Source: Planotetraspora kaengkrachanensis
GTDB lineage: Bacteria; Actinomycetota; Actinomycetes; Streptosporangiales; Streptosporangiaceae
Direction: 5' to 3'
DNA length: 64,000 bases
Assembly: GCF_016862895.1 (NCBI RefSeq)
Contig: NZ_BONV01000004.1
Location: 1-64,000, forward strand
Positions 1-64,000 of this stretch are shown piece by piece. The stretch's first letter is position 1; every line of letters begins with the position of its first letter. Both the position numbers and the translations under genes were made by a program. The notes beneath the pieces were generated by a model. The model was not told the DNA's origin and did no database searches. It saw only the letters and a list, made by a program, of their open reading frames with translations.

Positions 1-1
1 G

Positions 2-841
2 AACACAGACACCAACACCAGCACAGACATCAGCACAGACACCAGCACAGACATCAGCACAGACACCGGCACCGACGCTGGCCACAGCGCCGGTCACAGC
101 GCCGAGCCCGACCTCGCACCCCACGCGGAAACCGCTGACCAAAAGGCAGAGCAAGACACGGGTACAGAGGACACGCCAGGATCCACAGGCGCGCCCGACC
201 CGGAACCAAGCTCAGTACCGAGGGACGAGCCGGAGCCGGAACCAAGCTCAGTACCGAGGGACGAGCCGGAGCCGGAACCAAGCTCAGTACCGAGGGACGG
301 GCCGGAGCCGGAGCAGGAGCCGGAACTGGGGAGCCCTGGTCCGGCCTGGTGGGCGGGCCTGGGTGGGCGGGTGGATCGCCTGGTGCCGGGGTTGCTGCTG
401 GCGACCGGGCACCTGCTGCCGGTGCGGGAGATCCACCGATTGGCGCGGACGTCGTCGCTGGTGCGGTTGGTGATGGACGCCGACGGTCAGGTCCTGGACA
501 TGGGCCGGGCGGTGCGACTGGCGACCAAGGCCCAGCGCAAAGCCGCCTTCGCCCGCTACGCCACCTGCTGGGTGCAGGGCTGCCCGCTCCCAGCCACGAT
601 GTGCCAGATCGACCATGCCGACAACTGGTCCGACGGCGGCCGTACCGACCTGCGCCTGCTCGGCCCGGCCTGCCAGTTCCACAACCGCGACCGATACCGC
701 CGCCCCCACCTCTACCAACGCCGCAAAACCGGCAAAGACCGCTTGGCCTTCACCTACACCGGCACCCACACCAGCCGGAACACTGACCGGAACACCGGCC
801 GGAACGCGGGAGGGCCCATCAACCACCCCACGCGAACATGA
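2..841 (+). CDS. HNH endonuclease, DUF222 type, C-terminal part (5' end outside window)
   Basis: The frame is open from base 2, so the start and the N-terminal DUF222 region are missing. The visible part starts with about 110 residues of Thr/Asp/Pro/Glu-rich low-complexity linker, partly encoded by tandem DNA repeats. A short helical region follows (GGRVDRLVPGLL), then a compact HNH nuclease domain. That domain shows a zinc-type cysteine pair (CWVQGC), the central CQIDHADNW motif and a terminal CQFHNRDRYR motif. The family is abundant in actinobacteria and often multicopy; members are predicted metal-dependent DNA nucleases and their biological role is mostly unknown. The domain looks intact. 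The repetitive linker is the odd part. metE starts about 200 bp downstream on the same strand. Confidence 0.8.
   Translation, partial: NTDTNTSTDISTDTSTDISTDTGTDAGHSAGHSAEPDLAPHAETADQKAEQDTGTEDTPGSTGAPDPEPSSVPRDEPEPEPSSVPRDEPEPEPSSVPRDGPEPEQEPELGSPGPAWWAGLGGRVDRLVPGLLLATGHLLPVREIHRLARTSSLVRLVMDADGQVLDMGRAVRLATKAQRKAAFARYATCWVQGCPLPATMCQIDHADNWSDGGRTDLRLLGPACQFHNRDRYRRPHLYQRRKTGKDRLAFTYTGTHTSRNTDRNTGRNAGGPINHPTRT
202..309 (+). repeat. Three tandem 36-bp repeats inside the HNH gene linker
   Basis: Copies begin at 202, 238 and 274; the third differs near its end. Each keeps the reading frame and encodes a Pro/Glu-rich 12-residue unit (PEPSSVPRDEPE-like). Upstream, around 10-70, a shorter repeat of about 24 bp encodes Thr/Ser/Asp units. 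In-frame expansion of a disordered linker is the simplest reading. Confidence 0.85.
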
Positions 842-919
842 TCGTCAGAGAGCGCGGCCAGTGGGCGGTTCGCTCGGTACCCGTGCGCGCCTGGACGAGT
901 GTCCGGGCGCGAGGAAGTC

Positions 920-975
920 GCATGCGCAGGAGTTGCGGCATGCGCATCCGACATCCATTAGCCCAGTTTATGGAT
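920..975. promoter_or_regulatory. Repeats upstream of metE, possible operator
   Basis: Two direct copies of GCATGCGCA lie at 920-928 and 938-946, 18 bp apart. An inverted repeat ATCCAT/ATGGAT spans 953-975. Both sit 70-125 bp before the metE start, where an operator or promoter would be expected. No cobalamin or SAM riboswitch pattern was recognised here. The regulator is unknown. Confidence 0.3.
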
Positions 976-1043
976 CAGGCGATCGAACGGCACGGATGGG
1001 CAGGATGCGTCCGTCCGAACCCTGAAAGGCCAAGGGAGCCACC

Positions 1044-3407
1044 ATGACCGCGCGTCCGCCGACCTTCCCCACATCCACCGTGCTCGGCTACCCGAGGATC
1101 GGGCCGAATCGGGAGTTGAAGCGGGCACTGGAGTCGTACTGGGACGGCCGCTCGACCTACCAGGACCTCCAGGGCACGGGACGGCGACTGCGAGAGGAGA
1201 CCTGGCGGCGGCTCGACGGGCTGGGGCTGGGTGCGCTGCCGTCCGGGACCTTCTCGTTCTATGACCAGATGCTCGACACGGCCGTGTTGCTCGGCGCCGT
1301 CCCGGATCGATACCGGGGTGGGACCGATGAGGAGGCGTACTTCGCCATGGCGCGGGGTGCGGAGGGCGTCACGCCGCTGCGTATGACCAAGTGGTTCGAC
1401 ACGAACTATCACTACATCGTCCCCGAGATCGGGCCGGACACCTCGTTCCGGCTCGATGCCGCCAAGCCGCTCTCCGAGGTACGGGAGGCGCGCGAGCACG
1501 GGCTGGAGACACGACCTGTGCTGATCGGCCCGGTCACCTTCCTTCTGCTGTCGCAGGCCGCTCCGAGTGCCCCAGCCGAATTCGCCCCTCTGGACCGGCT
1601 CGCCGATGTGCTCGGGGTGTACGAGGAACTGTTGCGGGAGCTCGCCGCTGAGGGCGTCGAGTGGGTCCAGCTGGACGAGCCGGCCCTCGTCACCGACAGG
1701 ACCAGCGCGGAACTGGACGCCGTCAGGGCCGCCTACGGCCGGCTGGGGAGCCTGCCCGAGCGGCCCGCCCTGTTCGTCGCCTCGTACTTCGGAGATCTCG
1801 GCGACGCCCTGCCGGCCCTCGCGGCCACGCCGGTAGAAGCCATCGGCCTCGACCTGGTGGCGGGGGGCCTTCCCGGCCTCTATGCCGCCACCCCAGGCAG
1901 GCCGACGGACGAGGCCGCACGCCCCGGAGAGATCCCCGGAAAGCTGCTCGGAAAGCTGCTCGCCGGGAAGACCGTGGTCGCGGGTGTGGTGTCGGGGCGT
2001 GACGTGTGGCGCACCGACCAGGAGCGGGCGCTAGCCGCGCTGCTCGCCCTACGCGATCAGGCCGGGCCGGCCGCGCACGTCGTCGTGAGCACGTCCTGCT
2101 CGCTGCTGCACGTGCCGTACGACCTGGATCTCGAACCGGGGCTCGATCCAGATGTGCGACGGCGACTGGCGTTCGCGGACCAGAAGATCGCGGAGGTGGT
2201 CGAGCTGGCAGCCCTCCTTGCCGCCGCACCGGCCGGTCAGGGCACCACGCCGACCGGTCAGGGCACCACGCCCGCCGCGACCCGAACGGCGGGGCCGGCG
2301 CCCAGACCCGCGCTGGAACACGCATCGGGACACACACTGCAACCCGCCCCCGTCAGGAGTCCGTACGCGGTCCGGGCGGCGGCGCAGGCGGAGCACCTGC
2401 GCTTGCCCCCGCTGCCGGTGACCACGATCGGCTCGTTCCCGCAGACCGGTGAGCTGCGTGAGGCCCGGGCGAGGCTGGCGGCGGGCGAGCTGGACGAGGC
2501 GGCCTATGACGACCTCGTCCGTGCCGAGATCGCTCGGGCGGTCGCCCTGCAGGAAGGGCTCGGGCTCGACGTGCTCGTCCACGGCGAGCCGGAACGCAAC
2601 GACATGGTGCAGTACTTCGCCGAGCATCTAGACGGCTTCGCGGTCACCCGCAACGGCTGGGTGCAGTCGTACGGCTCGCGCTGCACCCGGCCGCCGATTC
2701 TGTTCGGCGACGTGCGGCGTCCGGAGCCGATCACCGTACGGTGGGCGCGCCATGCGCAGTCCCTGACGGACAAGCCGGTCAAGGGCATGCTGACCGGCCC
2801 GGTGACGATCGTGGCGTGGTCGTTCGTCCGTGACGACATTCCACTGCGCGACGTCGTGTTCCAGGTCGCGGACGCCATCGGGGACGAGGTGCGCGACCTC
2901 GAGGCGGCCGGGGTGCGGGTCATCCAGGTCGACGAGCCGGCGTTGCGCGAGCTCATGCCGCTGCGCCGGGAGGACCAGGGCGCCTATCTGGAGTGGGCCG
3001 TGGCGGCGTACCGCAGGGCCACGTCCGGCGCGGGCGACCATACGCAGATCCACACGCACCTGTGCTATTCGGACGCTGACCAGATCGTCGGCGCGATCGA
3101 CGCCCTCGACGCCGACGTGACGACGATCGAGTCGGCCCGGTCGGGCGCGCGGATCCTCGACGAGGAGGCGATCGGCGACTTCGAACGGGGGCTCGGCCCC
3201 GGGGTCTACGACATCCACTCACCGCGGGTGCCGAGCACCTGGGAGATCGAGGTCGCGCTCAAGGCGGCGTTGCGGGTGCTGCCCGCCGACCGGGTCTGGG
3301 TCAACCCGGACTGCGGGCTGAAGACCCGGACGTACGAACAGGTCGAGGCCGCGCTCACCAACCTCGTCGCCGCGGCGCGGCACCTCAGGGGCGACCAGCC
3401 CTCGTGA
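1044..3407 (+). CDS. metE: Cobalamin-independent methionine synthase
   Basis: Catalyses the last step of methionine synthesis: methyl transfer from 5-methyltetrahydropteroyl-tri-L-glutamate to homocysteine without B12, in the cytosol. The protein has 787 residues. The N-terminal half begins with TSTVLGYPRIGPNRELK, typical of MetE. A low-complexity linker (about 390-440) follows, then the C-terminal catalytic barrel starting near TTIGSFPQTGELR. The zinc ligands of the family can be placed: His and Cys in HTHLCYSD, Glu in ESARSG and Cys in NPDCGLKTR. The start is supported by AAGGGAG seven bases before the ATG. The linker carries a 21-bp tandem duplication (two GQGTTP units near base 2233-2272). 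The MFS gene converges on it with an 8-bp gap. Confidence 0.97.
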   Translation: MTARPPTFPTSTVLGYPRIGPNRELKRALESYWDGRSTYQDLQGTGRRLREETWRRLDGLGLGALPSGTFSFYDQMLDTAVLLGAVPDRYRGGTDEEAYFAMARGAEGVTPLRMTKWFDTNYHYIVPEIGPDTSFRLDAAKPLSEVREAREHGLETRPVLIGPVTFLLLSQAAPSAPAEFAPLDRLADVLGVYEELLRELAAEGVEWVQLDEPALVTDRTSAELDAVRAAYGRLGSLPERPALFVASYFGDLGDALPALAATPVEAIGLDLVAGGLPGLYAATPGRPTDEAARPGEIPGKLLGKLLAGKTVVAGVVSGRDVWRTDQERALAALLALRDQAGPAAHVVVSTSCSLLHVPYDLDLEPGLDPDVRRRLAFADQKIAEVVELAALLAAAPAGQGTTPTGQGTTPAATRTAGPAPRPALEHASGHTLQPAPVRSPYAVRAAAQAEHLRLPPLPVTTIGSFPQTGELREARARLAAGELDEAAYDDLVRAEIARAVALQEGLGLDVLVHGEPERNDMVQYFAEHLDGFAVTRNGWVQSYGSRCTRPPILFGDVRRPEPITVRWARHAQSLTDKPVKGMLTGPVTIVAWSFVRDDIPLRDVVFQVADAIGDEVRDLEAAGVRVIQVDEPALRELMPLRREDQGAYLEWAVAAYRRATSGAGDHTQIHTHLCYSDADQIVGAIDALDADVTTIESARSGARILDEEAIGDFERGLGPGVYDIHSPRVPSTWEIEVALKAALRVLPADRVWVNPDCGLKTRTYEQVEAALTNLVAAARHLRGDQPS

Positions 3408-3415
3408 CGGGCGCC

Positions 3416-4636
3416 TCAGGCGTTGCTCGTCGCCGGCCGCAGGCGCGGCAGGCGGCGAGCCTGCGTCCGGTAGCGGAGGACCTGGACGGCGCCGAGAATC
3501 CACACCGGATACTGCACGGCGAACGCCCAGCGGTAGTCGCCCTGGACGTCCATCGAGACGCCGATCGCAGCGATCACCGACATGGAGGCGACGAAGCCGC
3601 CGCCGTTGACGATGCCGGTGGCGACGCCGATCCGCTCGGCCGGGTTTAAGGTCCGCGCGTAGTCGAAGCCGATCATCGATCCCGGCCCGTTCGTCGCGAG
3701 CGTGACCATGAGCAGCACGAGCAGCCACAGGGGCACGGGGGCCGGCCACAGGAGGACGAGCGTCCAGGCTCCCGCCGTGCTCGCGATGATCGTCAGCACC
3801 ATCCACGATCGCCGAAGCGGGAAACGGCCGGCGAGGAAGCCGAACAGCGGCCCGCAGATCATCGACAGCACGGTGATCGTGGTCAGCAGCAGTCCCGCCG
3901 TACGCGGGGGCAGCCCCTGGCCCTGGACCAGGAACGGGTACCCCCACAGGATCGTGAAGGCCGCGGCCGACGACTGGGTGGCGGCGTGCGTCCACATCCC
4001 GAGCCGGGTGCCCGGCTCGGCCCACGCGGCGCGCATCGCGGGCGTGGTCGTCTCCGTCTCGGGCCGCCGGTCGCGCAACGCCGTGCTGACCACGAGGAGG
4101 GAGACCACGCCGAGCGCGGCGGCTCCGAGGAAGGTCGGCGTCCAGCCGTTCGCGTGCAGGGAGGTGATCAGCGGCACGGCCGAGGCGACCGCCCCCAGTT
4201 GACCGAGCAGCCCGGTGAGCTGGACGATCACGGGGTTGCGCCGTGGCGGGAACCACACGCTGATGATCCGGATGACGCTGATGAACGTCATCGCGTCGCC
4301 GCAGCCGATGAGGATGCGGCCGGCGGCGGCCCCGGGCAGGTTGCCGGCCACGGCGAAGACGAACTGGCCGAGCGCCATCACCGACGCTCCGGCCAGCAAC
4401 ATGCGTTTGGAGCCGAACCGGTCGACCAGGATCCCGACGGGGATCTGCATCGCCGCGTAGACCAGCAGCTGGACCATGGCGAGGATGGACAGCCCGGTCG
4501 CGCCGACACCGAAGCGGGCCGAGGCGTCGAGACCCGTGACGCCGAGGGATTGGCGGTGGAAGACCGCGATCATGTAGGCGACGACGCCGGCGGTCCAATA
4601 GATCAAGGGTCTGCGCGTTCCACCGCTTCGTCCCAT
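3416..4636 (-). CDS. MFS transporter
   Basis: Inner-membrane secondary transporter of the major facilitator superfamily, 406 residues with about 12 hydrophobic segments. The loop after the second segment has the MFS signature DRFGSKRMLLAG. The first segment is IYWTAGVVAYMIAVFHRQSLG. The start at 4636 (MGRSGGTRR) is chosen because the frame extends upstream to 4810 only through arginine/proline-rich sequence that would overlap the end of the MMPL gene. No clear ribosome-binding site precedes it. The substrate cannot be told; general resemblance is to nitrate/organic-acid or efflux-type MFS proteins. Confidence 0.85.
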   Translation of the reverse strand: MGRSGGTRRPLIYWTAGVVAYMIAVFHRQSLGVTGLDASARFGVGATGLSILAMVQLLVYAAMQIPVGILVDRFGSKRMLLAGASVMALGQFVFAVAGNLPGAAAGRILIGCGDAMTFISVIRIISVWFPPRRNPVIVQLTGLLGQLGAVASAVPLITSLHANGWTPTFLGAAALGVVSLLVVSTALRDRRPETETTTPAMRAAWAEPGTRLGMWTHAATQSSAAAFTILWGYPFLVQGQGLPPRTAGLLLTTITVLSMICGPLFGFLAGRFPLRRSWMVLTIIASTAGAWTLVLLWPAPVPLWLLVLLMVTLATNGPGSMIGFDYARTLNPAERIGVATGIVNGGGFVASMSVIAAIGVSMDVQGDYRWAFAVQYPVWILGAVQVLRYRTQARRLPRLRPATSNA

Positions 4637-4713
4637 AGCTGAGGATTTTACCGATATGTACGGCTTGCGCCTGGAGTGTCCAACTGATGGACCTCCAGGC
4701 GCAGGCCGCGCGG

Positions 4714-6969
4714 TCAGCCGACGAGGGCGGGCGCCCGTTCCTCCCGCGTGTCGTCGTCGTGGTCGTCGTCGTGGTCGCCGTGGGAGAGCTGGGGCAGCCA
4801 GTTGAGCCACCGCGGCAGGTACCAGTTCCAGTCGCCCAGCAGCTTCATCGTCGCCGGCAGCAGGACGGCGCGCACGATCGTCGCGTCGATCAGGATGGCG
4901 GCCGCCAGGCCGATGCCCATCTGCATGAACGTCAGCAGCGACAGCGTGGCGAAGGTCGAGAACACCGCCACCATGATGAGCGCCGCGCTGGTGACCACGG
5001 CGGCGGTGCTCTTGATGCCGGTCGCGATCGCGTCCTCGGTGCGCATGCCCCTGTCGTAGGCCTCCCGGATCCGGCTGAGGATGAAGACGTGGTAGTCCAT
5101 CGACAGGCCGAAGAGGATCACGAAAAGGAACAACGGCAGCCAGTTGGTGATCGAACCGGTGGAGGTGAAGCCGAGCAGGTCCTCGCCGTACCCCCTCTGG
5201 AAGACCAGGACGAGCACGCCGTAGGCCGCCGCGACGGACAGCAGGTTGAGCAGGATCGCCTTGACCGCGACCACCAGTGAGCGGAACGAGATCAGCAGCA
5301 GGACGAAGGCCAGCAGCAGCACGAAGCCGAACACGAGCGGGATCGACCGGCGGAGCTGCTCGTCGAAGTCCATCGAGCCCGCTGCTGCGCCGGTGACGTG
5401 TGCTCCGGGAATCGTGGCGGGGATGACCTTCTCACGCAGAGTGCGGACGGCGTGCTCCGAGACCGCGTCCATCCCGGTGCCCTTGATGCCGATGGCGATC
5501 TGCGCCACCGTCTTGTCAGGATTTATCCGGACGCTGATCGGTTCGTTCGCCTCGCCGGTCGCAAGCGCCTGCTTCTTGAACTCCTCGATCGAGGCCGTGA
5601 ACTGCGGAGTCGTCACATCGGCTGCCTTGATGACGACGACGGCGGGCTCGTTCCCGCCGGGGAAGGCCTTGTCGATCCGCTTGAAGGTCTCGGCGATCGA
5701 GTAGTCGCCCTGCAGGTCGTCGATGGTCTGCGCGCCGGTCTTCAGGCTGAACGCGGGGATCGCGAGCGCGACGAGCAGGCCGCCGGCGAGGACCACGGAG
5801 ATGACCGGGTGACGCAGGACCGGCCCGATGATCGCGCCCCAGAGCCGGCTCTCGCCGCCCCGCACGCCGAGGATGCGCCGCCAGCCGACCCTGCCCCGGG
5901 TGACGGTCCGCACGGTGCCGTGGATCAACCGGGCGTCGATCTTGTCGCCGATCAGCGAGAGCAGCGCGGGCAGGGCGGTCAGAGAGCCGACGACGGCCGT
6001 CAGGACCACGAGGATCGTGCCCTCGGCGAAGCCCATGAAGATGCCGTTGCCGGTCAGGAACATCCCCGCCATCGCCACGATGACCGTGATGCCGGAGATC
6101 AGGACGGCCCTGCCGGACGTGGCGGCGGCGATCTCGATGGCCGCGCGCTTGTCACGGCCCTTCGCCCGCTCCTCGCGTTGCCGCATGATGTAGAAGAGGC
6201 TGTAGTCGACCCCGACCGCGAGGCCGATGAGCAACATCACGTTGCTGGTCGCCGAGTCGACGTGCAGGAGCTGGCTGGTGAGCGCCAGCAGACCGGTGGC
6301 CGAGAAGATCGCCGTCATCGCCAGGGCGACCGGGACCAGCGCGGCCAGCAACGCGCCGAAGGCGGCGAGCAGGATGCCGAGGGTGATCGGAAGCGACAGT
6401 TGCTCGGCGCGCACGAAGTCCTTGTCGATCGCCTCGCCGATCAGTTTGTCGCCGCTCGCCCCGCCGGCCTCCTCAACCCGGAGGTCGGGGTGGGCCCGTT
6501 GCACGCCCGCGACGGCGTCGAGCACCGGCTGGATCCGGTCGGCGGCCGTCGCCGCCTCCCCCTTCATGTCGAACTGGACCAGGGTCGTGCGCCGGTCCTC
6601 GGTGACGGGTGAGGGTTCCGCGTCGTACGGCGTGCGCACGTTCTCGACCTGGCCGGTGGCCTCGACCGCGCTCTTCACGCCCATGACGGCCTCGCGGAAC
6701 GCGGGGTCGCCTGTGGTGAGCGTCCCCGTGCGCGACTGGATCAAGACGACTTCACTGGCGACGTCCTTGTAGTTCGCGCCGTCCAGGATCTGCTCGGCCT
6801 GGCGGGAGTCTCCGTTGGAGCTCTCGTAACCCTTCATTTCCGCCGTGCCGACGGCACTTCCGACGAATGTCGCCGCGGTGACGAAGACGATCCAGATCAG
6901 CAGGGCCGACCATCGATGGCGGGCACTCCAGCCGCCGATCGAGGCGGCGAGGTTCTTACGGCGTCTCAT
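4714..6969 (-). CDS. MMPL/RND family membrane transporter
   Basis: Large integral membrane protein of 751 residues with the duplicated RND architecture: one membrane helix near residues 20-40, an extracytoplasmic loop, five helices, a central cytoplasmic stretch, then a second helix, loop and five helices. Asp-containing helices such as GLAVGVDYSLFYIMRQRE and FGLSMDYHVFILSRIRE match the proton-relay helices of MMPL proteins. The family exports lipids, polyketides or drugs, or acts in siderophore recycling. The start has a strong site (GAGGGAGAGAGC before ATG). The tail is acidic and His/Asp-rich (DHDDDHDDD), perhaps metal binding. No TetR regulator is adjacent, so the substrate is not indicated. 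Confidence 0.9.
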   Translation of the reverse strand: MRRRKNLAASIGGWSARHRWSALLIWIVFVTAATFVGSAVGTAEMKGYESSNGDSRQAEQILDGANYKDVASEVVLIQSRTGTLTTGDPAFREAVMGVKSAVEATGQVENVRTPYDAEPSPVTEDRRTTLVQFDMKGEAATAADRIQPVLDAVAGVQRAHPDLRVEEAGGASGDKLIGEAIDKDFVRAEQLSLPITLGILLAAFGALLAALVPVALAMTAIFSATGLLALTSQLLHVDSATSNVMLLIGLAVGVDYSLFYIMRQREERAKGRDKRAAIEIAAATSGRAVLISGITVIVAMAGMFLTGNGIFMGFAEGTILVVLTAVVGSLTALPALLSLIGDKIDARLIHGTVRTVTRGRVGWRRILGVRGGESRLWGAIIGPVLRHPVISVVLAGGLLVALAIPAFSLKTGAQTIDDLQGDYSIAETFKRIDKAFPGGNEPAVVVIKAADVTTPQFTASIEEFKKQALATGEANEPISVRINPDKTVAQIAIGIKGTGMDAVSEHAVRTLREKVIPATIPGAHVTGAAAGSMDFDEQLRRSIPLVFGFVLLLAFVLLLISFRSLVVAVKAILLNLLSVAAAYGVLVLVFQRGYGEDLLGFTSTGSITNWLPLFLFVILFGLSMDYHVFILSRIREAYDRGMRTEDAIATGIKSTAAVVTSAALIMVAVFSTFATLSLLTFMQMGIGLAAAILIDATIVRAVLLPATMKLLGDWNWYLPRWLNWLPQLSHGDHDDDHDDDTREERAPALVG

Positions 6970-7163
6970 GCTCTCTCCCTCAGTGGATGCCTCAACCGTA
7001 GAAATCGATCAAGGTGTCCACATCGGGCCCGCTGACCAGATCAGACGTCCTGCGACCGGGGGATTACTCTCGTGCTCGAGATCTAGGGGACGTCCCTGAG
7101 CCGGGTCTCGGGGAACCCCGGCTAGGCTCCTGCCATGCGCTCCTTCTGCGGCCAGGCGTCGTC

Positions 7164-7631
7164 ATGATCCCCGCGGATGTCTTCTACGCCGGGCTGAGCA
7201 AGGTGGTGGCGGCCGCGGCCGGCTTCATCACCGATCCCTCCGGCCGTGTCCTGTTGGTCAAGCCCAACTACCGGGATCACTGGGGCTGGCCCGGAGGCCA
7301 TGTCGACGAGGGCGAGTCGCCGGACGTCGCCTGCGCCCGCGAGGTGCTGGAGGAGCTCGGGCTGGAGCCCCCGGTCGGTCGCCTGCTGGTCGTCCACTGG
7401 GTTCCCCCGATCGACGACCGACCCCTCCCGCTCGTCCACTTCCTGTTCGACTGCGGCACGGTGGTCGACGGCAACAGCGTCGTGCTGCAGGCGGAGGAAC
7501 TCGAGGGCTACGGCTTCTTCACCGCGGAGGAGGCCGGCTCGATCATGCCGTCCTATCTGGCGCGCCGCCTGACGGCCGCGCAGGACGCCCGCGCGTCCAA
7601 CACCACCGTCTACATCGGCTCGTTCGCATAG
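7164..7631 (+). CDS. NUDIX hydrolase
   Basis: A 155-residue cytosolic hydrolase acting on a nucleoside diphosphate linked to another moiety. The Nudix box is complete: after WGWPGG, the pattern G-x5-E-x7-RE-x2-EE-x-G is present (GHVDEGE, then REVLEELGL). The ATG at 7164 (MIPADVFYAGL) is preferred because upstream codons read as low-complexity non-homologous sequence. The ribosome-binding site is weak and a GTG three or six bases earlier is possible. The specific substrate (mutagenic dNTP, ADP-ribose, NADH or other) cannot be read from the motif. It is followed 16 bp later by an NTF2-like gene, a possible two-gene operon. Confidence 0.88.
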   Translation: MIPADVFYAGLSKVVAAAAGFITDPSGRVLLVKPNYRDHWGWPGGHVDEGESPDVACAREVLEELGLEPPVGRLLVVHWVPPIDDRPLPLVHFLFDCGTVVDGNSVVLQAEELEGYGFFTAEEAGSIMPSYLARRLTAAQDARASNTTVYIGSFA

Positions 7632-7647
7632 CCGGAGGCCGCCCCCC

Positions 7648-8031
7648 ATGGAGATCAGGGAAGCGGCACGCCGCTTCGTCCGCACGTGGGAGCGGGGCTG
7701 GGCGTCGCACGACGTCGAGCTGATCCTCTCCTTGTACGCCGAGGACTGCCGGCATCGCTCGATGCCGTTCCGTCCCGTCCATCGCGGCCGGCAGGAGCTG
7801 GCCGACTACATCCGATGGTCGTTCGAGGACGAGCGGGTCGAGAGCGTCCGCTTCGGCGATCCGCTCGTCGATGGCGACACGGCGGTGGCCGAGTTCGTCG
7901 TCCTGTCGTCAGAGGACGGCGGGCCGGTGACGCTGGCCGGCTGCGTGATCGTACGGTTCGACCCTGCCGGGTTCGCCGTGGAGTCGCGTGACTACTGGCA
8001 TGTCGCCCAGGGCCATGTGAGCCTCGGCTGA
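7648..8031 (+). CDS. SnoaL-like / NTF2-like protein
   Basis: A 127-residue single-domain protein with the alpha+beta-barrel pattern of SnoaL-like/NTF2 proteins: an N-terminal helix (AARRFVRTWERGWASHDVE), the LYAEDCRHRSMPF turn, and a beta-rich C-terminal half. These proteins are small-molecule isomerases, hydrolases or ligand-binding proteins. Active-site residues vary too much to predict a reaction. The ribosome-binding site is GGAGG ten bases before the ATG. It lies 16 bp after the NUDIX gene, so cotranscription is likely. Confidence 0.75.
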   Translation: MEIREAARRFVRTWERGWASHDVELILSLYAEDCRHRSMPFRPVHRGRQELADYIRWSFEDERVESVRFGDPLVDGDTAVAEFVVLSSEDGGPVTLAGCVIVRFDPAGFAVESRDYWHVAQGHVSLG

Positions 8032-8104
8032 CGGCCGTCCTCGATTAAGGACGCGTTCTCGCGGAATAGGCGGGGGGGAACGGTCGTGATTGGACGAGGA
8101 CGGG

Positions 8105-8338
8105 ATGACGATGGACGACGCGGAGATCAGGGACCAGTTGCAGGAAGTGGAGACGGAGCTGGTCAGGCTGCGGGAGAGCGCCGCGGAAATCCGGCGGGAG
8201 ATCGGCGAGCGCTGGGACGCTCCGACGGACGCCGCGGAGATGGCGACGGTGATCACCAACGCCGAGCAGCAGGAGGCGCTGATCGAGACGCTCGAGGCCA
8301 GACGCGAGCGGCTGCGGCAACGACTCGGCACGTCCTGA
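8105..8338 (+). CDS. Small coiled-coil protein
   Basis: A 77-residue, highly charged protein predicted to be almost wholly helical. Heptads are seen in EIRDQLQEVETELVRLRES and again in EALIETLEARRERLRQRL. No cysteine and no membrane segment. The ATG at 8105 follows GAGGACGGG; a TTG at 8090 or an ATG at 8111 are alternatives. Small proteins of this kind occur in many actinobacteria without known function. It could be a dimerising structural or adaptor protein. Confidence 0.6.
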   Translation: MTMDDAEIRDQLQEVETELVRLRESAAEIRREIGERWDAPTDAAEMATVITNAEQQEALIETLEARRERLRQRLGTS

Positions 8339-8396
8339 CACGGTCTGCGGATCGCCTTCTTCGCCGGACCTCCTCCGTCTTCGGACTACCTCGCCT

Positions 8397-8433
8397 ATAG
8401 TTTCGCTGAAGATACTATCTCTAGCGATACTAT
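8397..8433. promoter_or_regulatory. GATACTAT direct repeats upstream of the DUF234 ATPase
   Basis: GATACTAT occurs at 8411-8418 and 8426-8433, 15 bp apart, with a related inverted piece TATAGT at 8397-8402. The block ends 10 bp before the ATG of the ATPase gene and is strikingly AT-rich for this genome. It could be a promoter -10 region combined with a repressor site. Confidence 0.35.
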
Positions 8434-8442
8434 TGGGGACGG

Positions 8443-9855
8443 ATGAGCGCCTTCGTGGGGCGAGAGGCCGAGCTCGCGTCGTTGCAAATCCTCCTAGACC
8501 GGGTCACGGCAGAGATCGGTGGCGCGCGCCCGGGGCGATGCGTGCTCATGCGCGGACGCAGGCGCATCGGGAAATCGGCGCTGACCGAGGAGTTCGTGAG
8601 CCGTAGCGGCCTCACGAACCTCTACTTCACCGCCGCACGTGGCAGCGCCGAACAGGAACTCGGACAACTGCGCGCCGATGTGGCGGGTTCGCCGCTTCCG
8701 CATCGGGATGTGTTCGAGGACGCCGCTCCCGCGAACTGGAACAGTGCGCTCCAGATGCTCGCGGACGTGGTTCCGGACGACGCACCGTCGATCCTGGTGA
8801 TCGACGAGGTGCCTTACCTGATGGAGCGGGTCGACGGATTCGAAGGAGCGCTTCAGCGCGCGTGGGATCGCTTTCTCAGCCGGAAGCCGGTGCTGCTGAT
8901 CCTGATCGGATCGGATCTGTCGATGATGGAGGCTCTCAACAGCTACGAGCGGCCGTTCCACCAGAGGGGGACGGAGATGGTGGTGAAGCCGCTCAACCCC
9001 GCGGAGATCCAGACGATGTTGCATCTGGATGCGGCGACGGCCTTCGACGCCGCGCTGGTCACCGGAGGTCTGCCGCTGATCTGCGCGGAGTGGTCGCCGG
9101 GAGCCTCGCTCTGGCAATTTCTGCACAGCGCGCTGACCAACCCCCTCTCGGCGCTGCTCGTCTCGGCGGAGAGGTCTCAGGCCGCGGAGTTTCCCGATTA
9201 CGCGATGGCCAGGGACGTGCTGGGAGCCATCGGGACCGGTGAGCGGACCTTCACCAACATCGCCAGAGCCGCGGGTGGCATCTCCCATTCGACCCTCACC
9301 AGGGCGGCCGACGTCCTGGACGCCAAAGGCGTGGTGACCTCGGAGCTGCCCCTTTCGACCCGCCCGTCGAAGGAGCGCCGCTACCGGATCAGTGATCCCT
9401 ACCTCCGGTTCTGGTTCTACTTCCTCCGGCCGCACATGCCGGAGATCGAACGGCGCCGCGGGGATCTCACCCTCCGGCGGATCGCCGAGCGGTGGAGCGC
9501 ATGGCGCGGACGGGCGATCGAGCCGATTGTGCGTGAGTCGCTGGCAAGGCACTTGCCCGGAGAATCGCTGCCGGAGGCCGGCGCTATCGGCTCCTACTGG
9601 ACGCGGAGCAACGACGTGGAGATCGACATCGTCGGCGCCGACCGCGGGCCGATCGCGAAAGAGATCGTGTTCGCCGGATCGATCAAGTGGCTGGAGAGCG
9701 CGTTCGATGACCACGACTTCCAGAAGCTGATCAGACATCGGGCCGTGCTCACGGATCGCCCCGTCCCGCTGGTGATCGTCTCGCGTAACGGTGCCTCCTG
9801 CAGCGGGGCGGCCGCCGTCCTCGGCCCGAAGGAACTTGTCGCCGCCTGGCGCTGA
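8443..9855 (+). CDS. AAA-type ATPase with DUF234-like C-terminal domain
   Basis: A 470-residue cytosolic P-loop ATPase of the family first noted in archaea. It has a Walker A motif GRRRIGKS near residue 38 and a Walker B ILVIDEVPYL near residue 125. A winged-helix-like region (TFTNIARAAGGISHSTLTRA) follows. The C-terminal domain includes RYRISDPYLRFWFYF and a restriction-endonuclease-like stretch with EIDIVGADRG and a later KEIVFAGSIKW. Such proteins are often annotated simply as ATP-binding proteins; the nuclease-like fold of the C-terminus is an inference from the D...K spacing. The start follows GGGGACGG. It stands alone between a small coiled-coil gene and the convergent rhaB. Confidence 0.8.
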   Translation: MSAFVGREAELASLQILLDRVTAEIGGARPGRCVLMRGRRRIGKSALTEEFVSRSGLTNLYFTAARGSAEQELGQLRADVAGSPLPHRDVFEDAAPANWNSALQMLADVVPDDAPSILVIDEVPYLMERVDGFEGALQRAWDRFLSRKPVLLILIGSDLSMMEALNSYERPFHQRGTEMVVKPLNPAEIQTMLHLDAATAFDAALVTGGLPLICAEWSPGASLWQFLHSALTNPLSALLVSAERSQAAEFPDYAMARDVLGAIGTGERTFTNIARAAGGISHSTLTRAADVLDAKGVVTSELPLSTRPSKERRYRISDPYLRFWFYFLRPHMPEIERRRGDLTLRRIAERWSAWRGRAIEPIVRESLARHLPGESLPEAGAIGSYWTRSNDVEIDIVGADRGPIAKEIVFAGSIKWLESAFDDHDFQKLIRHRAVLTDRPVPLVIVSRNGASCSGAAAVLGPKELVAAWR

Positions 9856-9861
9856 CGGTCG

Positions 9862-11280
9862 TCAGCGGAGGGGGAGCCGGGCGCCCGCGCGGATCCAGAC
9901 GTCCCGGTCGCCCCTCGGCAGGTAGGTGATCGGCTGCTCGCCCCGCCGTACGAGATCGCGGATGTCGGAGACCACGCCCTGGGCGCGGGCCTGGACCAGC
10001 GCGTTGCCGAGCGCCGCGGCCTCGACGGGGCCGGCGACGACGGGGAGGCCGGTGGCGTCCGCGGTCATCTGGCACAGCAGCGCGTTGCGCGCTCCGCCGC
10101 CGACCAGGTGGACGACCTCGACCTCCTGGCCGGTGAGCCGTACGGCGTCGTCGATGGTGCGGCGGTAGGCGAGTGCGAGGCTCTCCAGGACGCACCGGAC
10201 GGTCGCGGCGCGGCCGCCGGGCGGGCGCTGGCCGGTTCGCTCACAGTAGGCGTCGATCCGGGCGGGCATGTCTCCCGGCGGCAGGAACACCGGATCGTCA
10301 GGGTCGATCAGCGCCTGGAACGGCCGGGCCTGCTCGGCCGCCGTGAGCAGCGCGGGAAGGTCGCCGTCGCCCCAGGCGCGCAGCGACTCCTGCAGGATCC
10401 ACAGGCCCATCACGTTGCGCAGGTAGCGGATCGTGCCGTCGAGCCCGGTCTCGTTGCCGAACCCGGCCAGCATGCTCTCCTCGCTGAGGACCGGCCGGGG
10501 CGTCTCGATGCCGACCAGCGACCAGGTCCCCGAGGAGATGTACGCGAACCGGTCGGTCCTGGCGGGCACGGCGGCGACGGCTGATGCCGTGTCGTGTGAG
10601 GCGACCGCGGTGACGGGGGTCGCGGGCGACAGGCCGGTCTCCTCGGCGATCTCGGCGCGCAGCGTTCCGGAGGGCGCTCCCGGTCTCCGCAGCTCCGGCA
10701 GGATGCCGTACGGGATGCCCAGCCGCTCGGCCAGCCCCTTCGCCCAGGCGCCGGCGCGGACGTCGTAGAGCCCGGTGGTGGACGCGTTCGTCACCTCGGC
10801 TCCGCGTGATCCGGTCAGCCAGTAGGTGAGCAGGTCGGGGATCATGAGCAACGTCTCCGCACGGTCGAGGAGCGGCTCGGCGAGCAGTTGGTAGATCGTG
10901 TTGAACGGCAGGAACTGCAGCCCGGTGATCTGGTAGAGCTCGGCGTTCCCCAGTTCGCCTGCCGTCCGCTCCGCGACACCGGTGGTCCGCCCGTCGCGAT
11001 AGTGCACGGGGTTGCCGAGGAGCCGCCCGTCCGCGTCGAGCAGGCCGTAGTCGACCGCCCACGAGTCGATGCCGATCGAGTCGACCTGGCCGGCCAGGCG
11101 CAGGCCGTCCAGCATGCCCTGATGCAGGGAGAGGATGTCCCAGTGCAGGGTTCCCGCGGCGCGGACCGGACGGTTGGCGAAGCGGTGGACCTCGTCGACG
11201 CGCACGCGGTCGCCGTCGATCCTTACGGTGATCACCCGGCCGCTGGACGCGCCGAGATCCACCGCCGCGTAGACGCTCAT
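9862..11280 (-). CDS. rhaB: Rhamnulokinase
   Basis: Phosphorylates L-rhamnulose to L-rhamnulose-1-phosphate with ATP in the cytosol, the second committed step of rhamnose catabolism. A 472-residue FGGY-family sugar kinase. It begins with YAAVDLGASSGRV, the family's phosphate-binding motif, and has IDSWAVDYGLLD, where the catalytic-type Asp lies. The ATPase-core motif SSGTWSLVG and the C-terminal adenosine motif VHLVGGGARNALLCQ are also seen. The ATG overlaps the stop of the upstream LacI-type gene (ATGA), so translation is coupled. It is the second gene of a leftward regulator-kinase operon divergent from the rhamnose uptake genes. Confidence 0.93.
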   Translation of the reverse strand: MSVYAAVDLGASSGRVITVRIDGDRVRVDEVHRFANRPVRAAGTLHWDILSLHQGMLDGLRLAGQVDSIGIDSWAVDYGLLDADGRLLGNPVHYRDGRTTGVAERTAGELGNAELYQITGLQFLPFNTIYQLLAEPLLDRAETLLMIPDLLTYWLTGSRGAEVTNASTTGLYDVRAGAWAKGLAERLGIPYGILPELRRPGAPSGTLRAEIAEETGLSPATPVTAVASHDTASAVAAVPARTDRFAYISSGTWSLVGIETPRPVLSEESMLAGFGNETGLDGTIRYLRNVMGLWILQESLRAWGDGDLPALLTAAEQARPFQALIDPDDPVFLPPGDMPARIDAYCERTGQRPPGGRAATVRCVLESLALAYRRTIDDAVRLTGQEVEVVHLVGGGARNALLCQMTADATGLPVVAGPVEAAALGNALVQARAQGVVSDIRDLVRRGEQPITYLPRGDRDVWIRAGARLPLR

Positions 11281-12350
11281 CCGGTCTCCTCCGGTCGGGG
11301 GTCTGCCGGGTCCCGACGCCCGCCGGTGGACTCGCGGACGACGAGCTCGGGCTGGAACACGACCTGCTGGTGGGCGTGGGTGTCCGGGTTGTCGCACTCG
11401 TCGAGCAGCAGTTCGGTGGCGATGCGCCCGAGCTGGTGGGTCGGCTGCCGGACGGAGCTCAGCGACACGGCGGAGGCTGCGGCGAAGTCGATGTCGTCGT
11501 AGCCGATCAGCGAGATGTCGCCCGGCACGCGCACCCCGGCCTGGAGCAGGCCGCGCAGCATGCCGACGGCGAGCAGGTCGTTGGCGCAGAAGATGGCCTC
11601 GGGCAGGCTGCCGGAGGCCAGCAGCCGCTCCGCGGCCTGCTGGCCGTACTTCGCCGTCATCGCGGGGATCTCGATCGGCTCGAGGACCGTTTCCGGGTCG
11701 AGGCCGGCGGCGGTCACCGCCCTCGCCGCGCCCTCGCCGCGGTCGGCGCACTGGCGGAGTGTGCCCGGGCCGGTCAGGTAGCCGATCCGGCGGGCGCCGC
11801 GTTCGAGCAGGTGGGACACCGCGAGCCGGCCGCCCGTGATGTCGTTGACGGTCACCGAGCACTGGTCGGGCCGGTGGGCCGGATGATCGAGGAGGACCAC
11901 CCTGATGCCGCGGTCGCGCAGCGCGTCGAGACGGGCGGGGTCGTCGTCGGTGGGGGTGATCAACACGCCCCGGACCCGTTGCTCGGCGAGGACGAGCAGG
12001 TTGCGCTCCTCCTTGGCCCGCGAGCCCGCGGAGTTGCCGAGGATGACCGCGTAGCCGCGCTCGCTCGCCGCCTCCTCGACCCCCGCGGCGATGTCGGTGA
12101 AGAACGGGTTGCCGATGTCCATGACCGACAACCCGACCGTGCGGCTGTGGCCCGCCCGCAACGTCGACGCGGAGCCGTGCCGGACGAAACCGAGCTCGCT
12201 GATGACGCGCAGTACGCGTTCCCGGGTCGCGGGAGCCACCCGTTCCGGCCGGTTGAGGACGTTGGAGATGGTGCCGGGCGACACCCCGGCCCGGGTGGCG
12301 ACATCCCTGATGCTGACTGTCCCCACGGTCCTCCTCACGTCCTCATCCAT
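11277..12350 (-). CDS. rhaR: LacI-family repressor of rhamnose use
   Basis: A DNA-binding transcriptional regulator of 357 residues. Residues 12-60 form the LacI helix-turn-helix and hinge (SIRDVATRAGVSPGTISNVL, then RVAPATRERVLRVISELG). The rest is a periplasmic-binding-protein-like effector domain beginning TVGLSVMDIGNPFF. Position in the rhamnose locus makes L-rhamnose or a pathway intermediate the likely inducer (inference). The first ATG lacks a clear ribosome-binding site and its codon abuts an operator-like sequence. A GTG at 12326 preceded closely by AGGAGG is an alternative start. The gene is cotranscribed with rhaB by a 4-base overlap. The symbol follows locus position and differs from the AraC-type E. 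coli RhaR. Confidence 0.88.
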   Translation of the reverse strand: MDEDVRRTVGTVSIRDVATRAGVSPGTISNVLNRPERVAPATRERVLRVISELGFVRHGSASTLRAGHSRTVGLSVMDIGNPFFTDIAAGVEEAASERGYAVILGNSAGSRAKEERNLLVLAEQRVRGVLITPTDDDPARLDALRDRGIRVVLLDHPAHRPDQCSVTVNDITGGRLAVSHLLERGARRIGYLTGPGTLRQCADRGEGAARAVTAAGLDPETVLEPIEIPAMTAKYGQQAAERLLASGSLPEAIFCANDLLAVGMLRGLLQAGVRVPGDISLIGYDDIDFAAASAVSLSSVRQPTHQLGRIATELLLDECDNPDTHAHQQVVFQPELVVRESTGGRRDPADPRPEETG

Positions 12351-12363
12351 TAAAACGTGTTAG
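12350..12363. promoter_or_regulatory. Operator-like half palindrome at the repressor start
   Basis: The sequence TTAAAACGTGTTAG overlaps the region just before the repressor start codon. It shares the AAAACGT core with the better palindrome at 12510-12519. A LacI-family repressor controlling its own gene would bind here; this is inferred from position and similarity. Confidence 0.5.
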
Positions 12364-12463
12364 CAAATATTGGCCAGACCTTACCTGATCCGACGGATCT
12401 GGAGCTCCCGGCCCTCGTTCTGGAGGGCGCGTAACACATCGGAAACGGCCTCTTCACTACCCA

Positions 12464-12519
12464 TTGACAAGCCCTGAGGCCGCGGCTTAGCTTCCGGGAA
12501 CCGCGTTGTAAAACGTTTT
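12464..12519 (+). promoter_or_regulatory. Rhamnose transport promoter and LacI-type operator
   Basis: A consensus -35 box TTGACA lies at 12464-12469 and a possible -10 TAGCTT at 12488-12493 (spacing 18). Just downstream, 12510-12519 is the perfect palindrome AAAACGTTTT, typical of LacI-family operators with a central CG. Its place near or after the expected transcription start fits repression by blocking. It precedes the first transporter gene by about 30 bp. Confidence 0.6.
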
Positions 12520-12549
12520 TCACCCATAGGCCGGGAAGGAGTGTGACGC

Positions 12550-14091
12550 GTGACTGGAGCGGCTGAAGCGACGGCGCCGCACGGGCCGGGGACCGGGGAC
12601 GCGCCGCCTGTGCTGGCGCTCGCCGGGGTGAGCAAGTCCTTCGGGGCGGTCCGCGCCCTGCGCGATGTCTCCCTCGAGCTGCACGCCGGAGAGGCGCACG
12701 CCCTTGCCGGTGAGAACGGGGCCGGGAAGTCGACGCTCGTGAAGACGCTCTCCGGCGTCCACCGTCCCGACTCGGGCCAGGTCCTCATGGACGGGCGGCC
12801 CGTCGAGTTCCACAAGCCCGCGGACGCCCAGCGGCACGGGGTGGCGGTGATTTACCAGGAGCCGACGATGTTCCCCGACCTGTCGGTCGCGGAGAACATC
12901 TTCATCGGGCGCCAGCCCCGCGCGTCGCTCGGCCGGATCGACCGCGGCGCGATGCGCGCACGGGCGGCCGAACTGTTCGCCCGGCTGGGCGTCGCGCTCG
13001 ATCCCGAGCAGCCCGCCCGCGGGCTGTCCATCGCCGACCAGCAGCTCGTGGAGATCGCCAAGGCGCTGTCCCGCGACGCCCGGGTGCTCATCATGGACGA
13101 GCCCACGGCAGCGCTGTCCGTCAACGAGGTCGCGCGGCTGTTCACCGTCGTCAAGGCGCTGCGCGAGCAGGGCTGCGCTGTGCTGTTCATCTCCCACCGG
13201 CTGGACGAGATCTTCGAGCTCTGCCAGCGGGTCACGACCCTCCGCGACGGCGCCTGGATCGCCGGCGAAGCGGTCGCCGGGCTGACCCACGAGGCGTTGA
13301 TCCGCCGGATGGTCGGCCGCGACCTCGACACCCTCTACCCGAAGCTCGACGCCGCCACGGGCGAGGTCGCGCTCAAGGTCCACCGCCTCACCCGCGAGGG
13401 CGTCTTCACCGACGTCTCCTTCGAGGTGCGCCGCGGTGAGATCGTCGCCCTCGCCGGCCTAGTGGGCGCGGGGCGCAGCGAGGTGGCGCGGGCCGTGTTC
13501 GGCGTGGACCGCTGGGACGCCGGGTGGGTGGAGGTGAACGGGCGGCGGCTGCCTCCCGCGTCGCCGACCGCCGCGATGTCGGCGGGCGTGGCTCTGGTCC
13601 CCGAGGACCGCCGGCAGCAGGGCCTGGTGATGGACCAGTCGATCGAGCGCAACATCGGGCTGACCGGGCTGAAGCGACTTCGGCGCGGCCCGGTCATCTC
13701 GCGTGCGGCCGAGCGCGACCGGGCCCGCGACTGGGCGATCCGGCTGCAGCTGAAGTTCAACCGGCTCTCCGACGCCGTGAACGTGTTGTCCGGCGGCAAC
13801 CAGCAGAAGGTCGTCCTCGCCAAGTGGCTCTCGACCCGCCCGCAGGTGCTGATCATCGACGAGCCCACCCGCGGGATCGACGTCGGCACCAAGGCCGAGG
13901 TCCACCGGGTCCTGTCGGAGCTGGCCTCCGACGGCATGGCCGTACTGATGATCTCCTCCGAGCTGCCCGAGGTCCTGGGCATGGCGGACAGGGTGCTCGT
14001 CATGCAGGAGGGCCGGCTGGTCGCCGAGATCCCCCGCGCGGAGGCCACCGAGGAGAGCGTGATGACGGCGGCGGCCGGGAGGACCTCATGA
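12550..14091 (+). CDS. rhaT: Sugar ABC transporter ATP-binding protein, rhamnose type
   Basis: Energises rhamnose uptake by ATP hydrolysis at the inner face of the membrane. At 513 residues it has two nucleotide-binding domains, as in the RbsA/MglA class. The first has Walker [10 protein letters not shown], the signature-type motif [15 protein letters not shown] and Walker [10 protein letters not shown]. The second has a degenerate Walker A ([14 protein letters not shown]), signature [15 protein letters not shown] and Walker [13 protein letters not shown]. The degenerate second P-loop is normal for this class. The start is GTG with GGAAGGAG upstream. It overlaps the next permease gene by four bases. 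The symbol follows Rhizobium naming (rhaSTPQ) and differs from the E. coli symporter RhaT. Confidence 0.9.
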
Positions 14092-15110
14092 CCGCCGTGA
14101 CAGCGGGACGCAGCACCCGCGGGATCGTCGACCTGGTCTTCCGGGCCAGGGAGCTGAGCATCGTCCTGGCGCTCGCCGTCCTCGTCGCCGTGACCGCGGC
14201 GGCGAACGGCAACTTCCTGTCCGCCCAGGGGCTGAAGGACATCTTCCTCAACGCCGCGATCCTCGCTCTGCTCGCCGTCGGCCAGTCCTTCGTGGTCATC
14301 ACGAGGAACATCGACCTGTCCGTCGGGTCGGTCGTCGGGCTGGTCGCGTTCACCGTCGGAGACGTCCTGGCCGCCAACCAGGGCCTGGGCGTCGGGGTGG
14401 CGATCGTGCTCGGGATCGTGATCGGCTGCGTGTGCGGCCTGGTCAACGGCCTTCTCGTGAGCTTCGGCAAGGTGCCCGCCCTCGTGGTGACCCTGGGCAC
14501 GCTGTACGTCATCCAGGGCCTCGACCACGCGATCGCCCACGGCAGGCAGATCAACGCCGTGGACCTGCCGCGGTCGGTGCTCTCGCTGGGCAACGGCAGC
14601 GTGCTCGGCATCCCGTACCTGCCGCTGATCACCGTCGTCGTGATGCTGGCCGTCGGCTACTACCTGCGCTCGTACGCCTCGGGGCGGGACTTCTACGCCA
14701 TCGGGTCGAGCCCGGAGGCCGCCGGGCTGGCCGGGGTGCCGGTGCGGCGCCGCGTGATGGCGGCCTACCTGCTGAGCGGCGCGCTCGCCGGTCTCGGCGG
14801 AGTGTTGTGGCTGGCGCGGTTCGGCACGGTCGTCGCCGACGACGCCCACGGCTGGGAACTGCAGGTCGTCAGCGCCGTCGTCGTCGGCGGCGTCGCGATC
14901 ACCGGCGGCGTCGGCACCGTGTACGGCGCGGCCCTGGGGGCGCTGCTGCTCACCACCATCACGAGCGCGCTGGTCGTGCTCAAGGTGAACCCGTTCTGGC
15001 AGCAGGCGATCACCGGGGCGCTGCTGCTCCTGGCGATCAGCGTGGACCGCGTGCTGGCCCTGCGCGTCGCGCGGATACTCCGGAGGAGGAACGCCAGACA
15101 TGGCAGCTGA
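14088..15110 (+). CDS. rhaP: Rhamnose ABC transporter permease 1
   Basis: Integral membrane subunit of the importer, 340 residues with about 8-10 membrane segments, BPD_transp_2 type. The conserved segments [16 protein letters not shown] and [18 protein letters not shown] mark ribose/rhamnose permeases. The cytoplasmic loop [19 protein letters not shown] is the coupling loop facing the ATPase. The ATG overlaps the stop of the ATPase gene (ATGA) with GGGAGGA upstream. It works as a pair with the following permease. Confidence 0.9.
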
Positions 15111-16125
15111 CGTGACGGCGGCGAACTCCGCGCGTGCCCCGCTCAGCCGGTTCCTCCGGTGGGACATCCTGGTCGGCGTCCTGCTGGTGCTGGTCTTCGC
15201 CGGCGGGGCCATCGGGTCGCCCGAGTTCGCCAACGCGGGCAACCTCTCGTTCGCCCTGGGCGACCTCGGGGAGATCGCGCTGATCGCCCTGGCGATGACG
15301 TTGCTCGTGGTCGCCGCGGAGGTGGACCTCTCCGTGGCGTCCGTCCTCGGCCTGTCCAGCGCGCTGGTCGGCCACCTCTGGGACGCGGGCTGGGCCATCG
15401 AGACGATCATCCCCCTGGTCGTCGTGGTGGGGGCGGTGTGCGGCCTGGTCAACGGACTGCTGGTGACCAGGCTGGGGCTCCCATCCCTCGCCGTGACGAT
15501 CGGCACGCTCGCGCTCTACCGGGGACTCGCGCAGGTCGTGCTGGGTGACCGGGCGATCGCGGAGTTCCCCCAGTCGTACGTGAACCTGGCCGTGAACAAC
15601 GTGCCGGGCACGCCGATCCCGTACCCCGTGGCGCTGTTCGCCGTGCTCGCGGTGATCACAGCGGTCACGCTGCACGCGACGGGATTCGGCCGGGCGCTGT
15701 TCGCGATCGGCGCGCAGGTCGAGGCGGCCCACTTCGCCGGCATCCGGGTCAAGCGGATCAAGCTCATCCTGTTCGTGGTCTCGGGGATCGTCGCGGCCTT
15801 CGCGGGCGTGGTCTACACGCTCAGGTACGGCAGCGCACGAGCGGACAACGGCAGCGGCCTCGAACTCGCGGTCATCGCCGCGGTCCTGCTCGGCGGGGTC
15901 GACTTCGACGGCGGCAAGGGCACGCTCGGCGGGGTCATCGCCGGGGTGCTGCTGATCGGGCTGCTGCGCAACCTCCTCATGCTCAACGACGTGTCGACGG
16001 AGATCCAGTCCGTCGTCACCGGACTGCTGCTGGTCATCTCAGTGATCACCCCACGTCTCGTCGCCGTGGCGCGGCAACGAAGACGCGCTCCATCGCCGGT
16101 CATGCCAACCACTCCCACCCCCTGA
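15100..16125 (+). CDS. rhaQ: Rhamnose ABC transporter permease 2
   Basis: Second membrane subunit, 341 residues, homologous to the preceding gene but distinct. It has AAEVDLSVASVLGLSSAL and LGLPSLAVTIGTLALYRG in equivalent positions, and the coupling loop AIGAQVEAAHFAGIRVKR. Two different permeases forming a heterodimer is the usual arrangement for rhamnose importers. The gene overlaps the previous one by 11 bases and ends 9 bp before the substrate-binding protein. Confidence 0.9.
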   Translation: MAADVTAANSARAPLSRFLRWDILVGVLLVLVFAGGAIGSPEFANAGNLSFALGDLGEIALIALAMTLLVVAAEVDLSVASVLGLSSALVGHLWDAGWAIETIIPLVVVVGAVCGLVNGLLVTRLGLPSLAVTIGTLALYRGLAQVVLGDRAIAEFPQSYVNLAVNNVPGTPIPYPVALFAVLAVITAVTLHATGFGRALFAIGAQVEAAHFAGIRVKRIKLILFVVSGIVAAFAGVVYTLRYGSARADNGSGLELAVIAAVLLGGVDFDGGKGTLGGVIAGVLLIGLLRNLLMLNDVSTEIQSVVTGLLLVISVITPRLVAVARQRRRAPSPVMPTTPTP

Positions 16126-16134
16126 GGAACATCC

Positions 16135-17217
16135 ATGTTCACTTCTCCACGAAGGTTCACCTCGGTAGTCGCCATGGTCGGTCTGGTCTCGCTCGGGCTC
16201 GCGGCCTGCGGCGGGACCACCAAGGAGTCCACCTCCTCGCAGGCGCCCGCCGCGCCGGCGCAGACGTCGGCCACCGCCGACCCGAACGCCCCGATCAAGG
16301 AAGGGCTGAAGGTCGCCTTCCTGCCCAAGCAGATCAACAACCCGTACCTGACGATCCTCGACAAGGCGGGCATCGACGCGGCGGCGGAGTACAAGGGGAC
16401 GGCCAAGGAGGTCGGCCCGTCCGACGCGTCCGCGTCCTCCCAGGTCTCCTACATCAACACGCTGATCCAGCAGCAGCAGGACGCCATCCTCATCTCCGCC
16501 AACGACGCCAACGCGGTCTGCGGCCCGCTCAACCAGGCCAGGGCCAAGGGCATCAAGGTCGTGTCGTACGACTCCGACGCGTCGAAGGACTGCCGTGACC
16601 TCTTCATCAACCAGGCCAGCTCGGAGGACGTCGGCCGCAGCGAGGTGAAGATGCTCGCGGACATGATCGACCACAAGGGTGAGATCGCGGTCCTGTCGGC
16701 GACGGCCAACGCGACCAACCAGAACACCTGGATCGAGTTCATGAAGGACGAGCTCACCAAGCCCGAGTACAAGGACATGAAGCTGGTCAAGGTCGCCTAC
16801 GGAGACGACGACGACCAGAAGTCCTTCCAGGAGACCCAGGGCCTGCTCCAGGCCTACCCGAACCTCAAGGGCATCATCGCCCCGACCACGGTCGGCATCG
16901 CGGCAGCCGCCCGTTACGTCTCGGGCTCCAAGTACAAGGGCAAGATCGTGGTCACCGGTCTCGGCACGCCGAACCAGATGCGCGAGTTCGTCAAGAACGG
17001 CACCGTCGAGAAGTTCGCGCTGTGGAACCCCAAGGACCTGGGCTACCTCGCCAGCTACGCCGCGGCCTCGCTGGTCTCCGGCCGGATCACCGGCGCCGAG
17101 GGGGAGAAGTTCACGGCGGGCAAGCTCGGCGAGTTCACCATCGGCAAGGACGCCGAGGTCATCCTCGGCCCGCCCTTCACCTTCGACGCGAACAACATCG
17201 ACGACTTCGACTTCTAG
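16135..17217 (+). CDS. rhaS: Rhamnose ABC transporter substrate-binding lipoprotein
   Basis: Extracellular sugar receptor tethered to the membrane, 360 residues. The signal peptide ends in a lipobox (LGLAACGG) with the lipidated Cys near residue 25, followed by a Ser/Thr/Pro/Ala spacer. The mature domain is a periplasmic-binding-protein type I fold (KVAFLPKQINNPYLTILDKA, then VGPSDASASSQVSYINTLI). The rhamnose assignment comes from the operon. A 15-bp perfect hairpin follows the gene, commonly used to raise the level of a binding-protein transcript relative to distal genes. Short repeats of CCATTCGCCTTCT lie just after the stop. Confidence 0.9.
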   Translation: MFTSPRRFTSVVAMVGLVSLGLAACGGTTKESTSSQAPAAPAQTSATADPNAPIKEGLKVAFLPKQINNPYLTILDKAGIDAAAEYKGTAKEVGPSDASASSQVSYINTLIQQQQDAILISANDANAVCGPLNQARAKGIKVVSYDSDASKDCRDLFINQASSEDVGRSEVKMLADMIDHKGEIAVLSATANATNQNTWIEFMKDELTKPEYKDMKLVKVAYGDDDDQKSFQETQGLLQAYPNLKGIIAPTTVGIAAAARYVSGSKYKGKIVVTGLGTPNQMREFVKNGTVEKFALWNPKDLGYLASYAAASLVSGRITGAEGEKFTAGKLGEFTIGKDAEVILGPPFTFDANNIDDFDF

Positions 17218-17257
17218 CCATTCGCCTTCTAACCATTCGCCTTCTGGCCATTCGACC

Positions 17258-17305
17258 GGGTACGGCGTGCCGGCGCGCGGCACGCCGTACCCCCCAAAAG
17301 GGGGG
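17258..17305 (+). promoter_or_regulatory. Two overlapping RNA hairpins between rhaS and rhaM
   Basis: Hairpin 1: a perfect 15-bp stem (17258-17272 with 17278-17292) and a 5-nt loop. Hairpin 2: CCCCCC-AAAA-GGGGGG at 17290-17305, ending seven bases before the rhaM ATG, so its 3' arm is the ribosome-binding region. The two share bases 17290-17292 and cannot both form fully. No T tract follows, so this looks like an mRNA-stabilising or translation-tuning element rather than a simple terminator. Confidence 0.7.
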
Positions 17306-17311
17306 TCCGCC

Positions 17312-17629
17312 ATGCAGCGTGTCTGCTTCCTGCTGAAGGTCAGGCCGGACCGGATCGAGGAGTACCGCGAGCGGCATGCCGCGGTGTGGCCCGAGATGCG
17401 GGCCGCCCTCAGCGAGACCGGCTGGCACAACTACTCGCTGTTCCTACGGGAGGACGGCCTGCTGGTCGGTTACCTCGAGACCGACGACTTCGAGGCGGCC
17501 CGCGCCGCGATGGCCGAGCGGGACGTCAACACCCGATGGCAGGCGGAGATGGCGCCCCTCTTCGACGAGCTCGACGGCGCACCTGACGAGGGCATGGTCG
17601 CCCTCCGCGAAATCTTCCATCTCGACTGA
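17312..17629 (+). CDS. rhaM: L-rhamnose mutarotase
   Basis: Interconverts alpha and beta anomers of L-rhamnose so the isomerase receives its preferred form. The 105 residues match the roughly 104 of E. coli RhaM, a small dimeric ferredoxin-like fold. The start MQRVCFLLKV, the conserved RHAAVWPEM segment with the catalytic-type His, and the central LVGYLETDDF strand are characteristic. The frame extends upstream to 17267 but those codons fall in hairpins, so the ATG at 17312 is chosen; its ribosome-binding G-run lies in hairpin 2. Confidence 0.92.
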   Translation: MQRVCFLLKVRPDRIEEYRERHAAVWPEMRAALSETGWHNYSLFLREDGLLVGYLETDDFEAARAAMAERDVNTRWQAEMAPLFDELDGAPDEGMVALREIFHLD

Positions 17630-17660
17630 TTTCAACTGATCTCGACTGATCTGCACTGAA
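17621..17660 (+). repeat. Degenerate 10-bp tandem repeats between rhaM and rhaI
   Basis: Four consecutive units resembling CTCGACTGAT (17621-17630, 17631-17640, 17641-17650, 17651-17660) begin in the last rhaM codons and run into the spacer before rhaI. Each unit carries TGA, so in-frame extension is blocked. They probably arose by slippage. Confidence 0.6.
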
Positions 17661-17686
17661 ACTGACTCGACTGAATCGGGGATTCC

Positions 17687-18838
17687 ATGAGCGACATCAA
17701 GGCGGCGTTGCGGCGGCAGCACATCGAGACGCCTTCCTGGGCGTATGCCAACAGCGGCACGCGGTTCAAGGTGTTCGCCCAGGAGGGCGTCCCCCGCGAC
17801 CCGTACGAGAAGCTCGCCGACGCCGCCCAGGTGCACGCGTTCACGGGGGTGGCGCCGACGGTGGCCCTGCACATCCCGTGGGACAAGGTCGACGACTACG
17901 CAGACCTCGCCCGGCACGCGACCGACCTGGGCGTGCGGATCGGGGCCATCAACTCCAACGTGTTCCAGGACGACGCCTATCGGCTCGGCAGCGTCACCAA
18001 TCCCGACCCGGCGGTGCGGCGCAAGGCGCTCGACCACCTGCTGGAGTGCGTGGACATCATGGACCAGACCGGGTCGGACACCCTCAAGCTGTGGTTCTCC
18101 GACGGCACGAACTATCCCGGCCAGGACGACATCCGTTCGCGGCAGGACCGGCTGGCCGAGGCGCTGTCCGCCGTCTACGACCGGCTCGGCGACGACCAGC
18201 GCTTCCTGCTGGAGTACAAGCTCTTCGAGCCGGCGTTCTACGTGACCGACGTGCCCGACTGGGGAACCGCCTACGCCCACTGCGTCCGCCTCGGACCGAA
18301 GGCGCAGGTGGTCGTGGACACCGGGCACCACGCACCGGGGACGAACATCGAGTTCATCGTGGCGTTCCTGCTGCGGGAGGGGAAACTCGGCGGCTTCGAC
18401 TTCAACTCCCGGTTCTACGCCGACGACGACCTGATGGTCGGCGCGGCCGACCCGTTCCAGCTGTTCAGGATCATGTACGAGGTGATCCGCGGCGGCGGGT
18501 ACACGTCCGACGTGGCGTTCATGCTCGACCAGTGCCACAACATCGAGCCCAAGATCCCCGGCCAGATCCGCTCGGTCATGAACGTGCAGGAGGCCACCGC
18601 CAAGGCGCTGCTCGTCGACGCCGACGCACTGGCCGCCGCGCAGGCGGAGGGTGACGTGCTCGGCGCCAACGCGGTGCTGATGGACGCCTACAACACCGAC
18701 GTCCGCCCGATCCTCGCCGAACTGCGCCAGGAGATGGGACTGGACCCCGACCCGATGAAGGCCTACGCCCGCTCGGGCTACTTCGAGAAGATCCGGACCG
18801 AACGCGTGGGCGGCACGCAGGCCGGCTGGGGCGCCTGA
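17687..18838 (+). CDS. rhaI: L-rhamnose isomerase
   Basis: Converts L-rhamnose to L-rhamnulose; cytosolic, metal dependent. The 383 residues fit the TIM-barrel rhamnose isomerase type found in actinobacteria and rhizobia (xylose-isomerase-like), not the longer E. coli RhaA. Expected metal ligands appear in LLEYKLFEPAF (Glu), VVVDTGHHAPGTNIE (Asp/His) and DFNSRFYADDDLM (Asp). The N-terminal KVFAQEGVPRDPYEKLADA is typical. The ribosome-binding site is GGGGA before ATG. It sits between mutarotase and aldolase genes, completing the pathway. Confidence 0.92.
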   Translation: MSDIKAALRRQHIETPSWAYANSGTRFKVFAQEGVPRDPYEKLADAAQVHAFTGVAPTVALHIPWDKVDDYADLARHATDLGVRIGAINSNVFQDDAYRLGSVTNPDPAVRRKALDHLLECVDIMDQTGSDTLKLWFSDGTNYPGQDDIRSRQDRLAEALSAVYDRLGDDQRFLLEYKLFEPAFYVTDVPDWGTAYAHCVRLGPKAQVVVDTGHHAPGTNIEFIVAFLLREGKLGGFDFNSRFYADDDLMVGAADPFQLFRIMYEVIRGGGYTSDVAFMLDQCHNIEPKIPGQIRSVMNVQEATAKALLVDADALAAAQAEGDVLGANAVLMDAYNTDVRPILAELRQEMGLDPDPMKAYARSGYFEKIRTERVGGTQAGWGA

Positions 18839-18871
18839 CCAGCGCGTTTCAGCGATATAGGGGGAAATATC

Positions 18872-20920
18872 ATGACCATGCCGGTTGAGCAGCTGCTTCA
18901 GCGCGCGCACGCTCTCGGGGCGGATCCGCGCAACACCAACTTCGCCGGGGGCAACGCCTCCGCCAAGGGCGAGGCCGTCGACCCCGTCACGGGCACCGCC
19001 GTCGAGCTCATGTGGGTCAAGGGGTCGGGCGGCGACCTCGGCACGCTCACCGAGGCGGGCCTCGCCGTACTCAGGCTGGACAGGCTGCGTGCGCTGACCG
19101 CCGTCTACCCGGGCGTCGAGCGCGAGGACGAGATGGTCGCGGCCTTCGAATTCTGCGCCTTCGGCAAGGGAGGCGCGGCGCCGTCCATCGACACGGCCAT
19201 GCACGGTCTGCTCGACGCGGCGCACGTCGACCACCTCCACCCCGACGCGGGCATCGCGATCGCGGCCGCCGCCGACGGCGAAGAACTCACCCGGCGGATC
19301 TACGGCGACCGGGTGGTGTGGGTTCCGTGGCGACGGCCCGGTTTCCAGCTCGGCCTCGACATCGCCGGGATCAAGGCGGCCAACCCGCAGGCGGTGGGCG
19401 TCATCCTGGGCGGTCACGGCATCACCGCCTGGGGTGAGACGTCGGCGGAGTGCGAGGCCAACTCGCTGTGGATGATCCGCACCGCTGAGGCGTACATCGC
19501 CGGTTACGGCGCGCCCGAGCCGTTCGGGCCGGTCAGGCCGGGTTACGAACCGCCGGCCGACGACGTGAGGCGCGAGCGCGCCGCCGCCCTGTTCCCGGTG
19601 GTCCGTGGCTTGTGCTCGACCGACGCTCCCCAGGTGGGCCACTACACCGCGACCCCCGAAGTGCTGGACTTCCTCGCCCGCGAGCGGCATCCCGAGCTCG
19701 CCGCGCTCGGCACGTCGTGCCCGGACCACTTCCTGCGGACCAAGGTCGCCCCGCTGGTCGTCGACCTCCCGGCCGACGCTCCCGTGGAGGACGTGATCGG
19801 CCGCCTCAAAGAACTGCACGCCGCCTACCGCGAGGCCTACCGGGCCTACTACGAGCGGTACGCCACCGAGAGCTCTCCCGCGATGCGCGGCGCCGACCCG
19901 GCGATCGTGCTCGTGCCGGGCGTCGGCATGTTCTCCTTCGGCAAGGACAAGCAGACCGCCCGGGTGGCAGGCGAGTTCTACGTCAACGCGATCAACGTGA
20001 TGCGCGGCGCGGAGGCGCTGTCCACGTACGCCCCGATCGAGGAGTCGGAGAAGTTCCGGATCGAGTACTGGGAGCTCGAGGAGGCCAAGCTGCGCCGCAT
20101 GCCGCCGCCCAAGCCCCTGGCCACACGGGTCGCGCTGGTCACGGGTGGCGGCTCGGGCATCGGGGCGGCGACGGCCCGGCGGCTGGCCGCCGAGGGAGCC
20201 TGCGTGGTCGTCGCCGACCGTGACTTCGCCGCCGCTGAGAAGATCGCCGCGGAGATCGGGGCCAGGGCCCACCGGCCCGAGGACGTCGCGACAGCCGTAC
20301 AGGTCGACGTCATCGACGAGGCGCAGATCGTCTCCGCTGTACGACAGGCGGTGCTGGCCTTCGGCGGCATCGACCTGATCGTCAACAACGCGGGGCTGTC
20401 GCTGTCGCGGTCCCTGCTGGAGACCACGGCGGACGACTGGGACCGCCAGCACGACGTCATGGCGCGCGGCTCGTTTCTCGTCACCCGGGAGAGCGCCCGT
20501 GTGATGATCGCGCAGCGCATGGGCGGCGACGTCGTCTACATCGCATCCAAGAACTCCGTGTTCGCCGGGCCAAACAACGTGGCGTACGGCGCGGCCAAGG
20601 CCGACCAGGCCCACCAGGTGCGGCTGCTCGCGGCCGAGCTGGGAGAGCACGGCATCCGGGTGAACGGGATCAACCCGGACGGCGTGGTCCGCGGTTCGGG
20701 CATCTTCGCGTCTGGGTGGGGGGCCAACCGCGCGGCCGTGTACGGCGTGCCGGAGGAGAAGCTCGGCGAGTTCTACGCCCAGCGGACGCTGCTCAAGCGC
20801 GAGGTGCTCCCCGAGCACATCGCCGCCGCCGTCTTCGCCCTCACCGGAGGGGACCTCTCCCTCACCACGGGCATGCACGTCCCCGTGGACGCCGGAGTCC
20901 CCGCCGCCTTCCTCCGCTGA
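18872..20920 (+). CDS. rhaD: Bifunctional rhamnulose-1-phosphate aldolase / lactaldehyde dehydrogenase
   Basis: A 682-residue fusion. Residues 1 to about 400 form a class II aldolase domain with the zinc motif HVDHLHPDAG and a later GHGITAWG. They cleave L-rhamnulose-1-phosphate to dihydroxyacetone phosphate and L-lactaldehyde. The rest is a short-chain dehydrogenase with nucleotide motif VTGGGSGIGAATARRL, the NNAG motif and catalytic YGAAK, oxidising lactaldehyde to lactate (known for the RhaEW/YuxG-like family). The start follows TAGGGGGAAATATC. It is the last gene of the rightward operon, so the pathway from uptake to central metabolites is complete within the locus. Confidence 0.92.
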   Translation: MTMPVEQLLQRAHALGADPRNTNFAGGNASAKGEAVDPVTGTAVELMWVKGSGGDLGTLTEAGLAVLRLDRLRALTAVYPGVEREDEMVAAFEFCAFGKGGAAPSIDTAMHGLLDAAHVDHLHPDAGIAIAAAADGEELTRRIYGDRVVWVPWRRPGFQLGLDIAGIKAANPQAVGVILGGHGITAWGETSAECEANSLWMIRTAEAYIAGYGAPEPFGPVRPGYEPPADDVRRERAAALFPVVRGLCSTDAPQVGHYTATPEVLDFLARERHPELAALGTSCPDHFLRTKVAPLVVDLPADAPVEDVIGRLKELHAAYREAYRAYYERYATESSPAMRGADPAIVLVPGVGMFSFGKDKQTARVAGEFYVNAINVMRGAEALSTYAPIEESEKFRIEYWELEEAKLRRMPPPKPLATRVALVTGGGSGIGAATARRLAAEGACVVVADRDFAAAEKIAAEIGARAHRPEDVATAVQVDVIDEAQIVSAVRQAVLAFGGIDLIVNNAGLSLSRSLLETTADDWDRQHDVMARGSFLVTRESARVMIAQRMGGDVVYIASKNSVFAGPNNVAYGAAKADQAHQVRLLAAELGEHGIRVNGINPDGVVRGSGIFASGWGANRAAVYGVPEEKLGEFYAQRTLLKREVLPEHIAAAVFALTGGDLSLTTGMHVPVDAGVPAAFLR

Positions 20921-21382
20921 CTTGAGTGGCCGGGGGCCGGGGGCCGGGGGCGGGAGGTTGGAGGCCGGCTGAAGCTGATGGCGTGATCATGCACAGGCTC
21001 GAGCCCGTACGGCCTGGCCTGCGCAAACACCATTCGTGATCATGCGCAGATTCGGCAGAGGGGTGCCTGAAGTGGTGAAACGCAATTCGTGATCATGCAA
21101 TGGGCGGCGCTGCCGACTCGGCCTTCACCAGCTGGGCGGTGGCGCGTTGAGCTTCATCGGTCAGGCGCTCGGGCGGGTCGCACCATACAGGTCTGCTGCA
21201 GTGCATGATCACGAAACGTGTTCGGGCAGGTCACGCGATGTGTCCCAGAATCCGTGCATGATCACGCTGGGAGAACGCGCAGGCCAGGCCGTACCCACCC
21301 GAATCCGTGCATGATCACGCCCAGGGGTTTGTGCGTATGAAGCATCCCCAGGGGTTTCTATGCGTGATCACGCGGGGTTTTG
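20921..21382. repeat. Gene-free spacer with a mirrored TGATCATGC repeat array
   Basis: This 462-bp stretch between the converging rhaD and LuxR genes has no credible gene. It starts with G-rich 7-bp repeats (GGCCGGG). TGATCATGC then occurs at 20984, 21037 and 21090, and its reverse complement GCATGATCA at 21203, 21256 and 21309, with a variant palindrome GCGTGATCACGC at 21362. A perfect 18-bp inverted repeat (21007-21024 with 21277-21294) links the two halves. Copies within each half are 53 bp apart. It could act as a bidirectional terminator, protein-binding array or structured repeat unit. Confidence 0.75.
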
Positions 21383-23719
21383 TCACGCGGGGTCTTGGTC
21401 GGCTTTTTGGGCTGTCATCCAGGCGGCGATCTGGGCGCGTGAGGTGTAGCCCAGCTTGGCCAGGATGTGCTCGACATGGCCTTCCGCGGTCCGCTGGGCG
21501 ACCACGAGGGCGGCGGCGATCTCCTTGTTGCTCAATCCCTGGGCGATCAGCTCGGCGATCTCCAGTTCACGCGCGGTCAGCGGCGAAGCCGCGGAGGCGG
21601 CCGTCTCCGGTTCCTCGCCCGCCCGCTCGCCACCGAGCGCCTCCGCGACGGCCTCTTCCAGCGTCAACCGGCCGCCCTGCTGCATCGCGCGGGCGAGTCT
21701 CTTGGCACCGAGCTGACCGGTGAGGGCGGCGACGCACTCCTCGTGCTGCTCGACGTACCGTCCCATCCGCAACGTGGAGACGCCGACCGTTTGGGCGATG
21801 GCGTCGGCCGCGCCGAGCATGCGGGCCGCCTTCGGATGGTGCCCTTCCGCGGCGAGGATCCAGGCGAGGACCTCGACGGCGGTCGCCAGGCTCAGCCTGT
21901 CGTCGAACGCCCGGCCGAGGACCAGACTCTCCCGCGCCGCGGCCGTCGCCCGCTCGTTCTCGCCCTGCCGCCACAGATGGATGGCGAATATCGCCAGGGT
22001 CCAGGCGCGGCACCAGCTCTCCTCGTGATCGGCGGACCACGCGAGACCCCGTTCGAACAGGTCGCCCGCGCGCGCCGGATCCCCGAGGCAGCCGGTCGCG
22101 TCCGCCAGAGCGAGAAGCGCGATCGCGACCGCGAAGCCGTCTCCGGCGGCGGTGAGCAGGGTGACGGCCTCCTCGAGGAGCGGAACGGCGCCCTCGAAGT
22201 CGCCGCGGTTGTGCGCGGCCTTGCCGGAGATCAGGCGCACCTGGGACAGGCTCACCGGATCATCCAGCTCGCGGGCCAGGCCGGTGGCCTCCTCCAGCAG
22301 CGGCTCGCCCGCTGGGGCGTCCCCCTGGGTGAAGGCCAGCCAGGCCGCGGTGCACAACGCCCGCGCGCGGGCCTCGGTGCGGCCGGGTTCCGCTTCGAGC
22401 ATGCGGCCGATCCAGTGGCGGCCCTGGATGAACAGTGAATTGGGCAGCCAGTGCGGCCGGTGCAGGTCGGTGGCCATCCGGAGCCCGGTCGCGGCCTCGC
22501 CGGGCTCTCGCAGGCAGAACTCCAGTGCGGCCCGGAGATTGTCCTGTTCGAGCTTGAGCCGGGTGTACCAGGCGACCTGCCGGGGGCCGAACCACTCCGC
22601 CGCCGCCTGATCCGTGAGCCGCAGGTAGAAGTCCCGATGCCGGCGTGCCAGCGCCCGGTGCTCGTCCGGTCCACCGTCACGGGCCCTGGCGAACGCGCGC
22701 AGGGTCTCCAGCAGGCGGTACCTGACGTCGCCCGTGTGCTCCTCCCTGAGCAGCAACGACTTGTCCACCACGCCGTCGAGGAGATCGAGGACGTCCTCCC
22801 GCGCGATGCCGTCGCCCGAGCAGACGGCCTCGGCGGCCTCCAGGTCGAAGTTGCCGGGGAAGACCGACATGCGCGTCCACAACATCTGCTCCGCGGGTGA
22901 CAACAACTGGAAGCTCCAGTCGATCAGCGCGTGCAGGGTCCGCTGACGCGGCACCGCCGTACGGCTCCCGCCGGTGAGCCAGCGGTAACGATCGTCGAGG
23001 CGCTCGACCAGCCCGCGCACCGACAACGTCCGCAGCCGGACGGCGGCGAGTTCGATCGCGAGGGGGATGCCGTCCAGCCGGCGGCAGAGGGCGGCCACGT
23101 CATCGCGGTTGCCGTCGTCGAGGGTGAATCCGGGCAGCACGGCGGCCGCGCGCTCGATGAAGAGGGTGACCGCGTCGTAGCGCTCCAGGGCCTTCAGCGT
23201 CCGGGCGCCGTCCCCTTCTGGCACCGGGAGGGGCGCGACCCGCATGACGCGCTCACCCATGATCCCGAGTGACTGCCGGCTCGTCGCGAGGATCCGAAGC
23301 TCCGGGATGCCGCGCAGGAGGGTGTCGGCGAGCGCGGCCACGGCGTCCAGCAGATGCTCGCAGTTGTCGAGGACGAGCAGCGTCCGGCGGGAGGCGAGGA
23401 ACTCCGACAGCGCACGCACGGGATGCCCGGCGGTCTGGTCGCGCAGGCCCACGGTCGTCGCGACCGTCTCACCCACCAGGGCGGGATCGTCGAGCGCGCC
23501 CAGGTCGGCCAGCCAGACCTCGTCGAACGCCCGATGTTGCTCGAACGCGGCCCGGAGCGCGAGCCGGGTCTTGCCGACTCCGCCCACGCCGGTGAGGGTC
23601 ACCAGGCGTGAGACCGACAGGAGCCGCCTGATCTCCGCGAGCTCGTGTCTGCGGCCCACGAAGCTCGTCATGTCGGCGGGAAGGTTGCCGACCTGCCGCG
23701 CGAACGCCGTACCGGCCAT
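21383..23719 (-). CDS. STAND-type LuxR-family regulator A
   Basis: A 778-residue transcription factor. A P-loop NTPase sits at the N-terminus (TLTGVGGVGKTRLALRAA near residue 40) with a Walker B-like LLVLDNCEHLLDAV. A winged-helix/TPR-like middle follows, then a C-terminal LuxR DNA-binding domain (PLTARELEIAELIAQGLSN, then RTAEGHVEHILAKLG). AfsR-like ATPase fused to LuxR HTH is common in actinobacteria; inducers are usually unknown. It is a close paralogue of the divergent neighbour, with 121 bp between their starts. Confidence 0.85.
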   Translation of the reverse strand: MAGTAFARQVGNLPADMTSFVGRRHELAEIRRLLSVSRLVTLTGVGGVGKTRLALRAAFEQHRAFDEVWLADLGALDDPALVGETVATTVGLRDQTAGHPVRALSEFLASRRTLLVLDNCEHLLDAVAALADTLLRGIPELRILATSRQSLGIMGERVMRVAPLPVPEGDGARTLKALERYDAVTLFIERAAAVLPGFTLDDGNRDDVAALCRRLDGIPLAIELAAVRLRTLSVRGLVERLDDRYRWLTGGSRTAVPRQRTLHALIDWSFQLLSPAEQMLWTRMSVFPGNFDLEAAEAVCSGDGIAREDVLDLLDGVVDKSLLLREEHTGDVRYRLLETLRAFARARDGGPDEHRALARRHRDFYLRLTDQAAAEWFGPRQVAWYTRLKLEQDNLRAALEFCLREPGEAATGLRMATDLHRPHWLPNSLFIQGRHWIGRMLEAEPGRTEARARALCTAAWLAFTQGDAPAGEPLLEEATGLARELDDPVSLSQVRLISGKAAHNRGDFEGAVPLLEEAVTLLTAAGDGFAVAIALLALADATGCLGDPARAGDLFERGLAWSADHEESWCRAWTLAIFAIHLWRQGENERATAAARESLVLGRAFDDRLSLATAVEVLAWILAAEGHHPKAARMLGAADAIAQTVGVSTLRMGRYVEQHEECVAALTGQLGAKRLARAMQQGGRLTLEEAVAEALGGERAGEEPETAASAASPLTARELEIAELIAQGLSNKEIAAALVVAQRTAEGHVEHILAKLGYTSRAQIAAWMTAQKADQDPA

Positions 23720-23840
23720 GATTTTTAACGCTAGGCGGCGGAAAGTGCCTGGTCAAACCCGATCAGCATGGTTTGGGACAGAAATGTACCCTGAATATGG
23801 CAGGGCATAATTCGCACGAGATCGGGGTGCCGACAGCGGT

Positions 23841-26192
23841 ATGACCGCGGTACTACCGGGGGGCTCGACGCGGCGGCCCTCGGGGCTGCCCGCCGAGGTG
23901 ACGAGTTTCGTGGGACGTCGGCACGAGATGGCCGAGGTCCGTCGGCTGCTGTCCGCCACTCGCGTCGTGACCCTCACTGGCGTGGGCGGAGTGGGCAAGA
24001 CCCGGCTGGCGCTGCGCGCGGCCGCCGAAGCGCGCAGGCAGTTCCCCGACGGCGTCTGGCTGGTCGACCTCGCCGGCCTGGACGATCCCGACCTGCTCGA
24101 GCAGACGGTCGCGGAGGGGCTGGAGATCCGCGACTACTCCCCGGTGCCCCCGCTGGATCTCATCGTCGACCACCTCGCGGGCAGGCAGGCGCTGATCGTC
24201 CTCGACAACTGCGAGCACCTGCTGGCTGAATGCGCCGTCCTCGTGGACGCGCTGGTCCGGGCCCTTCCCGAGCTTCGCGTCCTGGCGACGAGCAGGCAGC
24301 CGCTCGGCATCGCCTGCGAGCAGACGCTCAACCTCGCCCCGTTGCCGGTCCGCGAGGCCTCGCCGCTGGCGTCCGACGTTCTGGTGGAGTCTGACGCCAT
24401 CCAGTTGTTCGCCGAGCGCGCGGCGGCCGTGGTGCCGGACTTCGAGGTGACTCCGAGCAACCAGGAGGTCGTCGCGGCGATCTGCCGCCGGCTCGACGGC
24501 CTGCCCCTCGCCATCGAGCTCGCGGCCGCCCGGCTGCGCGCCCTGTCGGTGGAGCAGGTCCTCACCCGCCTGGACGACCGGTTCCGCCTGCTCACCTCGG
24601 GATCGAGGGTGGCGCTGCCCCGTCAGCGGACGCTCCGGGCGCTGATGGACTGGAGCTACGAGTTGTGCACGGAACAGGAGAGGCTCCTGTGGCAGCGGGT
24701 CTCGGTGTTCGCGGGCGGTCTGGACCTCGAGGCCGCCGAGGAGGTGTGCTCGGGTGACGGCATCCCCAAGGGGGACGTGCTCGACGTGGTGACCGGCCTG
24801 GTGGACAAGTCGGTGCTCGCCAGGGAGGAGCAGCGCGGAGCGGTCCGCTACCGCCTGCTGGACACGGTCCGGCAGTACGGCAGGGAACGCCTCCTCGCCA
24901 CCGGCAAGGAGCCCGCGCTGCGGCGCCGGCACTGCGATCATTACCGGGGCCTGGCCGCCCGCGCGCGCGCCGAGCTGTTCGGGCCCGCGCAGGTGGAGTG
25001 GTTCACGCACCTGTCGACCGAACACGCCAACCTGCGCACCGCCCTCGAGTACTGCTTCGCGGAGCCGATCCGGTGCGCCGAGGGACTCGCGATGACGACC
25101 GACCTGCTCTACCACTGGATCAGCGGCTACTACCTCGGAGAGGGCAGGCGCTGGCTGGAGGAGGGCCTGGTCACGGAAACGGCCCCGGACGAGGGCAGGG
25201 GCAGGGCGTTGTGGGCCGCGGCCTGGGTCGCCCTCATCCAGGCGGACGTCCCGTCGGCCGCCGCGCTGATCGAGGAGGCCGGGGCGGTGGCGGAGTCGCT
25301 CGGGTCCGAGAGCCTGCTCGCCTACGTCACCCTTTTCCAGGGCATGGTCGCGACCTGCCGCGGGGAGGCCGAGACCTCGATCAAGCTGCACCATGAGGCG
25401 GTGGACCGGCAGCGGAGCGCCGGGGATCCGCTCGGGCTCGCGCTCGCGCTCATCCGGCTGTCCCTCGTGCACTCCGTCGTGGGGGAGGACGTGCTGGCGG
25501 TCTCCGACGCAGAAGAGGCCGTGGCGATCTGCGACGCCCACGGGGAGAAGTGGCACCGGGCGTACGCGACGGCGGCCCTGGGCATCGGGGTCTGGCGACT
25601 CGGGGACGCCCGGCGGGCCACGGCGCTGGAGAAGGAGAGCCTCAGGTTCAACGACGCGCTCGACGACGCGCTCGGGGTCGCGATCGGCCTGGAGACTCTG
25701 GCCTGGATCGCCGCGGGCGAGGGACGGTTCGAGCGGGCCGCCCGGCTGCTCGGTGTGCTGAAGGGGGTGTGGGGTGTGCTCGGCGCCCCGCTGTCGGGAT
25801 TCGGCCACCTCGCCTGCTATCACGACGAGTGTGAGGCGCTGACTCTGCGGGCGCTGGGAGAGCAGGACTTCCGGGCCGCGGTCAGGGACGGCGCCGCGTT
25901 GCCGTACGAAGAGGTGATCACGTACGCGTTGCAGGAGGAGGCGATCGGCGCGAAGCCGGTGGAGCCGACGGCTCGGCTGGCCCCGCTGACGCGGAGGGAG
26001 ACGGAGATCGCCGAGCTCGTCTCACAGGGGCTCAGTAACAAGGAGATCGCGGCGGCGCTGGTGATCTCACAGCGCACGGCCGAGGGGCATATCGAGCACA
26101 TCTTGAACAAGCTGGGGTTCAACTCGCGGGCGCAGGTCGCCGCGTGGCTCAGTGAGCGGAGGGGGTACGCGCGGGCAGTTCGAACCACATGA
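23841..26192 (+). CDS. STAND-type LuxR-family regulator B
   Basis: A 783-residue paralogue of the gene on its left, with the same order of parts: SFVGRRHEMAEVRRLL, P-loop GVGGVGKTRLALRAAAE, LIVLDNCEHLLAE, a long helical-repeat region and a C-terminal LuxR helix-turn-helix (LTRRETEIAELVSQGLSN, then RTAEGHIEHILNKLGF). The two probably arose by duplication and inversion. An inverted repeat CCCTG-AATATGG-CAGGG near 23786-23802 in the shared promoter could be a common operator. The ribosome-binding site is weak. Its 3' end overlaps the convergent ATPase gene by 44 bp. Confidence 0.85.
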   Translation: MTAVLPGGSTRRPSGLPAEVTSFVGRRHEMAEVRRLLSATRVVTLTGVGGVGKTRLALRAAAEARRQFPDGVWLVDLAGLDDPDLLEQTVAEGLEIRDYSPVPPLDLIVDHLAGRQALIVLDNCEHLLAECAVLVDALVRALPELRVLATSRQPLGIACEQTLNLAPLPVREASPLASDVLVESDAIQLFAERAAAVVPDFEVTPSNQEVVAAICRRLDGLPLAIELAAARLRALSVEQVLTRLDDRFRLLTSGSRVALPRQRTLRALMDWSYELCTEQERLLWQRVSVFAGGLDLEAAEEVCSGDGIPKGDVLDVVTGLVDKSVLAREEQRGAVRYRLLDTVRQYGRERLLATGKEPALRRRHCDHYRGLAARARAELFGPAQVEWFTHLSTEHANLRTALEYCFAEPIRCAEGLAMTTDLLYHWISGYYLGEGRRWLEEGLVTETAPDEGRGRALWAAAWVALIQADVPSAAALIEEAGAVAESLGSESLLAYVTLFQGMVATCRGEAETSIKLHHEAVDRQRSAGDPLGLALALIRLSLVHSVVGEDVLAVSDAEEAVAICDAHGEKWHRAYATAALGIGVWRLGDARRATALEKESLRFNDALDDALGVAIGLETLAWIAAGEGRFERAARLLGVLKGVWGVLGAPLSGFGHLACYHDECEALTLRALGEQDFRAAVRDGAALPYEEVITYALQEEAIGAKPVEPTARLAPLTRRETEIAELVSQGLSNKEIAAALVISQRTAEGHIEHILNKLGFNSRAQVAAWLSERRGYARAVRTT

Positions 26193-26529
26193 CCTTGCCG
26201 GTGGGCGTGCGGGTTCCGCCCCAGCAGCAGGCCAGGGTGTCGAGCAGGCAGAGGCCGCGGCCGCCCTCGTCGTCGTGTCCTGCGCAGTACGCGCTCGGCA
26301 GTACGGTGCCCGCGTCCTCGACCTCGCAGCGCAGGAGGCCCTCGACGGCCGAGAGCGTCAGTCCGACCGGTCCGTGCGCGTGACACAGGGCGTTGGTGAC
26401 CAGTTCGCTGACGAGCAACTCGGCGACGTCGGTGACGTTTTCCATGCCCCAGGCCGCTAGCCGGTCGCGGGTGAGTCGCCGTGCCCTGGCGACGGAACGG
26501 GTGTTGGCCGCCAGCGGCCAGAACGACAT
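26149..26529 (-). CDS. RsbW-like ATP-binding protein (HATPase_c)
   Basis: A 126-residue serine-kinase/anti-sigma-type GHKL ATPase. It has the N-box LLVSELVTNALCHAHG, the G1-type EVEDAG and a final GGRGLCLLDTLACCWG. Streptomycetes and relatives carry dozens of such single-domain proteins, some of which modulate sigma factors through anti-anti-sigma partners. The ATG at 26529 is chosen for its GAGG at good spacing; an ATG at 26553 would add eight residues. The last codons overlap the end of the LuxR gene. No partner anti-anti-sigma gene is next to it. Confidence 0.75.
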   Translation of the reverse strand: MSFWPLAANTRSVARARRLTRDRLAAWGMENVTDVAELLVSELVTNALCHAHGPVGLTLSAVEGLLRCEVEDAGTVLPSAYCAGHDDEGGRGLCLLDTLACCWGGTRTPTGKVMWFELPARTPSAH

Positions 26530-26699
26530 TTGCACCTCGGGTCCTTCAACCATGATCACACGATGCCGGCGGCGGGTGGCCGTCCACCGCTCTCTGGCGG
26601 CGGTGCGCCGCTCGTCACGGACGGGTGAGAAGCACATGGACGTTCCCATGCGCCATGGCGGGCTTCCCGCCTTGGCGTGATGAGACGTCATGACGTTAC

Positions 26700-26894
26700 T
26701 CATGCCGCGACGCCGACGCTCGCACGGTGGGCCGGGATGCTGCTTCCGTCGGGCAGGAGCTCGCCGGTGTCGTCGAAGAGGACGACGCCGTTGCACAGGA
26801 GACCCCATCCCTGCTCGGGGTGGAAGGCGACCAGGTGGGCCGCCTCACGATCGGAGGCGGTGGCGGGAGGGCACGGAGGCTGGTGCTGGCACAT
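26700..26894 (-). CDS. DUF5999 family protein
   Basis: A 64-residue protein starting MCQHQPPCP, followed by SDREAAHLVAFHPEQGWGLLCNG and DDTGELLPDG. This is the pattern of the actinobacterial DUF5999 family, found next to regulatory ATPases and developmental genes. The CQHQPPC start with two close cysteines and a His suggests metal binding, which is inference. AAGGGA eight bases before the ATG supports the start. It lies about 170 bp upstream of the RsbW-like ATPase gene on the same strand and may be cotranscribed. Function unknown. Confidence 0.8.
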   Translation of the reverse strand: MCQHQPPCPPATASDREAAHLVAFHPEQGWGLLCNGVVLFDDTGELLPDGSSIPAHRASVGVAA

Positions 26895-27148
26895 GATTCG
26901 TTCCCTTTGTCCTCGCTGAGGTTAGATGGGACTTTCTTGACGACGTTTTCAGCATCTCCCGTCCGAGTGCTGGAAGAGCACGGGGAAAACCCCCGTATCG
27001 GTACCCATTCCGCCCTACGTAGGTAGTGCGTATCCCTGGACGGGCCCCGCAACGTAGATCCTTTTCCTCCTCTCGGCCCCGATTTCGCCAGTTTCTGGGC
27101 ATTTTGGGGGTTCCAGTGGAGGGCAAAGGGCTCATTAGAGTTGGCCGT

Positions 27149-27610
27149 ATGAGCCCAAAGATCGCGACTACGGACACGGTCACCCGTGAGCAACTCCTTG
27201 AATTCCTGCGGGAACGGCACCGGGCGATCGTCATCACGACCCGGCGTGACGGTCATCCGCAGGCGTCGCCCGTCACCTGTGGCGTCGACGACGAGGGCAG
27301 GATCGTCGTCTCGACCTATCCCGAACGTGCCAAGACCCGCAACGCCCGCCGGTCCGCGCAGGTGAGCGTGGTCGTCCTGTCCGACGACTTCGACGGCCCG
27401 TGGGTCCAGGTGGACGGCACGGCCGAGGTGCTCGACATGCCCGAGGCCGTGGAGCCCTTGGTGGACTACTTCCGCTCGATCGCGGGCGAGCACCCCGACT
27501 GGGACGAGTACCGCACGGCCATGGCGCGCCAGGGCAAGTCCCTGCTCCGCATCACCCCCACCCGCTGGGGCCCGGTCGCCACGGGCGGCTTCCCCGCGCG
27601 CCTGGCGTAG
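27149..27610 (+). CDS. PPOX-class F420-dependent oxidoreductase
   Basis: A 153-residue split-barrel flavin/deazaflavin protein of the pyridoxamine-5'-phosphate oxidase-like class. Typical segments are LLEFLRERHRAIVITTRRDG, HPQASPVTCGVDDEGRIVVST and SVVVLSDDFDGPWVQVDG. In actinobacteria this subgroup often uses F420 to reduce small molecules; cofactor use here is inference. The frame extends upstream to 27026, but homology begins at the ATG at 27149. No strong ribosome-binding site is seen, so the gene may be leaderless. Confidence 0.8.
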   Translation: MSPKIATTDTVTREQLLEFLRERHRAIVITTRRDGHPQASPVTCGVDDEGRIVVSTYPERAKTRNARRSAQVSVVVLSDDFDGPWVQVDGTAEVLDMPEAVEPLVDYFRSIAGEHPDWDEYRTAMARQGKSLLRITPTRWGPVATGGFPARLA

Positions 27611-27736
27611 ATCCTCCGGTCCCTGCGCCGCTCCGGGGGCGGCATCGTGAACCTCCTCAGCCCCCGGAGCGTCCTCCTTACTGGCCGGTACACGGGCCTG
27701 TCCGGGTCGTGACCCGACGCGCGGAGAGGGGATGGG

Positions 27737-28948
27737 GTGCGGCTTCCGTCTGGCGTGGCGCGATCGGGGGGCCTGGCCGGTTATCACCGTGCCGAGCGGT
27801 ACCGGTCCGCGCGTGAGCGGATGGAATGGTCCCTCGCCCGCATCTTCCTGCTGTTCCGGCTGTTGCACGTCTTCCAGATGGCCGGGACCGCCGTGGACAT
27901 GCTCCATCGGCTCGACCCCGTGGCCGGGACCGCGATCCTGGCCATCGGCGGCGCCGAGACGGTCTGGCTGTTCGCCCGGATCGTCCGCAGGAGGGAGTAC
28001 GGCGGGAGCCTGACCGCCGGGGTCGACCTCGGCACCGGCGTCCTGATGCTGGTGATCGCCGGGATCGGCGCTCCTGCGACGGACCGGCCGGAGGCCCTGG
28101 CCCCGCTCGTCTTCTGGACGACCGACCAGATCAGCGGCGCGGCGCTGTCCAGAAACATGCGGATCCTCGTCGCGGGGACCGCCGCCGTCACCGTCCTCTA
28201 CCTCGGGGTGGTGCTGCTCGGAGATCCCGCCGAGGCGCTGGAGTCCACCACGATCATCGCGGCCAGCGGATTCGTGGTGCTCGCGGTGGTGGTCGAGCGC
28301 GGAACCGCCTATCTCCGGCGTACGGCCGCCGATCTGGCCGATCTCAGCCGCAGGGCGGCCGAGGAACGGGCCTACCTGCAGCTCGCCTCGGAGCTCCACA
28401 CCCACTGGGGCAACACCCTGTTCAAGATCGCGGCGCACGACTGCGCCCGCTCTGGCGAGTTCGACGAGCTCCGCGAGTCGGCGCGGGCCGACTACGCCCG
28501 CCTGCGCGCGTTCTTCGACACGGGCCTGGCCACCGACCGCACGTCCCTGCTGCGCATCCTGCACCGGGAGATCCTCGACGCCCGCGACAGACGCCTGATC
28601 GCCGAGCCGGTCATCTCGGAGAGCTTCCGCGAGTACGCCGCGACCGTGCCGGAGCGGCTGCAGTCGGTCTTCGCCGACGCCCTGCGCGCGGTCCTGCTGA
28701 ACGTCACCGACCACGCCCGTACGGACCACACCTACGTGCGCGCCGACATCCGGGGAGGCAGGGCCGCCGTCGCGGTCACCGATCACGGGCCGGGGTTTCC
28801 TGACCGGCCGGTCCTGGGCAGCCTCAGCGCGATCAGGTCCCGCCTCCGGTCGTTCGGCGGTGATCTGACCTGGCCTTCGACGCCGGGGGACACCAGGGTG
28901 ATCATCGAGTTCCCGCTGGCCGCGGTCGTCGCGGAGGGGGCGGGATGA
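27737..28948 (+). CDS. Degenerate membrane histidine kinase
   Basis: A 403-residue protein with about four to five membrane segments in residues 30-190, a short linker helix, a dimerisation region and a GHKL ATPase domain. The expected HisKA_3 phospho-acceptor motif (His followed by an acidic residue) reads ELHTHWGN (His221, His223), lacking the Asp/Glu after His. The N-box Asn (LLNVTDHA, Asn322) and the DHGPGF motif (Asp349) are present. The GTG at 27737 has GAGAGGGG upstream; an ATG at 27821 is an alternative. It overlaps the following response regulator (ATGA) and surely works with it. Confidence 0.7.
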   Translation: MRLPSGVARSGGLAGYHRAERYRSARERMEWSLARIFLLFRLLHVFQMAGTAVDMLHRLDPVAGTAILAIGGAETVWLFARIVRRREYGGSLTAGVDLGTGVLMLVIAGIGAPATDRPEALAPLVFWTTDQISGAALSRNMRILVAGTAAVTVLYLGVVLLGDPAEALESTTIIAASGFVVLAVVVERGTAYLRRTAADLADLSRRAAEERAYLQLASELHTHWGNTLFKIAAHDCARSGEFDELRESARADYARLRAFFDTGLATDRTSLLRILHREILDARDRRLIAEPVISESFREYAATVPERLQSVFADALRAVLLNVTDHARTDHTYVRADIRGGRAAVAVTDHGPGFPDRPVLGSLSAIRSRLRSFGGDLTWPSTPGDTRVIIEFPLAAVVAEGAG

Positions 28949-29823
28949 GCGCTCCCCTCGCCGTGGCCGTGGTCGACGCGCACGCCGCGATGCGCGACGC
29001 GATCGTCGAGGCACTGGACGCGGACACCCGGTTCGAGATCGTGCTCAAGACGTACGACATCGCGTCGCTGTCCGCCGCCACGGTGGAATTCGACGTCTGC
29101 CTGCTCGACATGACGGTCGAGGGCAGGCACGAGGACGCCGAGGTGCTGAGCCGGCGCCCCACCGTCGTCTGGACCGATCGCGTCGACTGGCAGATCCAGG
29201 TCAGGGCGCTCGCCCTGGGCGCATTGAGCGTGTTGCCGAGGGCGGCGGGACATCCCGGCAGTGTGGCCACGGCGCTGGCGCACGCGGGCGAGGGTGAGGC
29301 GCATCTGTCGCCGCAGCTCGCGTCGGCGCTCCTGGACGCCGCGGCCGCGGGGACGCTGGCCTGGTCCACGACGCAGGAGGCGCTGCTCACGGAGCTCGCG
29401 TTCGGCGCGCGCCCCGATGTCGCGGGCGCGCGCGCCGGGCTGCCTCCCGGCCACTTCGCCGCCGAGCGGGACACGATCGTCGCCGCCTGCCGTGCGCTGC
29501 CGCTCGAACGGCTGGACCCCCGGCACGTCGTCCCGGTCGCCCCCATGGAACGGCCCCACCTGATCGAGCGGCTGACCGAAAGGCAGATCCAGATCCTGGC
29601 GATGCTGGCCGACGGGTACAGCAGGTCCGCGGTGGCGGCCGAGCTGCACATCTCACCGAAGACGCTGGAGAGTCACCTCGCCAACGTCCTGGTGAAGATC
29701 CACGTCGCGCGAGCGTCCACGGCCGAGCGGCTCCTGCTCGCCATGTACTTCACCGAGCGGCATCGCAATCCCCACCGCCTGTGGGAGACCCGGATCGGGA
29801 GGCTGATCGCCGGTGAGGAGTGA
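28945..29823 (+). CDS. Atypical LuxR-type response regulator
   Basis: A 292-residue protein with an N-terminal receiver-like domain and a C-terminal LuxR helix-turn-helix (RLTERQIQILAMLADGYSRS, then KTLESHLANVLVKI). The receiver keeps a candidate phosphorylation Asp55 (CLLDMTV) but has only one of the two acidic pocket residues (VVDAHAAM). The conserved Lys is replaced by Arg (SVLPRAAG). Such receivers often signal without standard phosphorylation. The middle has a longer than usual Ala-rich linker. It is coupled to the degenerate kinase by a four-base overlap and ends at a clear terminator. Confidence 0.75.
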   Translation: MSAPLAVAVVDAHAAMRDAIVEALDADTRFEIVLKTYDIASLSAATVEFDVCLLDMTVEGRHEDAEVLSRRPTVVWTDRVDWQIQVRALALGALSVLPRAAGHPGSVATALAHAGEGEAHLSPQLASALLDAAAAGTLAWSTTQEALLTELAFGARPDVAGARAGLPPGHFAAERDTIVAACRALPLERLDPRHVVPVAPMERPHLIERLTERQIQILAMLADGYSRSAVAAELHISPKTLESHLANVLVKIHVARASTAERLLLAMYFTERHRNPHRLWETRIGRLIAGEE

Positions 29824-29825
29824 CG

Positions 29826-29850
29826 GGGGCCTATCGCAGAGGCCCCTTTT
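29826..29850 (+). terminator. Rho-independent terminator after the response regulator
   Basis: Stem GGGGCCT (29826-29832) pairs with AGGCCCC (29840-29846) around a 7-nt loop and is followed by TTTT. It ends the kinase/regulator operon. Confidence 0.8.
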
Positions 29851-30021
29851 GTGATCACAATGCCCTTTCGGCCCTTTCCGGGCCGATTAGGGGCTGGACC
29901 TCATGCGGGCGCGGCGGCACAGGCCGATCCTGGGTGAGCTGTGTTCGCCGTGCGGCCGGTGAACGGGACATCGCGAGAAAGAGGTAGAGAGATCGTCGGC
30001 GACACCCCTGGGGCGGGCTGA

Positions 30022-31278
30022 GTGATAGTCACGCTTGCGGCCTCGGCGGCTGTGGCGGGTCTCGTGATCTGCGGGATCATCGCGTTCGCGGCCAGCGAGA
30101 ACAGGGGCGTCCAATACGCGCGGGGCATGGAACGGCGGACGCCGCCGCGCGGGCCGGGCGTAGAGGGCGGCGGGTCCGTGCCTGGCGGTGCCGGCGGGGC
30201 TCACCCGGCAGGGCCCACGGCGGCGGGCGGCGACGTCGAGGCCCCGGAGGACCCCAGGCCCGGCGAGACCGGGTTCGACGACCCCCTGTCCGACGAGCCT
30301 CTGTCCGACAAGCCTCTGCCCGACGACGCTTCGGGGCCGGACGCCCCCGACGGGGCGGCCCACACCGGCGACACCGGCGACACCGGCGACGCGGATGACA
30401 CCGACAACGCTGGCGGCGACGGCTCGGCGGGGCGCCACGACTGGTCCGGCCTGCCGCTGGCCCCGCTGGTCGCCTCACCCCGCCCGGCGCCGGACGACGG
30501 CGTTCCCCGGCGAGGCCCCGACGTGATCGGCCGGCGGGCCCCGCGTCCGGGGCCGGGCGCGCGGCCACACCCCGTGCCCCTGGTGAAGTTCGATGCGGCC
30601 GGCCGTACGAACGCGGGGAACCTGGGTGAGAACGCGGACGGGTACCTCATCCAGGAACAGCTGATCGCGATGGCCGACGGGATCACCCGGGCGACGGAGA
30701 GCCGCTGGGCGTCGGCCCTCGCTCTCGGAGCGGTCGTGGCCGACCAGGCGGGGGACACGCTCGATCCCCGGCAGGCGCTCCGCGACAGCCTGGAGTTCGC
30801 CAACGCCACCCTTCGGGGGAAGGGGGAGGAGATCCCCGAACTGGCCGGGATGGCGACCACCCTCGACGTGGTGATGCTCGCCGAGGTCGTCGGCGGGTGG
30901 GCGCTGGTCTCCGCGCACGTCGGCAGCGGGAGCATCTTCCTGTTCACCGCGCCCGACGAGGGCGAGATGCTGACGACCCCGCACTCCGTGGGGCTGGACC
31001 CGATCGTCCGGGCCGTCGGCGCGACCGAACGGGTGGCCGGTGACGTGGAGACCACGGTCGTGCGGCCGGGGGCGCTGGTGGTGCTCGCCTCCAACGGCCT
31101 GACGGGAGTGTTGTCGTTCCCCGAGATCCAGGCGGTCGTCGGCCGGTATTTCCACGCCGCCCCGCAGGCGTGCGCGGAGGTCCTGCTCCGGACGGCCTAC
31201 CGCCACGGCCCGAAGGACGATGTGACGGTGGTCGTGGCCCGCGTGGTCAGGGTGACCGGGTACGTGTGGGGCTCGTGA
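30022..31278 (+). CDS. Membrane-anchored PP2C-like phosphatase domain protein
   Basis: A 418-residue protein. One N-terminal membrane helix (residues 3-24) is followed by about 160 residues of disordered Asp/Pro/Gly-rich linker with short repeats (DEPLSDKPLPDD, TGDTGDTGDAD). A PP2C-type domain then runs from about 185 to 410 (GRTNAGNLGENADGYLI, IAMADGIT, GMATTLDVVML, and GPKDDVTVVVARV at the end). Catalytic metal residues appear only partly conserved. The domain is probably cytosolic, removing phosphate from Ser/Thr proteins or sensing. The start is GTG with GGGGCGGG upstream. The tail overlaps the convergent response regulator by 32 bp. Confidence 0.72.
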   Translation: MIVTLAASAAVAGLVICGIIAFAASENRGVQYARGMERRTPPRGPGVEGGGSVPGGAGGAHPAGPTAAGGDVEAPEDPRPGETGFDDPLSDEPLSDKPLPDDASGPDAPDGAAHTGDTGDTGDADDTDNAGGDGSAGRHDWSGLPLAPLVASPRPAPDDGVPRRGPDVIGRRAPRPGPGARPHPVPLVKFDAAGRTNAGNLGENADGYLIQEQLIAMADGITRATESRWASALALGAVVADQAGDTLDPRQALRDSLEFANATLRGKGEEIPELAGMATTLDVVMLAEVVGGWALVSAHVGSGSIFLFTAPDEGEMLTTPHSVGLDPIVRAVGATERVAGDVETTVVRPGALVVLASNGLTGVLSFPEIQAVVGRYFHAAPQACAEVLLRTAYRHGPKDDVTVVVARVVRVTGYVWGS

Positions 31279-31945
31279 CCCCGGAGGAGGTCTCCGGCTC
31301 CACCAGATCGGCCTCGTAGGCCACGATCGCGGCCTGGACGCGGTTGCCGACTCCGAGGTGGGCGAGGATGGCGCTCACGTGGGCCTTGACGGTCCCCTCG
31401 ACCAGATGGAGCCGTGTGCCGATCTGGGCGTTGGACAGGCCCGCGCCCAGGAGGGCGAGCACGTCGCGCTCGCGTGGTGTCAGGCCTTCCGCCCGGGACC
31501 GCGCGTCGGCCGCCCGGCGCATCCGCCCCCGATCGAGCCGGGTGATCACCCGGTGGGCCACCTCGGGCGACAGATACGCGGCGCCGCCCGCCACCGCACG
31601 GACCCCGGCGATCAGCTCCCGCGGATCGCCGGACTTGAGGAGGAATCCGCCAGCCCCCTCGCCCAGCGCGCGGGCGATGTACTCGTCCTCGCCGAACGTC
31701 GTCAGCATCACCACCCCCGTGTCCGGCGCCGCGCGGCGGATCTCGGCCGCGGCGGCGAGCCCGTCGAGGCCGGGCATGCGGATGTCGAGAAGTGCCACGT
31801 CGGGCCGGCACGCGAGCGTGAGTTGGACGGCCTCACGTCCGTCGCCCGCCTCGGCCACGACCTCGATCTCCGGATCCGTGGCCAGGATCGCCCGGACTCC
31901 GGCCCTGATCATCGCCTCGTCGTCGGCCAGAACCACCTTGATCAT
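31247..31945 (-). CDS. NarL/LuxR-family response regulator
   Basis: A 232-residue regulator with a complete receiver: acidic pair ADDE near the start, phospho-acceptor in VALLDIRMPG, Thr in VVMLTTFGED and Lys in GFLLKSG. A LuxR helix-turn-helix follows (GLTPRERDVLALLGAGLSN, then GTVKAHVSAILAHLG). The ATG at 31945 is chosen; a GTG four codons earlier is possible. It lies directly after the frameshifted histidine kinase on the same strand, so these two were a working pair, at least ancestrally. Confidence 0.88.
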   Translation of the reverse strand: MIKVVLADDEAMIRAGVRAILATDPEIEVVAEAGDGREAVQLTLACRPDVALLDIRMPGLDGLAAAAEIRRAAPDTGVVMLTTFGEDEYIARALGEGAGGFLLKSGDPRELIAGVRAVAGGAAYLSPEVAHRVITRLDRGRMRRAADARSRAEGLTPRERDVLALLGAGLSNAQIGTRLHLVEGTVKAHVSAILAHLGVGNRVQAAIVAYEADLVEPETSSGVTSPTRTRSP

Positions 31946-31957
31946 TGCTGATCCCAC

Positions 31958-33164
31958 CTACTCGCTGTCGTACGGCAGGCGGGCGACCACCTCGAACCTG
32001 CCGTCCCTCGGTCCGGCGTGGAAGGAGCCGCCCGCCAGCCGTACCCGCTCGCGGAGGCCGACCAGGCCGGTGCCGTCACCGATCGCGGCCGTCTGCGCGG
32101 GATTGGAGACCGACACGGTCACGGAACCGGGATCCTGCTCGACGACCACGGAAACGGGCGCCCCGGGAGCGTGCCTGGCGGCGTTCGTGATGGCCTCCTG
32201 CACGACGCGGTACGCCGCGTTGCGCGCCAGCGAACGCTCCCAGTGGTCGTCGGTCGCCGGCCTGCCACGAGAGCGAGGAGGCGTCCGTCAACTCGACCGG
32301 CATCCCCGAGGCCCTCACCCGCTCGACCAGTGCCGAGATGTTCTCGTGGTGCGGGCCGAGCGGTGGCGGCTCGCCGTCCTCTCTGAGCATCCCGATCGCC
32401 TGGCGGAGCCGTTCCGTCGTCGCTGCCGCCGCCTGGCGCAGCGAGGCCGCCGAGGCCCGATGCCGGTCGTCGAGATCGGGTGCCATCTCCAGCGCGCCGG
32501 CGCGCAGCGCGATGAGCGCGAGTTCGTGTCCGAGCGAGTCGTGCATGTCCCCGGCGATGCGGGCCCGCTCGCGGAGCCTGGCCTGATCGGCCACCATGTG
32601 CCGCTCGCGGTCGCGCCGCTCGACCCGCCTCCGGACGTGGCGTCCCACCGCCCACGGCAGCAGGCTGCTGATGAGCACACCCGAGAGGATCGGGACCCAG
32701 ACGGTCTCCTGCGGAACGGGACCGGAGGATGCGACGAGCGCGACGGCGCCCCCGACACCGAAGATCAAGCCGAAGATCCGCAGGGCGGCGCGCGGCCGGT
32801 CCATCCGCCGTCCGGCCAGGTAGCTGAGGGCCACGATCGCGAGCGTGAACCCGTTCACGGGTCCCACCTTCACGATGGTGCCCAACTGCCAGAGCTGGAC
32901 GGTGGCCAGCGACTCCGTCGCCCGCCACGGCCCCATGACGAGGACGACCACCATGGCGGCGAGGGGCGCCGCCCGGCTGACCAGAACGGCGGCCGTGACG
33001 ACGGACATGCCCGCCAGCACGACGAGGACCAGCGTGTTGCCGGCCAGCGGTTCCCAGGCGTAGGGGTCGCGGGGCGGGAGCACGATCGGCAGGCACAACA
33101 CGGCCCAGAGGAGGAGGTCGGCGAGGATCTCCCGGCTGTTCGCCCGGCGAATCCATCGCGTCAT
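31958..33164 (-). pseudogene. Frameshifted sensor histidine kinase
   Basis: Two overlapping reading frames together make one kinase of about 400 residues. The first (start 33164) has several membrane helices, the HisKA_3 motif AGDMHDSLGHELALIA and helices up to DASSLSWQAG. It then runs into nonsense. The second frame, from about 32260 leftward, supplies DHWERSLARNAAYRVV, the N-box QEAITNAARHA and the G-box GDGTGLVGLRERV to the stop at 31958. Skipping one base in the GCGACC stretch near 32255-32262 restores a continuous protein. It may be a true one-base insertion or a sequencing error. It precedes its response regulator by 12 bp. Confidence 0.8.
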
Positions 33165-33298
33165 GATCTCGACGCTACAAGCCGGGACGCGGGCCGCCCT
33201 CCTCCGTGAGGACCACCCGGCCCCTGCCGAAGGTGGGGGGTGGGCGGTGCCGTTCGTCCGCGGCGCCGGGCAGGCCGTCGTCCGTAGCGTCGGTCATC

Positions 33299-33922
33299 AT
33301 GACCGATGCGATCCTCGACCTGCTCGGACAGGTCATGACGTCCCCCTGGGTCTACCTCGCGCTCTTCGCGGTCGCGTTGGTCGACGGGTTCTTCCCCGCG
33401 GTGCCCAGCGAAACGGCGGTCATCACCGCCGGCGTCTTCGCCGCGACCGGCCGGCCCGAGGCGGTCTTCGTGATCGCCGTGGCGGCGCTCGGCGCGTTCG
33501 CCCGGGACCACGTCTCCTATCTCCTCGGTCGGGCGGGTGGGCGCCGGATGCTCAGGCGGTTCGGGCCCGGCACTCGGGGCCGCGCCGCCTTCGAGTGGGC
33601 CGAACGTGCGCTCGCGGAGCGCGGCGGCCTGCTGCTCGTGGTCGCGCGTTACATCCCCGGCGGACGCACGGCGGCGACGCTGACCGCCGGCGGCGCCGGG
33701 TATCCGCTGCGGCGGTTCTCGCTCTTCGACGCCGTCGCCGCGGTCTCGTGGGCGGTGTACTCCACGCTGATCGGGGTCGTCGGCGGCATGGCCTTCGAGG
33801 ACGATCCGTTCAAGGGACTGCTGCTCGGCCTCGGCATCGCGATCACTGTCACGGTCGCCACCGAGGTGGGCCGGCACCTGCGCGGGCGGGCCGCCAGGCG
33901 GCAGGTGCCGGCTGATCTCTAG
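33299..33922 (+). CDS. DedA family membrane protein
   Basis: A 207-residue membrane protein of the DedA/VTT family, linked to lipid scrambling (undecaprenyl-phosphate or phosphatidylethanolamine recycling) and membrane homeostasis. Visible features are an acidic residue in the first helix region (VDGFFPAVPSE), the FARDHVSYLLGRAGG motif and the re-entrant loop signature VARYIPGGRTAATLTAGG with its conserved Arg residues. The ATG at 33299 is chosen since the upstream frame is low-complexity. Its stop overlaps that of the convergent hydrolase by four bases. Confidence 0.88.
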   Translation: MTDAILDLLGQVMTSPWVYLALFAVALVDGFFPAVPSETAVITAGVFAATGRPEAVFVIAVAALGAFARDHVSYLLGRAGGRRMLRRFGPGTRGRAAFEWAERALAERGGLLLVVARYIPGGRTAATLTAGGAGYPLRRFSLFDAVAAVSWAVYSTLIGVVGGMAFEDDPFKGLLLGLGIAITVTVATEVGRHLRGRAARRQVPADL

Positions 33923-34839
33923 GCGTGGGGGCAGGTGTCGCGGTACTCCTGGATCGCGGTGCTCCTCGGCGCCGGGCAGAGGAACTGGTCATAGCGGGTG
34001 TCGTTGTCGATGAAGCGCTTCATCCACGAGATCATGTACTTCGCCATCGTGGTGTTCGACGTCTGTGGGAAGAAGTGCGAGGCGCCGTTGAGTTCCATGT
34101 ACGCCTTCTCCGACGACGCCGGGATGCTGTTGTAGAACGGCTCCGAGTGCGACGCCACCGGGGCGACGGTGTCCGACTCGCCCCCGATGATCATCGTCGG
34201 GACGCGGACCCCCGACCAGCTCTTGGTCAGGTTCCACGGCGCGAGCGGGATGGCCGCCTGCAGCGACGGACGTGAGGCCGCGGCCTCCAGCGTGCCGCCT
34301 CCGCCCATCGAGTGGCCCGCGACGGCGAGCCTGCTCGAGTCGATCCTGCTGCGCACCGAACTCGACTGCACGAGGTAGTCGAGCGCCGCCAGGAGCTGGC
34401 GGCCCCGGCTGTCCGGCTGGTCGTAGATGGAGTCGGTCTCGATGCCGATGACCACGAAGCCCTGCGAGGCCAGGCGGGGACCGAGCCAGCTGAGACTCGA
34501 CCACCTCGCGGTGAACCCTGGGGAGATCGCGATGGCGCCGAAGGTCCCCTGGCTCGTGTCGGTCGGGTAGTAGATGGTGCCGCCGCCGAATCCGGTGACG
34601 AGCGAGGAGACCGAGGTCTGCGCGGTGGCGAACGGGCCGCGGGAGGCCTCGATGCTCGCGTTGGTGGGAGCGGGGCCGCGCTCGTACGGGTTGTCCGCGG
34701 CCTGGGCGCCGGTGCCGAAGGCGACGCTGCCCACGGCCATGGAGACCGCCAGGCCGACGGCGGCGACCAGCCGGGCGGCGCGGGGACGCCGGGTGGGAGA
34801 GGGGGTGACGGGACGGGAGGGGATCATCCGTGGCTGCAC
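33919..34839 (-). CDS. Secreted polyester hydrolase (cutinase / PETase-like)
   Basis: An exported alpha/beta hydrolase of 306 residues closely resembling the Thermobifida cutinase/PET hydrolase family. A basic, hydrophobic signal peptide ends near AQA-ADNPYERGP. The mature start NPYERGPAPTNASIEASRGP, the strand GFGGGTIYYP and the tail RFIDNDTRYDQFLCP are family hallmarks. The catalytic triad is Ser177 (GHSMGGGG), Asp223 (ESDTVAPV) and His255 (GASHFFP). The oxyanion-hole residues are Phe109 and Met178, the aromatic clamp Trp is in APWNLTKSW, and Cys288 and Cys303 form the C-terminal disulfide pair. The GTG start has AGGGAG upstream. It likely cleaves cutin-like or synthetic polyesters outside the cell. 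Confidence 0.9.
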   Translation of the reverse strand: MQPRMIPSRPVTPSPTRRPRAARLVAAVGLAVSMAVGSVAFGTGAQAADNPYERGPAPTNASIEASRGPFATAQTSVSSLVTGFGGGTIYYPTDTSQGTFGAIAISPGFTARWSSLSWLGPRLASQGFVVIGIETDSIYDQPDSRGRQLLAALDYLVQSSSVRSRIDSSRLAVAGHSMGGGGTLEAAASRPSLQAAIPLAPWNLTKSWSGVRVPTMIIGGESDTVAPVASHSEPFYNSIPASSEKAYMELNGASHFFPQTSNTTMAKYMISWMKRFIDNDTRYDQFLCPAPRSTAIQEYRDTCPHA

Positions 34840-35035
34840 GTTGCTGTGCTCCCTGCGGTAAATGGGGAGCCACGCAGGCGGCCGTCCGGTTCAGTGCGCT
34901 GGACGGCTGGCGCCGGGTGGGGGTTCCCGCTGGCTGCTGACCGTCGCCATTGTTCGGTCGCCGTGCCGCCCCGGCATCGGCGAAATCACGTGCCTTGTCA
35001 CGACTCGGTGAGCTGACCCGGTGTGGTGGCACGGG

Positions 35036-37792
35036 TCATGACAGCAGCCGGACCAGTTCCACGCGGGAGCGGATGCCGAGTTTGGCGAAGATGTTCCTGA
35101 GGTGGTGCTCGACGGTGCGCGGGCTCAGATAGAGGCGGGCCGCGACCTCGCGGTTGGTGGCCCCGTCCGCGACGAGCCGGGCGATCTGCAGTTGCTGGGC
35201 CGTCAGTTGGTCGGTCTTCGGTGACAGGGCGGGCCGGACGGTCTGGCCCGAGGCCCGCAACTCGCCGCCCGCCTGCTCGGCCCACTGGCGGGCGCCGAGC
35301 CTTTCGAACGTCTCGAGCGCATCGCGCAGGTGCCGCCTGGCGGCGGTGGGCCGCCGCCCTCTGCGCAGGACGCCGCCGAACAGCAGTTGCGTGCGCGCGG
35401 TCTCGAAGTCGCACGAGCCCTGCTGATGCAGGTCGAGGGCGTCGCGGAAGAGGCGCTCCGCCTCGCCGGGCTCGGCGAGGAGCGCCTGGCAGCGCATCGC
35501 CAGCGCGAGCCTGTCGGGGCTCCGGGTGCTGTCCGCCCATCGGTCCAGCACCCGGAGCGCGGCCGCGGCCTGCTCCCGGTCGCCCGTGCGCGCGGCCGCC
35601 TCGATGAAGGTGGGGGTCGCCATGACCCGCACCACGACGTGGTTGTTCCTGCGTTCGGCCCCCAGACGGGCGGCGGCGTCGGCGACGCGGCCCGCCGCGA
35701 GGTCGAGGTGGGCCAGCGCCCAGTTGCCCAGGGCGGCGGCGACCCCGAGCCCGTGGGCGTCGGCGAGTTCGAAGGCCGCCTGCGCCCGGATCCTGCAGGT
35801 CTCCTCGTCGCCCTGGACGGCCGCGGTGAGGGCGAGCCACGCCAGGTGGTGGCCGGCGGCGTTCAGCCGTCCGGTCTCCTGGGCCAGCCGGAGACCCTCC
35901 ATGGCGTTGGCCGCGACGGAGTCGTACCGGCCCATCCAGATCTCGGCCTGGATGACCGACTCCAGCAGGTGCGGCAGCGCGGAGTCGCTTCCCCGGTTGC
36001 GCGCCACCTCCACGGCTCTCGTGGCGAGCATGTGGGCGTGCCCGTCCTCGCCGAGCAGGAGGCTCGCGACGCCCGCCCAGACCGGCATCGCGGGATTGCG
36101 GACGGACGAGGCGAGCCGCAGCACCCGGCGCAGCGGCCCGGCGGCCTCGGCGTGCCGCCCCTTGAAGGTCGCCGCCAGCCCGGCCAGGTACTCGAACATG
36201 AGCTGGGTGGCGGGCGAGTCGTCGGAACGTCGTACGGCGGCGGTCTGGCGGGCGATGGCGATGAACCGCTGGTTGTCCCCGGCGAAGTAGCTCGCCTCCG
36301 CGGCGCGCACGAGCGCGCGGACGCCCAGCCCACGGTCGCGGTCGAGGAGCCACCCGGCCGCGGCGAGGAACTTGTCGTGGGCGCTCGCCGTCTCTCCCGC
36401 GAGCAACTCCAGGCTGCCCTGCAGCAGGTCCGCCCGGCCGCGCGTCTCCTCGCTGATCGTCAGCGAGCGCAGCCGCGCGAGCAGCGACCTGGCGTGCTGG
36501 GGCCGGCCCGCGATCGACGCGTGCCGGGCGGCGGACGCCAGCCGCGCCGCCCTGACGTCCCCGCGTCCGGTCAGTTCGGCGGCGCGTTCGAAGGCGAGGA
36601 ACGGCTCGGGGTGGCCGCCTTGGCGGCGGGTCGCCTCGGCCGCGGCGGCGAGTTCGTCGCCCAGTTCCTCGGCTGGGCCTTCGAGGGCGGCCGCGCGGTG
36701 CCAGGCCCGGCGCAGGCGCTGGTGACCGGCGTCGAGGAGGTCCGCCAGCACGCTGTGCGCAGCACGCCTCCGGGCGGCCGAGGCGCCGTCGTACACCACC
36801 GCGCGCATGGCGGGCTCGTCGAAGACGTACCGGTCACCCGCCGTCCGGACGATGTTCGATCTCTCCGCCGGCTCGAGGCCGACGAGCGGGCATCTCGGGC
36901 CGGAGGCGCGCAGCAGCGTCGCCGTGTCCAGGTCGGGATCGGCCGCGATAAGGAGCAGGAGGTCCCGGGTCCCGGAGGGCAGACCGGCCAGGCGGGCGGC
37001 GTGCGCGCGCCACAACCTTCCGGACGGAGGCAGCGATTCCGGTGGCGGGGCCGCCCCCGTCAGCTGGTCGGGGGTGAGTGAGCCGACGAGTTCGCAGAGC
37101 GCGAGCGGGTTGCCCTGGGCGATGCGTTCCAGCGACGCCCGCAGGTCGTCGCCGAGCCGTACGGGTGACAGGTCGTCGGTCAGTTCCCGTGTCGCGGCCC
37201 CGGTGAGAGGAGCGAGCGCGTGGGACGGGACGCCGCCGGGCCCGGTGTATCCGGCGTCCGCGGTGAAGACCAGCGCGACGCGTTCCCCGGCCACGCGGCG
37301 GGCGGCGAAGAAGAGCACGTCCCGGCTGGACGCGTCGAGGTGGTGCACGTCGTCGACGCAGACGAGCAGAGGTTTCCCGGCCGCGACGGCCGAGAGCAGG
37401 TCGAGCGCCGCCGCCGGCAGCGCGAGCCCGGCGTCGGCCACGCCCAGTTCCAGCACCCGGCGCAGGATGGCGGCGCGGGCGGGCGGCAGCGCCGCGAACG
37501 CCGTCGTGACCGGCCGCAACAGGCCGTGCAGCCCGGAGAACGCGACCTGCGCCTCCGGCTCCACACCGCAGACCCTCAGCACCGTGAAGTCATGCGCCTC
37601 CGCCGCGGCGAGGTCGAGCAGCGCGGTCTTGCCTATGCCGGCGGCGCCGAGCAGGATCACCGCCCCGCCCGACGAGGTGCGCGCCCCGGCGAGCAACCGC
37701 CTCAGCGACTCCTGCTCCTCGTGCCGGCCGCGCAGCACCGGTGCCTGAACAGTCCGGGGGGCGCGAGACACGCTCCCCAGTGTTACGCGCAC
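35036..37792 (-). CDS. LAL-type LuxR regulator (large ATPase)
   Basis: A 918-residue MalT-like regulator. It has an N-terminal P-loop (ILLGAAGIGKTALLDL near residue 45), Walker B LLVCVDDVHHLD, a sensor region, a long helical-repeat part and a C-terminal LuxR helix-turn-helix (QLTAQQLQIARLVADGATN, then RTVEHHLRNIFAKLG). Such large ATP-binding LuxR proteins often control secondary metabolism or sugar use; the target here is unknown. Its helix-turn-helix ends at the last codons. The GTG start follows CAGGGATGACAT. It neighbours the hydrolase gene but is a separate unit, with about 200 bp between them. Confidence 0.85.
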   Translation of the reverse strand: MRVTLGSVSRAPRTVQAPVLRGRHEEQESLRRLLAGARTSSGGAVILLGAAGIGKTALLDLAAAEAHDFTVLRVCGVEPEAQVAFSGLHGLLRPVTTAFAALPPARAAILRRVLELGVADAGLALPAAALDLLSAVAAGKPLLVCVDDVHHLDASSRDVLFFAARRVAGERVALVFTADAGYTGPGGVPSHALAPLTGAATRELTDDLSPVRLGDDLRASLERIAQGNPLALCELVGSLTPDQLTGAAPPPESLPPSGRLWRAHAARLAGLPSGTRDLLLLIAADPDLDTATLLRASGPRCPLVGLEPAERSNIVRTAGDRYVFDEPAMRAVVYDGASAARRRAAHSVLADLLDAGHQRLRRAWHRAAALEGPAEELGDELAAAAEATRRQGGHPEPFLAFERAAELTGRGDVRAARLASAARHASIAGRPQHARSLLARLRSLTISEETRGRADLLQGSLELLAGETASAHDKFLAAAGWLLDRDRGLGVRALVRAAEASYFAGDNQRFIAIARQTAAVRRSDDSPATQLMFEYLAGLAATFKGRHAEAAGPLRRVLRLASSVRNPAMPVWAGVASLLLGEDGHAHMLATRAVEVARNRGSDSALPHLLESVIQAEIWMGRYDSVAANAMEGLRLAQETGRLNAAGHHLAWLALTAAVQGDEETCRIRAQAAFELADAHGLGVAAALGNWALAHLDLAAGRVADAAARLGAERRNNHVVVRVMATPTFIEAAARTGDREQAAAALRVLDRWADSTRSPDRLALAMRCQALLAEPGEAERLFRDALDLHQQGSCDFETARTQLLFGGVLRRGRRPTAARRHLRDALETFERLGARQWAEQAGGELRASGQTVRPALSPKTDQLTAQQLQIARLVADGATNREVAARLYLSPRTVEHHLRNIFAKLGIRSRVELVRLLS

Positions 37793-37852
37793 ATGTCATC
37801 CCTGAAAGGGAAATGTCGGCTGGGTTAGCGCATCAGCAGACAACTGGTGATT

Positions 37853-38290
37853 TCACCGATGCGCGCTCCCGGGGGACAACCGGCGCGCGAGCGACTCGAG
37901 CGTGGCCACGATCTCGGCCACCTGCCCGGGGTCGTTGGTTCCCGCCGCCGCGGCGATCGCCCCTTCGATCGACGAGGCGCGTACCTCCTCGAGCCGCGGG
38001 GAGACCTCGGGCGCGTGCCGGATCAGTACGCGGCGGCGGTCTCGCGGATCGGGCTCCGTCACGATGGAGCCCGCCTCCTTGAGCCGGGCGACGGCGCCCG
38101 ACACGGCGCTCTGCGGCAGGCCGGTGCGGGCGGCGATCTCGCCGACCGAGGTCTCCGGATGGTCCCTCAGGTCGCTCACCACCACCAGGACGGTTCGCAC
38201 GCCGGTGCGCTCGACGCCCTGTGTGGGCATGGCCTCCTCCCCGATCTTCATCAGGGTCCGTCCGAGGAGGAAGAGCTCGACACCGTTCAT
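37853..38290 (-). CDS. MarR-family repressor
   Basis: A 145-residue winged-helix regulator: helices MNGVELFLLGRTLMKIGEEA and VLVVVSDLRDHPETSVGEIA, recognition region GLPQSAVSGAVARLKEAGSI, wing EPDPRDRRRVLIRHA, and a C-terminal dimer helix. Because MarR proteins usually sense aromatic or oxidative compounds and repress a divergent gene, the alpha/beta hydrolase on the right is the likely target. The ATG at 38290 is preferred; an ATG five codons upstream lies in the operator. The shared spacer carries a strong inverted repeat. Confidence 0.82.
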   Translation of the reverse strand: MNGVELFLLGRTLMKIGEEAMPTQGVERTGVRTVLVVVSDLRDHPETSVGEIAARTGLPQSAVSGAVARLKEAGSIVTEPDPRDRRRVLIRHAPEVSPRLEEVRASSIEGAIAAAAGTNDPGQVAEIVATLESLARRLSPGSAHR

Positions 38291-38300
38291 GCATCCATGA

Positions 38301-38332
38301 TACATCAAAATAGATGCATCAAGATTGATGTA
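38301..38332. promoter_or_regulatory. Palindromic operator between MarR gene and hydrolase
   Basis: TACATCAA (38301-38308) is the inverted partner of TTGATGTA (38325-38332), with a further perfect palindrome GATGCATC at 38313-38320 near the centre. It is AT-rich and lies between the divergent starts at 38290 and 38354, as expected for a MarR binding site. Confidence 0.7.
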
Positions 38333-38353
38333 TTTGACCGGAAGGAACTGCTC

Positions 38354-39178
38354 ATGGAAACCGCGGAAATGATGCGCGTGCCCGGCGCGAGGCTCTACTA
38401 CGAGGTCCGCGGCAGCGGACCGGTGCTGCTCATCTCGCAGAGCGGGGAGGGAGACGCGGGACGCAGCCGCGACATGGTCGACCATCTGGCGGCCGCCTAC
38501 ACGGTGGTGACCTACGACCGCCGCGGCCTGTCCCGCAGCACGCTCGACGATCCGGCCGCGGGCGCCACCGTCGCGGATCACACCGACGACGTACGGCGCC
38601 TGCTGGGCGAGGTGACCGACGAGCCCGCCTTCATGCTCGGCTGCAGCTTCGGCGCGGTCCTCGGCCTTCATCTGGCGATCGAGCACCCCGGGACGCTCCA
38701 CACGCTGATCGCCCATGAGCCGGTCGCGCCCCGGCTGCTGCCGAGCGAACTGGCGGTGCGGCAGGAGCATGAGCTCCTCGAATTGCGGGACCTCTACCGG
38801 CGGGAGGGATTGGCGGCGACGTTCGCCGAGGTCGCGCGCGTCCTCGGCATCGATCCTCTCGCCCAGGAGACCGAGCCGGGCGTCACCCGGTTTCCGATGG
38901 ACGACCGCAGGAAGGCGAACTTCGCGTTCTTCGTCGAGAACGACTTCGCCGCCGTCGCCCGGGACAAGCTCGAGGTCGGCGGGCTGGCGGGCTCGCCGGT
39001 CCGGATCATCCCTGCGGTCGGCCGGGCCACGCCGCGGACCGTTTTCGACCACCGCTGCGCGGTCGAGCTCGCCGCCCTGCTCGGTGTCGAGGCCCAGGAG
39101 TTCCCCGGCGGCCACAACGGCAACCTGACCCATCCCCGGGCGTACGCGGCCAGGGTCCACGACCTGCTGGGGAGATGA
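38354..39178 (+). CDS. Alpha/beta-fold hydrolase
   Basis: A 274-residue cytosolic hydrolase. The start METAEMMRVPGARLYYEVRG is typical of a fold with a beta-hairpin entry. The nucleophile elbow reads GCSFGAVLG (Ser). The oxyanion region is LLISQSGEGD, an acidic member is expected in the cap, and the late His is in FPGGHNGNLTHP. The ribosome-binding site GAAGGA is strong. Divergent transcription from a MarR gene suggests induction by its substrate or a related compound. The substrate is not evident; esters or C-C bonds of aromatics are possible. Confidence 0.8.
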   Translation: METAEMMRVPGARLYYEVRGSGPVLLISQSGEGDAGRSRDMVDHLAAAYTVVTYDRRGLSRSTLDDPAAGATVADHTDDVRRLLGEVTDEPAFMLGCSFGAVLGLHLAIEHPGTLHTLIAHEPVAPRLLPSELAVRQEHELLELRDLYRREGLAATFAEVARVLGIDPLAQETEPGVTRFPMDDRRKANFAFFVENDFAAVARDKLEVGGLAGSPVRIIPAVGRATPRTVFDHRCAVELAALLGVEAQEFPGGHNGNLTHPRAYAARVHDLLGR

Positions 39179-39197
39179 CGCACTCGGTGGGGCGCGC

Positions 39198-39902
39198 TCA
39201 CGTGCCGTGGATCAGATCGACGTCCTCGGGCGCGGCGGCGACGCCGTTCTCTGCTGCGGCCTGGGCGAGCAGCAGCTCGCCCGTGTGCGCGAGGTGGGAG
39301 CGCATCGCCCGGCCGGTGGCGTCGGCGTCGCCGGCCTCGACGGCGGTGAGGATGGGCTCGTGCTCGGCGGCGATGTCGGCCAGGGTCCGGGAGCGGTCGA
39401 CGGTGGAGGCGCCCAGCGTCATCGTCGCGTCGCGCAGGTTGCCCGCCACGCTGACGAGCTTGCGGTTGGCGCCCGCGGTGAGCAGGAGCTCGTGGAAGGC
39501 GCGGTCGTGCCGCATGAAACGGGGCTCGTCGTGGTCGCCGGCGGCCGCGCGCATGGCGTCGAGCTCGGCGCGCATGGCCTCGATCAGGGCGGGGTCCGCC
39601 CGGCCCGCGGCGATGCGGGCGGCCGGCACCTCCAGCAGCAGGCGGAGGTGGAACACCTCGGCGATCTCCCGGGGATCGCGTCTGAGCACACGGAAGCCGC
39701 GGCTGCGCTCGAACCGCACCATGCCGGCCTCGGCCAGCCGGAGCATCGCCTCGCGGACCGGGGTGCGTGACACGTTGAGCTGGGCGGCGAGCCGATACAC
39801 CGAATAGAGCTCGCCGGGGCGCAGCTCGCCGGAGTGGATGGCCTCGCGGACGGACTCGATGACCTGCTCCGTGAGGCTGGACGTGCCGTCGACCGCTAGC
39901 AC
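39198..39902 (-). CDS. GntR-family regulator (FadR/FCD type)
   Basis: A 234-residue regulator. The N-terminal winged helix reads ESVREAIHSGELRPGE, then LAAQLNVSRTPVREAMLRL, and is followed by an FCD effector domain with the metal-binding pattern HDRAFHELLLTAG and later His residues (SHLAHTGELL). FCD regulators commonly sense carboxylic acids. It is divergent from the lactonase-transhydrogenase-dehydrogenase operon and almost certainly controls it, so the inducer may be a hydroxyacid or lactone (inference). The GTG start follows GGAAGG. Confidence 0.85.
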   Translation of the reverse strand: MLAVDGTSSLTEQVIESVREAIHSGELRPGELYSVYRLAAQLNVSRTPVREAMLRLAEAGMVRFERSRGFRVLRRDPREIAEVFHLRLLLEVPAARIAAGRADPALIEAMRAELDAMRAAAGDHDEPRFMRHDRAFHELLLTAGANRKLVSVAGNLRDATMTLGASTVDRSRTLADIAAEHEPILTAVEAGDADATGRAMRSHLAHTGELLLAQAAAENGVAAAPEDVDLIHGT

Positions 39903-39966
39903 TGGGCACCTTCCGGATCCGGATCCGCGCGGGGGACCCTATCCCCGAACATCGTTCTGTCCATCG

Positions 39967-39988
39967 TTGACATGCAGCATGCTACATG
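39967..39988. promoter_or_regulatory. Promoter and GntR-type operator for the lactonase operon
   Basis: A -35 box TTGACA lies at 39967-39972. It overlaps an 18-bp imperfect palindrome at 39971-39988 (CATG-C-AGCATGCT-A-CATG), the size of a FadR/FCD operator. A regulator bound here would block RNA polymerase. It lies about 50 bp before the lactonase ATG and 65 bp from the GntR start. Confidence 0.55.
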
Positions 39989-40035
39989 CCAGATTCGGAA
40001 ATCTGCTGGTAACAGTGCAAAACGGAGGAATTGGC

Positions 40036-40836
40036 ATGAAAGTGCATGTCCTCGACTGCGGAGCGATGAGCTGTGACCTGACCTGGCTGCTGCTCAAGCC
40101 GGGCCGTTCCATCAGACCGAGAACCGAGCGGGAAAAGCCGGTCGAGTGGTACTCCTGCACCACCCACGCCGTACTCGTCGAGACCGACGAGGGCACCCTC
40201 CTGTGGGACACCAGCTGCCCCCGCGACTGGGAGACCCGCTGGCTCCCCACCGGCCTCCAGGAGTTCTTCCCCTACGACCAGGTATCCGACGAGCAGTACC
40301 TCGACGCCAACCTCGGCCGGCTCGGCGTGAGCCCGGAGAGCCTCGACTACGTGGTGCTCTCCCACCTGCACTTCGACCACGCGGGCAACGTCCGGATGTT
40401 CGCGGGCACCGGTGCTCGCCTGGTCTGCAACGACAAGGAGAAGGAGTTCGCCTTCGGCTACGAGGGCGCGTTCACCGGGGCGCACCTGAAGGCCGACTAC
40501 GAGGGCCTCGACTTCGAGACGGTGTCCGGCGACACCGAGATCCTTCCCGGCGTCACGCTCATCGAGGCTCCCGGGCACACCCCCGGGACCATGGCCATGC
40601 GGGTCGACCTCCCGGAGTCCGGCACCATGATCTTCACTTCGGACGCCGTCTACATGGGCGACTCCTACGGGCCGCCCGCCACTCCCGCGGCCATCGTCAA
40701 CGACCTGAACGCCTGGTACGCCTCCGTCGAGAAGATCCGCTCGATCGCCGAACGGTCGCAGGCCAATGTGATCTTCGGCCACGACACGGAGCAGCTGCGC
40801 GCCATGCGCACCGCTCCCCACGGCTTCTACAGCTGA
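40036..40836 (+). CDS. Metallo-beta-lactamase-fold lactonase (AttM/AiiA-like)
   Basis: A 266-residue dinuclear-zinc hydrolase related to quorum-quenching AHL lactonases and to Agrobacterium AttM/BlcC, which opens gamma-butyrolactone. Metal ligands: HLHFDH (His110, His112, Asp114, His115), His181 in APGHTPGT, Asp203 in TSDAVY and His249 in FGHD. The ribosome-binding site GGAGG is strong. The next gene is an iron-dependent 4-hydroxybutyrate-oxidising enzyme homologue. The neighbourhood favours a catabolic lactone (gamma-butyrolactone or a butyrolactone signal) over AHLs. Confidence 0.85.
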   Translation: MKVHVLDCGAMSCDLTWLLLKPGRSIRPRTEREKPVEWYSCTTHAVLVETDEGTLLWDTSCPRDWETRWLPTGLQEFFPYDQVSDEQYLDANLGRLGVSPESLDYVVLSHLHFDHAGNVRMFAGTGARLVCNDKEKEFAFGYEGAFTGAHLKADYEGLDFETVSGDTEILPGVTLIEAPGHTPGTMAMRVDLPESGTMIFTSDAVYMGDSYGPPATPAAIVNDLNAWYASVEKIRSIAERSQANVIFGHDTEQLRAMRTAPHGFYS

Positions 40837-40849
40837 GGGGAGGCGACCC

Positions 40850-42136
40850 GTGAACAGCGCTCCCGCCAATCCCGAGTCCGTCTTCACCTACGGCGCGCCC
40901 GCCCTCAAGTTCGGCCCCGGCGCGTCGGGGGAGATCGGCTTCGATCTCGCCCAGTACGGCGTGCGCCGCGTCCTCGTGGTCACCGACCCCGGGGTCGCGG
41001 CGACCGGCGGGCCCCAGCGGGTCGCCGACCAGATCGCCACCTACGGCATGGAGGCCGTCGTCTACGACGGCGCGCACGTCGAGCCGACCGACGAGAGCCT
41101 GGCCGCCGCCATCGAGCACGCGCGCGCGACCGGCCCCTGGGACGCGTTCGTCGCCGTCGGGGGAGGATCGAGCATCGACACGGCCAAGGCCGTCAACCTC
41201 CTCACCACCAACCCCGGCGAGCTGATGGACTACGTCAACGGGCCGGTCGGAGGCGGCCGGGCCCCCTCCCAGCCGCTCAAGCCGCTGGTCGCGGTGCCCA
41301 CGACCACGGGCACGGGCTCGGAGAGCACCACCATCTGCGTGCTCGACGTGCTGGACCAGAAGGTCAAGACCGGGATCAGCCACGTGCGGCTGCGCCCCGT
41401 CCTCGCGGTCGTCGATCCCGACCTGACGCTGACCCAGCCGGCCGGGGTGACCGCGGCGGCGGGGATGGACATCCTCTGCCACGCGCTGGAGAGCTACACG
41501 GCCAGGCCGTACACGTCCTTCGAGCACAAGCGCCCGGAGGAGCGGGTGCCGTACTGCGGGTCGAATCCCGTGGCCGACATGTGGTCCGAGCGCGCGCTGC
41601 GCCTGCTCTCCGGCTCGTTCCGCCGGGCCGTACGCCAGGGGGACGACGCGGCGGCCCGGGCGGACATGGCCCTGGCGGCCACCTTCGCCGGCCTCGGCTT
41701 CGGCAACGCGGGCGTGCACATCCCCCACGCCAACGCCTACCCGATCGCCGGGCGGGTCAGGGACTTCCACCCGGACGGCTATCCGGCCGACGAGCCGATG
41801 GTGCCGCACGGCATGGCCGTCGCGCTGACCGCTCCCGAGGCGTTCAGGTTCACGTTCGAGGCCGAGCCCGAGCGGCATCTGCGCGCCGCCGAGCTGCTCG
41901 ACCCGGCCGCGGACAAGCCCGACGATCTCGCTGAGCTTCTCCCCGGCGTGCTGATGGCCCTGATGCGCGACATCGGCATCCCGAACGGCATCGGCGGCGT
42001 GGGCTACGACGAGGCCGACGTGCCCGCCCTGGTGGAGGGCGCGATGAAGCAGCAGCGGCTGCTCGCGACCTCCCCCCGGCCGGTCTCCGAGGACGACGCC
42101 GCGGGCATCCTGACCCGCTCGATAGCGCTCTGGTGA
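40850..42136 (+). CDS. Iron-dependent alcohol dehydrogenase, hydroxyacid-oxoacid transhydrogenase type
   Basis: A 428-residue group III dehydrogenase. Across its length it resembles mammalian ADHFE1 (HOT): VEPTDESLAAAIEHA, FVAVGGGSSIDTAKA, QPLKPLVAVPTTTGTGSEST, DILCHALESYTARPY, CGSNPVADMWSERAL, GFGNAGVHIPHANAYPI and MVPHGMAVALTAPEAF. HOT oxidises 4-hydroxybutyrate to succinic semialdehyde while reducing 2-oxoglutarate to D-2-hydroxyglutarate, without free NAD. Metal ligands are Asp207, His211, His293 and His320. It lies 13 bp after the lactonase gene. A normal NAD-dependent 4-hydroxybutyrate dehydrogenase is the alternative. Confidence 0.85.
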   Translation: MNSAPANPESVFTYGAPALKFGPGASGEIGFDLAQYGVRRVLVVTDPGVAATGGPQRVADQIATYGMEAVVYDGAHVEPTDESLAAAIEHARATGPWDAFVAVGGGSSIDTAKAVNLLTTNPGELMDYVNGPVGGGRAPSQPLKPLVAVPTTTGTGSESTTICVLDVLDQKVKTGISHVRLRPVLAVVDPDLTLTQPAGVTAAAGMDILCHALESYTARPYTSFEHKRPEERVPYCGSNPVADMWSERALRLLSGSFRRAVRQGDDAAARADMALAATFAGLGFGNAGVHIPHANAYPIAGRVRDFHPDGYPADEPMVPHGMAVALTAPEAFRFTFEAEPERHLRAAELLDPAADKPDDLAELLPGVLMALMRDIGIPNGIGGVGYDEADVPALVEGAMKQQRLLATSPRPVSEDDAAGILTRSIALW

Positions 42137-42145
42137 GGTGACGAC

Positions 42146-42547
42146 ATGGCGATATACGAGCTTCGCTGCGACGGCGGGCATCGGTTCGAGGTCATCCAGT
42201 CCTTCTCCGCGCCGCTGCCCGACTGCCCGCACTGCGGCGCGGCCACCGGCAAGGTCCCCAGTCGGTTCGGCATCGGGGGCGCCGCCCGCACCCCTCCGCC
42301 CGCCGCGATGATGCCCCAGACCTGGCGGGGCACGTACGGCGGCGACCGCGAGTACGTCACAAGGCTGCGGCGGACCGCCGAGGCTAGGCGTGACCTGGAG
42401 GAACGCCACCCCGAGCTCGCAGGGGACCGGCGCCCGGTCATCGCCCACGAGGGGCGTTACGAGAACGCGCCGCTGCGCGCGGGCGACCGGCCCCACCCCC
42501 ACCCGCACGGGCATGCCGGCGGGGCCGCCGGGGAGGGGGGATCCTGA
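42146..42547 (+). CDS. FmdB-like zinc-ribbon protein
   Basis: A 133-residue small protein. The first 40 residues match the FmdB regulatory zinc-ribbon family (MAIYELRCDGGHRFEVIQSF, then CPHCGAATGKVPS), but the first cysteine pair is CDGGH with a single Cys. A His may substitute, or the site may be altered. The rest is Arg/Glu-rich and ends in a His-rich tail (HPHPHGHAGG) that could bind metal. Its stop overlaps the first codon of the following dehydrogenase. FmdB-like proteins often accompany amidase or oxidoreductase genes as probable metallo-regulators. Confidence 0.7.
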   Translation: MAIYELRCDGGHRFEVIQSFSAPLPDCPHCGAATGKVPSRFGIGGAARTPPPAAMMPQTWRGTYGGDREYVTRLRRTAEARRDLEERHPELAGDRRPVIAHEGRYENAPLRAGDRPHPHPHGHAGGAAGEGGS

Positions 42548-45357
42548 AGCCGGCCGAGCTGGCCGCGGCGCTGCGCCGGGCCGGCGTGCGCGACGTCGAC
42601 GCCTCGCCGAGTCGCCGCGCGGAGTACTCCTCCGACGCCTCGCTCTACCGGGTGCCCCCGGCGGTGGTGGCCTTCCCGCGCGACGCGGACGAGGTCGCCG
42701 CCGCCCTCGTGACCTGCGCGGCGGAAGGCGTGCCGCTGACCTCACGCGGCGCGGGGACGTCCATCGCGGGCAACGCCGTCGGGCCCGGGCTGGTCCTCGA
42801 CTTCGCCCGCCACATGAGGCGGGTCAAGTCGCTCGACCCGGAGAGGCGGACCGCGGTCGTCGAGCCCGGCGTCGTGCTCGACACACTGCAGGGCCTGGCC
42901 GCGCCGTACGGGCTGCGCTTCGGGCCCGATCCCTCGACGCACGACAGATGCACGATCGGGGGCATGATCGGCAACAACGCGTGCGGATCGCGGGCCCTCG
43001 CGTACGGCCGGACGGCGGACAACGTCCTCGCGCTCGACGTTCTCACCGGAGGCGGCGAGCGGCTGACCGCCGGGCGCGGCACGGGCGGTTCACCCACTCT
43101 CGCCGCGCTGGAGGGGATCGTCCGTGAGAACCTCGCGGTGATCCGTACCGAGCTGGGGCGGTTCGGCCGCCAGATCTCCGGATACTCGCTGGAGCACCTG
43201 CTTCCGGAACACGGCTTCGACGTGGCCAAGGCCATGGTCGGCACCGAGGGCACCTGGGGAGTGCTGCTCGAAGCCGAGGTCTCCCTGGTCGAGGCGTCCG
43301 CGCACAGCGTGCTCGTCGTGCTCGGCTACCCCGACATGGCGACGGCGGCCGACGCCGTGCCCGCTCTGCTGCCCCATCGGCCGGTGGCCCTCGAAGGCAT
43401 CGACGCCCGCATCGTCGACGCGGTGCGCACCCGGCGCGGTCCCGGCCGAGTGCCCCCGCTTCCGGCGGGCGGCGGCTGGCTCCTGGTGGAGCTCGGCGGC
43501 GGATCGGCGGAGGAGCTCCGCTCGCGGGCCGCGGCGCTGGAGGCGGACGCGGGGGCGGCCGGCAGCCTCCTGGTCACCGACCCGGCTCTCGCGGCCGCCG
43601 TCTGGCGGATCAGGGAGGACGGCGCCGGGCTGTCGGCGCGCACGCCCGAGGGGGCGCCCGCGCACGCGGGCTGGGAGGACGCCGCCGTCCCGCCCGAGCG
43701 CCTCGGCGCCTACCTGCGCGGATTCGAGGCGCTCATGGCGGGCTACGGGCTGACCGGCATGCCGTACGGGCATTTCGGCGACGGCTGCCTGCACGTGCGC
43801 ATCGACTTCCCCTTCGGCCGCGCGGAGGGGGTGCGGGTCTTCCGCGAGTTCCTGCTGGACGCCGCTCGACTGGTGGCCTCGCACGGCGGCTCGATGTCCG
43901 GTGAGCACGGCGACGGCCGGGCGCGCGGCGAACTGCTGCCGCTGATGTACTCCCCGGAGGCCCTTTCGGCCTTCGCCGCGGCCAAGGCCGTCTTCGACCC
44001 CGGCGACGTGCTCAATCCGGGAGTGATCGTACGGCCGGCCGCCGTCGACGCGGGCCTTCGGCCGGTGCCGCCGCCCCCGGTCACACGGGGGACGGTGTTC
44101 CGCTATCCCGACGACCCCGGTGGCCTCACCGCCGCCGTGCACCGGTGCACCGGGGTCGGCAGATGCGTGTCCGTGGCCCCCGGGGGCGTCATGTGCCCGT
44201 CGTACCAGGGCACCCGTGACGAGAAGGACACCACGCGAGGCCGCGCACGGGTCCTGCAGGAGGCCGTGCGCGGTGCGCTGCCGGGAGGGTTGCGGGCGCC
44301 CGAGGTGCGTGAGGTGCTCGATCTGTGCCTGTCCTGCAAGGGATGCAGGTCGGACTGTCCCACGGGCGTCGACATGGCCACCTACAAGGCCGAGGTGCTC
44401 CACCAGGCCTACCGCCGCCGTCTCCGTCCCGCCGCCCACTACACGCTCGGGTGGCTGCCCCGCTGGGCCCGCCTCGCCGGTCTCGCGCCCCAGGTGGTCA
44501 ACGCGGTCCTCAGCGGGCGGGCCACGGCCGGGCCGGTCAAACGGCTGGCCGGGATCGATCGCCGTCGCGCGCTGCCCCCGTTCGCCGAGCGCCCCTTCCA
44601 CCGGCAGGAGCACCATGGGGACGGCGCGGGCCCGCCTGTGCTGCTCTGGGCCGACACCTTCACCGACCGGTTCTCGCCGCGGATCGCACAGGCCGCCGCG
44701 CGGGTGCTGAACCGGGCGGGCTTCTCCGTGACCGTCCCCCGCTCGTCCCTGTGCTGCGGGCTGACCTGGATCTCCACCGGGCAGCTCGGCGCGGCCAGGC
44801 GCAGGCTCCGCCGTACGGTCGACGCCCTGGCCCGGCACGCGGAGGCGGGCACGCCGATCGTCGGGCTCGAGCCCTCGTGCACCGCCACGCTTCGTTCGGA
44901 CGCGGTGGAGCTGCTCGGCGCCGACGACCGCGCGGCCCGGCTCGTCGCCGGTTCGGTCAGGACGCTCGCGGAGTTCCTGAGCGGCCTGCCCGACTGGACG
45001 CCGCCCGATCTGAGCGGCGTCGAGGTGCTGGCCCAGCCGCACTGTCATCACCATGCGGTGATGGGGTGGGAGACCGACCGGGCCCTGCTCGTCCGGGCGG
45101 GAGCCTCGGTCACGTCCGTCGGCGGGTGTTGCGGCCTGGCGGGCGACTTCGGCGTCGTCCGGGGGCACTACGAGATGTCGGTCGCGGTCGCGGAGACCCG
45201 GCTCCTCCCGGCCGTACGGCAGGCGGGACCGGGCACGGTCCTGCTCGCGGACGGCTTCTCCTGCCGCACCCAGCTCGACCAGCTCGCCTCCGCGAGGGCC
45301 TGGCACCTGGCCGAGCTGCTGGCCGGGGACGTGGTCACGCCGCCCCCGGCCGGTTGA
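42544..45357 (+). CDS. FAD/Fe-S oxidoreductase (YdiJ / D-2-hydroxyglutarate dehydrogenase-like)
   Basis: About 937 residues if translation begins at CTG 42544; from GTG 42586 it is 923. Domains in order: FAD-binding type 4 (SRGAGTSIAGNAVGPGL, FGPDPSTHDRCTIGG), FAD-linked oxidase C-terminal (YGHFGDGCLHVRIDFP, SGEHGDGRARGELLP), two 4Fe-4S-type cysteine clusters (CLSCKGCRSDCPTGVD and an earlier CTGVGRC), and a CCG domain (CCGLTW, CCGLAGDFG). This is the layout of E. coli YdiJ, whose FAD part resembles D-2-hydroxyglutarate dehydrogenase. CTG is preferred because GGAGGGGGG precedes it and upstream codons extend homology. It is the last gene of the lactonase operon. Confidence 0.82.
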   Translation: MKPAELAAALRRAGVRDVDASPSRRAEYSSDASLYRVPPAVVAFPRDADEVAAALVTCAAEGVPLTSRGAGTSIAGNAVGPGLVLDFARHMRRVKSLDPERRTAVVEPGVVLDTLQGLAAPYGLRFGPDPSTHDRCTIGGMIGNNACGSRALAYGRTADNVLALDVLTGGGERLTAGRGTGGSPTLAALEGIVRENLAVIRTELGRFGRQISGYSLEHLLPEHGFDVAKAMVGTEGTWGVLLEAEVSLVEASAHSVLVVLGYPDMATAADAVPALLPHRPVALEGIDARIVDAVRTRRGPGRVPPLPAGGGWLLVELGGGSAEELRSRAAALEADAGAAGSLLVTDPALAAAVWRIREDGAGLSARTPEGAPAHAGWEDAAVPPERLGAYLRGFEALMAGYGLTGMPYGHFGDGCLHVRIDFPFGRAEGVRVFREFLLDAARLVASHGGSMSGEHGDGRARGELLPLMYSPEALSAFAAAKAVFDPGDVLNPGVIVRPAAVDAGLRPVPPPPVTRGTVFRYPDDPGGLTAAVHRCTGVGRCVSVAPGGVMCPSYQGTRDEKDTTRGRARVLQEAVRGALPGGLRAPEVREVLDLCLSCKGCRSDCPTGVDMATYKAEVLHQAYRRRLRPAAHYTLGWLPRWARLAGLAPQVVNAVLSGRATAGPVKRLAGIDRRRALPPFAERPFHRQEHHGDGAGPPVLLWADTFTDRFSPRIAQAAARVLNRAGFSVTVPRSSLCCGLTWISTGQLGAARRRLRRTVDALARHAEAGTPIVGLEPSCTATLRSDAVELLGADDRAARLVAGSVRTLAEFLSGLPDWTPPDLSGVEVLAQPHCHHHAVMGWETDRALLVRAGASVTSVGGCCGLAGDFGVVRGHYEMSVAVAETRLLPAVRQAGPGTVLLADGFSCRTQLDQLASARAWHLAELLAGDVVTPPPAG

Positions 45358-45367
45358 CGGGTGTCGC

Positions 45368-46363
45368 CTAGAAGTCGTCGTCGAAGGTGACCGTGCCGGT
45401 CACCCCGACCTGGTACGCCGAGACCCGGCGCTCGAAGAAGTTCGACAACTCCTGGACGTCCTGGAGCTCCATGAAGGCGAACGGGTTCTTCGACCCGTAG
45501 AGCGGCTGGATGTCGAGCTGCGCGAGCCGCCGGTCGGCCACGTGCTCCAGGTAGGCGCGCATGTCCGTCAGCGACAGGCCGGGCACGCCCTGCCCGAGCA
45601 GGTCCTCGGCGAACTGGACCTCGCAGTCGACCGCCTCCGCGAGCATCTCGCTGACCTGGCGCCGCATCTCGTCGTCGAACAGGTCGGGCTCCTCGCGCCG
45701 TACGGTCTCGACCACGTCGAACGCGAATGCCATGTGCATCGACTCGTCGCGGAACACCCAGTTGGTGCCGGAGGCGAGGCCGTTGAGCAGTCCCCGCGAC
45801 CGCAGGAAGTACACGTAGGCGAAGGCGCCGTAGAAGAACAGGCCCTCGATGCAGGCCGCGAAGCAGATCAGGTTGAGCAGGAAGGCCCGCCTGTCGTCTC
45901 GCGTCTTCAACTCGCGCAGATTGAAGACCGAGTCGATCCAGCGGAAGCAGAACTCGGCCTTGCGCCGGATGGAGGGGATGTTCTCGATCGCGTCGAAGGC
46001 GGCGAAGCGCTCGGCCTCGTCGGGCACATAGGTGTCCAGCAGGTTCAGGTAGAACTGGACGTGCACCGCCTCCTCGAACAGCTGGCGCGACAGGTAGAGC
46101 CGGCCCTCGGGCGAGTTGACGTGCTGGTAGAGGTTGAGCACCAGGTTGTTGGCCACGATCGTGTCGCCGGTCGCGAAGAAGGCGACCAGCCGGCTGATCA
46201 GATGCCGTTCCGCCGGCGACAGCCGGGCGAGGTCCTTGAGGTCGGAGTGCAGATCGACCTCCTCGACCGTCCAGGTGTTCTTGATCGCGTCACGGAAACG
46301 CTCGAAGAAGTGCGGGTAACGCATGGGCCGCAACGTCAGGTCCATGCCGGGGTCGAGCAACAT
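45368..46363 (-). CDS. nrdB: Class Ia ribonucleotide reductase beta subunit
   Basis: A 331-residue diiron protein that generates the tyrosyl radical for ribonucleotide reduction. Iron ligands by motif: Asp in FFATGDTIV, Glu and His in FEEAVHVQFY, Glu in CIEGLFFYG, Glu and His in RDESMHMAF. The Tyr four residues after the first His (AVHVQFY) is the radical position. The ATG at 46363 has a strong AAGGAG. The larger frame upstream is read-through of the nrdA spacer. It is cotranscribed with nrdA and so follows the riboswitch upstream of it. Confidence 0.93.
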   Translation of the reverse strand: MLLDPGMDLTLRPMRYPHFFERFRDAIKNTWTVEEVDLHSDLKDLARLSPAERHLISRLVAFFATGDTIVANNLVLNLYQHVNSPEGRLYLSRQLFEEAVHVQFYLNLLDTYVPDEAERFAAFDAIENIPSIRRKAEFCFRWIDSVFNLRELKTRDDRRAFLLNLICFAACIEGLFFYGAFAYVYFLRSRGLLNGLASGTNWVFRDESMHMAFAFDVVETVRREEPDLFDDEMRRQVSEMLAEAVDCEVQFAEDLLGQGVPGLSLTDMRAYLEHVADRRLAQLDIQPLYGSKNPFAFMELQDVQELSNFFERRVSAYQVGVTGTVTFDDDF

Positions 46364-46389
46364 CGGGCTCTCCTTGGGATCGGCGGCGG

Positions 46390-48765
46390 TCACTGGCAGG
46401 CCTCGCAGGACTCGGGGTTCTCCAGGGAGCAGGCGACGGCGTCCTCCACGGGAACCGCCTGCCTGGCCACGGCCACCGTGGCCTGCTGGATGCGGGTGGC
46501 GGGCCGCGACCGCAGGTAGTACGTCGTCTTCAGGCCCGACTTCCACGCGTGCAGGTACATCGAGCTGAGCTTGCCGATGCTCGGCGCGCTCATGAACAGG
46601 TTGAGCGACTGGCTCTGGTCGATGTACGGCGCCCGCGCGGCGGCCAGGTCGATCAGCGCCCGCTGCGGCAGTTCCCACGCCGTGCGGTACAGCTCGCGCA
46701 GCTCGGCGGGCAGTTCCCCGATGCCCTGCACCGAACCCTCCGCCCGCTTGATGGCGTCCCTGATCTCCTGCGTCCACAGGCCCCGGGCCTTGAGCTCTCC
46801 CACGAGCGCGGTGTTGATCTGGAGGAACTCGCCGCTCAGCGTCTCGCGCTTGAACAGGTTGGACACCTGCGGCTCGATGCACTCGTAGCAGCCGGCGATG
46901 GAGGCGATGGTCGCGGTCGGGGCGATGGCGATCAGCAGGGAGTTGCGCACCCCGTGGGCGGCGATCCGCTCCCGCAGCGCCGCCCAGCGCTCGGTCTGCG
47001 TGACGGTCACCCCCCACAGGTCGGGCTGCAGGTCGCCCCTGGCCACCCGGGTGCGGTCGTAGGCGGGATGGGCGCCGAACCGCTCGGCCAGACCCGCGGA
47101 GGTCTCCAGCGCGGTCAGGTAGATCTCCTCCGCGACCCGCGTCGACAGCTCCTTCGCGGCGGGAGAGTCGAACGGCAGGCGCAGCGCGAAGAAGACGTCC
47201 TGCAGGCCCATGACGCCGAGCCCGACCGGGCGCCACCGGGGGTTGCTCGCCGCCGCCTGCTCGCTCGGGTAGTAGTTGATGTCGATCACCCGGTCGAGGA
47301 ACGTCACCGCGGTGCCGACCGTGGCGCGCAGCCGCTCCCAGTCGATGTCCCCGCCGGCCAGGTGCGCGGCCAGGTTGACCGAGCCGAGGTTGCACACCGC
47401 GGTCTCGGTGTCGCTGGACACCTCGATGATCTCCGTGCAGAGGTTGGACAGGTGCACCACGTCGCCGGGCTCGGCGGTCTGGTTGCACAGCCGGTTCGAG
47501 GCGTCCTTGAAGGTCATCCAGCCGTTGCCGGTCTGGGCCAGCGTGCGCATCATCTTGCCGTACAGGTCGCGGGCCCTCACCTGGCGGACGTACCGGCCGT
47601 CGCGTTCCGCGGCGCGGTAGAGCGCGTCGAACTCCTCACCCCACAGGTCGGGCAGCTCAGGGAGCTCGTCGGGGTCGAACAGCGACCACACGTCGTCGGC
47701 CTCGACCCGGCGCATGAATTCGTCGGGGATCCAGTTGGCCAGGTTGAGGTTGTGGGTGCGCCGGGCGTCCTCACCGGTGTTGTCCCGCAGTTCCAGGAAC
47801 TCCTCGATGTCGGGGTGCCACGGCTCCAGGTAGACGCAGGCGGCGCCCTTGCGCCTGCCGCCCTGGTTGACCGCGGCGACCGACGAGTCGAGCGTCCTGA
47901 GGAACGGCACGATGCCGTTGGACTGGCCGTTCGTGCCGCGGATCAGCGCGCCCCGGGAGCGCACCCTCGACCAGGAGATGCCGATCCCGCCGGCGAACTT
48001 CGACAGGTGGGCGACCTGCGCGTACCGCTCGTAGATCGACCCGAGCTCGTCGCGCGGCGAGTCGACCAGGTAGCACGACGACATCTGGCTGTGCCGCGTC
48101 CCGGAGTTGAACAGGGTGGGCGAGCTGGGCAGGTAGGCCAGCGACGACATCAGCCGGTAGAGCTCGACCGCCTCCGCGGGGTCGTGCGCCAGCCCGCAGG
48201 CCACGCGCAGCAGCCAGTACTGCGGGGTCTCCACGACCAGCCTGGTGACCGGGTGGCGCAGGAGGTAGCGGTCGTAGACCGTGCGCAGGCCGAAGTACTC
48301 GAACCGCAGATCACCTCGGAGGTCGACGGCGTCGTCGAGTTCGCGGGCTGCGGCCGCGACGAACTCGGCGGTCGCGTCGCCGATGAGTCCCTCAGCGTGG
48401 CCGAGCCGGATCGCCTGGCTGAAGGAGGCGACGCCCTGGCCGCGCACTTCCTTGTCGATGTATCCCGACAGCAGACGTGCGGCCAGCCGTGAGTACTGCG
48501 GCTCCTCGCCGATCATCTCGGCGGCGGTCTGGATCGACAGCCGGTCCAGCTCGTCGGTGGTCGCGCCGTCGTACAACCCGCTGATCGTCTTCGTCGCCAC
48601 CCGCAGCGGGTCCACGTCGTCCAGGTCCCCCGCCCAGTGCTCGACCGCACGGACGATCTTGTTGACGTCGACCGGCTCGGCGGAACCGTCGCGCTTGCGC
48701 ACCCGCATCTGCGTCCGGTGCGGCGCCTCGGCGCCGGTTGTCGAAACACCCTCTGTGAGCGTCAC
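46390..48765 (-). CDS. nrdA: Class Ia ribonucleotide reductase alpha subunit
   Basis: Catalytic subunit of 791 residues. An N-terminal ATP-cone (RVRKRDGSAEPVDVNKIVRA) serves allosteric control. The barrel carries the active-site segments SSCYLVDSPRD and NLCTEIIEV, and AIAPTATIASIAG is a conserved loop. The C-terminal swinging pair is represented by CSLENPESCEACQ, ending with two Cys. The GTG at 48765 with GAGGGGAGAG upstream is chosen. The transcript leader contains a cobalamin riboswitch, fitting organisms that also own a B12-dependent class II enzyme and shut off class Ia when B12 is present. Confidence 0.93.
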   Translation of the reverse strand: MTLTEGVSTTGAEAPHRTQMRVRKRDGSAEPVDVNKIVRAVEHWAGDLDDVDPLRVATKTISGLYDGATTDELDRLSIQTAAEMIGEEPQYSRLAARLLSGYIDKEVRGQGVASFSQAIRLGHAEGLIGDATAEFVAAAARELDDAVDLRGDLRFEYFGLRTVYDRYLLRHPVTRLVVETPQYWLLRVACGLAHDPAEAVELYRLMSSLAYLPSSPTLFNSGTRHSQMSSCYLVDSPRDELGSIYERYAQVAHLSKFAGGIGISWSRVRSRGALIRGTNGQSNGIVPFLRTLDSSVAAVNQGGRRKGAACVYLEPWHPDIEEFLELRDNTGEDARRTHNLNLANWIPDEFMRRVEADDVWSLFDPDELPELPDLWGEEFDALYRAAERDGRYVRQVRARDLYGKMMRTLAQTGNGWMTFKDASNRLCNQTAEPGDVVHLSNLCTEIIEVSSDTETAVCNLGSVNLAAHLAGGDIDWERLRATVGTAVTFLDRVIDINYYPSEQAAASNPRWRPVGLGVMGLQDVFFALRLPFDSPAAKELSTRVAEEIYLTALETSAGLAERFGAHPAYDRTRVARGDLQPDLWGVTVTQTERWAALRERIAAHGVRNSLLIAIAPTATIASIAGCYECIEPQVSNLFKRETLSGEFLQINTALVGELKARGLWTQEIRDAIKRAEGSVQGIGELPAELRELYRTAWELPQRALIDLAAARAPYIDQSQSLNLFMSAPSIGKLSSMYLHAWKSGLKTTYYLRSRPATRIQQATVAVARQAVPVEDAVACSLENPESCEACQ

Positions 48766-48884
48766 AGCTCTCCCCTCGCGACCCTCTGACCGGAGGCCCG
48801 ATCGGCGCGCAGGGAGGCATGCCGGCGCATGCGCCGCCAGGGCGCGCGCCGGAGCCGTCGGCCGTCCCGCGCGGCCTAGGACCA

Positions 48885-48909
48885 GCCGCGCACACGTGTC
48901 GTGCGCGGC
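48885..48909 (-). promoter_or_regulatory. Hairpin after the cobalamin aptamer, probable expression platform
   Basis: A perfect 9-bp stem (48885-48893 with 48901-48909) and a 7-nt loop lie immediately downstream of the aptamer end, about 120 bp before the nrdA start. No T tract is evident, so it may act through Rho, as an anti-sequestering stem, or by stabilising the B12-bound form. Confidence 0.5.
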
Positions 48910-48911
48910 GC

Positions 48912-49122
48912 GCTGGCAGGTCTTCGGACTCATGGGCCGTACGGCGGACGCCGTGTTCCTACTGGCTGTCGCTTCCCGGACCGCCACCGGCTCGGGCCGG
49001 ATGGATCCAGTGCATGTGACAGCGGTCGTTCCCAATCACCGCTGCGGGGCAGCTCCGGAATTGGCGAGGCTCGCGCGCCGGGCACGCGAGCACGACCGCA
49101 CCGGATTCCCTCTTGCCTCGGC
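48912..49122 (-). promoter_or_regulatory. Cobalamin riboswitch upstream of nrdAB
   Basis: Read on the minus strand, the leader contains the ordered conserved blocks of an adenosylcobalamin aptamer: AAGAGGGAATCCGGTG near the 5' end, GAGCTGCCCCGCAGCGGT, GGGAACGACCGCTGTCAC, GCACTGG, GCGACAGCCAGTAGG, and the terminal B12-box region GAGTCCGAAGACCTGCC. Total length of about 210 nt fits. Regulation of class Ia ribonucleotide reductase by B12 is known from Streptomyces. Confidence 0.9.
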
Positions 49123-49156
49123 CGCCCTGAATGGACGGCCGAACCAGCTGCAGGGG

Positions 49157-49203
49157 ACACCATATATAGGGGTTCGGAGAAAGTCACACCCAACATGTCG
49201 TGT
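49157..49203. promoter_or_regulatory. Two NrdR-box-like palindromes upstream of nrdAB
   Basis: Box 1 (49157-49172) reads ACACCATATATAGGGG; box 2 (49188-49203) reads ACCCAACATGTCGTGT. Each approximates the ACAC...TATA...GTGT NrdR consensus. Their centres are about 31 bp apart, three DNA turns, as is usual for NrdR pairs. They lie just before the riboswitch in the nrdAB promoter region. Confidence 0.55.
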
Positions 49204-49245
49204 TGGCGTGTCGTCTGGGTGAGCTCTCCGGGTGGTGTACGGTGA

Positions 49246-49269
49246 GTCCCGCCTCGCCCGAGGCGGGAC
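49246..49269 (-). terminator. Hairpin after the DsbA-like gene
   Basis: GTCCCGCCTCG (49246-49256) and CGAGGCGGGAC (49259-49269) form an 11-bp perfect inverted repeat with a very short loop, about 13 bp after the stop of the leftward thioredoxin gene. It has no T run, as is common in actinobacteria. Confidence 0.7.
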
Positions 49270-49281
49270 GTCGCCGTGCGG

Positions 49282-50007
49282 CTACTTGGTCGCCTTCTGC
49301 AGGACGTCGCTCAGGCCGGACGAGGTAAGCGCGTCGTTGTCGTCGACCTTCTGGCCGTTCAGCATCAGCGTGGGCGTGCCCTGGATCGACGCCAGCGCCG
49401 TCTGCGTCAACTGCTGGACCTGGCCGGCGTAGCGCTGCGACTCCATGCAGGACAGCACGGCCGGGTCGGTGATCTTCGCTTCCGCGGCGAACTTCTTGAG
49501 ATCGTCGATCGTCAGGGCGACTCTCTCGTCCGGCTGCTTGGCGAACAGCACGTCGTGGAATGCCATCCACGAGTTGTTCGGCACGCACTGCGCCGCCGCG
49601 GCCGCCCGGAGGGAGCCCTGCGGGTTGACGAAGGCGATGGGGTGGTAGACCACCTTGATCTTGCCCTGGGCGGCGTACTGCTTGACCAGGCCGCCGTTGA
49701 TGTGCTCGAAGTCCTTGCAGATCGGGCACTGGAAGTCTTCGTAGATGTCGAGCACCGGCTTGGTCACCCCGGGCTGGGCCATGGTGACGGTGCCGGTCTC
49801 CTGAACCGTGATCGGAGCGATCGCGCCCGAGAACGACGTCGGCTTGGTCCTGTTCGCCTGCACGAGGACCCCGGCCACGATCGCGGCGACCACGACCACG
49901 GCGATGGACGTGATCACGATGATCCGCCGGCGCTTCTCCTTCTGGGCCTGCCGCATTCGCTCTTCGCGGACCCGCTCACGGGCCGACTGCCGAGCCGCCT
50001 TACTCAT
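49282..50007 (-). CDS. DsbA-family thioredoxin-like membrane protein
   Basis: A 241-residue protein. A charged cytosolic start (ARERVREERMRQAQKEKRRR), one membrane helix (residues 28-50) and an extracytoplasmic thioredoxin-fold domain are seen. The active-site CXXC reads DFQCPICKDFEH near residue 93, the cis-Pro loop is QGTPTLMLNG, and an inserted helical part holds further Cys residues (AAAAAQCV, LSCMES). It likely forms or isomerises disulfides in exported proteins, in the DsbA/MauG-associated DSBA_4 type. The start has GGAG upstream. Monocistronic, with a terminator behind it. Confidence 0.87.
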   Translation of the reverse strand: MSKAARQSARERVREERMRQAQKEKRRRIIVITSIAVVVVAAIVAGVLVQANRTKPTSFSGAIAPITVQETGTVTMAQPGVTKPVLDIYEDFQCPICKDFEHINGGLVKQYAAQGKIKVVYHPIAFVNPQGSLRAAAAAQCVPNNSWMAFHDVLFAKQPDERVALTIDDLKKFAAEAKITDPAVLSCMESQRYAGQVQQLTQTALASIQGTPTLMLNGQKVDDNDALTSSGLSDVLQKATK

Positions 50008-50360
50008 GATGCTCCAAATCCTCTAAACCACATGTTCGACGCTATTGCCGTGATATATGGCCTTATGGGCTGTTTGTTTAGATTTAGGCGGTTTATGGAC
50101 AACCGCAGGGGCCGGCCGGGTGCGAGGAGGTCCGGCGTGGTCCGCCCGCGCGTACGACCCGGGCGGGGGCGAACACGTCCATCCAGGTGCCGCATTTCCT
50201 CCACCGCAGCTCAACGGGCACGTAGAGGGGAGCCTATAGCGGGAGGTCTTCGGTCAGAGTAAGGGTGGCCGTTTGCCCCGATGGGAACCGACTTGTGGAC
50301 CATGCGCCGGACGACCACTCAGGGCACTCGCCTCACAGGAAGGCGATCTAGAGTCGGGAC
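50008..50360. other. 353-bp spacer with no gene
   Basis: The left part (about 50020-50100) is AT-rich for this genome and probably holds the promoter of the leftward DsbA-like gene. The rest is GC-rich with no long frame, no obvious tRNA or hairpin of note. GGGACATG marks the start of the next gene. Confidence 0.5.
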
Positions 50361-51323
50361 ATGACCGCTCCCTTGGTTTTCGGGGTTTTCCCGCTGGGGA
50401 TGGCCGGTGGGCCGGACGGGCTCGCCGTGGGGCCGCCCGACGACTTCGAGGCGATCGGGCGCGCGCTCGGCGAACTTCAGGGGGACGGCAAGCCCCTCCT
50501 GCCCCGGATGTACGTGGTCTGGTCCGGGCCCGCGTCGACCGCGGAGGTGAGCGCGCAGGTGGCCCAGTTCGCCGGAATCGGCGTGCCGCTGGACATGGTG
50601 CTGTGCTACCGGGACCCCGCCGGTGATGTGGCGGCCTGGGCCTCGTTCGTGTCGCAGGTGGTGACCCGGCACGGGCGGGAGTTCGCCGCGCTCCAGGTCA
50701 CCGGTGAGCCGAACCTGACCTGGGCCGGAGCCGCCGCGGACGGAGCCTTCCCCGGTGCGCTGGACGCTCTGGTGCAGGGGGTGCTGGCAGGCGCCGCCGC
50801 GAAGAGGGACGTGGGGGCGACGGTGGAGATCGGGTTCGCGGTGGCCCCCGATATCGATCCGGCGACCAGCGGTTTCTGGACCGAGGTCCGCGATTCTGGA
50901 GGCGCGGAGTTCGCGGCGGCCCTCGACTACGCGGGCATCGACATCTACCCGGACGTGTTCGGCCCCAGGCTGGGCCCGGACGTACTGCCGGCCTCCGTCG
51001 AGCAGATGTTGCGGGACTTCCGGGAACGGGACCTGGCAATGGCGGGCATCCCGGCGTCGGTGCCGATCCGGATCTGCGAGAACGGCTGGCCGACCGGCCC
51101 CGATCGGCCGGAGGAGCAGCAGGCCGCCGCCTTGGAGAGCATCATCCGCACCGTGCACGGTCTGCGTACGGAGCTGAACGTCACGCACTGGGAGCTGTTC
51201 ACCCTGCGCGACGCCGACAGCTCCAAGGACGACATCTTCCATCGGTTCGGCGTCCTGCGTGACGATTACTCCCCCAAGCCCGCCTTCCACACCCTGCGCC
51301 GACTGATCTCCGAGTTCGGCTGA
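50361..51323 (+). CDS. TIM-barrel glycosidase-like protein
   Basis: A 320-residue protein with no signal peptide. The pattern resembles clan GH-A glycosidases: an acid/base-type Glu in LQVTGEPNLTW near residue 115 and a nucleophile-type Glu in IRICENGWPTG near residue 235. Aromatic strands such as THWELFTLRDAD and FHRFGVLRDDYSPKPAFHTL are typical of the end of such barrels. Exact family and substrate are not recognised, and the location seems cytosolic. The start is the ATG preceded by TAGAGTCGGGAC, a weak ribosome-binding site. Confidence 0.6.
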   Translation: MTAPLVFGVFPLGMAGGPDGLAVGPPDDFEAIGRALGELQGDGKPLLPRMYVVWSGPASTAEVSAQVAQFAGIGVPLDMVLCYRDPAGDVAAWASFVSQVVTRHGREFAALQVTGEPNLTWAGAAADGAFPGALDALVQGVLAGAAAKRDVGATVEIGFAVAPDIDPATSGFWTEVRDSGGAEFAAALDYAGIDIYPDVFGPRLGPDVLPASVEQMLRDFRERDLAMAGIPASVPIRICENGWPTGPDRPEEQQAAALESIIRTVHGLRTELNVTHWELFTLRDADSSKDDIFHRFGVLRDDYSPKPAFHTLRRLISEFG

Positions 51324-51440
51324 GGTTTTCCGGGTCGATCTTCGTGACCGGCCCCGGATTCACGGAGCCCCGACGGCTCGTTTTCCCCGCGTATCGGAGC
51401 CTGTCGCCTGATCCGGAAGGCCGGGTGTCCGAGGATTCAC

Positions 51441-52307
51441 ATGGAATGCTTGGCGGCCGTGTCGAACATCTTCACGGACTCCGTCCGGGTCTACGCACTA
51501 CCCGATCGGCCGATCGACGAGGCAGAGGCTCAGTCGATCACCCGGCAACTGCTCGGACCGTACGGTTCGTACCACGTTCCCGTCTCGATCCGATGCGCAC
51601 CGGCGGGGCAGTACGTCGACATCCAGTACGGCGGGGGCAAGAGCCCCGACATCGTGGACTTCTGTGAGGAACAGGTGGGGCACCGGTACCTCACGATCTG
51701 GGGCCGGCACTACAACGAGGGCGGCCTGCAGCAGGACGAGATCTGGAGCGAGGACGTCAACGAAGGCCCCCGGCGCTTCTGCCGGTACGGCTTCGACGAG
51801 GTGCGCGTGATCGCCACAGGCGAGCGGCCTCCCGTGGGGGAGGAAGAGCCCTGGCAGCGCGGTTCCGACGGCTCCTGGCGGCTGCCGGTCGCCGGTAGCT
51901 ACCGCACAGGCAACGACCGCTCCGCCGACGTCGGTCCGAGTGCCACCCTCGCGACGGAACCTTCCGCGCCCACCCCGTCGGCTCTGCCCACACCGACGAC
52001 GCCGAATTACCACGGAGACGCGCTGACGAGCATCGACCCCCCATGGCTGGAACCGCTCGCCGACATGCACCCGGGTGCGACCTTGATCGAGTATCGCTGG
52101 CGGGGCCGGCTGGTGCACCGCGCCCGCGAGGACGACGACGACGGGTGGGGTCTCGACTGGCAGCACCGCGGCGCCGACGACTGGGACAACTGCCTCGACC
52201 CGGACTTCCTCCGCTTCACCGGAGAGACCGACCTGCTCGTCGCCGAAGAGGTGTACCGCCGCGACGAACATGACTGGCAGGAATACGTTCGACGGTACAC
52301 ACGGTGA
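51441..52307 (+). CDS. Hypothetical protein
   Basis: A 288-residue protein that I do not recognise. The N-terminal half (about 1-130) is compact and mixed alpha/beta with two Cys (RCAPAGQYVDIQYGGG, DFCEEQVGHRYLTIW, RRFCRYGFDEV). A Ser/Thr/Pro-rich linker follows (about 165-190). The C-terminal half is acidic and Trp/Asp-rich (HRAREDDDDGWGLDW, DDWDNCLDPDFLRF). No signal peptide or membrane segment is seen. GAGG six bases before the ATG supports the start. Two domains joined by a flexible linker is the visible design. Confidence 0.55.
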   Translation: MECLAAVSNIFTDSVRVYALPDRPIDEAEAQSITRQLLGPYGSYHVPVSIRCAPAGQYVDIQYGGGKSPDIVDFCEEQVGHRYLTIWGRHYNEGGLQQDEIWSEDVNEGPRRFCRYGFDEVRVIATGERPPVGEEEPWQRGSDGSWRLPVAGSYRTGNDRSADVGPSATLATEPSAPTPSALPTPTTPNYHGDALTSIDPPWLEPLADMHPGATLIEYRWRGRLVHRAREDDDDGWGLDWQHRGADDWDNCLDPDFLRFTGETDLLVAEEVYRRDEHDWQEYVRRYTR

Positions 52308-52418
52308 TTCCGACTGCCTCGTTCAACGCCGCTCCAGGGCTTCCGCGCCCTCCCCGATGAGGACGAGCGGCCGACGCGAGCGGTCCGCGGGGGCGGCTGG
52401 TTGATACGTTGGCCCGCC

Positions 52419-52829
52419 ATGGATGATGCACGGGTTCAGCCGGATGGAGCGACGGGACCTGTCCCGGTGCGTCGAGGGCTGAGAGTCATGGCCGCCTGGT
52501 ACGCGGGAGCTTTTGCGGTGGCGATGGCAGTCGTCATTCTATTTTTGTTGGCAGGGGCGGCTGACCAGCCTGAACCGTTCCGGTCGTGTACTGCTAAAAC
52601 GCTGGAGTGCTGGACGACGTCCAGAACAGACATCTTCATATTCGCCGTGATTGTTGGTGTGCTGCTCCTGCTCGCCAGTCTGCCTGGATCGCTGGTGGCG
52701 TTGGCCGTCATGACGGTGAGTCGGGTGCGCTCGGCGATGGTCACCGGTACGGTGGCCGCTTTCGCCGGGTGGTTATCCTGCGCGTTGGGTGTGCTGTGGA
52801 TCGGGGGAGTAGGCGTTCCTTGGCTATAG
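52419..52829 (+). CDS. Small membrane protein
   Basis: A 136-residue protein with four likely membrane segments: AWYAGAFAVAMAVVILFLL, IFIFAVIVGVLLLLASL, LVALAVMTVSRV and VAAFAGWLSCALGVLWIGG. A short extracytoplasmic loop has a possible Cys pair (SCTAKTLECW). No family recognised. The ATG at 52419 (MDDARVQPDG) is chosen over one six codons earlier. Its stop overlaps the stop of the convergent pentapeptide gene by six bases. Confidence 0.55.
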   Translation: MDDARVQPDGATGPVPVRRGLRVMAAWYAGAFAVAMAVVILFLLAGAADQPEPFRSCTAKTLECWTTSRTDIFIFAVIVGVLLLLASLPGSLVALAVMTVSRVRSAMVTGTVAAFAGWLSCALGVLWIGGVGVPWL

Positions 52830-53771
52830 AACGTCCACTCCATCGAAACGTGCGTCAAGCAGGTTGGCGCCCGCGAGCGTCAGGTCGGTGACCTTCGCCC
52901 CTTCGAAGATGGCGGTGGCCGCGTTCGCGCCGGTGAGGTCGGCTCGTGTGAGATCGGCTCTCCAGAGGTTCGCCCCGGACAGGTCCGCCTTCTTCAGGTC
53001 GGCGTCCGCGAGGTTGGCCTGGGCGAGATCCGCTCCATGGAGGCGGGCGCCTGCGAGGTCGGCACCTGCCAGGTCTGCTTCGGCCAGGTCGATGCGGCGG
53101 CCTTGAGCGTCATTTTCGACTGTACGGCGGCCGATGACTGTGAGTGCTGCTTGGACGTCGGCTCGAAGCCTGGGGCGACCCCGGAGGTGTGCCGCTTGCT
53201 CAACCCCCGGTCGACCGCCGGCAACGGGAGCGCGCGTGGGCGTGGCCAGAGGTGGGGGATCGCGTATGAACGCGGTGAGTACCTCCATCACCGTGGGGTG
53301 GTCACGGGCCGAATCGCGGGCGATGCGTTCCAGGGCGTAGATGCCGCCCAGCCGGACGGCCAGCTCGCTTGACCCGAGTTGCTCGATCGCTCTGGTGTAC
53401 CGATCCGTCAGGTGACCTTCCTCGCTCAGCGCGAGTTGACGCTGCCCCACTTCGTAGGTGCGCCGGGTGGTCTCGGCGTTTCGAGCGGTGTAATACACAG
53501 CCACCAGCGCCGCCAATCCGGTGGTGACGGTCAACGCCCGCCCTCGTATCGCGTCCAGAGCTTCCGCCCGGTCCTTGCCCACCAAACCGGTGACGCCATC
53601 GATGGACTCCAGCACCCAGGCCGCTCCCGGCCCAAGAATCCACACCAGCACTACCAGCAGGACCAAGCCCGCCACGGCCAAGGCTGCCCTGGGCTGCTTT
53701 TGCAGGGCGGCCTTTATCAGCAAGATGCTCTTCGGCACCAAAGCCAGCAGTTGTGCCGCTCGTTGTCGCAC
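52824..53771 (-). CDS. Pentapeptide repeat membrane protein
   Basis: A 315-residue protein. Two N-terminal membrane helices occur near residues 28-48 and 80-95. A conserved linker (HLTDRYTRAIEQLGS, RLGGIYALERIARDS, HPTVMEVLTAFIRD) follows. The C-terminus of about 85 residues is made of A(D/N)LxX pentapeptides (ADLAGADLAGARLHG, ADLSGANLWRADLTRADLTG) that stack into a right-handed beta helix. This architecture is common in streptomycetes; a role in protein docking is likely but unknown. The GTG at 53771 is the best start; upstream in-frame codons read through mobile-element relic sequence. Confidence 0.8.
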   Translation of the reverse strand: MRQRAAQLLALVPKSILLIKAALQKQPRAALAVAGLVLLVVLVWILGPGAAWVLESIDGVTGLVGKDRAEALDAIRGRALTVTTGLAALVAVYYTARNAETTRRTYEVGQRQLALSEEGHLTDRYTRAIEQLGSSELAVRLGGIYALERIARDSARDHPTVMEVLTAFIRDPPPLATPTRAPVAGGRPGVEQAAHLRGRPRLRADVQAALTVIGRRTVENDAQGRRIDLAEADLAGADLAGARLHGADLAQANLADADLKKADLSGANLWRADLTRADLTGANAATAIFEGAKVTDLTLAGANLLDARFDGVDVL

Positions 53772-53881
53772 GCCCCCACCGTGGCAGCAGCGCTCGGCGG
53801 CAGGAAAGGGCACAGCTGATACAAATGCGGTCCTGTTCACTCCCCTGTGGGCAGGCCTAGCCACCCAGGACATGACGCCTT

Positions 53882-54042
53882 CCCCTGGAAGAGATGTTCC
53901 GCCTCGTTGCCCACGGCAGCACGTCGACGACGGAAGCCGTCTACCGCAAGCAGATGCGCCCAGCTCTCCAAGCCGGAGCCCGTGGCCATGGACCGCATCC
54001 GACACACGCGATCAATGAGAGCGCGCACGCAAGGGCTGTTTC
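53882..54042 (+). pseudogene. Integrase C-terminal relic
   Basis: This stretch encodes PLEEMFRLVAHGSTSTT, EAVYRKQMRPALQAGA and then, one frame over, VAMDRIRHT. It is the last part of a tyrosine integrase like the intact one at 62335-63492, truncated at its left side and broken by a one-base insertion near 53973. The 39 bases 53917-53955 match 63396-63434 with a single difference. AAGGGCTGTTTC follows in both (54031-54042 and 63544-63555). It is evidence of an earlier, related element at this locus. Confidence 0.85.
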
Positions 54043-54089
54043 AATTCTTCGTGAATGGGCGCTTATCGCTACTGCCTTATGCTCCCCAC

Positions 54090-54974
54090 GTGCCGAATCG
54101 ATTTGATCTCCACTCCGAGCTCGCCGCCGGCGTGCAGGACAAGGACAGCGCCTGGACGTTCATACGGCGCTTCGCGGAAGCCTGGATGACTCCACTCGGA
54201 GACGGAGACGGCTACTCGGAGGAGGAGCTGAACGCCGCTGAAGATCGGCTAGGTCTCAAGCTCCCCGCCGCCTTGCGGGAGGCATACATGCTCTTCGGCC
54301 GACGTGACAACCTGTGCCGGACCATGCACCGTCTCGAGTCCCCTGCTGAGCTTCATGTGGACGAGGACGCCGGACTGCTCGTCTACCACGTGGAGAACTC
54401 AGGGGTATGGGTGTGTGGCATCCGGCTCACCGATCTCGGTCTTGAAGATCCGCCCGTGGTTCACCTGCCCGGCTGTGGTGCCAATGATCATCCATGGACC
54501 GGAATCACATGGTTGGACAGGCTCTCCAGCGACTGCATCGAGATCGTGTTGACCGAGGCTCTCTGGAATGTTGAGAGCCGTCCGTACTGCACAAACGGCC
54601 ATGTCAGCAACGATGACAACCCCCTCAGCATGCACGGCGAATTGCTCGCGGAGGACATCGCCGAACTGGATCACCGATTCACGCCGCTGGCGCTTCCGCC
54701 GTACCCCGTCGAGCGGTGGGAATGCACCCCCGGAAGCCGCTGGTACGCGGGCGAAGACGTGATCTTATGCCTGGACCTCTTCGTTGACCTGGGCGAGCAC
54801 GAGTACATGCGTGGGCCGTGGGACCGGCCATGGAGCCGAGCCGGTCTCAGCATTCGCGGCAGAACTCCTGAGGCCATCAACGCGATGTGTGAGAGTCTGC
54901 CCAAAGAGTGGTTCCACTGGGAGTGGCGGCAGCCGTGGGATCCGTATCCTCCGAAGCCGCAGGCACCCAGTTAG
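54090..54974 (+). CDS. SUKH (SMI1/KNR4)-like protein
   Basis: A 294-residue cytosolic protein. After a helical lead (FDLHSELAAGVQDKDSAWTF) comes a SUKH-type core (YSEEELNAAEDRLGLKLPAAL, then REAYMLFGRRDNLC), the sign of the SMI1/KNR4 superfamily, known as immunity proteins against nuclease and other toxins and in other roles. The rest is beta-rich with many Trp. No toxin gene is adjacent. GTG at 54090 (start of PNRFDLHSEL) is preferred since homologous N-termini begin there; GTG 54051 or ATG 54015 would only add sequence continuous with the integrase relic. It lies between that relic and the tRNA scar. Confidence 0.65.
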   Translation: MPNRFDLHSELAAGVQDKDSAWTFIRRFAEAWMTPLGDGDGYSEEELNAAEDRLGLKLPAALREAYMLFGRRDNLCRTMHRLESPAELHVDEDAGLLVYHVENSGVWVCGIRLTDLGLEDPPVVHLPGCGANDHPWTGITWLDRLSSDCIEIVLTEALWNVESRPYCTNGHVSNDDNPLSMHGELLAEDIAELDHRFTPLALPPYPVERWECTPGSRWYAGEDVILCLDLFVDLGEHEYMRGPWDRPWSRAGLSIRGRTPEAINAMCESLPKEWFHWEWRQPWDPYPPKPQAPS

Positions 54975-54991
54975 TTCCCAGAACATGAAGA

Positions 54992-55020
54992 AGGCCGGTT
55001 CCGGCGATCGGAACCGGCCT
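54992..55020. terminator. Bidirectional-looking terminator next to the tRNA fragment
   Basis: An 11-bp perfect stem AGGCCGGTTCC (54992-55002) with GGAACCGGCCT (55010-55020) and a 7-nt loop. On the minus strand it lies 20 bp after the tRNA-Pro 3' end, where a tRNA terminator belongs. On the plus strand it closes the SUKH-like gene. Confidence 0.75.
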
Positions 55021-55039
55021 CTCAGCTGGTACTTCTGGG

Positions 55040-55081
55040 TCGGGGTGGCGGGATTTGAACCCACGGCCTCTTCGTCCCGAA
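55040..55081 (-). other. 3' fragment of tRNA-Pro(CGG), probable attachment scar
   Basis: On the minus strand the sequence runs from the anticodon loop TTCGGGA through CGAAG, the variable region, the T arm GTGGG-TTCAAAT-CCCGC and the acceptor strand CACCCCGA. That is the 3' half of a tRNA-Pro with anticodon CGG. The 5' half (acceptor CGGGGTG, D arm and the 5' anticodon stem) is absent; unrelated sequence abuts the loop. Anticodon loop to 3' end is the typical core of attachment sites for tyrosine integrases of actinomycete elements. Not a functional tRNA. Confidence 0.85.
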
Positions 55082-55236
55082 GGAACCCGGGGGACGTCGC
55101 CATCGGCGTTGATGCTGGCCCTCACCTGGGTGGATGAGCGCTCGGTGATCGCCGCTGTTAGCCGGTGTTCGCGGCGGTTGTCACTCAGTTAGTCACCCAA
55201 AATCGGGGTGCTGACCTGCGGTTTCAGCGGCCGAGC

Positions 55237-55482
55237 CTACTCGGCTTCGTCCTTGGGCTTCACGAAGGTACCGCGCCCCTGGATCGCGATCACTAGCCCT
55301 TCTTCGCGAAGGATCGCGATGGCCTTCCGGACCGTGTCTCGGCCGACCTCGTGGATCTGCATAAGCCGTGACTCTGCGGGGATGGGCCGGTTCGGCCGGA
55401 GCTCGCCGCGCTCGATCTGCCCGCGTAGGAGATTCGCGAGCTGCTTGTAGACGGGCAATGCGCCGTCATGATCGATCGTCAC
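55237..55482 (-). CDS. Short GntR-type DNA-binding protein
   Basis: An 81-residue protein consisting of only a GntR winged helix (YKQLANLLRGQIERGELRPN, then LMQIHEVGRDTVRKAIAILREEGL, then IQGRGTFVKP), with no effector domain. The recognition region resembles the N-terminus of the full-length GntR regulator at 59669, suggesting relatedness. The GTG at 55482 is chosen (TIDHDGALPVYKQ follows). It is divergent from two small genes of the element. It could be a stand-alone repressor or antagonist of the larger regulator. Confidence 0.7.
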   Translation of the reverse strand: MTIDHDGALPVYKQLANLLRGQIERGELRPNRPIPAESRLMQIHEVGRDTVRKAIAILREEGLVIAIQGRGTFVKPKDEAE

Positions 55483-55543
55483 GGCAACCGACCGTAAATG
55501 TCCCCCACCGTGGCCCATCGCTCGCCTACGTCCGCAAACATAT

Positions 55544-55555
55544 GCAGACATCTGC
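55544..55555. promoter_or_regulatory. Inverted repeat between divergent small GntR gene and element genes
   Basis: GCAGA-CA-TCTGC is a perfect inverted repeat with a two-base centre. It lies between the starts at 55482 and 55580 and is a candidate operator for the small GntR protein. Confidence 0.5.
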
Positions 55556-55579
55556 CAACCTTTGGCTTACGATCGCGGC

Positions 55580-55786
55580 ATGACCTCTGTCCCCCCGGAC
55601 GTCCCGGAGTTCGACACGTGGATCGGCGACGATGGCCGGCTGCACGGCCGCCACAAGTCGACTGGTCGGGTGATCTCCGCTCACTCTGAAGGCGGGCTCC
55701 ATCTCGCGGCGTGCGCTGCTCGGATGGTGATCACGTGGCAACAGGCGGAGCGGGAGCAGCGCTTCACCACTGGGGACCTTCGGTGA
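55580..55786 (+). CDS. Small element-encoded hypothetical protein
   Basis: A 68-residue protein, TSVPPDVPEFDTWIGDDGRL at its start, with a Trp/Gly/Asp-rich strand pattern and a C-terminal helix (CAARMVITWQQAEREQRF). Function unknown; small genes of this kind lie next to regulators in actinomycete integrative elements. The next gene starts within its stop codon (GTGA overlap), so the two are translationally coupled. Confidence 0.5.
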   Translation: MTSVPPDVPEFDTWIGDDGRLHGRHKSTGRVISAHSEGGLHLAACAARMVITWQQAEREQRFTTGDLR

Positions 55787-56394
55787 CAGCGGCGCCGCCG
55801 TGGAGGCCAGGAACGCAGGTTGCTGAACGCCGTGACGAAGCTGTGCGCCGGATCCTCGCCGGGGAACCGAGTGAGATGGTTCGGCTGGCCCTCAAGCTCG
55901 ATAAGTACGACGGTGACCTGATCACCCACTACGTCGGGACACTCACGGCAGAGTCACGGCGCGCGGCTGCACTCGCTCGTCTGCGTTCCGGCGAGATGGG
56001 CGACAGCATCCGGTCGGATCTCCGCCTCGGCCCGCGAGATGTGGAAGCCGTCGCGCGGGAACTGAGAAAGACGCACCCGTGGCTCGCGGCGATCGCTTTC
56101 GGCTCGGACGACGACTGGCAGGACTGCCCAGGCGTCTCGCCACACGCTGCCACACCGCAGGCTCGACGGGTTGAGCTGTCCTGGTGCGACGACTCCCCGG
56201 GCGACGGGCGGTCTCTCGAACACACCTGCATGTGCGTGATGACGGTCTACGAGCTGATGTCGTACGGCGGGGTCTACCGGATCCGACGCACCACCGAACG
56301 ACGAGACGTTCCTTCGGTGTCGTACGCAGGATGGTGGCGTCGTTTGGACGCCTACATGTGGTGGAGTCGGCTACTCGCCGGCCTGGCTCGATAG
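55783..56394 (+). CDS. Element-encoded hypothetical protein
   Basis: A 203-residue protein of unrecognised family. A helical N-terminus (QVAERRDEAVRRILAGEPSE), a central helix-rich part with an HTH-like stretch (AALARLRSGEMGDSIRSDLR) and a Cys-containing C-terminal half (DDDWQDCPG, HTCMCVMTVYELM) are seen. The GTG at 55783 has GGGGA upstream and overlaps the previous stop by four bases. A Cys-rich segment may bind metal. No membrane segment. Confidence 0.5.
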   Translation: MTAAPPWRPGTQVAERRDEAVRRILAGEPSEMVRLALKLDKYDGDLITHYVGTLTAESRRAAALARLRSGEMGDSIRSDLRLGPRDVEAVARELRKTHPWLAAIAFGSDDDWQDCPGVSPHAATPQARRVELSWCDDSPGDGRSLEHTCMCVMTVYELMSYGGVYRIRRTTERRDVPSVSYAGWWRRLDAYMWWSRLLAGLAR

Positions 56395-56641
56395 CGAGTG
56401 GCCTGCGTGTGCCGAGGGCTACGGTCCTGCACCATTCCTTCCCCGCACCCGATAGCTGCCGAACCAGTGGCCCGACCGAGGTGTCAACGTCGTCTTCGCG
56501 TGTCCGTTCGCCAACGACGTGCACCGTTGCCCGTGTCCAACCGGCACAGACGGCGTTGACGCCGACCGAGGGTCACGAACAATTCGGCAGCGGGGGCGGG
56601 GAGGTACGGACATTCACCAGCGGTCCAACTAGTCTGCGCGG

Positions 56642-57004
56642 GTGAGTCAGAGCGGTTCTCAAGCAGCGGCGTTCTTTCGCGATGTTCCCGTGAAAGGTGA
56701 GGTGTGGACGATCCGGGACGAGGGCGGTTATCCGGCACCGTTGGTTGCTCCTGACCGGAGAAGCATGCCGTTCTGGTCATCAAGGTCACGCGTCATAAAG
56801 ATCATTAAGAACGTGGCTACGTATGCGGGATTCGAGCCGGTGGCGATCTCACTTGATGTCTGGGTGGGTGACTGGCTACCGGAGCTCAGTCAGGACAACA
56901 TGCTTGTCGGCATCAACTGGTCGGGAACCCGCGTCGTTGGCTGGGACTTCGAAGTTCCCGAGGTAATCGCCAGACTGAACGCAGCGTCTACGCATCAGCC
57001 CTAG
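56642..57004 (+). CDS. DUF2750-like protein
   Basis: A 120-residue protein matching the DUF2750 pattern: AAAFFRDVPVKGEVWTIRDE, PLVAPDRRSMPFWSSRSRV, KNVATYAGFEPVAISLDVW and LVGINWSGTRVVGWDFE. DUF2750 proteins are widespread small proteins of unknown role, often on islands near toxin-immunity genes. The GTG start is the only one available near the conserved region. The spacer of about 250 bp before it holds no clear gene. Confidence 0.7.
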   Translation: MSQSGSQAAAFFRDVPVKGEVWTIRDEGGYPAPLVAPDRRSMPFWSSRSRVIKIIKNVATYAGFEPVAISLDVWVGDWLPELSQDNMLVGINWSGTRVVGWDFEVPEVIARLNAASTHQP

Positions 57005-57422
57005 AGAGCGCAACGGGACGAGGGCTACTGGCCGGTCCTCAGGCCGCGGATTGCGGCGTTCGGCCCCGCCGGACGCGTGCGGCGGCGGGCGAGAACACGC
57101 CCTAGCGTGGAGCGCAGCCCGCCAGGCCGCAGGAGCGGCCAGGCGGCAGGCGAGCGGAGCGAGCCTCTTGAACCAGTAAAGAAAATCTGAACCAGCAGAA
57201 CTGCGTGCTTAGGGCACGCGCCTGGATTGGCAAGGCTCGGCTGGCCTACCCCCCGATGAGCTGGCCGTAACCCCAGTGACCGCGCATGCTCGTTCTTGCT
57301 CAGATTTCACAGCACACCAACGTGTGAAATGGGTTGATGTGTGCAGGCGGGCTCAGGCCACGATCTCGGAGGGCGACACATCCCGCCCCGGGTAAGAAAG
57401 ATGCCTTTGGCTGAAGCTAGGG
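57005..57422. other. 418-bp spacer with inverted repeat, no gene
   Basis: No credible coding frame. An 8-bp inverted repeat ATTTCACA (57304-57311) with TGTGAAAT (57323-57330) around an 11-nt loop could be a terminator or a protein-binding site. The left part is GC-rich; the right part grades into the AT-richer nuclease-ATPase gene. A small RNA or element origin is possible but not shown. Confidence 0.4.
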
Positions 57423-59525
57423 CTATCCAGGCAGCATACGAGTATCGCCTGGATCCTTTTTATCAAGAGCGTGATCGATATTGCCATCATTGGTTGGATT
57501 AGTATCGCTCACCTCGCCATCGCGGATCACTTTTCCGGGAATTGCCTTTTTGACTGCGTCGGAAAGTAATCCAGGATTACTAAAATCTAGATATGCGAAT
57601 GCTTGTTCGATTGACGGATCGTGGTTGAAGTGGTCCTTGAAGTAATGCAACCGATCGCGACAATCTTCAATGAGCTCCGACCAGGTCTTAACCCATACTT
57701 TCACCCGTGTCGGCCCATCTGCGTAGTCCAGAACGCATCCGGATGGCCGGCCCTGTTGGCGCGCCTCGGCACGGACGAGGCCATTCATTTTACTCGTGAT
57801 CAACCAAAATTCCCAGTTTACCGTAACATCGGTGAACTGCGGATCTTCGGCTACTGCCAATGCGTAACTCTTGATCTGTGACAGCTCTTTATCGCCAACA
57901 ATGACCTTGGGAGCCTTTAGCTCCACTATGAGATGCTGCAGGCGTCCGTTCTCGCGCTGTGAGCGTGAAAGCATTAGGTCGACAATTCCCACTGAGCCAT
58001 CTTCCCTGCGTACTGGTGATGGCGTACGTACCCGTCGGCCTAGCTTCTTAAGATGGCGATCAAGGACAGCGTCTAGTGATCGATCACTTACGAGTAGTCC
58101 GTAGTGTTCTCCAAAGATCCACGTTTCGTTTTCGAGGATTTTGTGGAGCTCCGTCCGCTCCTTGACTCGGCTAGAAGCTTCCGGATCGAAGACAAGATGT
58201 TCGAGCATGCGCAGGAAATCGAGTCGGTCCGCAACGTTGTTAGCCGCCTTGATCAGGCTCGCGAGGCTCGTCCGATCCAACAGCCTCGACAGCTCTTTTT
58301 TGTCGTCCGAACTTAGCCTAAAGATTTCATCAAGCACCTTATGTGTATGCTCAGGCTGATGACGGACCGTTTCTCGGAGCAAGGCCAATGTGATCTTCTG
58401 TTGCCTCTTAGTGCGTGGGATATGGCGGCTTATGGTTGCAGCCACCGTATCGAACGTTTCCCGCTCGAGTAGCTCCGCATCGTTCTCTGGCGCGCTCTTA
58501 TAAGGGTAGACATCGTCGGCCTTCCATTGCTCGACTAGCTCTGCCCTGCGCTCCCTAATGCGTTCCCTGAAGTGCTCCCTGAGCTCAACTCTGGCGGCCC
58601 CGACCAGTGCACCAACGGGCGTCGTCGTGTCATCTGCCAGGACGAAGGTGCCAATATGATCAGGGACCCCGGACCAGAGAACGTATGCCGTAAACTCGAA
58701 CCCTGGCGCCTTAATCCCCATATCAATAATATCCATGGAGACGCCATTTTCATCACACAAGTGAAGTTCGCGGCTGACTTTCATTTTCCATTCGATGATG
58801 CGAACTTCTGCAGAGTGCTGAATGTCGTCAAAGGTAAATGAGAAGGAGCGCTTAGTGTCCTTCTGTATGGCCGACTCAGGCTCTACCCGTTTGCCGTCGT
58901 AGACGACAGAGATCTTTGGATAGCGAATCAAGTACGGCCCAAGCTCGGTGATTATCTTATTTACGGCATTTTCGGTCAAGAGGGAGTCGAGACGAGTGTC
59001 TTGCCGACCCCATGCCTCAAAGACTGTACCAGTGGGGTCGATTGTCGGCTCAGGGTCCGAGATTATGAAGTCGTTGCGAGCATCACTTGATGCCGATACT
59101 ACAGTTTTGAGCCTTTTGCCAGTTGCGTCCGTGGCGACCGTAGTCCACCTGATCTGTGATCCGAGTGCATAGCCGCGTAGACGCCCCTGGCCGTTTCGTC
59201 CATGGAGAGGTCGCTGTTCTAAAATTGACCGCTTTGTTGTCGGCTTCCATGATCCGCCAATGCGATCAAACGTCGATGCGCAAGATTCTGGGGATATTCC
59301 GGATCCATCGTCGGAGATGATTATTCGATCTGTGCCCGTAAGTTCTGAACGATGGATCTCGATTGAGACATTATTCGCGTCCGCGTCCAAAGAATTCCAA
59401 ATGAACTCTTTTACGGCACCGATCGGATCGCGCTCGTGCGCGAGTCGCTCTACATGATCCTCTGCCGCTTCAAGGTGAACCCGTCGCATATGGACATAGT
59501 GCTTCGGCTTTTTCGGGCAGGCCAT
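57423..59525 (-). CDS. GHKL ATPase fused to PD-(D/E)XK (Shedu-like) nuclease, candidate defence protein
   Basis: A 700-residue protein. Residues 20-130 are a GHKL/HSP90-type ATPase with an N-box (KEFIWNSLDADA: Glu40, Asn44, Asp47), a G1 motif (SDDGSGI, Asp72-73) and GRNGQG (109-114). A mixed middle region follows (about 140-460). The C-terminal nuclease has WIFGEHY (469-475), Asp516 (GIVDLML), Glu535 and Lys537 (VELKAP), and Gln550/Lys552 (QIKSYALA). This matches PD-(D/E)XK proteins of the DUF4263/Shedu kind. Codon use is visibly AT-richer than in neighbours, a sign of transfer. There is no clear ribosome-binding site. An anti-phage role is inference from domains and location on a mobile element. 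Confidence 0.75.
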   Translation of the reverse strand: MACPKKPKHYVHMRRVHLEAAEDHVERLAHERDPIGAVKEFIWNSLDADANNVSIEIHRSELTGTDRIIISDDGSGISPESCASTFDRIGGSWKPTTKRSILEQRPLHGRNGQGRLRGYALGSQIRWTTVATDATGKRLKTVVSASSDARNDFIISDPEPTIDPTGTVFEAWGRQDTRLDSLLTENAVNKIITELGPYLIRYPKISVVYDGKRVEPESAIQKDTKRSFSFTFDDIQHSAEVRIIEWKMKVSRELHLCDENGVSMDIIDMGIKAPGFEFTAYVLWSGVPDHIGTFVLADDTTTPVGALVGAARVELREHFRERIRERRAELVEQWKADDVYPYKSAPENDAELLERETFDTVAATISRHIPRTKRQQKITLALLRETVRHQPEHTHKVLDEIFRLSSDDKKELSRLLDRTSLASLIKAANNVADRLDFLRMLEHLVFDPEASSRVKERTELHKILENETWIFGEHYGLLVSDRSLDAVLDRHLKKLGRRVRTPSPVRREDGSVGIVDLMLSRSQRENGRLQHLIVELKAPKVIVGDKELSQIKSYALAVAEDPQFTDVTVNWEFWLITSKMNGLVRAEARQQGRPSGCVLDYADGPTRVKVWVKTWSELIEDCRDRLHYFKDHFNHDPSIEQAFAYLDFSNPGLLSDAVKKAIPGKVIRDGEVSDTNPTNDGNIDHALDKKDPGDTRMLPG

Positions 59526-59668
59526 AGGTTGTCAACAAATGTTACTCATAGGATACGTCTCACCTGTGCCGATCCAGGCGCATGCAAGGGTCCTGGAGCT
59601 CCCACGGCCTGAGATGCTGACACTGCTCTGCGCTTTGAGGCAGTGTCGGCGAATGTTGGTGAACGTGC

Positions 59669-60538
59669 TTAAATCACGAGGTCGATGCCGTTGTCTCTGA
59701 GTTCCTGCGGTGTCAGGTCGATGGTGGGCTCGTCGGCAAGCTCTGCGTGGTAGCCGATCTCGTAGCGATTCGCAGGCGCTTTGACCTCGGTGACCTCAAT
59801 GGGCCGGCCGTTGGCGTGGGCCATGGTGCGGCGGATGATCAGCAGTGCTTCGGCGTAGTCCATCGCCAGCAGGGTGCGTTCGTCTTCGTAGGCGATGCGG
59901 GCGGTGGTGAGGGTCATCCATCGGATGGGGCCGTGTTCGCGGATGAGTGATTGGTAGAAGAACCCGGCGCGTTTGCGGTACTGGTCGTGGCGCTTTGGGT
60001 TGTCCCAGTCGGGGAGCATGTCGGCGTTGGTGTAGGAGTTGATCTCCAGTCGGGCGGATGCGCCGTGGATGACGGCGGTGTGGCCTCGGTGCCACATGCT
60101 GCGGCGGTGGATGACGGGGTGTCCGGGCCGGACGCCGAGGATGATCGCGGTATCGCGGTTGGCGCTGATCTTCTCGTCGGTGAACAGCGGGGCGTCGGGG
60201 TCGGCGTCGCGCATGGCGAGGTCCCACCCGAACTCTTGGACGTCGGGGTGGTTGCCGGGGGCGGCGAGGTCGGGCCGCTTGCGGTCGGTGATGACGATTG
60301 TGCGGCGTTCGGGCATGGGGCGGACGAATGAGCCGCGTCCGCGCATGACGTAGGCGAGTCCTTCGGAGACCAGGGTGTCGATGGCCTTGCGGACGGTGGG
60401 GCGGGAGACGTCGTACTTCCTGACGAGTTCGGGTTCGCTGGGCAGTGCGCCGCCGGGCGGGTAGCGGCCGTCCAGGATCGCGGTGCGCAGGTCGGTGGTG
60501 ATGACGCGCCAGATGGCGTCCTTCTCGTCGGTCTCCAT
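59669..60538 (-). CDS. KorSA-like GntR regulator (HutC/UTRA type)
   Basis: A 289-residue regulator: winged helix (VITTDLRTAILDGRYPPGG, ELVRKYDVSRPTVRKAIDTL, GRGSFVRP) and a C-terminal UTRA ligand domain (IHRRSMWHRGHTAVIHGA, MTLTTARIAYEDERTLL). In pSAM2-type elements such a repressor (KorSA) silences replication and excision genes. It is divergent from the replication gene with operator repeats between them. GAAGGGAAGG before the ATG at 60538 fixes the start. Confidence 0.85.
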   Translation of the reverse strand: METDEKDAIWRVITTDLRTAILDGRYPPGGALPSEPELVRKYDVSRPTVRKAIDTLVSEGLAYVMRGRGSFVRPMPERRTIVITDRKRPDLAAPGNHPDVQEFGWDLAMRDADPDAPLFTDEKISANRDTAIILGVRPGHPVIHRRSMWHRGHTAVIHGASARLEINSYTNADMLPDWDNPKRHDQYRKRAGFFYQSLIREHGPIRWMTLTTARIAYEDERTLLAMDYAEALLIIRRTMAHANGRPIEVTEVKAPANRYEIGYHAELADEPTIDLTPQELRDNGIDLVI

Positions 60539-60572
60539 GACCTTCCCTTCCGAACATTTTCTCAGCACTACT

Positions 60573-60627
60573 TGTACTACAGGTTGACGAACAGATCAAA
60601 GCAAGTCAACATGTACTACAGGTAGTA
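60573..60627. promoter_or_regulatory. Kor-type operator repeats between GntR and rep genes
   Basis: TGTACTACAGGT occurs twice in direct orientation (60573-60584 and 60612-60623), 39 bp apart. The second is part of an inverted repeat TACTAC-AG-GTAGTA (60614-60627). The pair flanks both promoters, allowing the repressor to control itself and the replication-integration operon. Confidence 0.75.
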
Positions 60628-60656
60628 CTGCGATCGTGGGAAGGTGGTGGTTGATC

Positions 60657-62132
60657 ATGAACGCTGGCAACGAACACCCGGAATGGATGACCGACCTCGT
60701 GCGGGTCGTCAACGCGCCGGGCTACCAACGATGGCGGCAGATGGTCGCCGCAACAGGCGGCTGCGCCCACCCGATCCACCTCACCGGCGACTCGACCATC
60801 GTCGACGCGAGCACGGGCGAGGCGCTGCACACCTACACCACCACCGACGAACCCGGCGGGCACCTCCTCGTCGCCTGCGGCAACCGGCGCGCATCGGTCT
60901 GCCCGGCCTGCTCGGAGGTCTACCGCGCCGACACCTTCCATCTCATCCGCGCGGGCCTGTCCGGCGGCAAAGGGATACCGGAGACGGTCAGCGCTCATCC
61001 GCGGGCGTTCGTCACACTGACTGCGCCGTCCTTCGGGCCGGTCCACACCCGGCGCGAGACAAGCGGGACCGTGCGGGCCTGCCGTCCCCGCAACCGGGAC
61101 CGCACATGTGAACACGGGCGGCCGGTCGGCTGCCACACCCGACATGAGCCGCAGGACGACCGATTGGGTCAGCCCATCTGCCCGGACTGCTATGACTACA
61201 TCGGGGCCGTGTTGTGGCAGGCACACGCAGGCGTGCTGTGGCACCGCTTCACCCTGGCCATGCGTCAAGAGCTGGCCGCCCAGGCAGGGATGAGCCGCCG
61301 CACGTTCGGCAAACAGATGCGGGTCTCCTTCGCCAAGGTCGCCGAGTATCAGCGGCGCGGCCTGGTCCACTTTCACGCGATCATCCGCCTGGACGGCCCC
61401 GAGGGGGCGCACGAGCCACCTCCCGACTGGGCCGATCACGACCTGCTGGTCCGTGCGATCCCTCCCGCCGTCAAACGGGTGTCGGTGAAGTCACCGGTCA
61501 GCGAGTTGGGCCGGCGGGTGCTGCGGTGGGGTGATCAGCTCGACATCCGTCCCGTTCTGCTCGATCCCACGGCTGAGGGGCTGAGCGAACAGGCGGTCGC
61601 GGGCTATATCGCCAAGTACGCCACCAAGGGCGCGGAAGCCTCCGGCACCGTGGACCACCGGCTGTCCTGCTCGGTCTGCGGCGGCCGTGGACGCGTGAGC
61701 GTCCTGGCCCCCTGCGAACGCTGCCACGGCACCGGTCTCAAACCCGGACTGCTCCTGGACGCGCTCCCCGTCACCGATCATGCCCGGCGCATGATCCGCA
61801 CCTGCTGGGACCTCGGCGCACGACCGGAGTTCAGCACCCTGCGACTACGGCCCTGGGCGCACATGCTCGGCTTCCGGGGCCACTTCTCCACCAAGAGCCG
61901 CGCCTACTCGGTCAAGCTCGGAGACCTGCGCGGCGCTCGCTCCCTGCACCGGGCCGCGCAAGCACGTGAACGGTACGGCCTACCCGCCCTCGGCGACGCC
62001 ACAACCCTCGTTCTCGGTCACTGGCGCTTCGCCGGGATCGGCCACACCCCCGGCGAAGCAGTCATGGCCGAACACATCCGCCAACGCGTCCAAACCGCCC
62101 GGCACATCGCGGCAGAACGCGAGCCCGAATGA
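60657..62132 (+). CDS. Rolling-circle replication initiator, RepSA-like
   Basis: A 491-residue replication protein. Motifs: a zinc-type pair CPACSEVY near residue 80, HUH motif in GLVHFHAIIRLDG, catalytic-Tyr region YIAKYATKGAEA, and a DnaJ-like four-Cys zinc stretch (CSVCGGRGR, CERCHGTG). These match initiators of actinomycete integrative elements that nick the origin and drive rolling-circle copying after excision. The ATG at 60657 is preferred to the GTG at 60636. Its stop overlaps the start of the excisionase gene. Confidence 0.87.
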   Translation: MNAGNEHPEWMTDLVRVVNAPGYQRWRQMVAATGGCAHPIHLTGDSTIVDASTGEALHTYTTTDEPGGHLLVACGNRRASVCPACSEVYRADTFHLIRAGLSGGKGIPETVSAHPRAFVTLTAPSFGPVHTRRETSGTVRACRPRNRDRTCEHGRPVGCHTRHEPQDDRLGQPICPDCYDYIGAVLWQAHAGVLWHRFTLAMRQELAAQAGMSRRTFGKQMRVSFAKVAEYQRRGLVHFHAIIRLDGPEGAHEPPPDWADHDLLVRAIPPAVKRVSVKSPVSELGRRVLRWGDQLDIRPVLLDPTAEGLSEQAVAGYIAKYATKGAEASGTVDHRLSCSVCGGRGRVSVLAPCERCHGTGLKPGLLLDALPVTDHARRMIRTCWDLGARPEFSTLRLRPWAHMLGFRGHFSTKSRAYSVKLGDLRGARSLHRAAQARERYGLPALGDATTLVLGHWRFAGIGHTPGEAVMAEHIRQRVQTARHIAAEREPE

Positions 62133-62338
62133 AGCCAACCGACCAGTCCGACGATCGTCGGCTCTACCGCGTCAGCGACGCCATGCGCCTGCTCAGCCTG
62201 AGCCGCACGGTGATCTACGAACAGATCAGATCGGGCCGTCTGCGCTCGGTCACCCAAGGCCGCGCCCGGCTCATCCCGGCCTCGGCCATCACCGAATACA
62301 TCTCCCTACTGGAACAGGAGGCGAGGAAAGCATCATGA
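62129..62338 (+). CDS. xis: Excisionase (helix-turn-helix)
   Basis: A 69-residue basic DNA-binding protein with a MerR-like helix-turn-helix (YRVSDAMRLLSLSRTVIYEQIRSG) and a wing (LRSVTQGRARLIP). Xis proteins direct the integrase towards excision. It is joined by ATGA overlaps to both the rep and int genes, so the three are one transcriptional and translational unit controlled by the Kor-like regulator. Confidence 0.88.
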   Translation: MKPTDQSDDRRLYRVSDAMRLLSLSRTVIYEQIRSGRLRSVTQGRARLIPASAITEYISLLEQEARKAS

Positions 62339-63492
62339 CCACTCGGCGTAGCAGGGGAGACGGCGGTCTGCACTGGGACGAACAGAGGGAGCGCTGGATC
62401 GCCTCCGTAACGGTCGGCTATACGCCCGCTGGCAAGCGCATCGTGAAGAAGGCCAGCGGCAAGACCAAGACCGAGGCCAAGACCAAGCTCAAAGAGATCA
62501 TCCGCGACTACGAAGACGGCTTGGCCATTGCTCCGGCGGACTACACGGTTGAGCGCGCCGTGAACGACTGGCTGGCCTACGGGCTGAGTGGGCGGGACAA
62601 GGGCACCGTCACCGCCTGCACGATTCTGAGCAACACTCACATCATCCCTGCGCTGGGCGCTCGGAAGCTTCGGGATCTCAGCGCGGAAGACGTGGACAAG
62701 TGGCTAGCAGACAAGGCGAAAAGCCTGAGCACTCGCACCCTTCAGGGGCTTCACTCGTGCCTGAATCGGGCGATCAAGCGGGCGATGGCGCGCGACAAGG
62801 TCAAGCGGAATGTGGTGGCGCTCTGCTCGGTCCCTAAAGGGAAGGCGGGTCGCCCGTCGAAGGCTCTTACTTTGGCTCAGGCGGAGGCTGTACTGGAGGC
62901 AGCCGAGGGTTCTCGGATGTACGCCTACATCGTCCTGTCGTTGCTCACTGGCGCGAGGACGGAAGAACTCAGGGCGCTGACGTGGGATCACGTGGATACG
63001 GAAGGTGACCCGAGCGCCACGCCGCCCATACCGCCCCACGTGGCCGTCTGGCGGTCGGTGCGGGCCGGCGGCGACACCAAGACCCGCAAATCCCGCCGGA
63101 CCCTCGCCTTGTCCAAGCGCTGTATGGACGCACTACAGCGGCAGAGGGAGCAGCAGGAAAGGGAGAGGGAGATCGCGGGGGAGAACTGGCAGGAAAGCGG
63201 CCTGGTGTTCGCGTCCAAGGTAGGGACACCGCTCGATCCCTCGCACGTCCGGCGAGACTTCCGCAATGCGATCAAGACCGCGCAAGGCGTGGACCCGGCC
63301 GAGTGGACGCCACGGGAGCTCCGGCACAGCTTCGTCTCGCTGCTCTCGGACAACGGCATCCCGTTGGAGGAGATCTCCCGTCTTGTCGGCCACAGCAGTA
63401 CGTCGACGACGGAAGCCGTCTACCGCAAGCAGATCCGACCAGTCCTCCAGGCTGGTGCAGTTGCTATGGATCGAATCTTCCGGGAGGAGTAG
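62335..63492 (+). CDS. int: Tyrosine recombinase (integrase)
   Basis: A 385-residue site-specific recombinase. An AP2-like arm-binding start (GGLHWDEQRERWIASVTVGY) and a core-binding domain (AVNDWLAYGLSGRDKGT) precede the catalytic domain. The catalytic domain has Arg (LLTGARTEEL), Lys-bearing segment (TKTRKSRRTLAL), His-x-x-Arg (ELRHSFVS), His (LVGHSSTS) and nucleophile Tyr (EAVYRKQ). It inserts the element, by inference at tRNA-Pro. ATG 62335 overlaps the xis stop; longer upstream frames are shadows of the rep gene. A relic of a related integrase lies at 53.9 kb. Confidence 0.92.
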   Translation: MTTRRSRGDGGLHWDEQRERWIASVTVGYTPAGKRIVKKASGKTKTEAKTKLKEIIRDYEDGLAIAPADYTVERAVNDWLAYGLSGRDKGTVTACTILSNTHIIPALGARKLRDLSAEDVDKWLADKAKSLSTRTLQGLHSCLNRAIKRAMARDKVKRNVVALCSVPKGKAGRPSKALTLAQAEAVLEAAEGSRMYAYIVLSLLTGARTEELRALTWDHVDTEGDPSATPPIPPHVAVWRSVRAGGDTKTRKSRRTLALSKRCMDALQRQREQQEREREIAGENWQESGLVFASKVGTPLDPSHVRRDFRNAIKTAQGVDPAEWTPRELRHSFVSLLSDNGIPLEEISRLVGHSSTSTTEAVYRKQIRPVLQAGAVAMDRIFREE

Positions 63493-63532
63493 TCGTCCGG
63501 GCACGGGACCAACTCCAGCCAGGAGGTGGGCT

Positions 63533-63548
63533 CCCTTCATGTGAAGGG
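63533..63548 (+). terminator. Inverted repeat after the integrase gene
   Basis: CCCTTCA (63533-63539) and TGAAGGG (63542-63548) form a 7-bp stem with a minimal 2-base centre, about 40 bp after the integrase stop. It may be a terminator or an arm-type integrase or excisionase site. Confidence 0.5.
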
Positions 63549-63643
63549 CTGTTTCGGGGCGTATTCTCTACGCGCGTGCGCTGAGCGCTGGTATTCCATT
63601 ACGGGTGAATGAATGTACGCCCTTTGGCGTGAGAGGCGGGTAG

Positions 63644-64000
63644 ATGGGTCGTCGCAGCAGACGACGTGAAGGCGACTTAGCGGATACTCATAGCCCTGAA
63701 CAAGGCGGCAGCATCGATAAGTCAAATAATTGGTTGGAAGCCTTGGCGCGCCCTCGAGGTACCGCTGCTCTTGCACTCGGGGGCCTGCTTGTGTCCCTGG
63801 CGTCCTTCCTCACAAGCACGAGCATCACGAAGCTCAGCATCCTCGGCCCTGTAGCGTTCGGTTTCCTCATCAGATTGGCTTGGCGTAGGCGAGGTTGGCT
63901 GTTCACTGCGGGAGCGTCACTCGCCGTCCTGCTTTCGCTCGTACTGGCTACGCGGGTCTACTCGGCTCCTGGTACGACCTCGTTCTGGTACGACGGTGAT
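63644..64000 (+). CDS. Membrane protein, N-terminal part (runs past window end)
   Basis: The frame opens at ATG 63644 after GAGAGGCGGGTAG and stays open to the last base, giving 119 residues. The start is hydrophilic and Arg-rich (GRRSRRREGDLADTHS). Two to three membrane segments follow (TAALALGGLLVSLASFL, LSILGPVAFGFLIRLA, LFTAGASLAVLLSLVLA), then an extracytoplasmic stretch (YSAPGTTSFWYDGD). Family not recognised. It may be cargo of the element or a neighbouring chromosomal gene. Confidence 0.65.
   Translation, partial: MGRRSRRREGDLADTHSPEQGGSIDKSNNWLEALARPRGTAALALGGLLVSLASFLTSTSITKLSILGPVAFGFLIRLAWRRRGWLFTAGASLAVLLSLVLATRVYSAPGTTSFWYDGD

What the first reader, a model, noticed from the sequence alone, without database searches (positions are those of the whole stretch)
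57423..59525. GHKL ATPase-Shedu-like nuclease fusion on a mobile element: candidate anti-phage system
One 700-residue protein carries an HSP90-type ATPase with all nucleotide motifs and a C-terminal PD-(D/E)XK nuclease with WIFG, D, ExK and QxK positions as in DUF4263/Shedu proteins. The gene is AT-richer than its surroundings and sits among accessory genes of an integrative element, a typical place for defence genes. Known Shedu systems are single-gene nucleases; the ATPase could gate the nuclease.
Basis: partly seen in the sequence, partly recalled or inferred. Interest (0 to 1): 0.75.

Follow-up and report, generated by a model that had tools for sequence, protein, structure and literature searches.

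The report
MORC-like ATPase fused to Shedu-like nuclease
A soil actinobacterium carries, on a small mobile element, one protein that joins an ATP-driven clamp to a DNA-cutting domain; it is very probably an anti-phage system of a kind already described in other bacteria, and so a good new example rather than a new kind of defence.

Summary
The 700-aa minus-strand ORF at 57423-59525 has a GHKL ATPase (HATPase_c_3 8e-17) with a MORC-like fold (VIA Z 19.7) and a C-terminal PD-(D/E)XK nuclease; E40, N44, D72, E456, D516, E535, K537 and Q550 are invariant in 24 of 24 aligned relatives. Pfam SduA_C does not recognise the nuclease (0 of 24; HSDR_N_2 weakly matches 22), but profile-profile comparison favours Shedu (96.7%; HSDR_N_2 77%, Mrr 0.8%), and Shedu structures head the fold list at Z 9.9, tied with N.BspD6I. 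The gene is the largest cargo of a 9,476-bp element in tRNA-Pro(CGG) with 95-bp att repeats, RepSA and integrase but no tra gene; 0 of 4 other genomes of the genus have it, and two show an empty site. The architecture is known: paraMORC3 (2008) and VcSduA, tested anti-phage, 'Shedu type I-D' (PMC12137116). So: a new member of a known kind, probably an ATP-gated anti-phage nuclease. More surprising on the side: four Asanoa species keep a relative without the ExK motif while its ATPase stays under purifying selection.

The parts
57423..59525 (-). gene for the 700-aa GHKL ATPase / PD-(D/E)XK nuclease fusion
   Evidence: ORF; relatives; model (pLDDT 89.3)
59109..59420 (-). GHKL (Bergerat) ATPase core, residues 36-139; the MORC-like ATPase plus S5 region reaches about residue 327
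   Evidence: Pfam HATPase_c_3 7.9e-17; VIA MORC3 5ix2_B Z 19.7 over residues 19-326; motif residues invariant
57627..58160 (-). Shedu-like PD-(D/E)XK nuclease domain, residues 456-633
   Evidence: hhalign to SduA_C proteins 96.3-96.7%; VIA EcSduA 8ps4_A and Bc Shedu 8ti9_C Z 9.9, tied with N.BspD6I 9.5
57915..57980 (-). catalytic stretch D516 ... E535-x-K537
   Evidence: 24 of 24 in A1
59669..60568 (-). GntR/UTRA regulator, same strand, 143 bp upstream of the fusion gene; possible operon partner (inference)
   Evidence: Pfam GntR 6e-18, UTRA 4.8e-8; spacer read
60636..62132 (+). RepSA rolling-circle replication initiator of the pSAM2 type
   Evidence: Pfam RepSA 1.7e-166, 2.4e-166 six-frame
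62129..62338 (+). HTH_17 protein, excisionase-like by position and domain (inference)
   Evidence: Pfam HTH_17 4.9e-10
61966..63492 (+). tyrosine integrase ORF (true start probably inside, at the Met of MTTRRSRGDGG)
   Evidence: Pfam Phage_integrase 1.2e-22
55237..55551 (-). second, small GntR-type regulator of the element
   Evidence: Pfam GntR 1.9e-17
56642..57004 (+). DUF2750 protein, accessory gene beside the fusion gene
   Evidence: Pfam DUF2750 1.8e-19
54987..55081 (.). left att repeat: copy of the 3' part of tRNA-Pro(CGG) plus the downstream hairpin; the right copy is at contig 64368-64462, outside the window
   Evidence: 95 bp, 97.9%, 76-bp exact core; tRNA

Best explanation
It is a single-gene anti-invader nuclease of the GHKL/Shedu kind (paraMORC3; 'Shedu type I-D'), carried as cargo by a small integrative element. 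Shown by computation: a GHKL plus S5 ATPase most like MORC proteins; a helical middle; a Shedu-like PD-(D/E)XK nuclease with an intact E-D-ExK-Q site; conservation of both active sites; horizontal mobility; and restriction-modification neighbours in some relatives. Inferred: ATP binding closes an N-terminal dimer clamp on DNA, as in MORC and MutL. Capture of an invader feature (DNA ends are what EcSduA senses) releases or positions the two C-terminal nuclease domains, which cut the phage DNA. ATP hydrolysis resets the clamp. The GntR protein just upstream may keep expression low, because such nucleases can be toxic.
For: Both active sites are invariant in 24 of 24 aligned relatives. The MORC2/3 ATPase is the best fold match, Z 19.7 over residues 19-327. 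The C-terminal profile against SduA_C proteins gives 96.3% (all 12) and 96.7% (8 of them), with the WIFG, D and ExK positions in register; HSDR_N_2 gives 77% and Mrr 0.8%; the GHKL and middle parts of the protein give 0.2% and 0.4%. The four top fold rows for the C-terminus are Shedu structures. The same architecture in V. cholerae is anti-phage, and both the ATPase (E27A) and the nuclease (K557A) mutant lose activity (PMC12137116, passages). Relatives lie beside or near a type I RM operon in Streptomyces and Arthrobacter, a type ISP RM gene in Phaeobacter, Drt2, dcm and LlaMI in Psychrobacter, and among tail genes of a Pasteurella phage record. RM-type genes lie near 12 of 80 loci against 0 of 40 control stretches (biased, see against). 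The gene is absent in 4 of 4 other genomes of the genus and two show an empty site.
Against: Pfam SduA_C scores none of 24 relatives, while Pfam HSDR_N_2 scores 22 of 24 at E<=0.1 (best 3.1e-6), so plain HMMs point to another nuclease family of the same superfamily. PADLOC SduA scores only 2 of 24, weakly. One subset of 4 SduA_C proteins matches at only 46%. Foldseek gives no PDB match at E<=0.001 for the C-terminus and ranks Shedu 16th at E 0.16. N.BspD6I is tied with Shedu by VIA (Z 9.5 against 9.9). I had no VcSduA sequence to align; its E27-K557 spacing (530) is longer than here (497), than the 24 rows of A1 (495-508) and than the 61 rows of A2 (at most 528). The RM-neighbour test is biased: the HsdM, HsdS and HsdR references come from L050, itself one of the 80 loci (11 of 79 without it), the other references come from other relatives' neighbourhoods, 7 of the 12 loci are one Streptomyces / [Kitasatospora] papulosa type I arrangement, and the controls come from 9 genomes of one family. 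The window element itself showed no other defence gene among the ORFs scanned.
Confidence: 0.8

Rival explanations
1. Exclusion of competing mobile elements: the same nuclease, but its main use is to protect the element's tRNA-Pro niche, or the cell, against other AICEs, plasmids or conjugative DNA rather than against phage.
For: It is the largest cargo of a tra-less integrative element. The tRNA-Pro site is a hotspot: an integrase C-terminus remnant lies left of the left att, G104 holds integrase fragments 90-96% identical, and G104 and G077 have extra att-like copies. Relatives occur on plasmids (45 of 72,556 records).
Against: The only tested relative known to me restricts phages and leaves the host alive (PMC12137116). 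Relatives also sit in chromosomal RM clusters and in phage records.
Confidence: 0.25
2. A conventional restriction subunit: the fusion needs an unlinked methylase or helicase partner and cuts unmodified DNA, as Iyer et al. proposed for MORC and paraMORC proteins in RM operons.
For: BbrUII/HgiDII restriction enzymes share a related ATPase (NCBIfam 1e-11; PADLOC REase_II 3e-8). HSDR_N_2 weakly matches the nuclease in 22 of 24 relatives. RM-type genes lie near 12 of 80 loci (with the bias told above).
Against: No methylase or helicase was found among the ORFs of the element scanned by Pfam. In Streptosporangiaceae the gene travels with otherwise unrelated flanks. VcSduA works without GrwAB or another partner gene (PMC12137116).
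Confidence: 0.1
3. A MutL-like DNA repair or chromosome-structure protein, not defence.
For: The ATPase region scores with MutL (NCBIfam 3e-10; A1 profile against PDB MutL 9n2k 3.6e-9). Asanoa keeps a nuclease-less relative at a largely conserved locus.
Against: Patchy presence (13 of 200 same-family genomes with a near-complete copy, own genome included), mobile-element setting, and a tree that groups the window protein with Asanoa (Micromonosporaceae) rather than with the other Streptosporangiaceae copies.
Confidence: 0.05

Closest known systems
VcSduA (Shedu type I-D), V. cholerae VSP-II (PMC12137116, passages read)
   Same: N-terminal GHKL ATPase plus C-terminal PD-(D/E)XK of the DUF4263/Shedu kind in one protein; single gene; on a genomic island; catalytic Glu of the ATPase and Lys of ExK present
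   Different: Not aligned here (no sequence held); its E-to-K spacing is 530 against 497; host and element differ; activity shown there, not here
paraMORC3 family (Iyer, Abhiman, Aravind 2008, PMC2292703, parts 1-3 of 4 read)
   Same: GHKL plus S5 plus C-terminal restriction-endonuclease-fold domain with E-D-ExK; sporadic, mobile; some copies in RM operons, some alone
   Different: That paper calls it prevalent in proteobacteria and bacteroidetes and related the nuclease to RecB; here a large actinobacterial branch, with the nuclease nearest to Shedu by profile
EcSduA (8ps4, 8ps5) and B. cereus Shedu (8ti8, 8ti9)
   Same: Nuclease domain fold (VIA Z 9.7-9.9) and active-site order
   Different: The architecture there is not a GHKL fusion (recalled; structure titles and PMC12904381 passages name no ATPase); Pfam SduA_C does not recognise the window protein; assembly not tested
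MORC2/MORC3 ATPase modules (9cdh, 5ix2)
   Same: GHKL plus S5 fold over residues 19-327 (Z 19.7)
   Different: Eukaryotic chromatin factors without this nuclease
BbrUII/HgiDII family restriction enzymes (NF050001)
   Same: GHKL-type ATPase near the N-terminus (1e-11)
   Different: Far below the family cut-off (44 of 550 bits); only residues 38-135 match
AICEs of the pSAM2 type (PMC3218068, passages read)
   Same: rep-xis-int-att order, RepSA, tyrosine integrase, att in a tRNA 3' end
   Different: No FtsK/SpoIIIE-type tra gene, so in that paper's terms a remnant AICE or mobilizable integrating element

Membership tests
paraMORC3 (GHKL-S5-RE-fold nuclease) | GHKL ATPase with intact nucleotide motifs | tested here: met
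   HATPase_c_3 7.9e-17; E40, N44, D72, G74, G76, G109, G112, G114 invariant 24 of 24
paraMORC3 (GHKL-S5-RE-fold nuclease) | S5-fold domain after the GHKL domain | tested here: met
   VIA alignment to MORC2/3 spans residues 19-327, 281 aligned, rmsd 3.7-3.8, Z 19.7; that MORC modules hold an S5 fold is from PMC2292703
paraMORC3 (GHKL-S5-RE-fold nuclease) | C-terminal restriction-endonuclease-fold domain with E-D-ExK | tested here: met
   E456, D516, E535, K537 invariant 24 of 24; PD-(D/E)XK enzymes head the fold list
Shedu (SduA) | recognised by the Pfam SduA_C/DUF4263 model (PF14082) | tested here: not met
   No match for the window protein at E<=1 and 0 of 24 relatives at E<=0.1, while HSDR_N_2 matches 22 of 24; six-frame search of the own genome 0 matches
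Shedu (SduA) | homology to SduA_C proteins at profile level, active site in register | tested here: met
   hhalign 96.3% (all 12) and 96.7% (8-protein subset), but 46% with the other 4-protein subset; HSDR_N_2 77%, Mrr 0.8%; one-template E-values, not database-calibrated
Shedu (SduA) | nuclease domain fold of solved Shedu structures | tested here: inconclusive
   VIA Z 9.7-9.9 for 8ps4, 8ti9, 8ps5, 8ti8, but N.BspD6I tied at 9.5; Foldseek Shedu rank 16, E 0.16
Shedu (SduA) | anti-phage activity dependent on the nuclease | not testable with these tools
   Needs plaque assays
Shedu type I-D (VcSduA) | GHKL ATPase N-terminal to a Shedu-like nuclease in one chain | tested here: met
   rests on the profile-level Shedu match, since the Pfam test was not met
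Shedu type I-D (VcSduA) | direct sequence relation to VcSduA | not tested
   VcSduA sequence was not obtained; only text of PMC12137116 seen
AICE (pSAM2 type) | integrase and tRNA att sites | tested here: met
AICE (pSAM2 type) | RepSA/RepAM/Prim-Pol replication protein | tested here: met
   RepSA 2.4e-166
AICE (pSAM2 type) | FtsK/SpoIIIE-type tra gene | tested here: not met
   Six-frame search of the own genome: 5 matches, on C8, C29 and C67, none on C4

The most novel reading that the evidence does not exclude
In this family the MORC-like ATPase is the invader sensor and DNA clamp and can work without the nuclease. In four Asanoa species a relative of the window protein (two of these are its nearest rows in the tree built here) has lost the ExK motif. 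Its ATPase keeps every motif checked and low dN/dS (0.13-0.22, against 0.41-0.61 for the nuclease part). That would be a bacterial case of a defence nuclease becoming a nuclease-free MORC-like ATPase, parallel to the proposed origin of eukaryotic MORCs. The window protein would then be an ATP-gated clamp that arms a Shedu nuclease.
Probability: 0.3. Interest if true: 0.6.

Novelty: new member of a known kind. Interest (0 to 1): 0.33.

Why it matters
It adds a well-delimited actinobacterial case to a defence kind that, in the papers I could see, has been tested once, in a proteobacterium, and shows it as cargo of a small integrative element with a clear att site and empty sites in two related genomes. 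It also shows that two standard models largely miss it (Pfam SduA_C 0 of 24, PADLOC SduA 2 of 24), so surveys that rely on them may undercount GHKL-type Shedu. The Asanoa relatives give a testable route to what the ATPase does by itself.

Tried and rejected
The first scan of genome contigs with the single sequence found 5 pattern stretches and no relative; the alignment query then found 454 of 478 (best 80 kept). A tblastx synteny picture was useless in GC-rich DNA because nearly every bin was filled; it was replaced by blastn on 24 loci with five references. PDB sequence searches with the protein (20 rows) and with A1 (46 rows) returned GHKL proteins only, no nuclease. Foldseek of the C-terminus gave no E<=0.001 match; VIA was used as the second look, and absences from its list are not taken as evidence. 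A plasmid search with the Pasteurella relative, meant to reach a Vibrio sequence, showed no Vibrio among its 48 records. The window's integrase or RepSA near other relatives: 1 of 80 and 0 of 80, so the pairing with this element type is not general. A core housekeeping role was rejected for Streptosporangiaceae.

Rows dropped before counts: the split copy in G103 (L011/L042) was left out of A1. From 106 loci, 1 had no ORF hit, 18 were skipped (no start codon found or short match), and 87 were reduced to 60 at 80% identity. Among the skipped are the two loci most identical to the window protein, L069 (Paractinoplanes rishiriensis) and L115 (Micromonospora thermarum, cut by a contig end), both 53%, so they are not in A2 or the tree. 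Two of 14 SduA_C loci, one of 9 HSDR_N_2 loci and one of 15 Mrr loci (all near a contig end) were left out before hhalign. Three distant viral rows were left out of the tree.
Full report
WHAT IS THERE. The ORF at 57423-59525 (minus strand, ATG, 700 aa) is real. Pfam finds HATPase_c_3 at residues 36-139 (7.9e-17) and only a weak nuclease-type hit, HSDR_N_2, at 513-557 (0.015). NCBIfam and PADLOC give GHKL-type matches to BbrUII-like restriction enzymes and MutL over the ATPase, plus a weak PADLOC SduA match over 410-518 (7e-4). Gene GC is 0.524, the rest of the element inside the window 0.650, and the window left of the element 0.704.

CONSERVATION. Alignment A1 holds the window protein, 11 copies from same-family genomes and 12 from plasmid and phage records. 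ATPase residues E40, N44, D72, G74, G76, K94, G109, G112, G114 and nuclease residues E456, W469, F471, D516, E535, K537, Q550, Y554 are invariant in 24 of 24. In A2 (window plus 60 loci) E40, N44, D72, D516 and Q550 are 61 of 61, E456, E535 and K537 are 59 of 61; the exceptions are the two Asanoa rows.

FOLD. The full model has pLDDT 89.3 and pTM 0.68. The best solved structures by VIA are MORC3 5ix2_B and MORC2 9cdh_B, Z 19.7, 281 residues aligned, over residues 19-327; TRAP1/Hsp90, SMCHD1 and MutL follow at about 16-18. Residues 370-660 were modelled alone (pLDDT 91.1, pTM 0.86). VIA puts four Shedu entries first (8ps4_A Z 9.9, 172 aligned, 4.8 A; 8ti9_C Z 9.9, 145 aligned, 3.7 A, 17% identity; 8ps5_A 9.8; 8ti8_B 9.7), tied with N.BspD6I (9.5, 153 aligned, 3.4 A). 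Foldseek alone is weak: no E<=0.001, MspJI first at 2.5e-3, Shedu 8ti8_C 16th at 0.16.

IS THE NUCLEASE SHEDU-LIKE? By plain HMM, no: Pfam SduA_C scores 0 of 24 relatives at E<=0.1, while HSDR_N_2 scores 22 of 24 (best 3.1e-6), and PADLOC SduA scores 2 of 24 at E<=0.01. To test remote kinship I took SduA_C proteins from the same bacterial family (14 of 150 genomes; 12 used) and compared profiles. The C-terminal profile (residues 400-660, 61 rows) matches all 12 at 96.3% and an 8-protein subset at 96.7%, but the other 4-protein subset only at 46%. HSDR_N_2 (8 proteins) gives 77% and Mrr_cat (14 proteins) 0.8%. In a first run the C-terminus gave 95.6%, and the ATPase and middle parts 0.2% and 0.4%. 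The match includes the WIFG motif and the helix before it, the D and ExK positions, and the C-terminal 'KTWSELI' stretch against 'VTFDELL'. These are one-template E-values, not database-calibrated. My reading is a distant but fairly specific Shedu relative. I do not file it as a member of the Pfam-defined DUF4263 family; I file it as paraMORC3, a GHKL/Shedu-like fusion.

THE ELEMENT. RepSA (60636-62132), an HTH_17 excisionase-like ORF (62129-62338) and a tyrosine integrase (61966-63492) stand in the order rep-xis-int. A 95-bp direct repeat at 97.9% (76 bp exact; maximum 13 bp in 296 random pairs) lies at 54987-55081 and at contig 64368-64462, the latter reaching into tRNA-Pro(CGG) at 64419-64494. 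The element is 9,476 bp. No FtsK/SpoIIIE match lies on this contig (5 matches in the genome, on C8, C29 and C67), so it is not a complete AICE. [quoted passage not shown] The fusion gene lies 143 bp downstream of a GntR/UTRA gene on the same strand. Of the 5 genomes held for the genus only the own one has the gene. G125 and G022 show an empty site: their sequence passes from the counterpart of contig position 51340 (G125) or 50297 (G022) to that of about 64350 within about 100 bp, so they lack the element and also the 3.6 or 4.7 kb left of it. G104 holds integrase fragments 90-96% identical, and G077 two att-like copies 3.7 kb apart. A 34-residue integrase C-terminus remnant at 53879-53980 suggests an older element at the same site.

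RELATIVES. 19 of 200 same-family genomes match at E<=0.001. Of these 13, the own genome included, are near-complete (one of them, G103, split into two frames), 2 are C-terminal fragments and 4 match the ATPase only. Plasmids: 45 of 72,556 records. Phage records: 2 of 50,697, both Pasteurella. Genome contigs: 454 of 478 pattern stretches, best 80 kept. IMG/VR: 29 of 109, 26 loci. With L034 and L038 as references, DNA matches to the closely related Streptosporangiaceae (and Actinomadura) copies stop at the gene, except one further stretch of about 1 kb in L037; the more distant copies L041 and L043 share nothing at that setting. The Streptomyces copies L050, L055, L057 and L059, in contrast, share several kb of flank with each other. 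The tree puts the window protein with two Asanoa rows (97% SH-aLRT), away from the other Streptosporangiaceae copies (quick method; the two most identical loci, L069 and L115 at 53%, are not in it). In Streptomyces L050 the gene directly follows hsdM-hsdS-hsdR and a YgjP metallopeptidase gene; in Arthrobacter L045 the same hsdS-hsdR-YgjP set lies about 3 kb upstream. In Phaeobacter the gene overlaps a type ISP RM gene by 4 bp. On a Psychrobacter plasmid it lies near Drt2, dcm and LlaMI, in Bradyrhizobium near a helicase and an abortive-infection gene, and in phage record Pmp14 among tail genes. Other plasmid neighbourhoods show no defence gene that I recognise in the annotation (for example L028 among T4SS genes; L031). 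RM-type references hit 12 of 80 loci against 0 of 40 fixed-position control stretches from 9 same-family genomes (Fisher p 0.008). This test is biased: the Hsd references come from L050, one of the 80 (11 of 79 without it), the other references come from other relatives' neighbourhoods, and 7 of the 12 (L050, L051, L055, L057, L058, L059, L114) are one Streptomyces / [Kitasatospora] papulosa arrangement.

WHAT IS KNOWN. PMC2292703 (parts 1-3 of 4 read) defined paraMORC3 with a C-terminal RE-fold E-D-ExK domain. PMC12137116 (passages) reports VcSduA: GHKL plus DUF4263, protection against Drexlerviridae in E. coli and vibriophage X29 in V. cholerae, loss with E27A or K557A, homologues in about 1.2% of genomes, and the label type I-D after Gu et al. 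(that paper is not held). PMC12904381 (passages) summarises DNA-end sensing by EcSduA. Literature searches with Shedu, DUF4263, SduA, GHKL, MORC and paraMORC terms (lists capped at 20-30 rows) showed no title or abstract start on an actinobacterial member or on the Asanoa form; full texts were not read for that, and subscription papers are mostly not held.

MECHANISM. Shown: domains, motifs, mobility. Inferred: ATP-driven dimer clamp on DNA (from MORC/MutL likeness), nuclease gating (from VcSduA mutants), DNA-end or other invader sensing (from EcSduA). Confidence that it is an anti-invader nuclease of this kind is 0.8.

A SIDE RESULT. Four Asanoa species (L068, L072, L076, L077) hold relatives in which E535 is gapped in all four and K537 is gapped in three and Thr in one. 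E456 is Asp or Ser, D516 is kept, and Q550 is kept in three. All thirteen ATPase, S5 and helical positions checked are kept in all four. dN/dS (Nei-Gojobori) is 0.13-0.22 for the ATPase plus S5 part, 0.20-0.55 for the middle and 0.41-0.61 for the nuclease part, over six pairs. Right flanks are shared by all four and left flanks by three. Near the gene in L072 lie two methyltransferase, a carboxyl-transferase and a ketosynthase gene. This looks like domestication of the ATPase, but it is not the window gene, the gap placement depends on the alignment, and there is no functional evidence.

Noticed in passing
L068, L072, L076, L077 (about 7960-9790 in each): Asanoa relatives that lost the ExK nuclease motif but keep an intact ATPase under purifying selection, at a largely syntenic locus; in L072 next to methyltransferase, carboxyl-transferase and ketosynthase genes.
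   Followed up: partly
window 53879-53980, inside ORF 53847-54974 (+): 34-residue stretch 79% identical to the C-terminus of the element's integrase, left of the left att: probably the remnant of an older element at the same tRNA-Pro.
   Followed up: partly
L238 (G000:C54:50000-58280), RepSA at C54:57206-57772: A second, partial RepSA (90% identical) with an integrase C-terminus piece (80%) elsewhere in the same genome: probably a decayed sister element.
   Followed up: partly
window 52824-54005 (-): Pentapeptide-repeat protein beside the element, within the stretch missing from G125 and G022.
   Followed up: no
L050 (104-9995) and L045 (27-9995); Hsd hits also in L051, L055, L057, L058, L059, L114: Type I RM operon followed by a YgjP-like metallopeptidase gene (Pfam-checked in L050 and L045 only) and then the GHKL-nuclease gene, directly in Streptomyces and about 3 kb on in Arthrobacter.
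   Followed up: partly
L011/L042 (G103:C1:380950-382809): A copy of the fusion gene split into two reading frames, probably a decaying gene.
   Followed up: no
L069 and L115: The two loci most identical to the window protein (53%), in Paractinoplanes and Micromonospora, are interrupted or cut by a contig end and were not analysed further.
   Followed up: no
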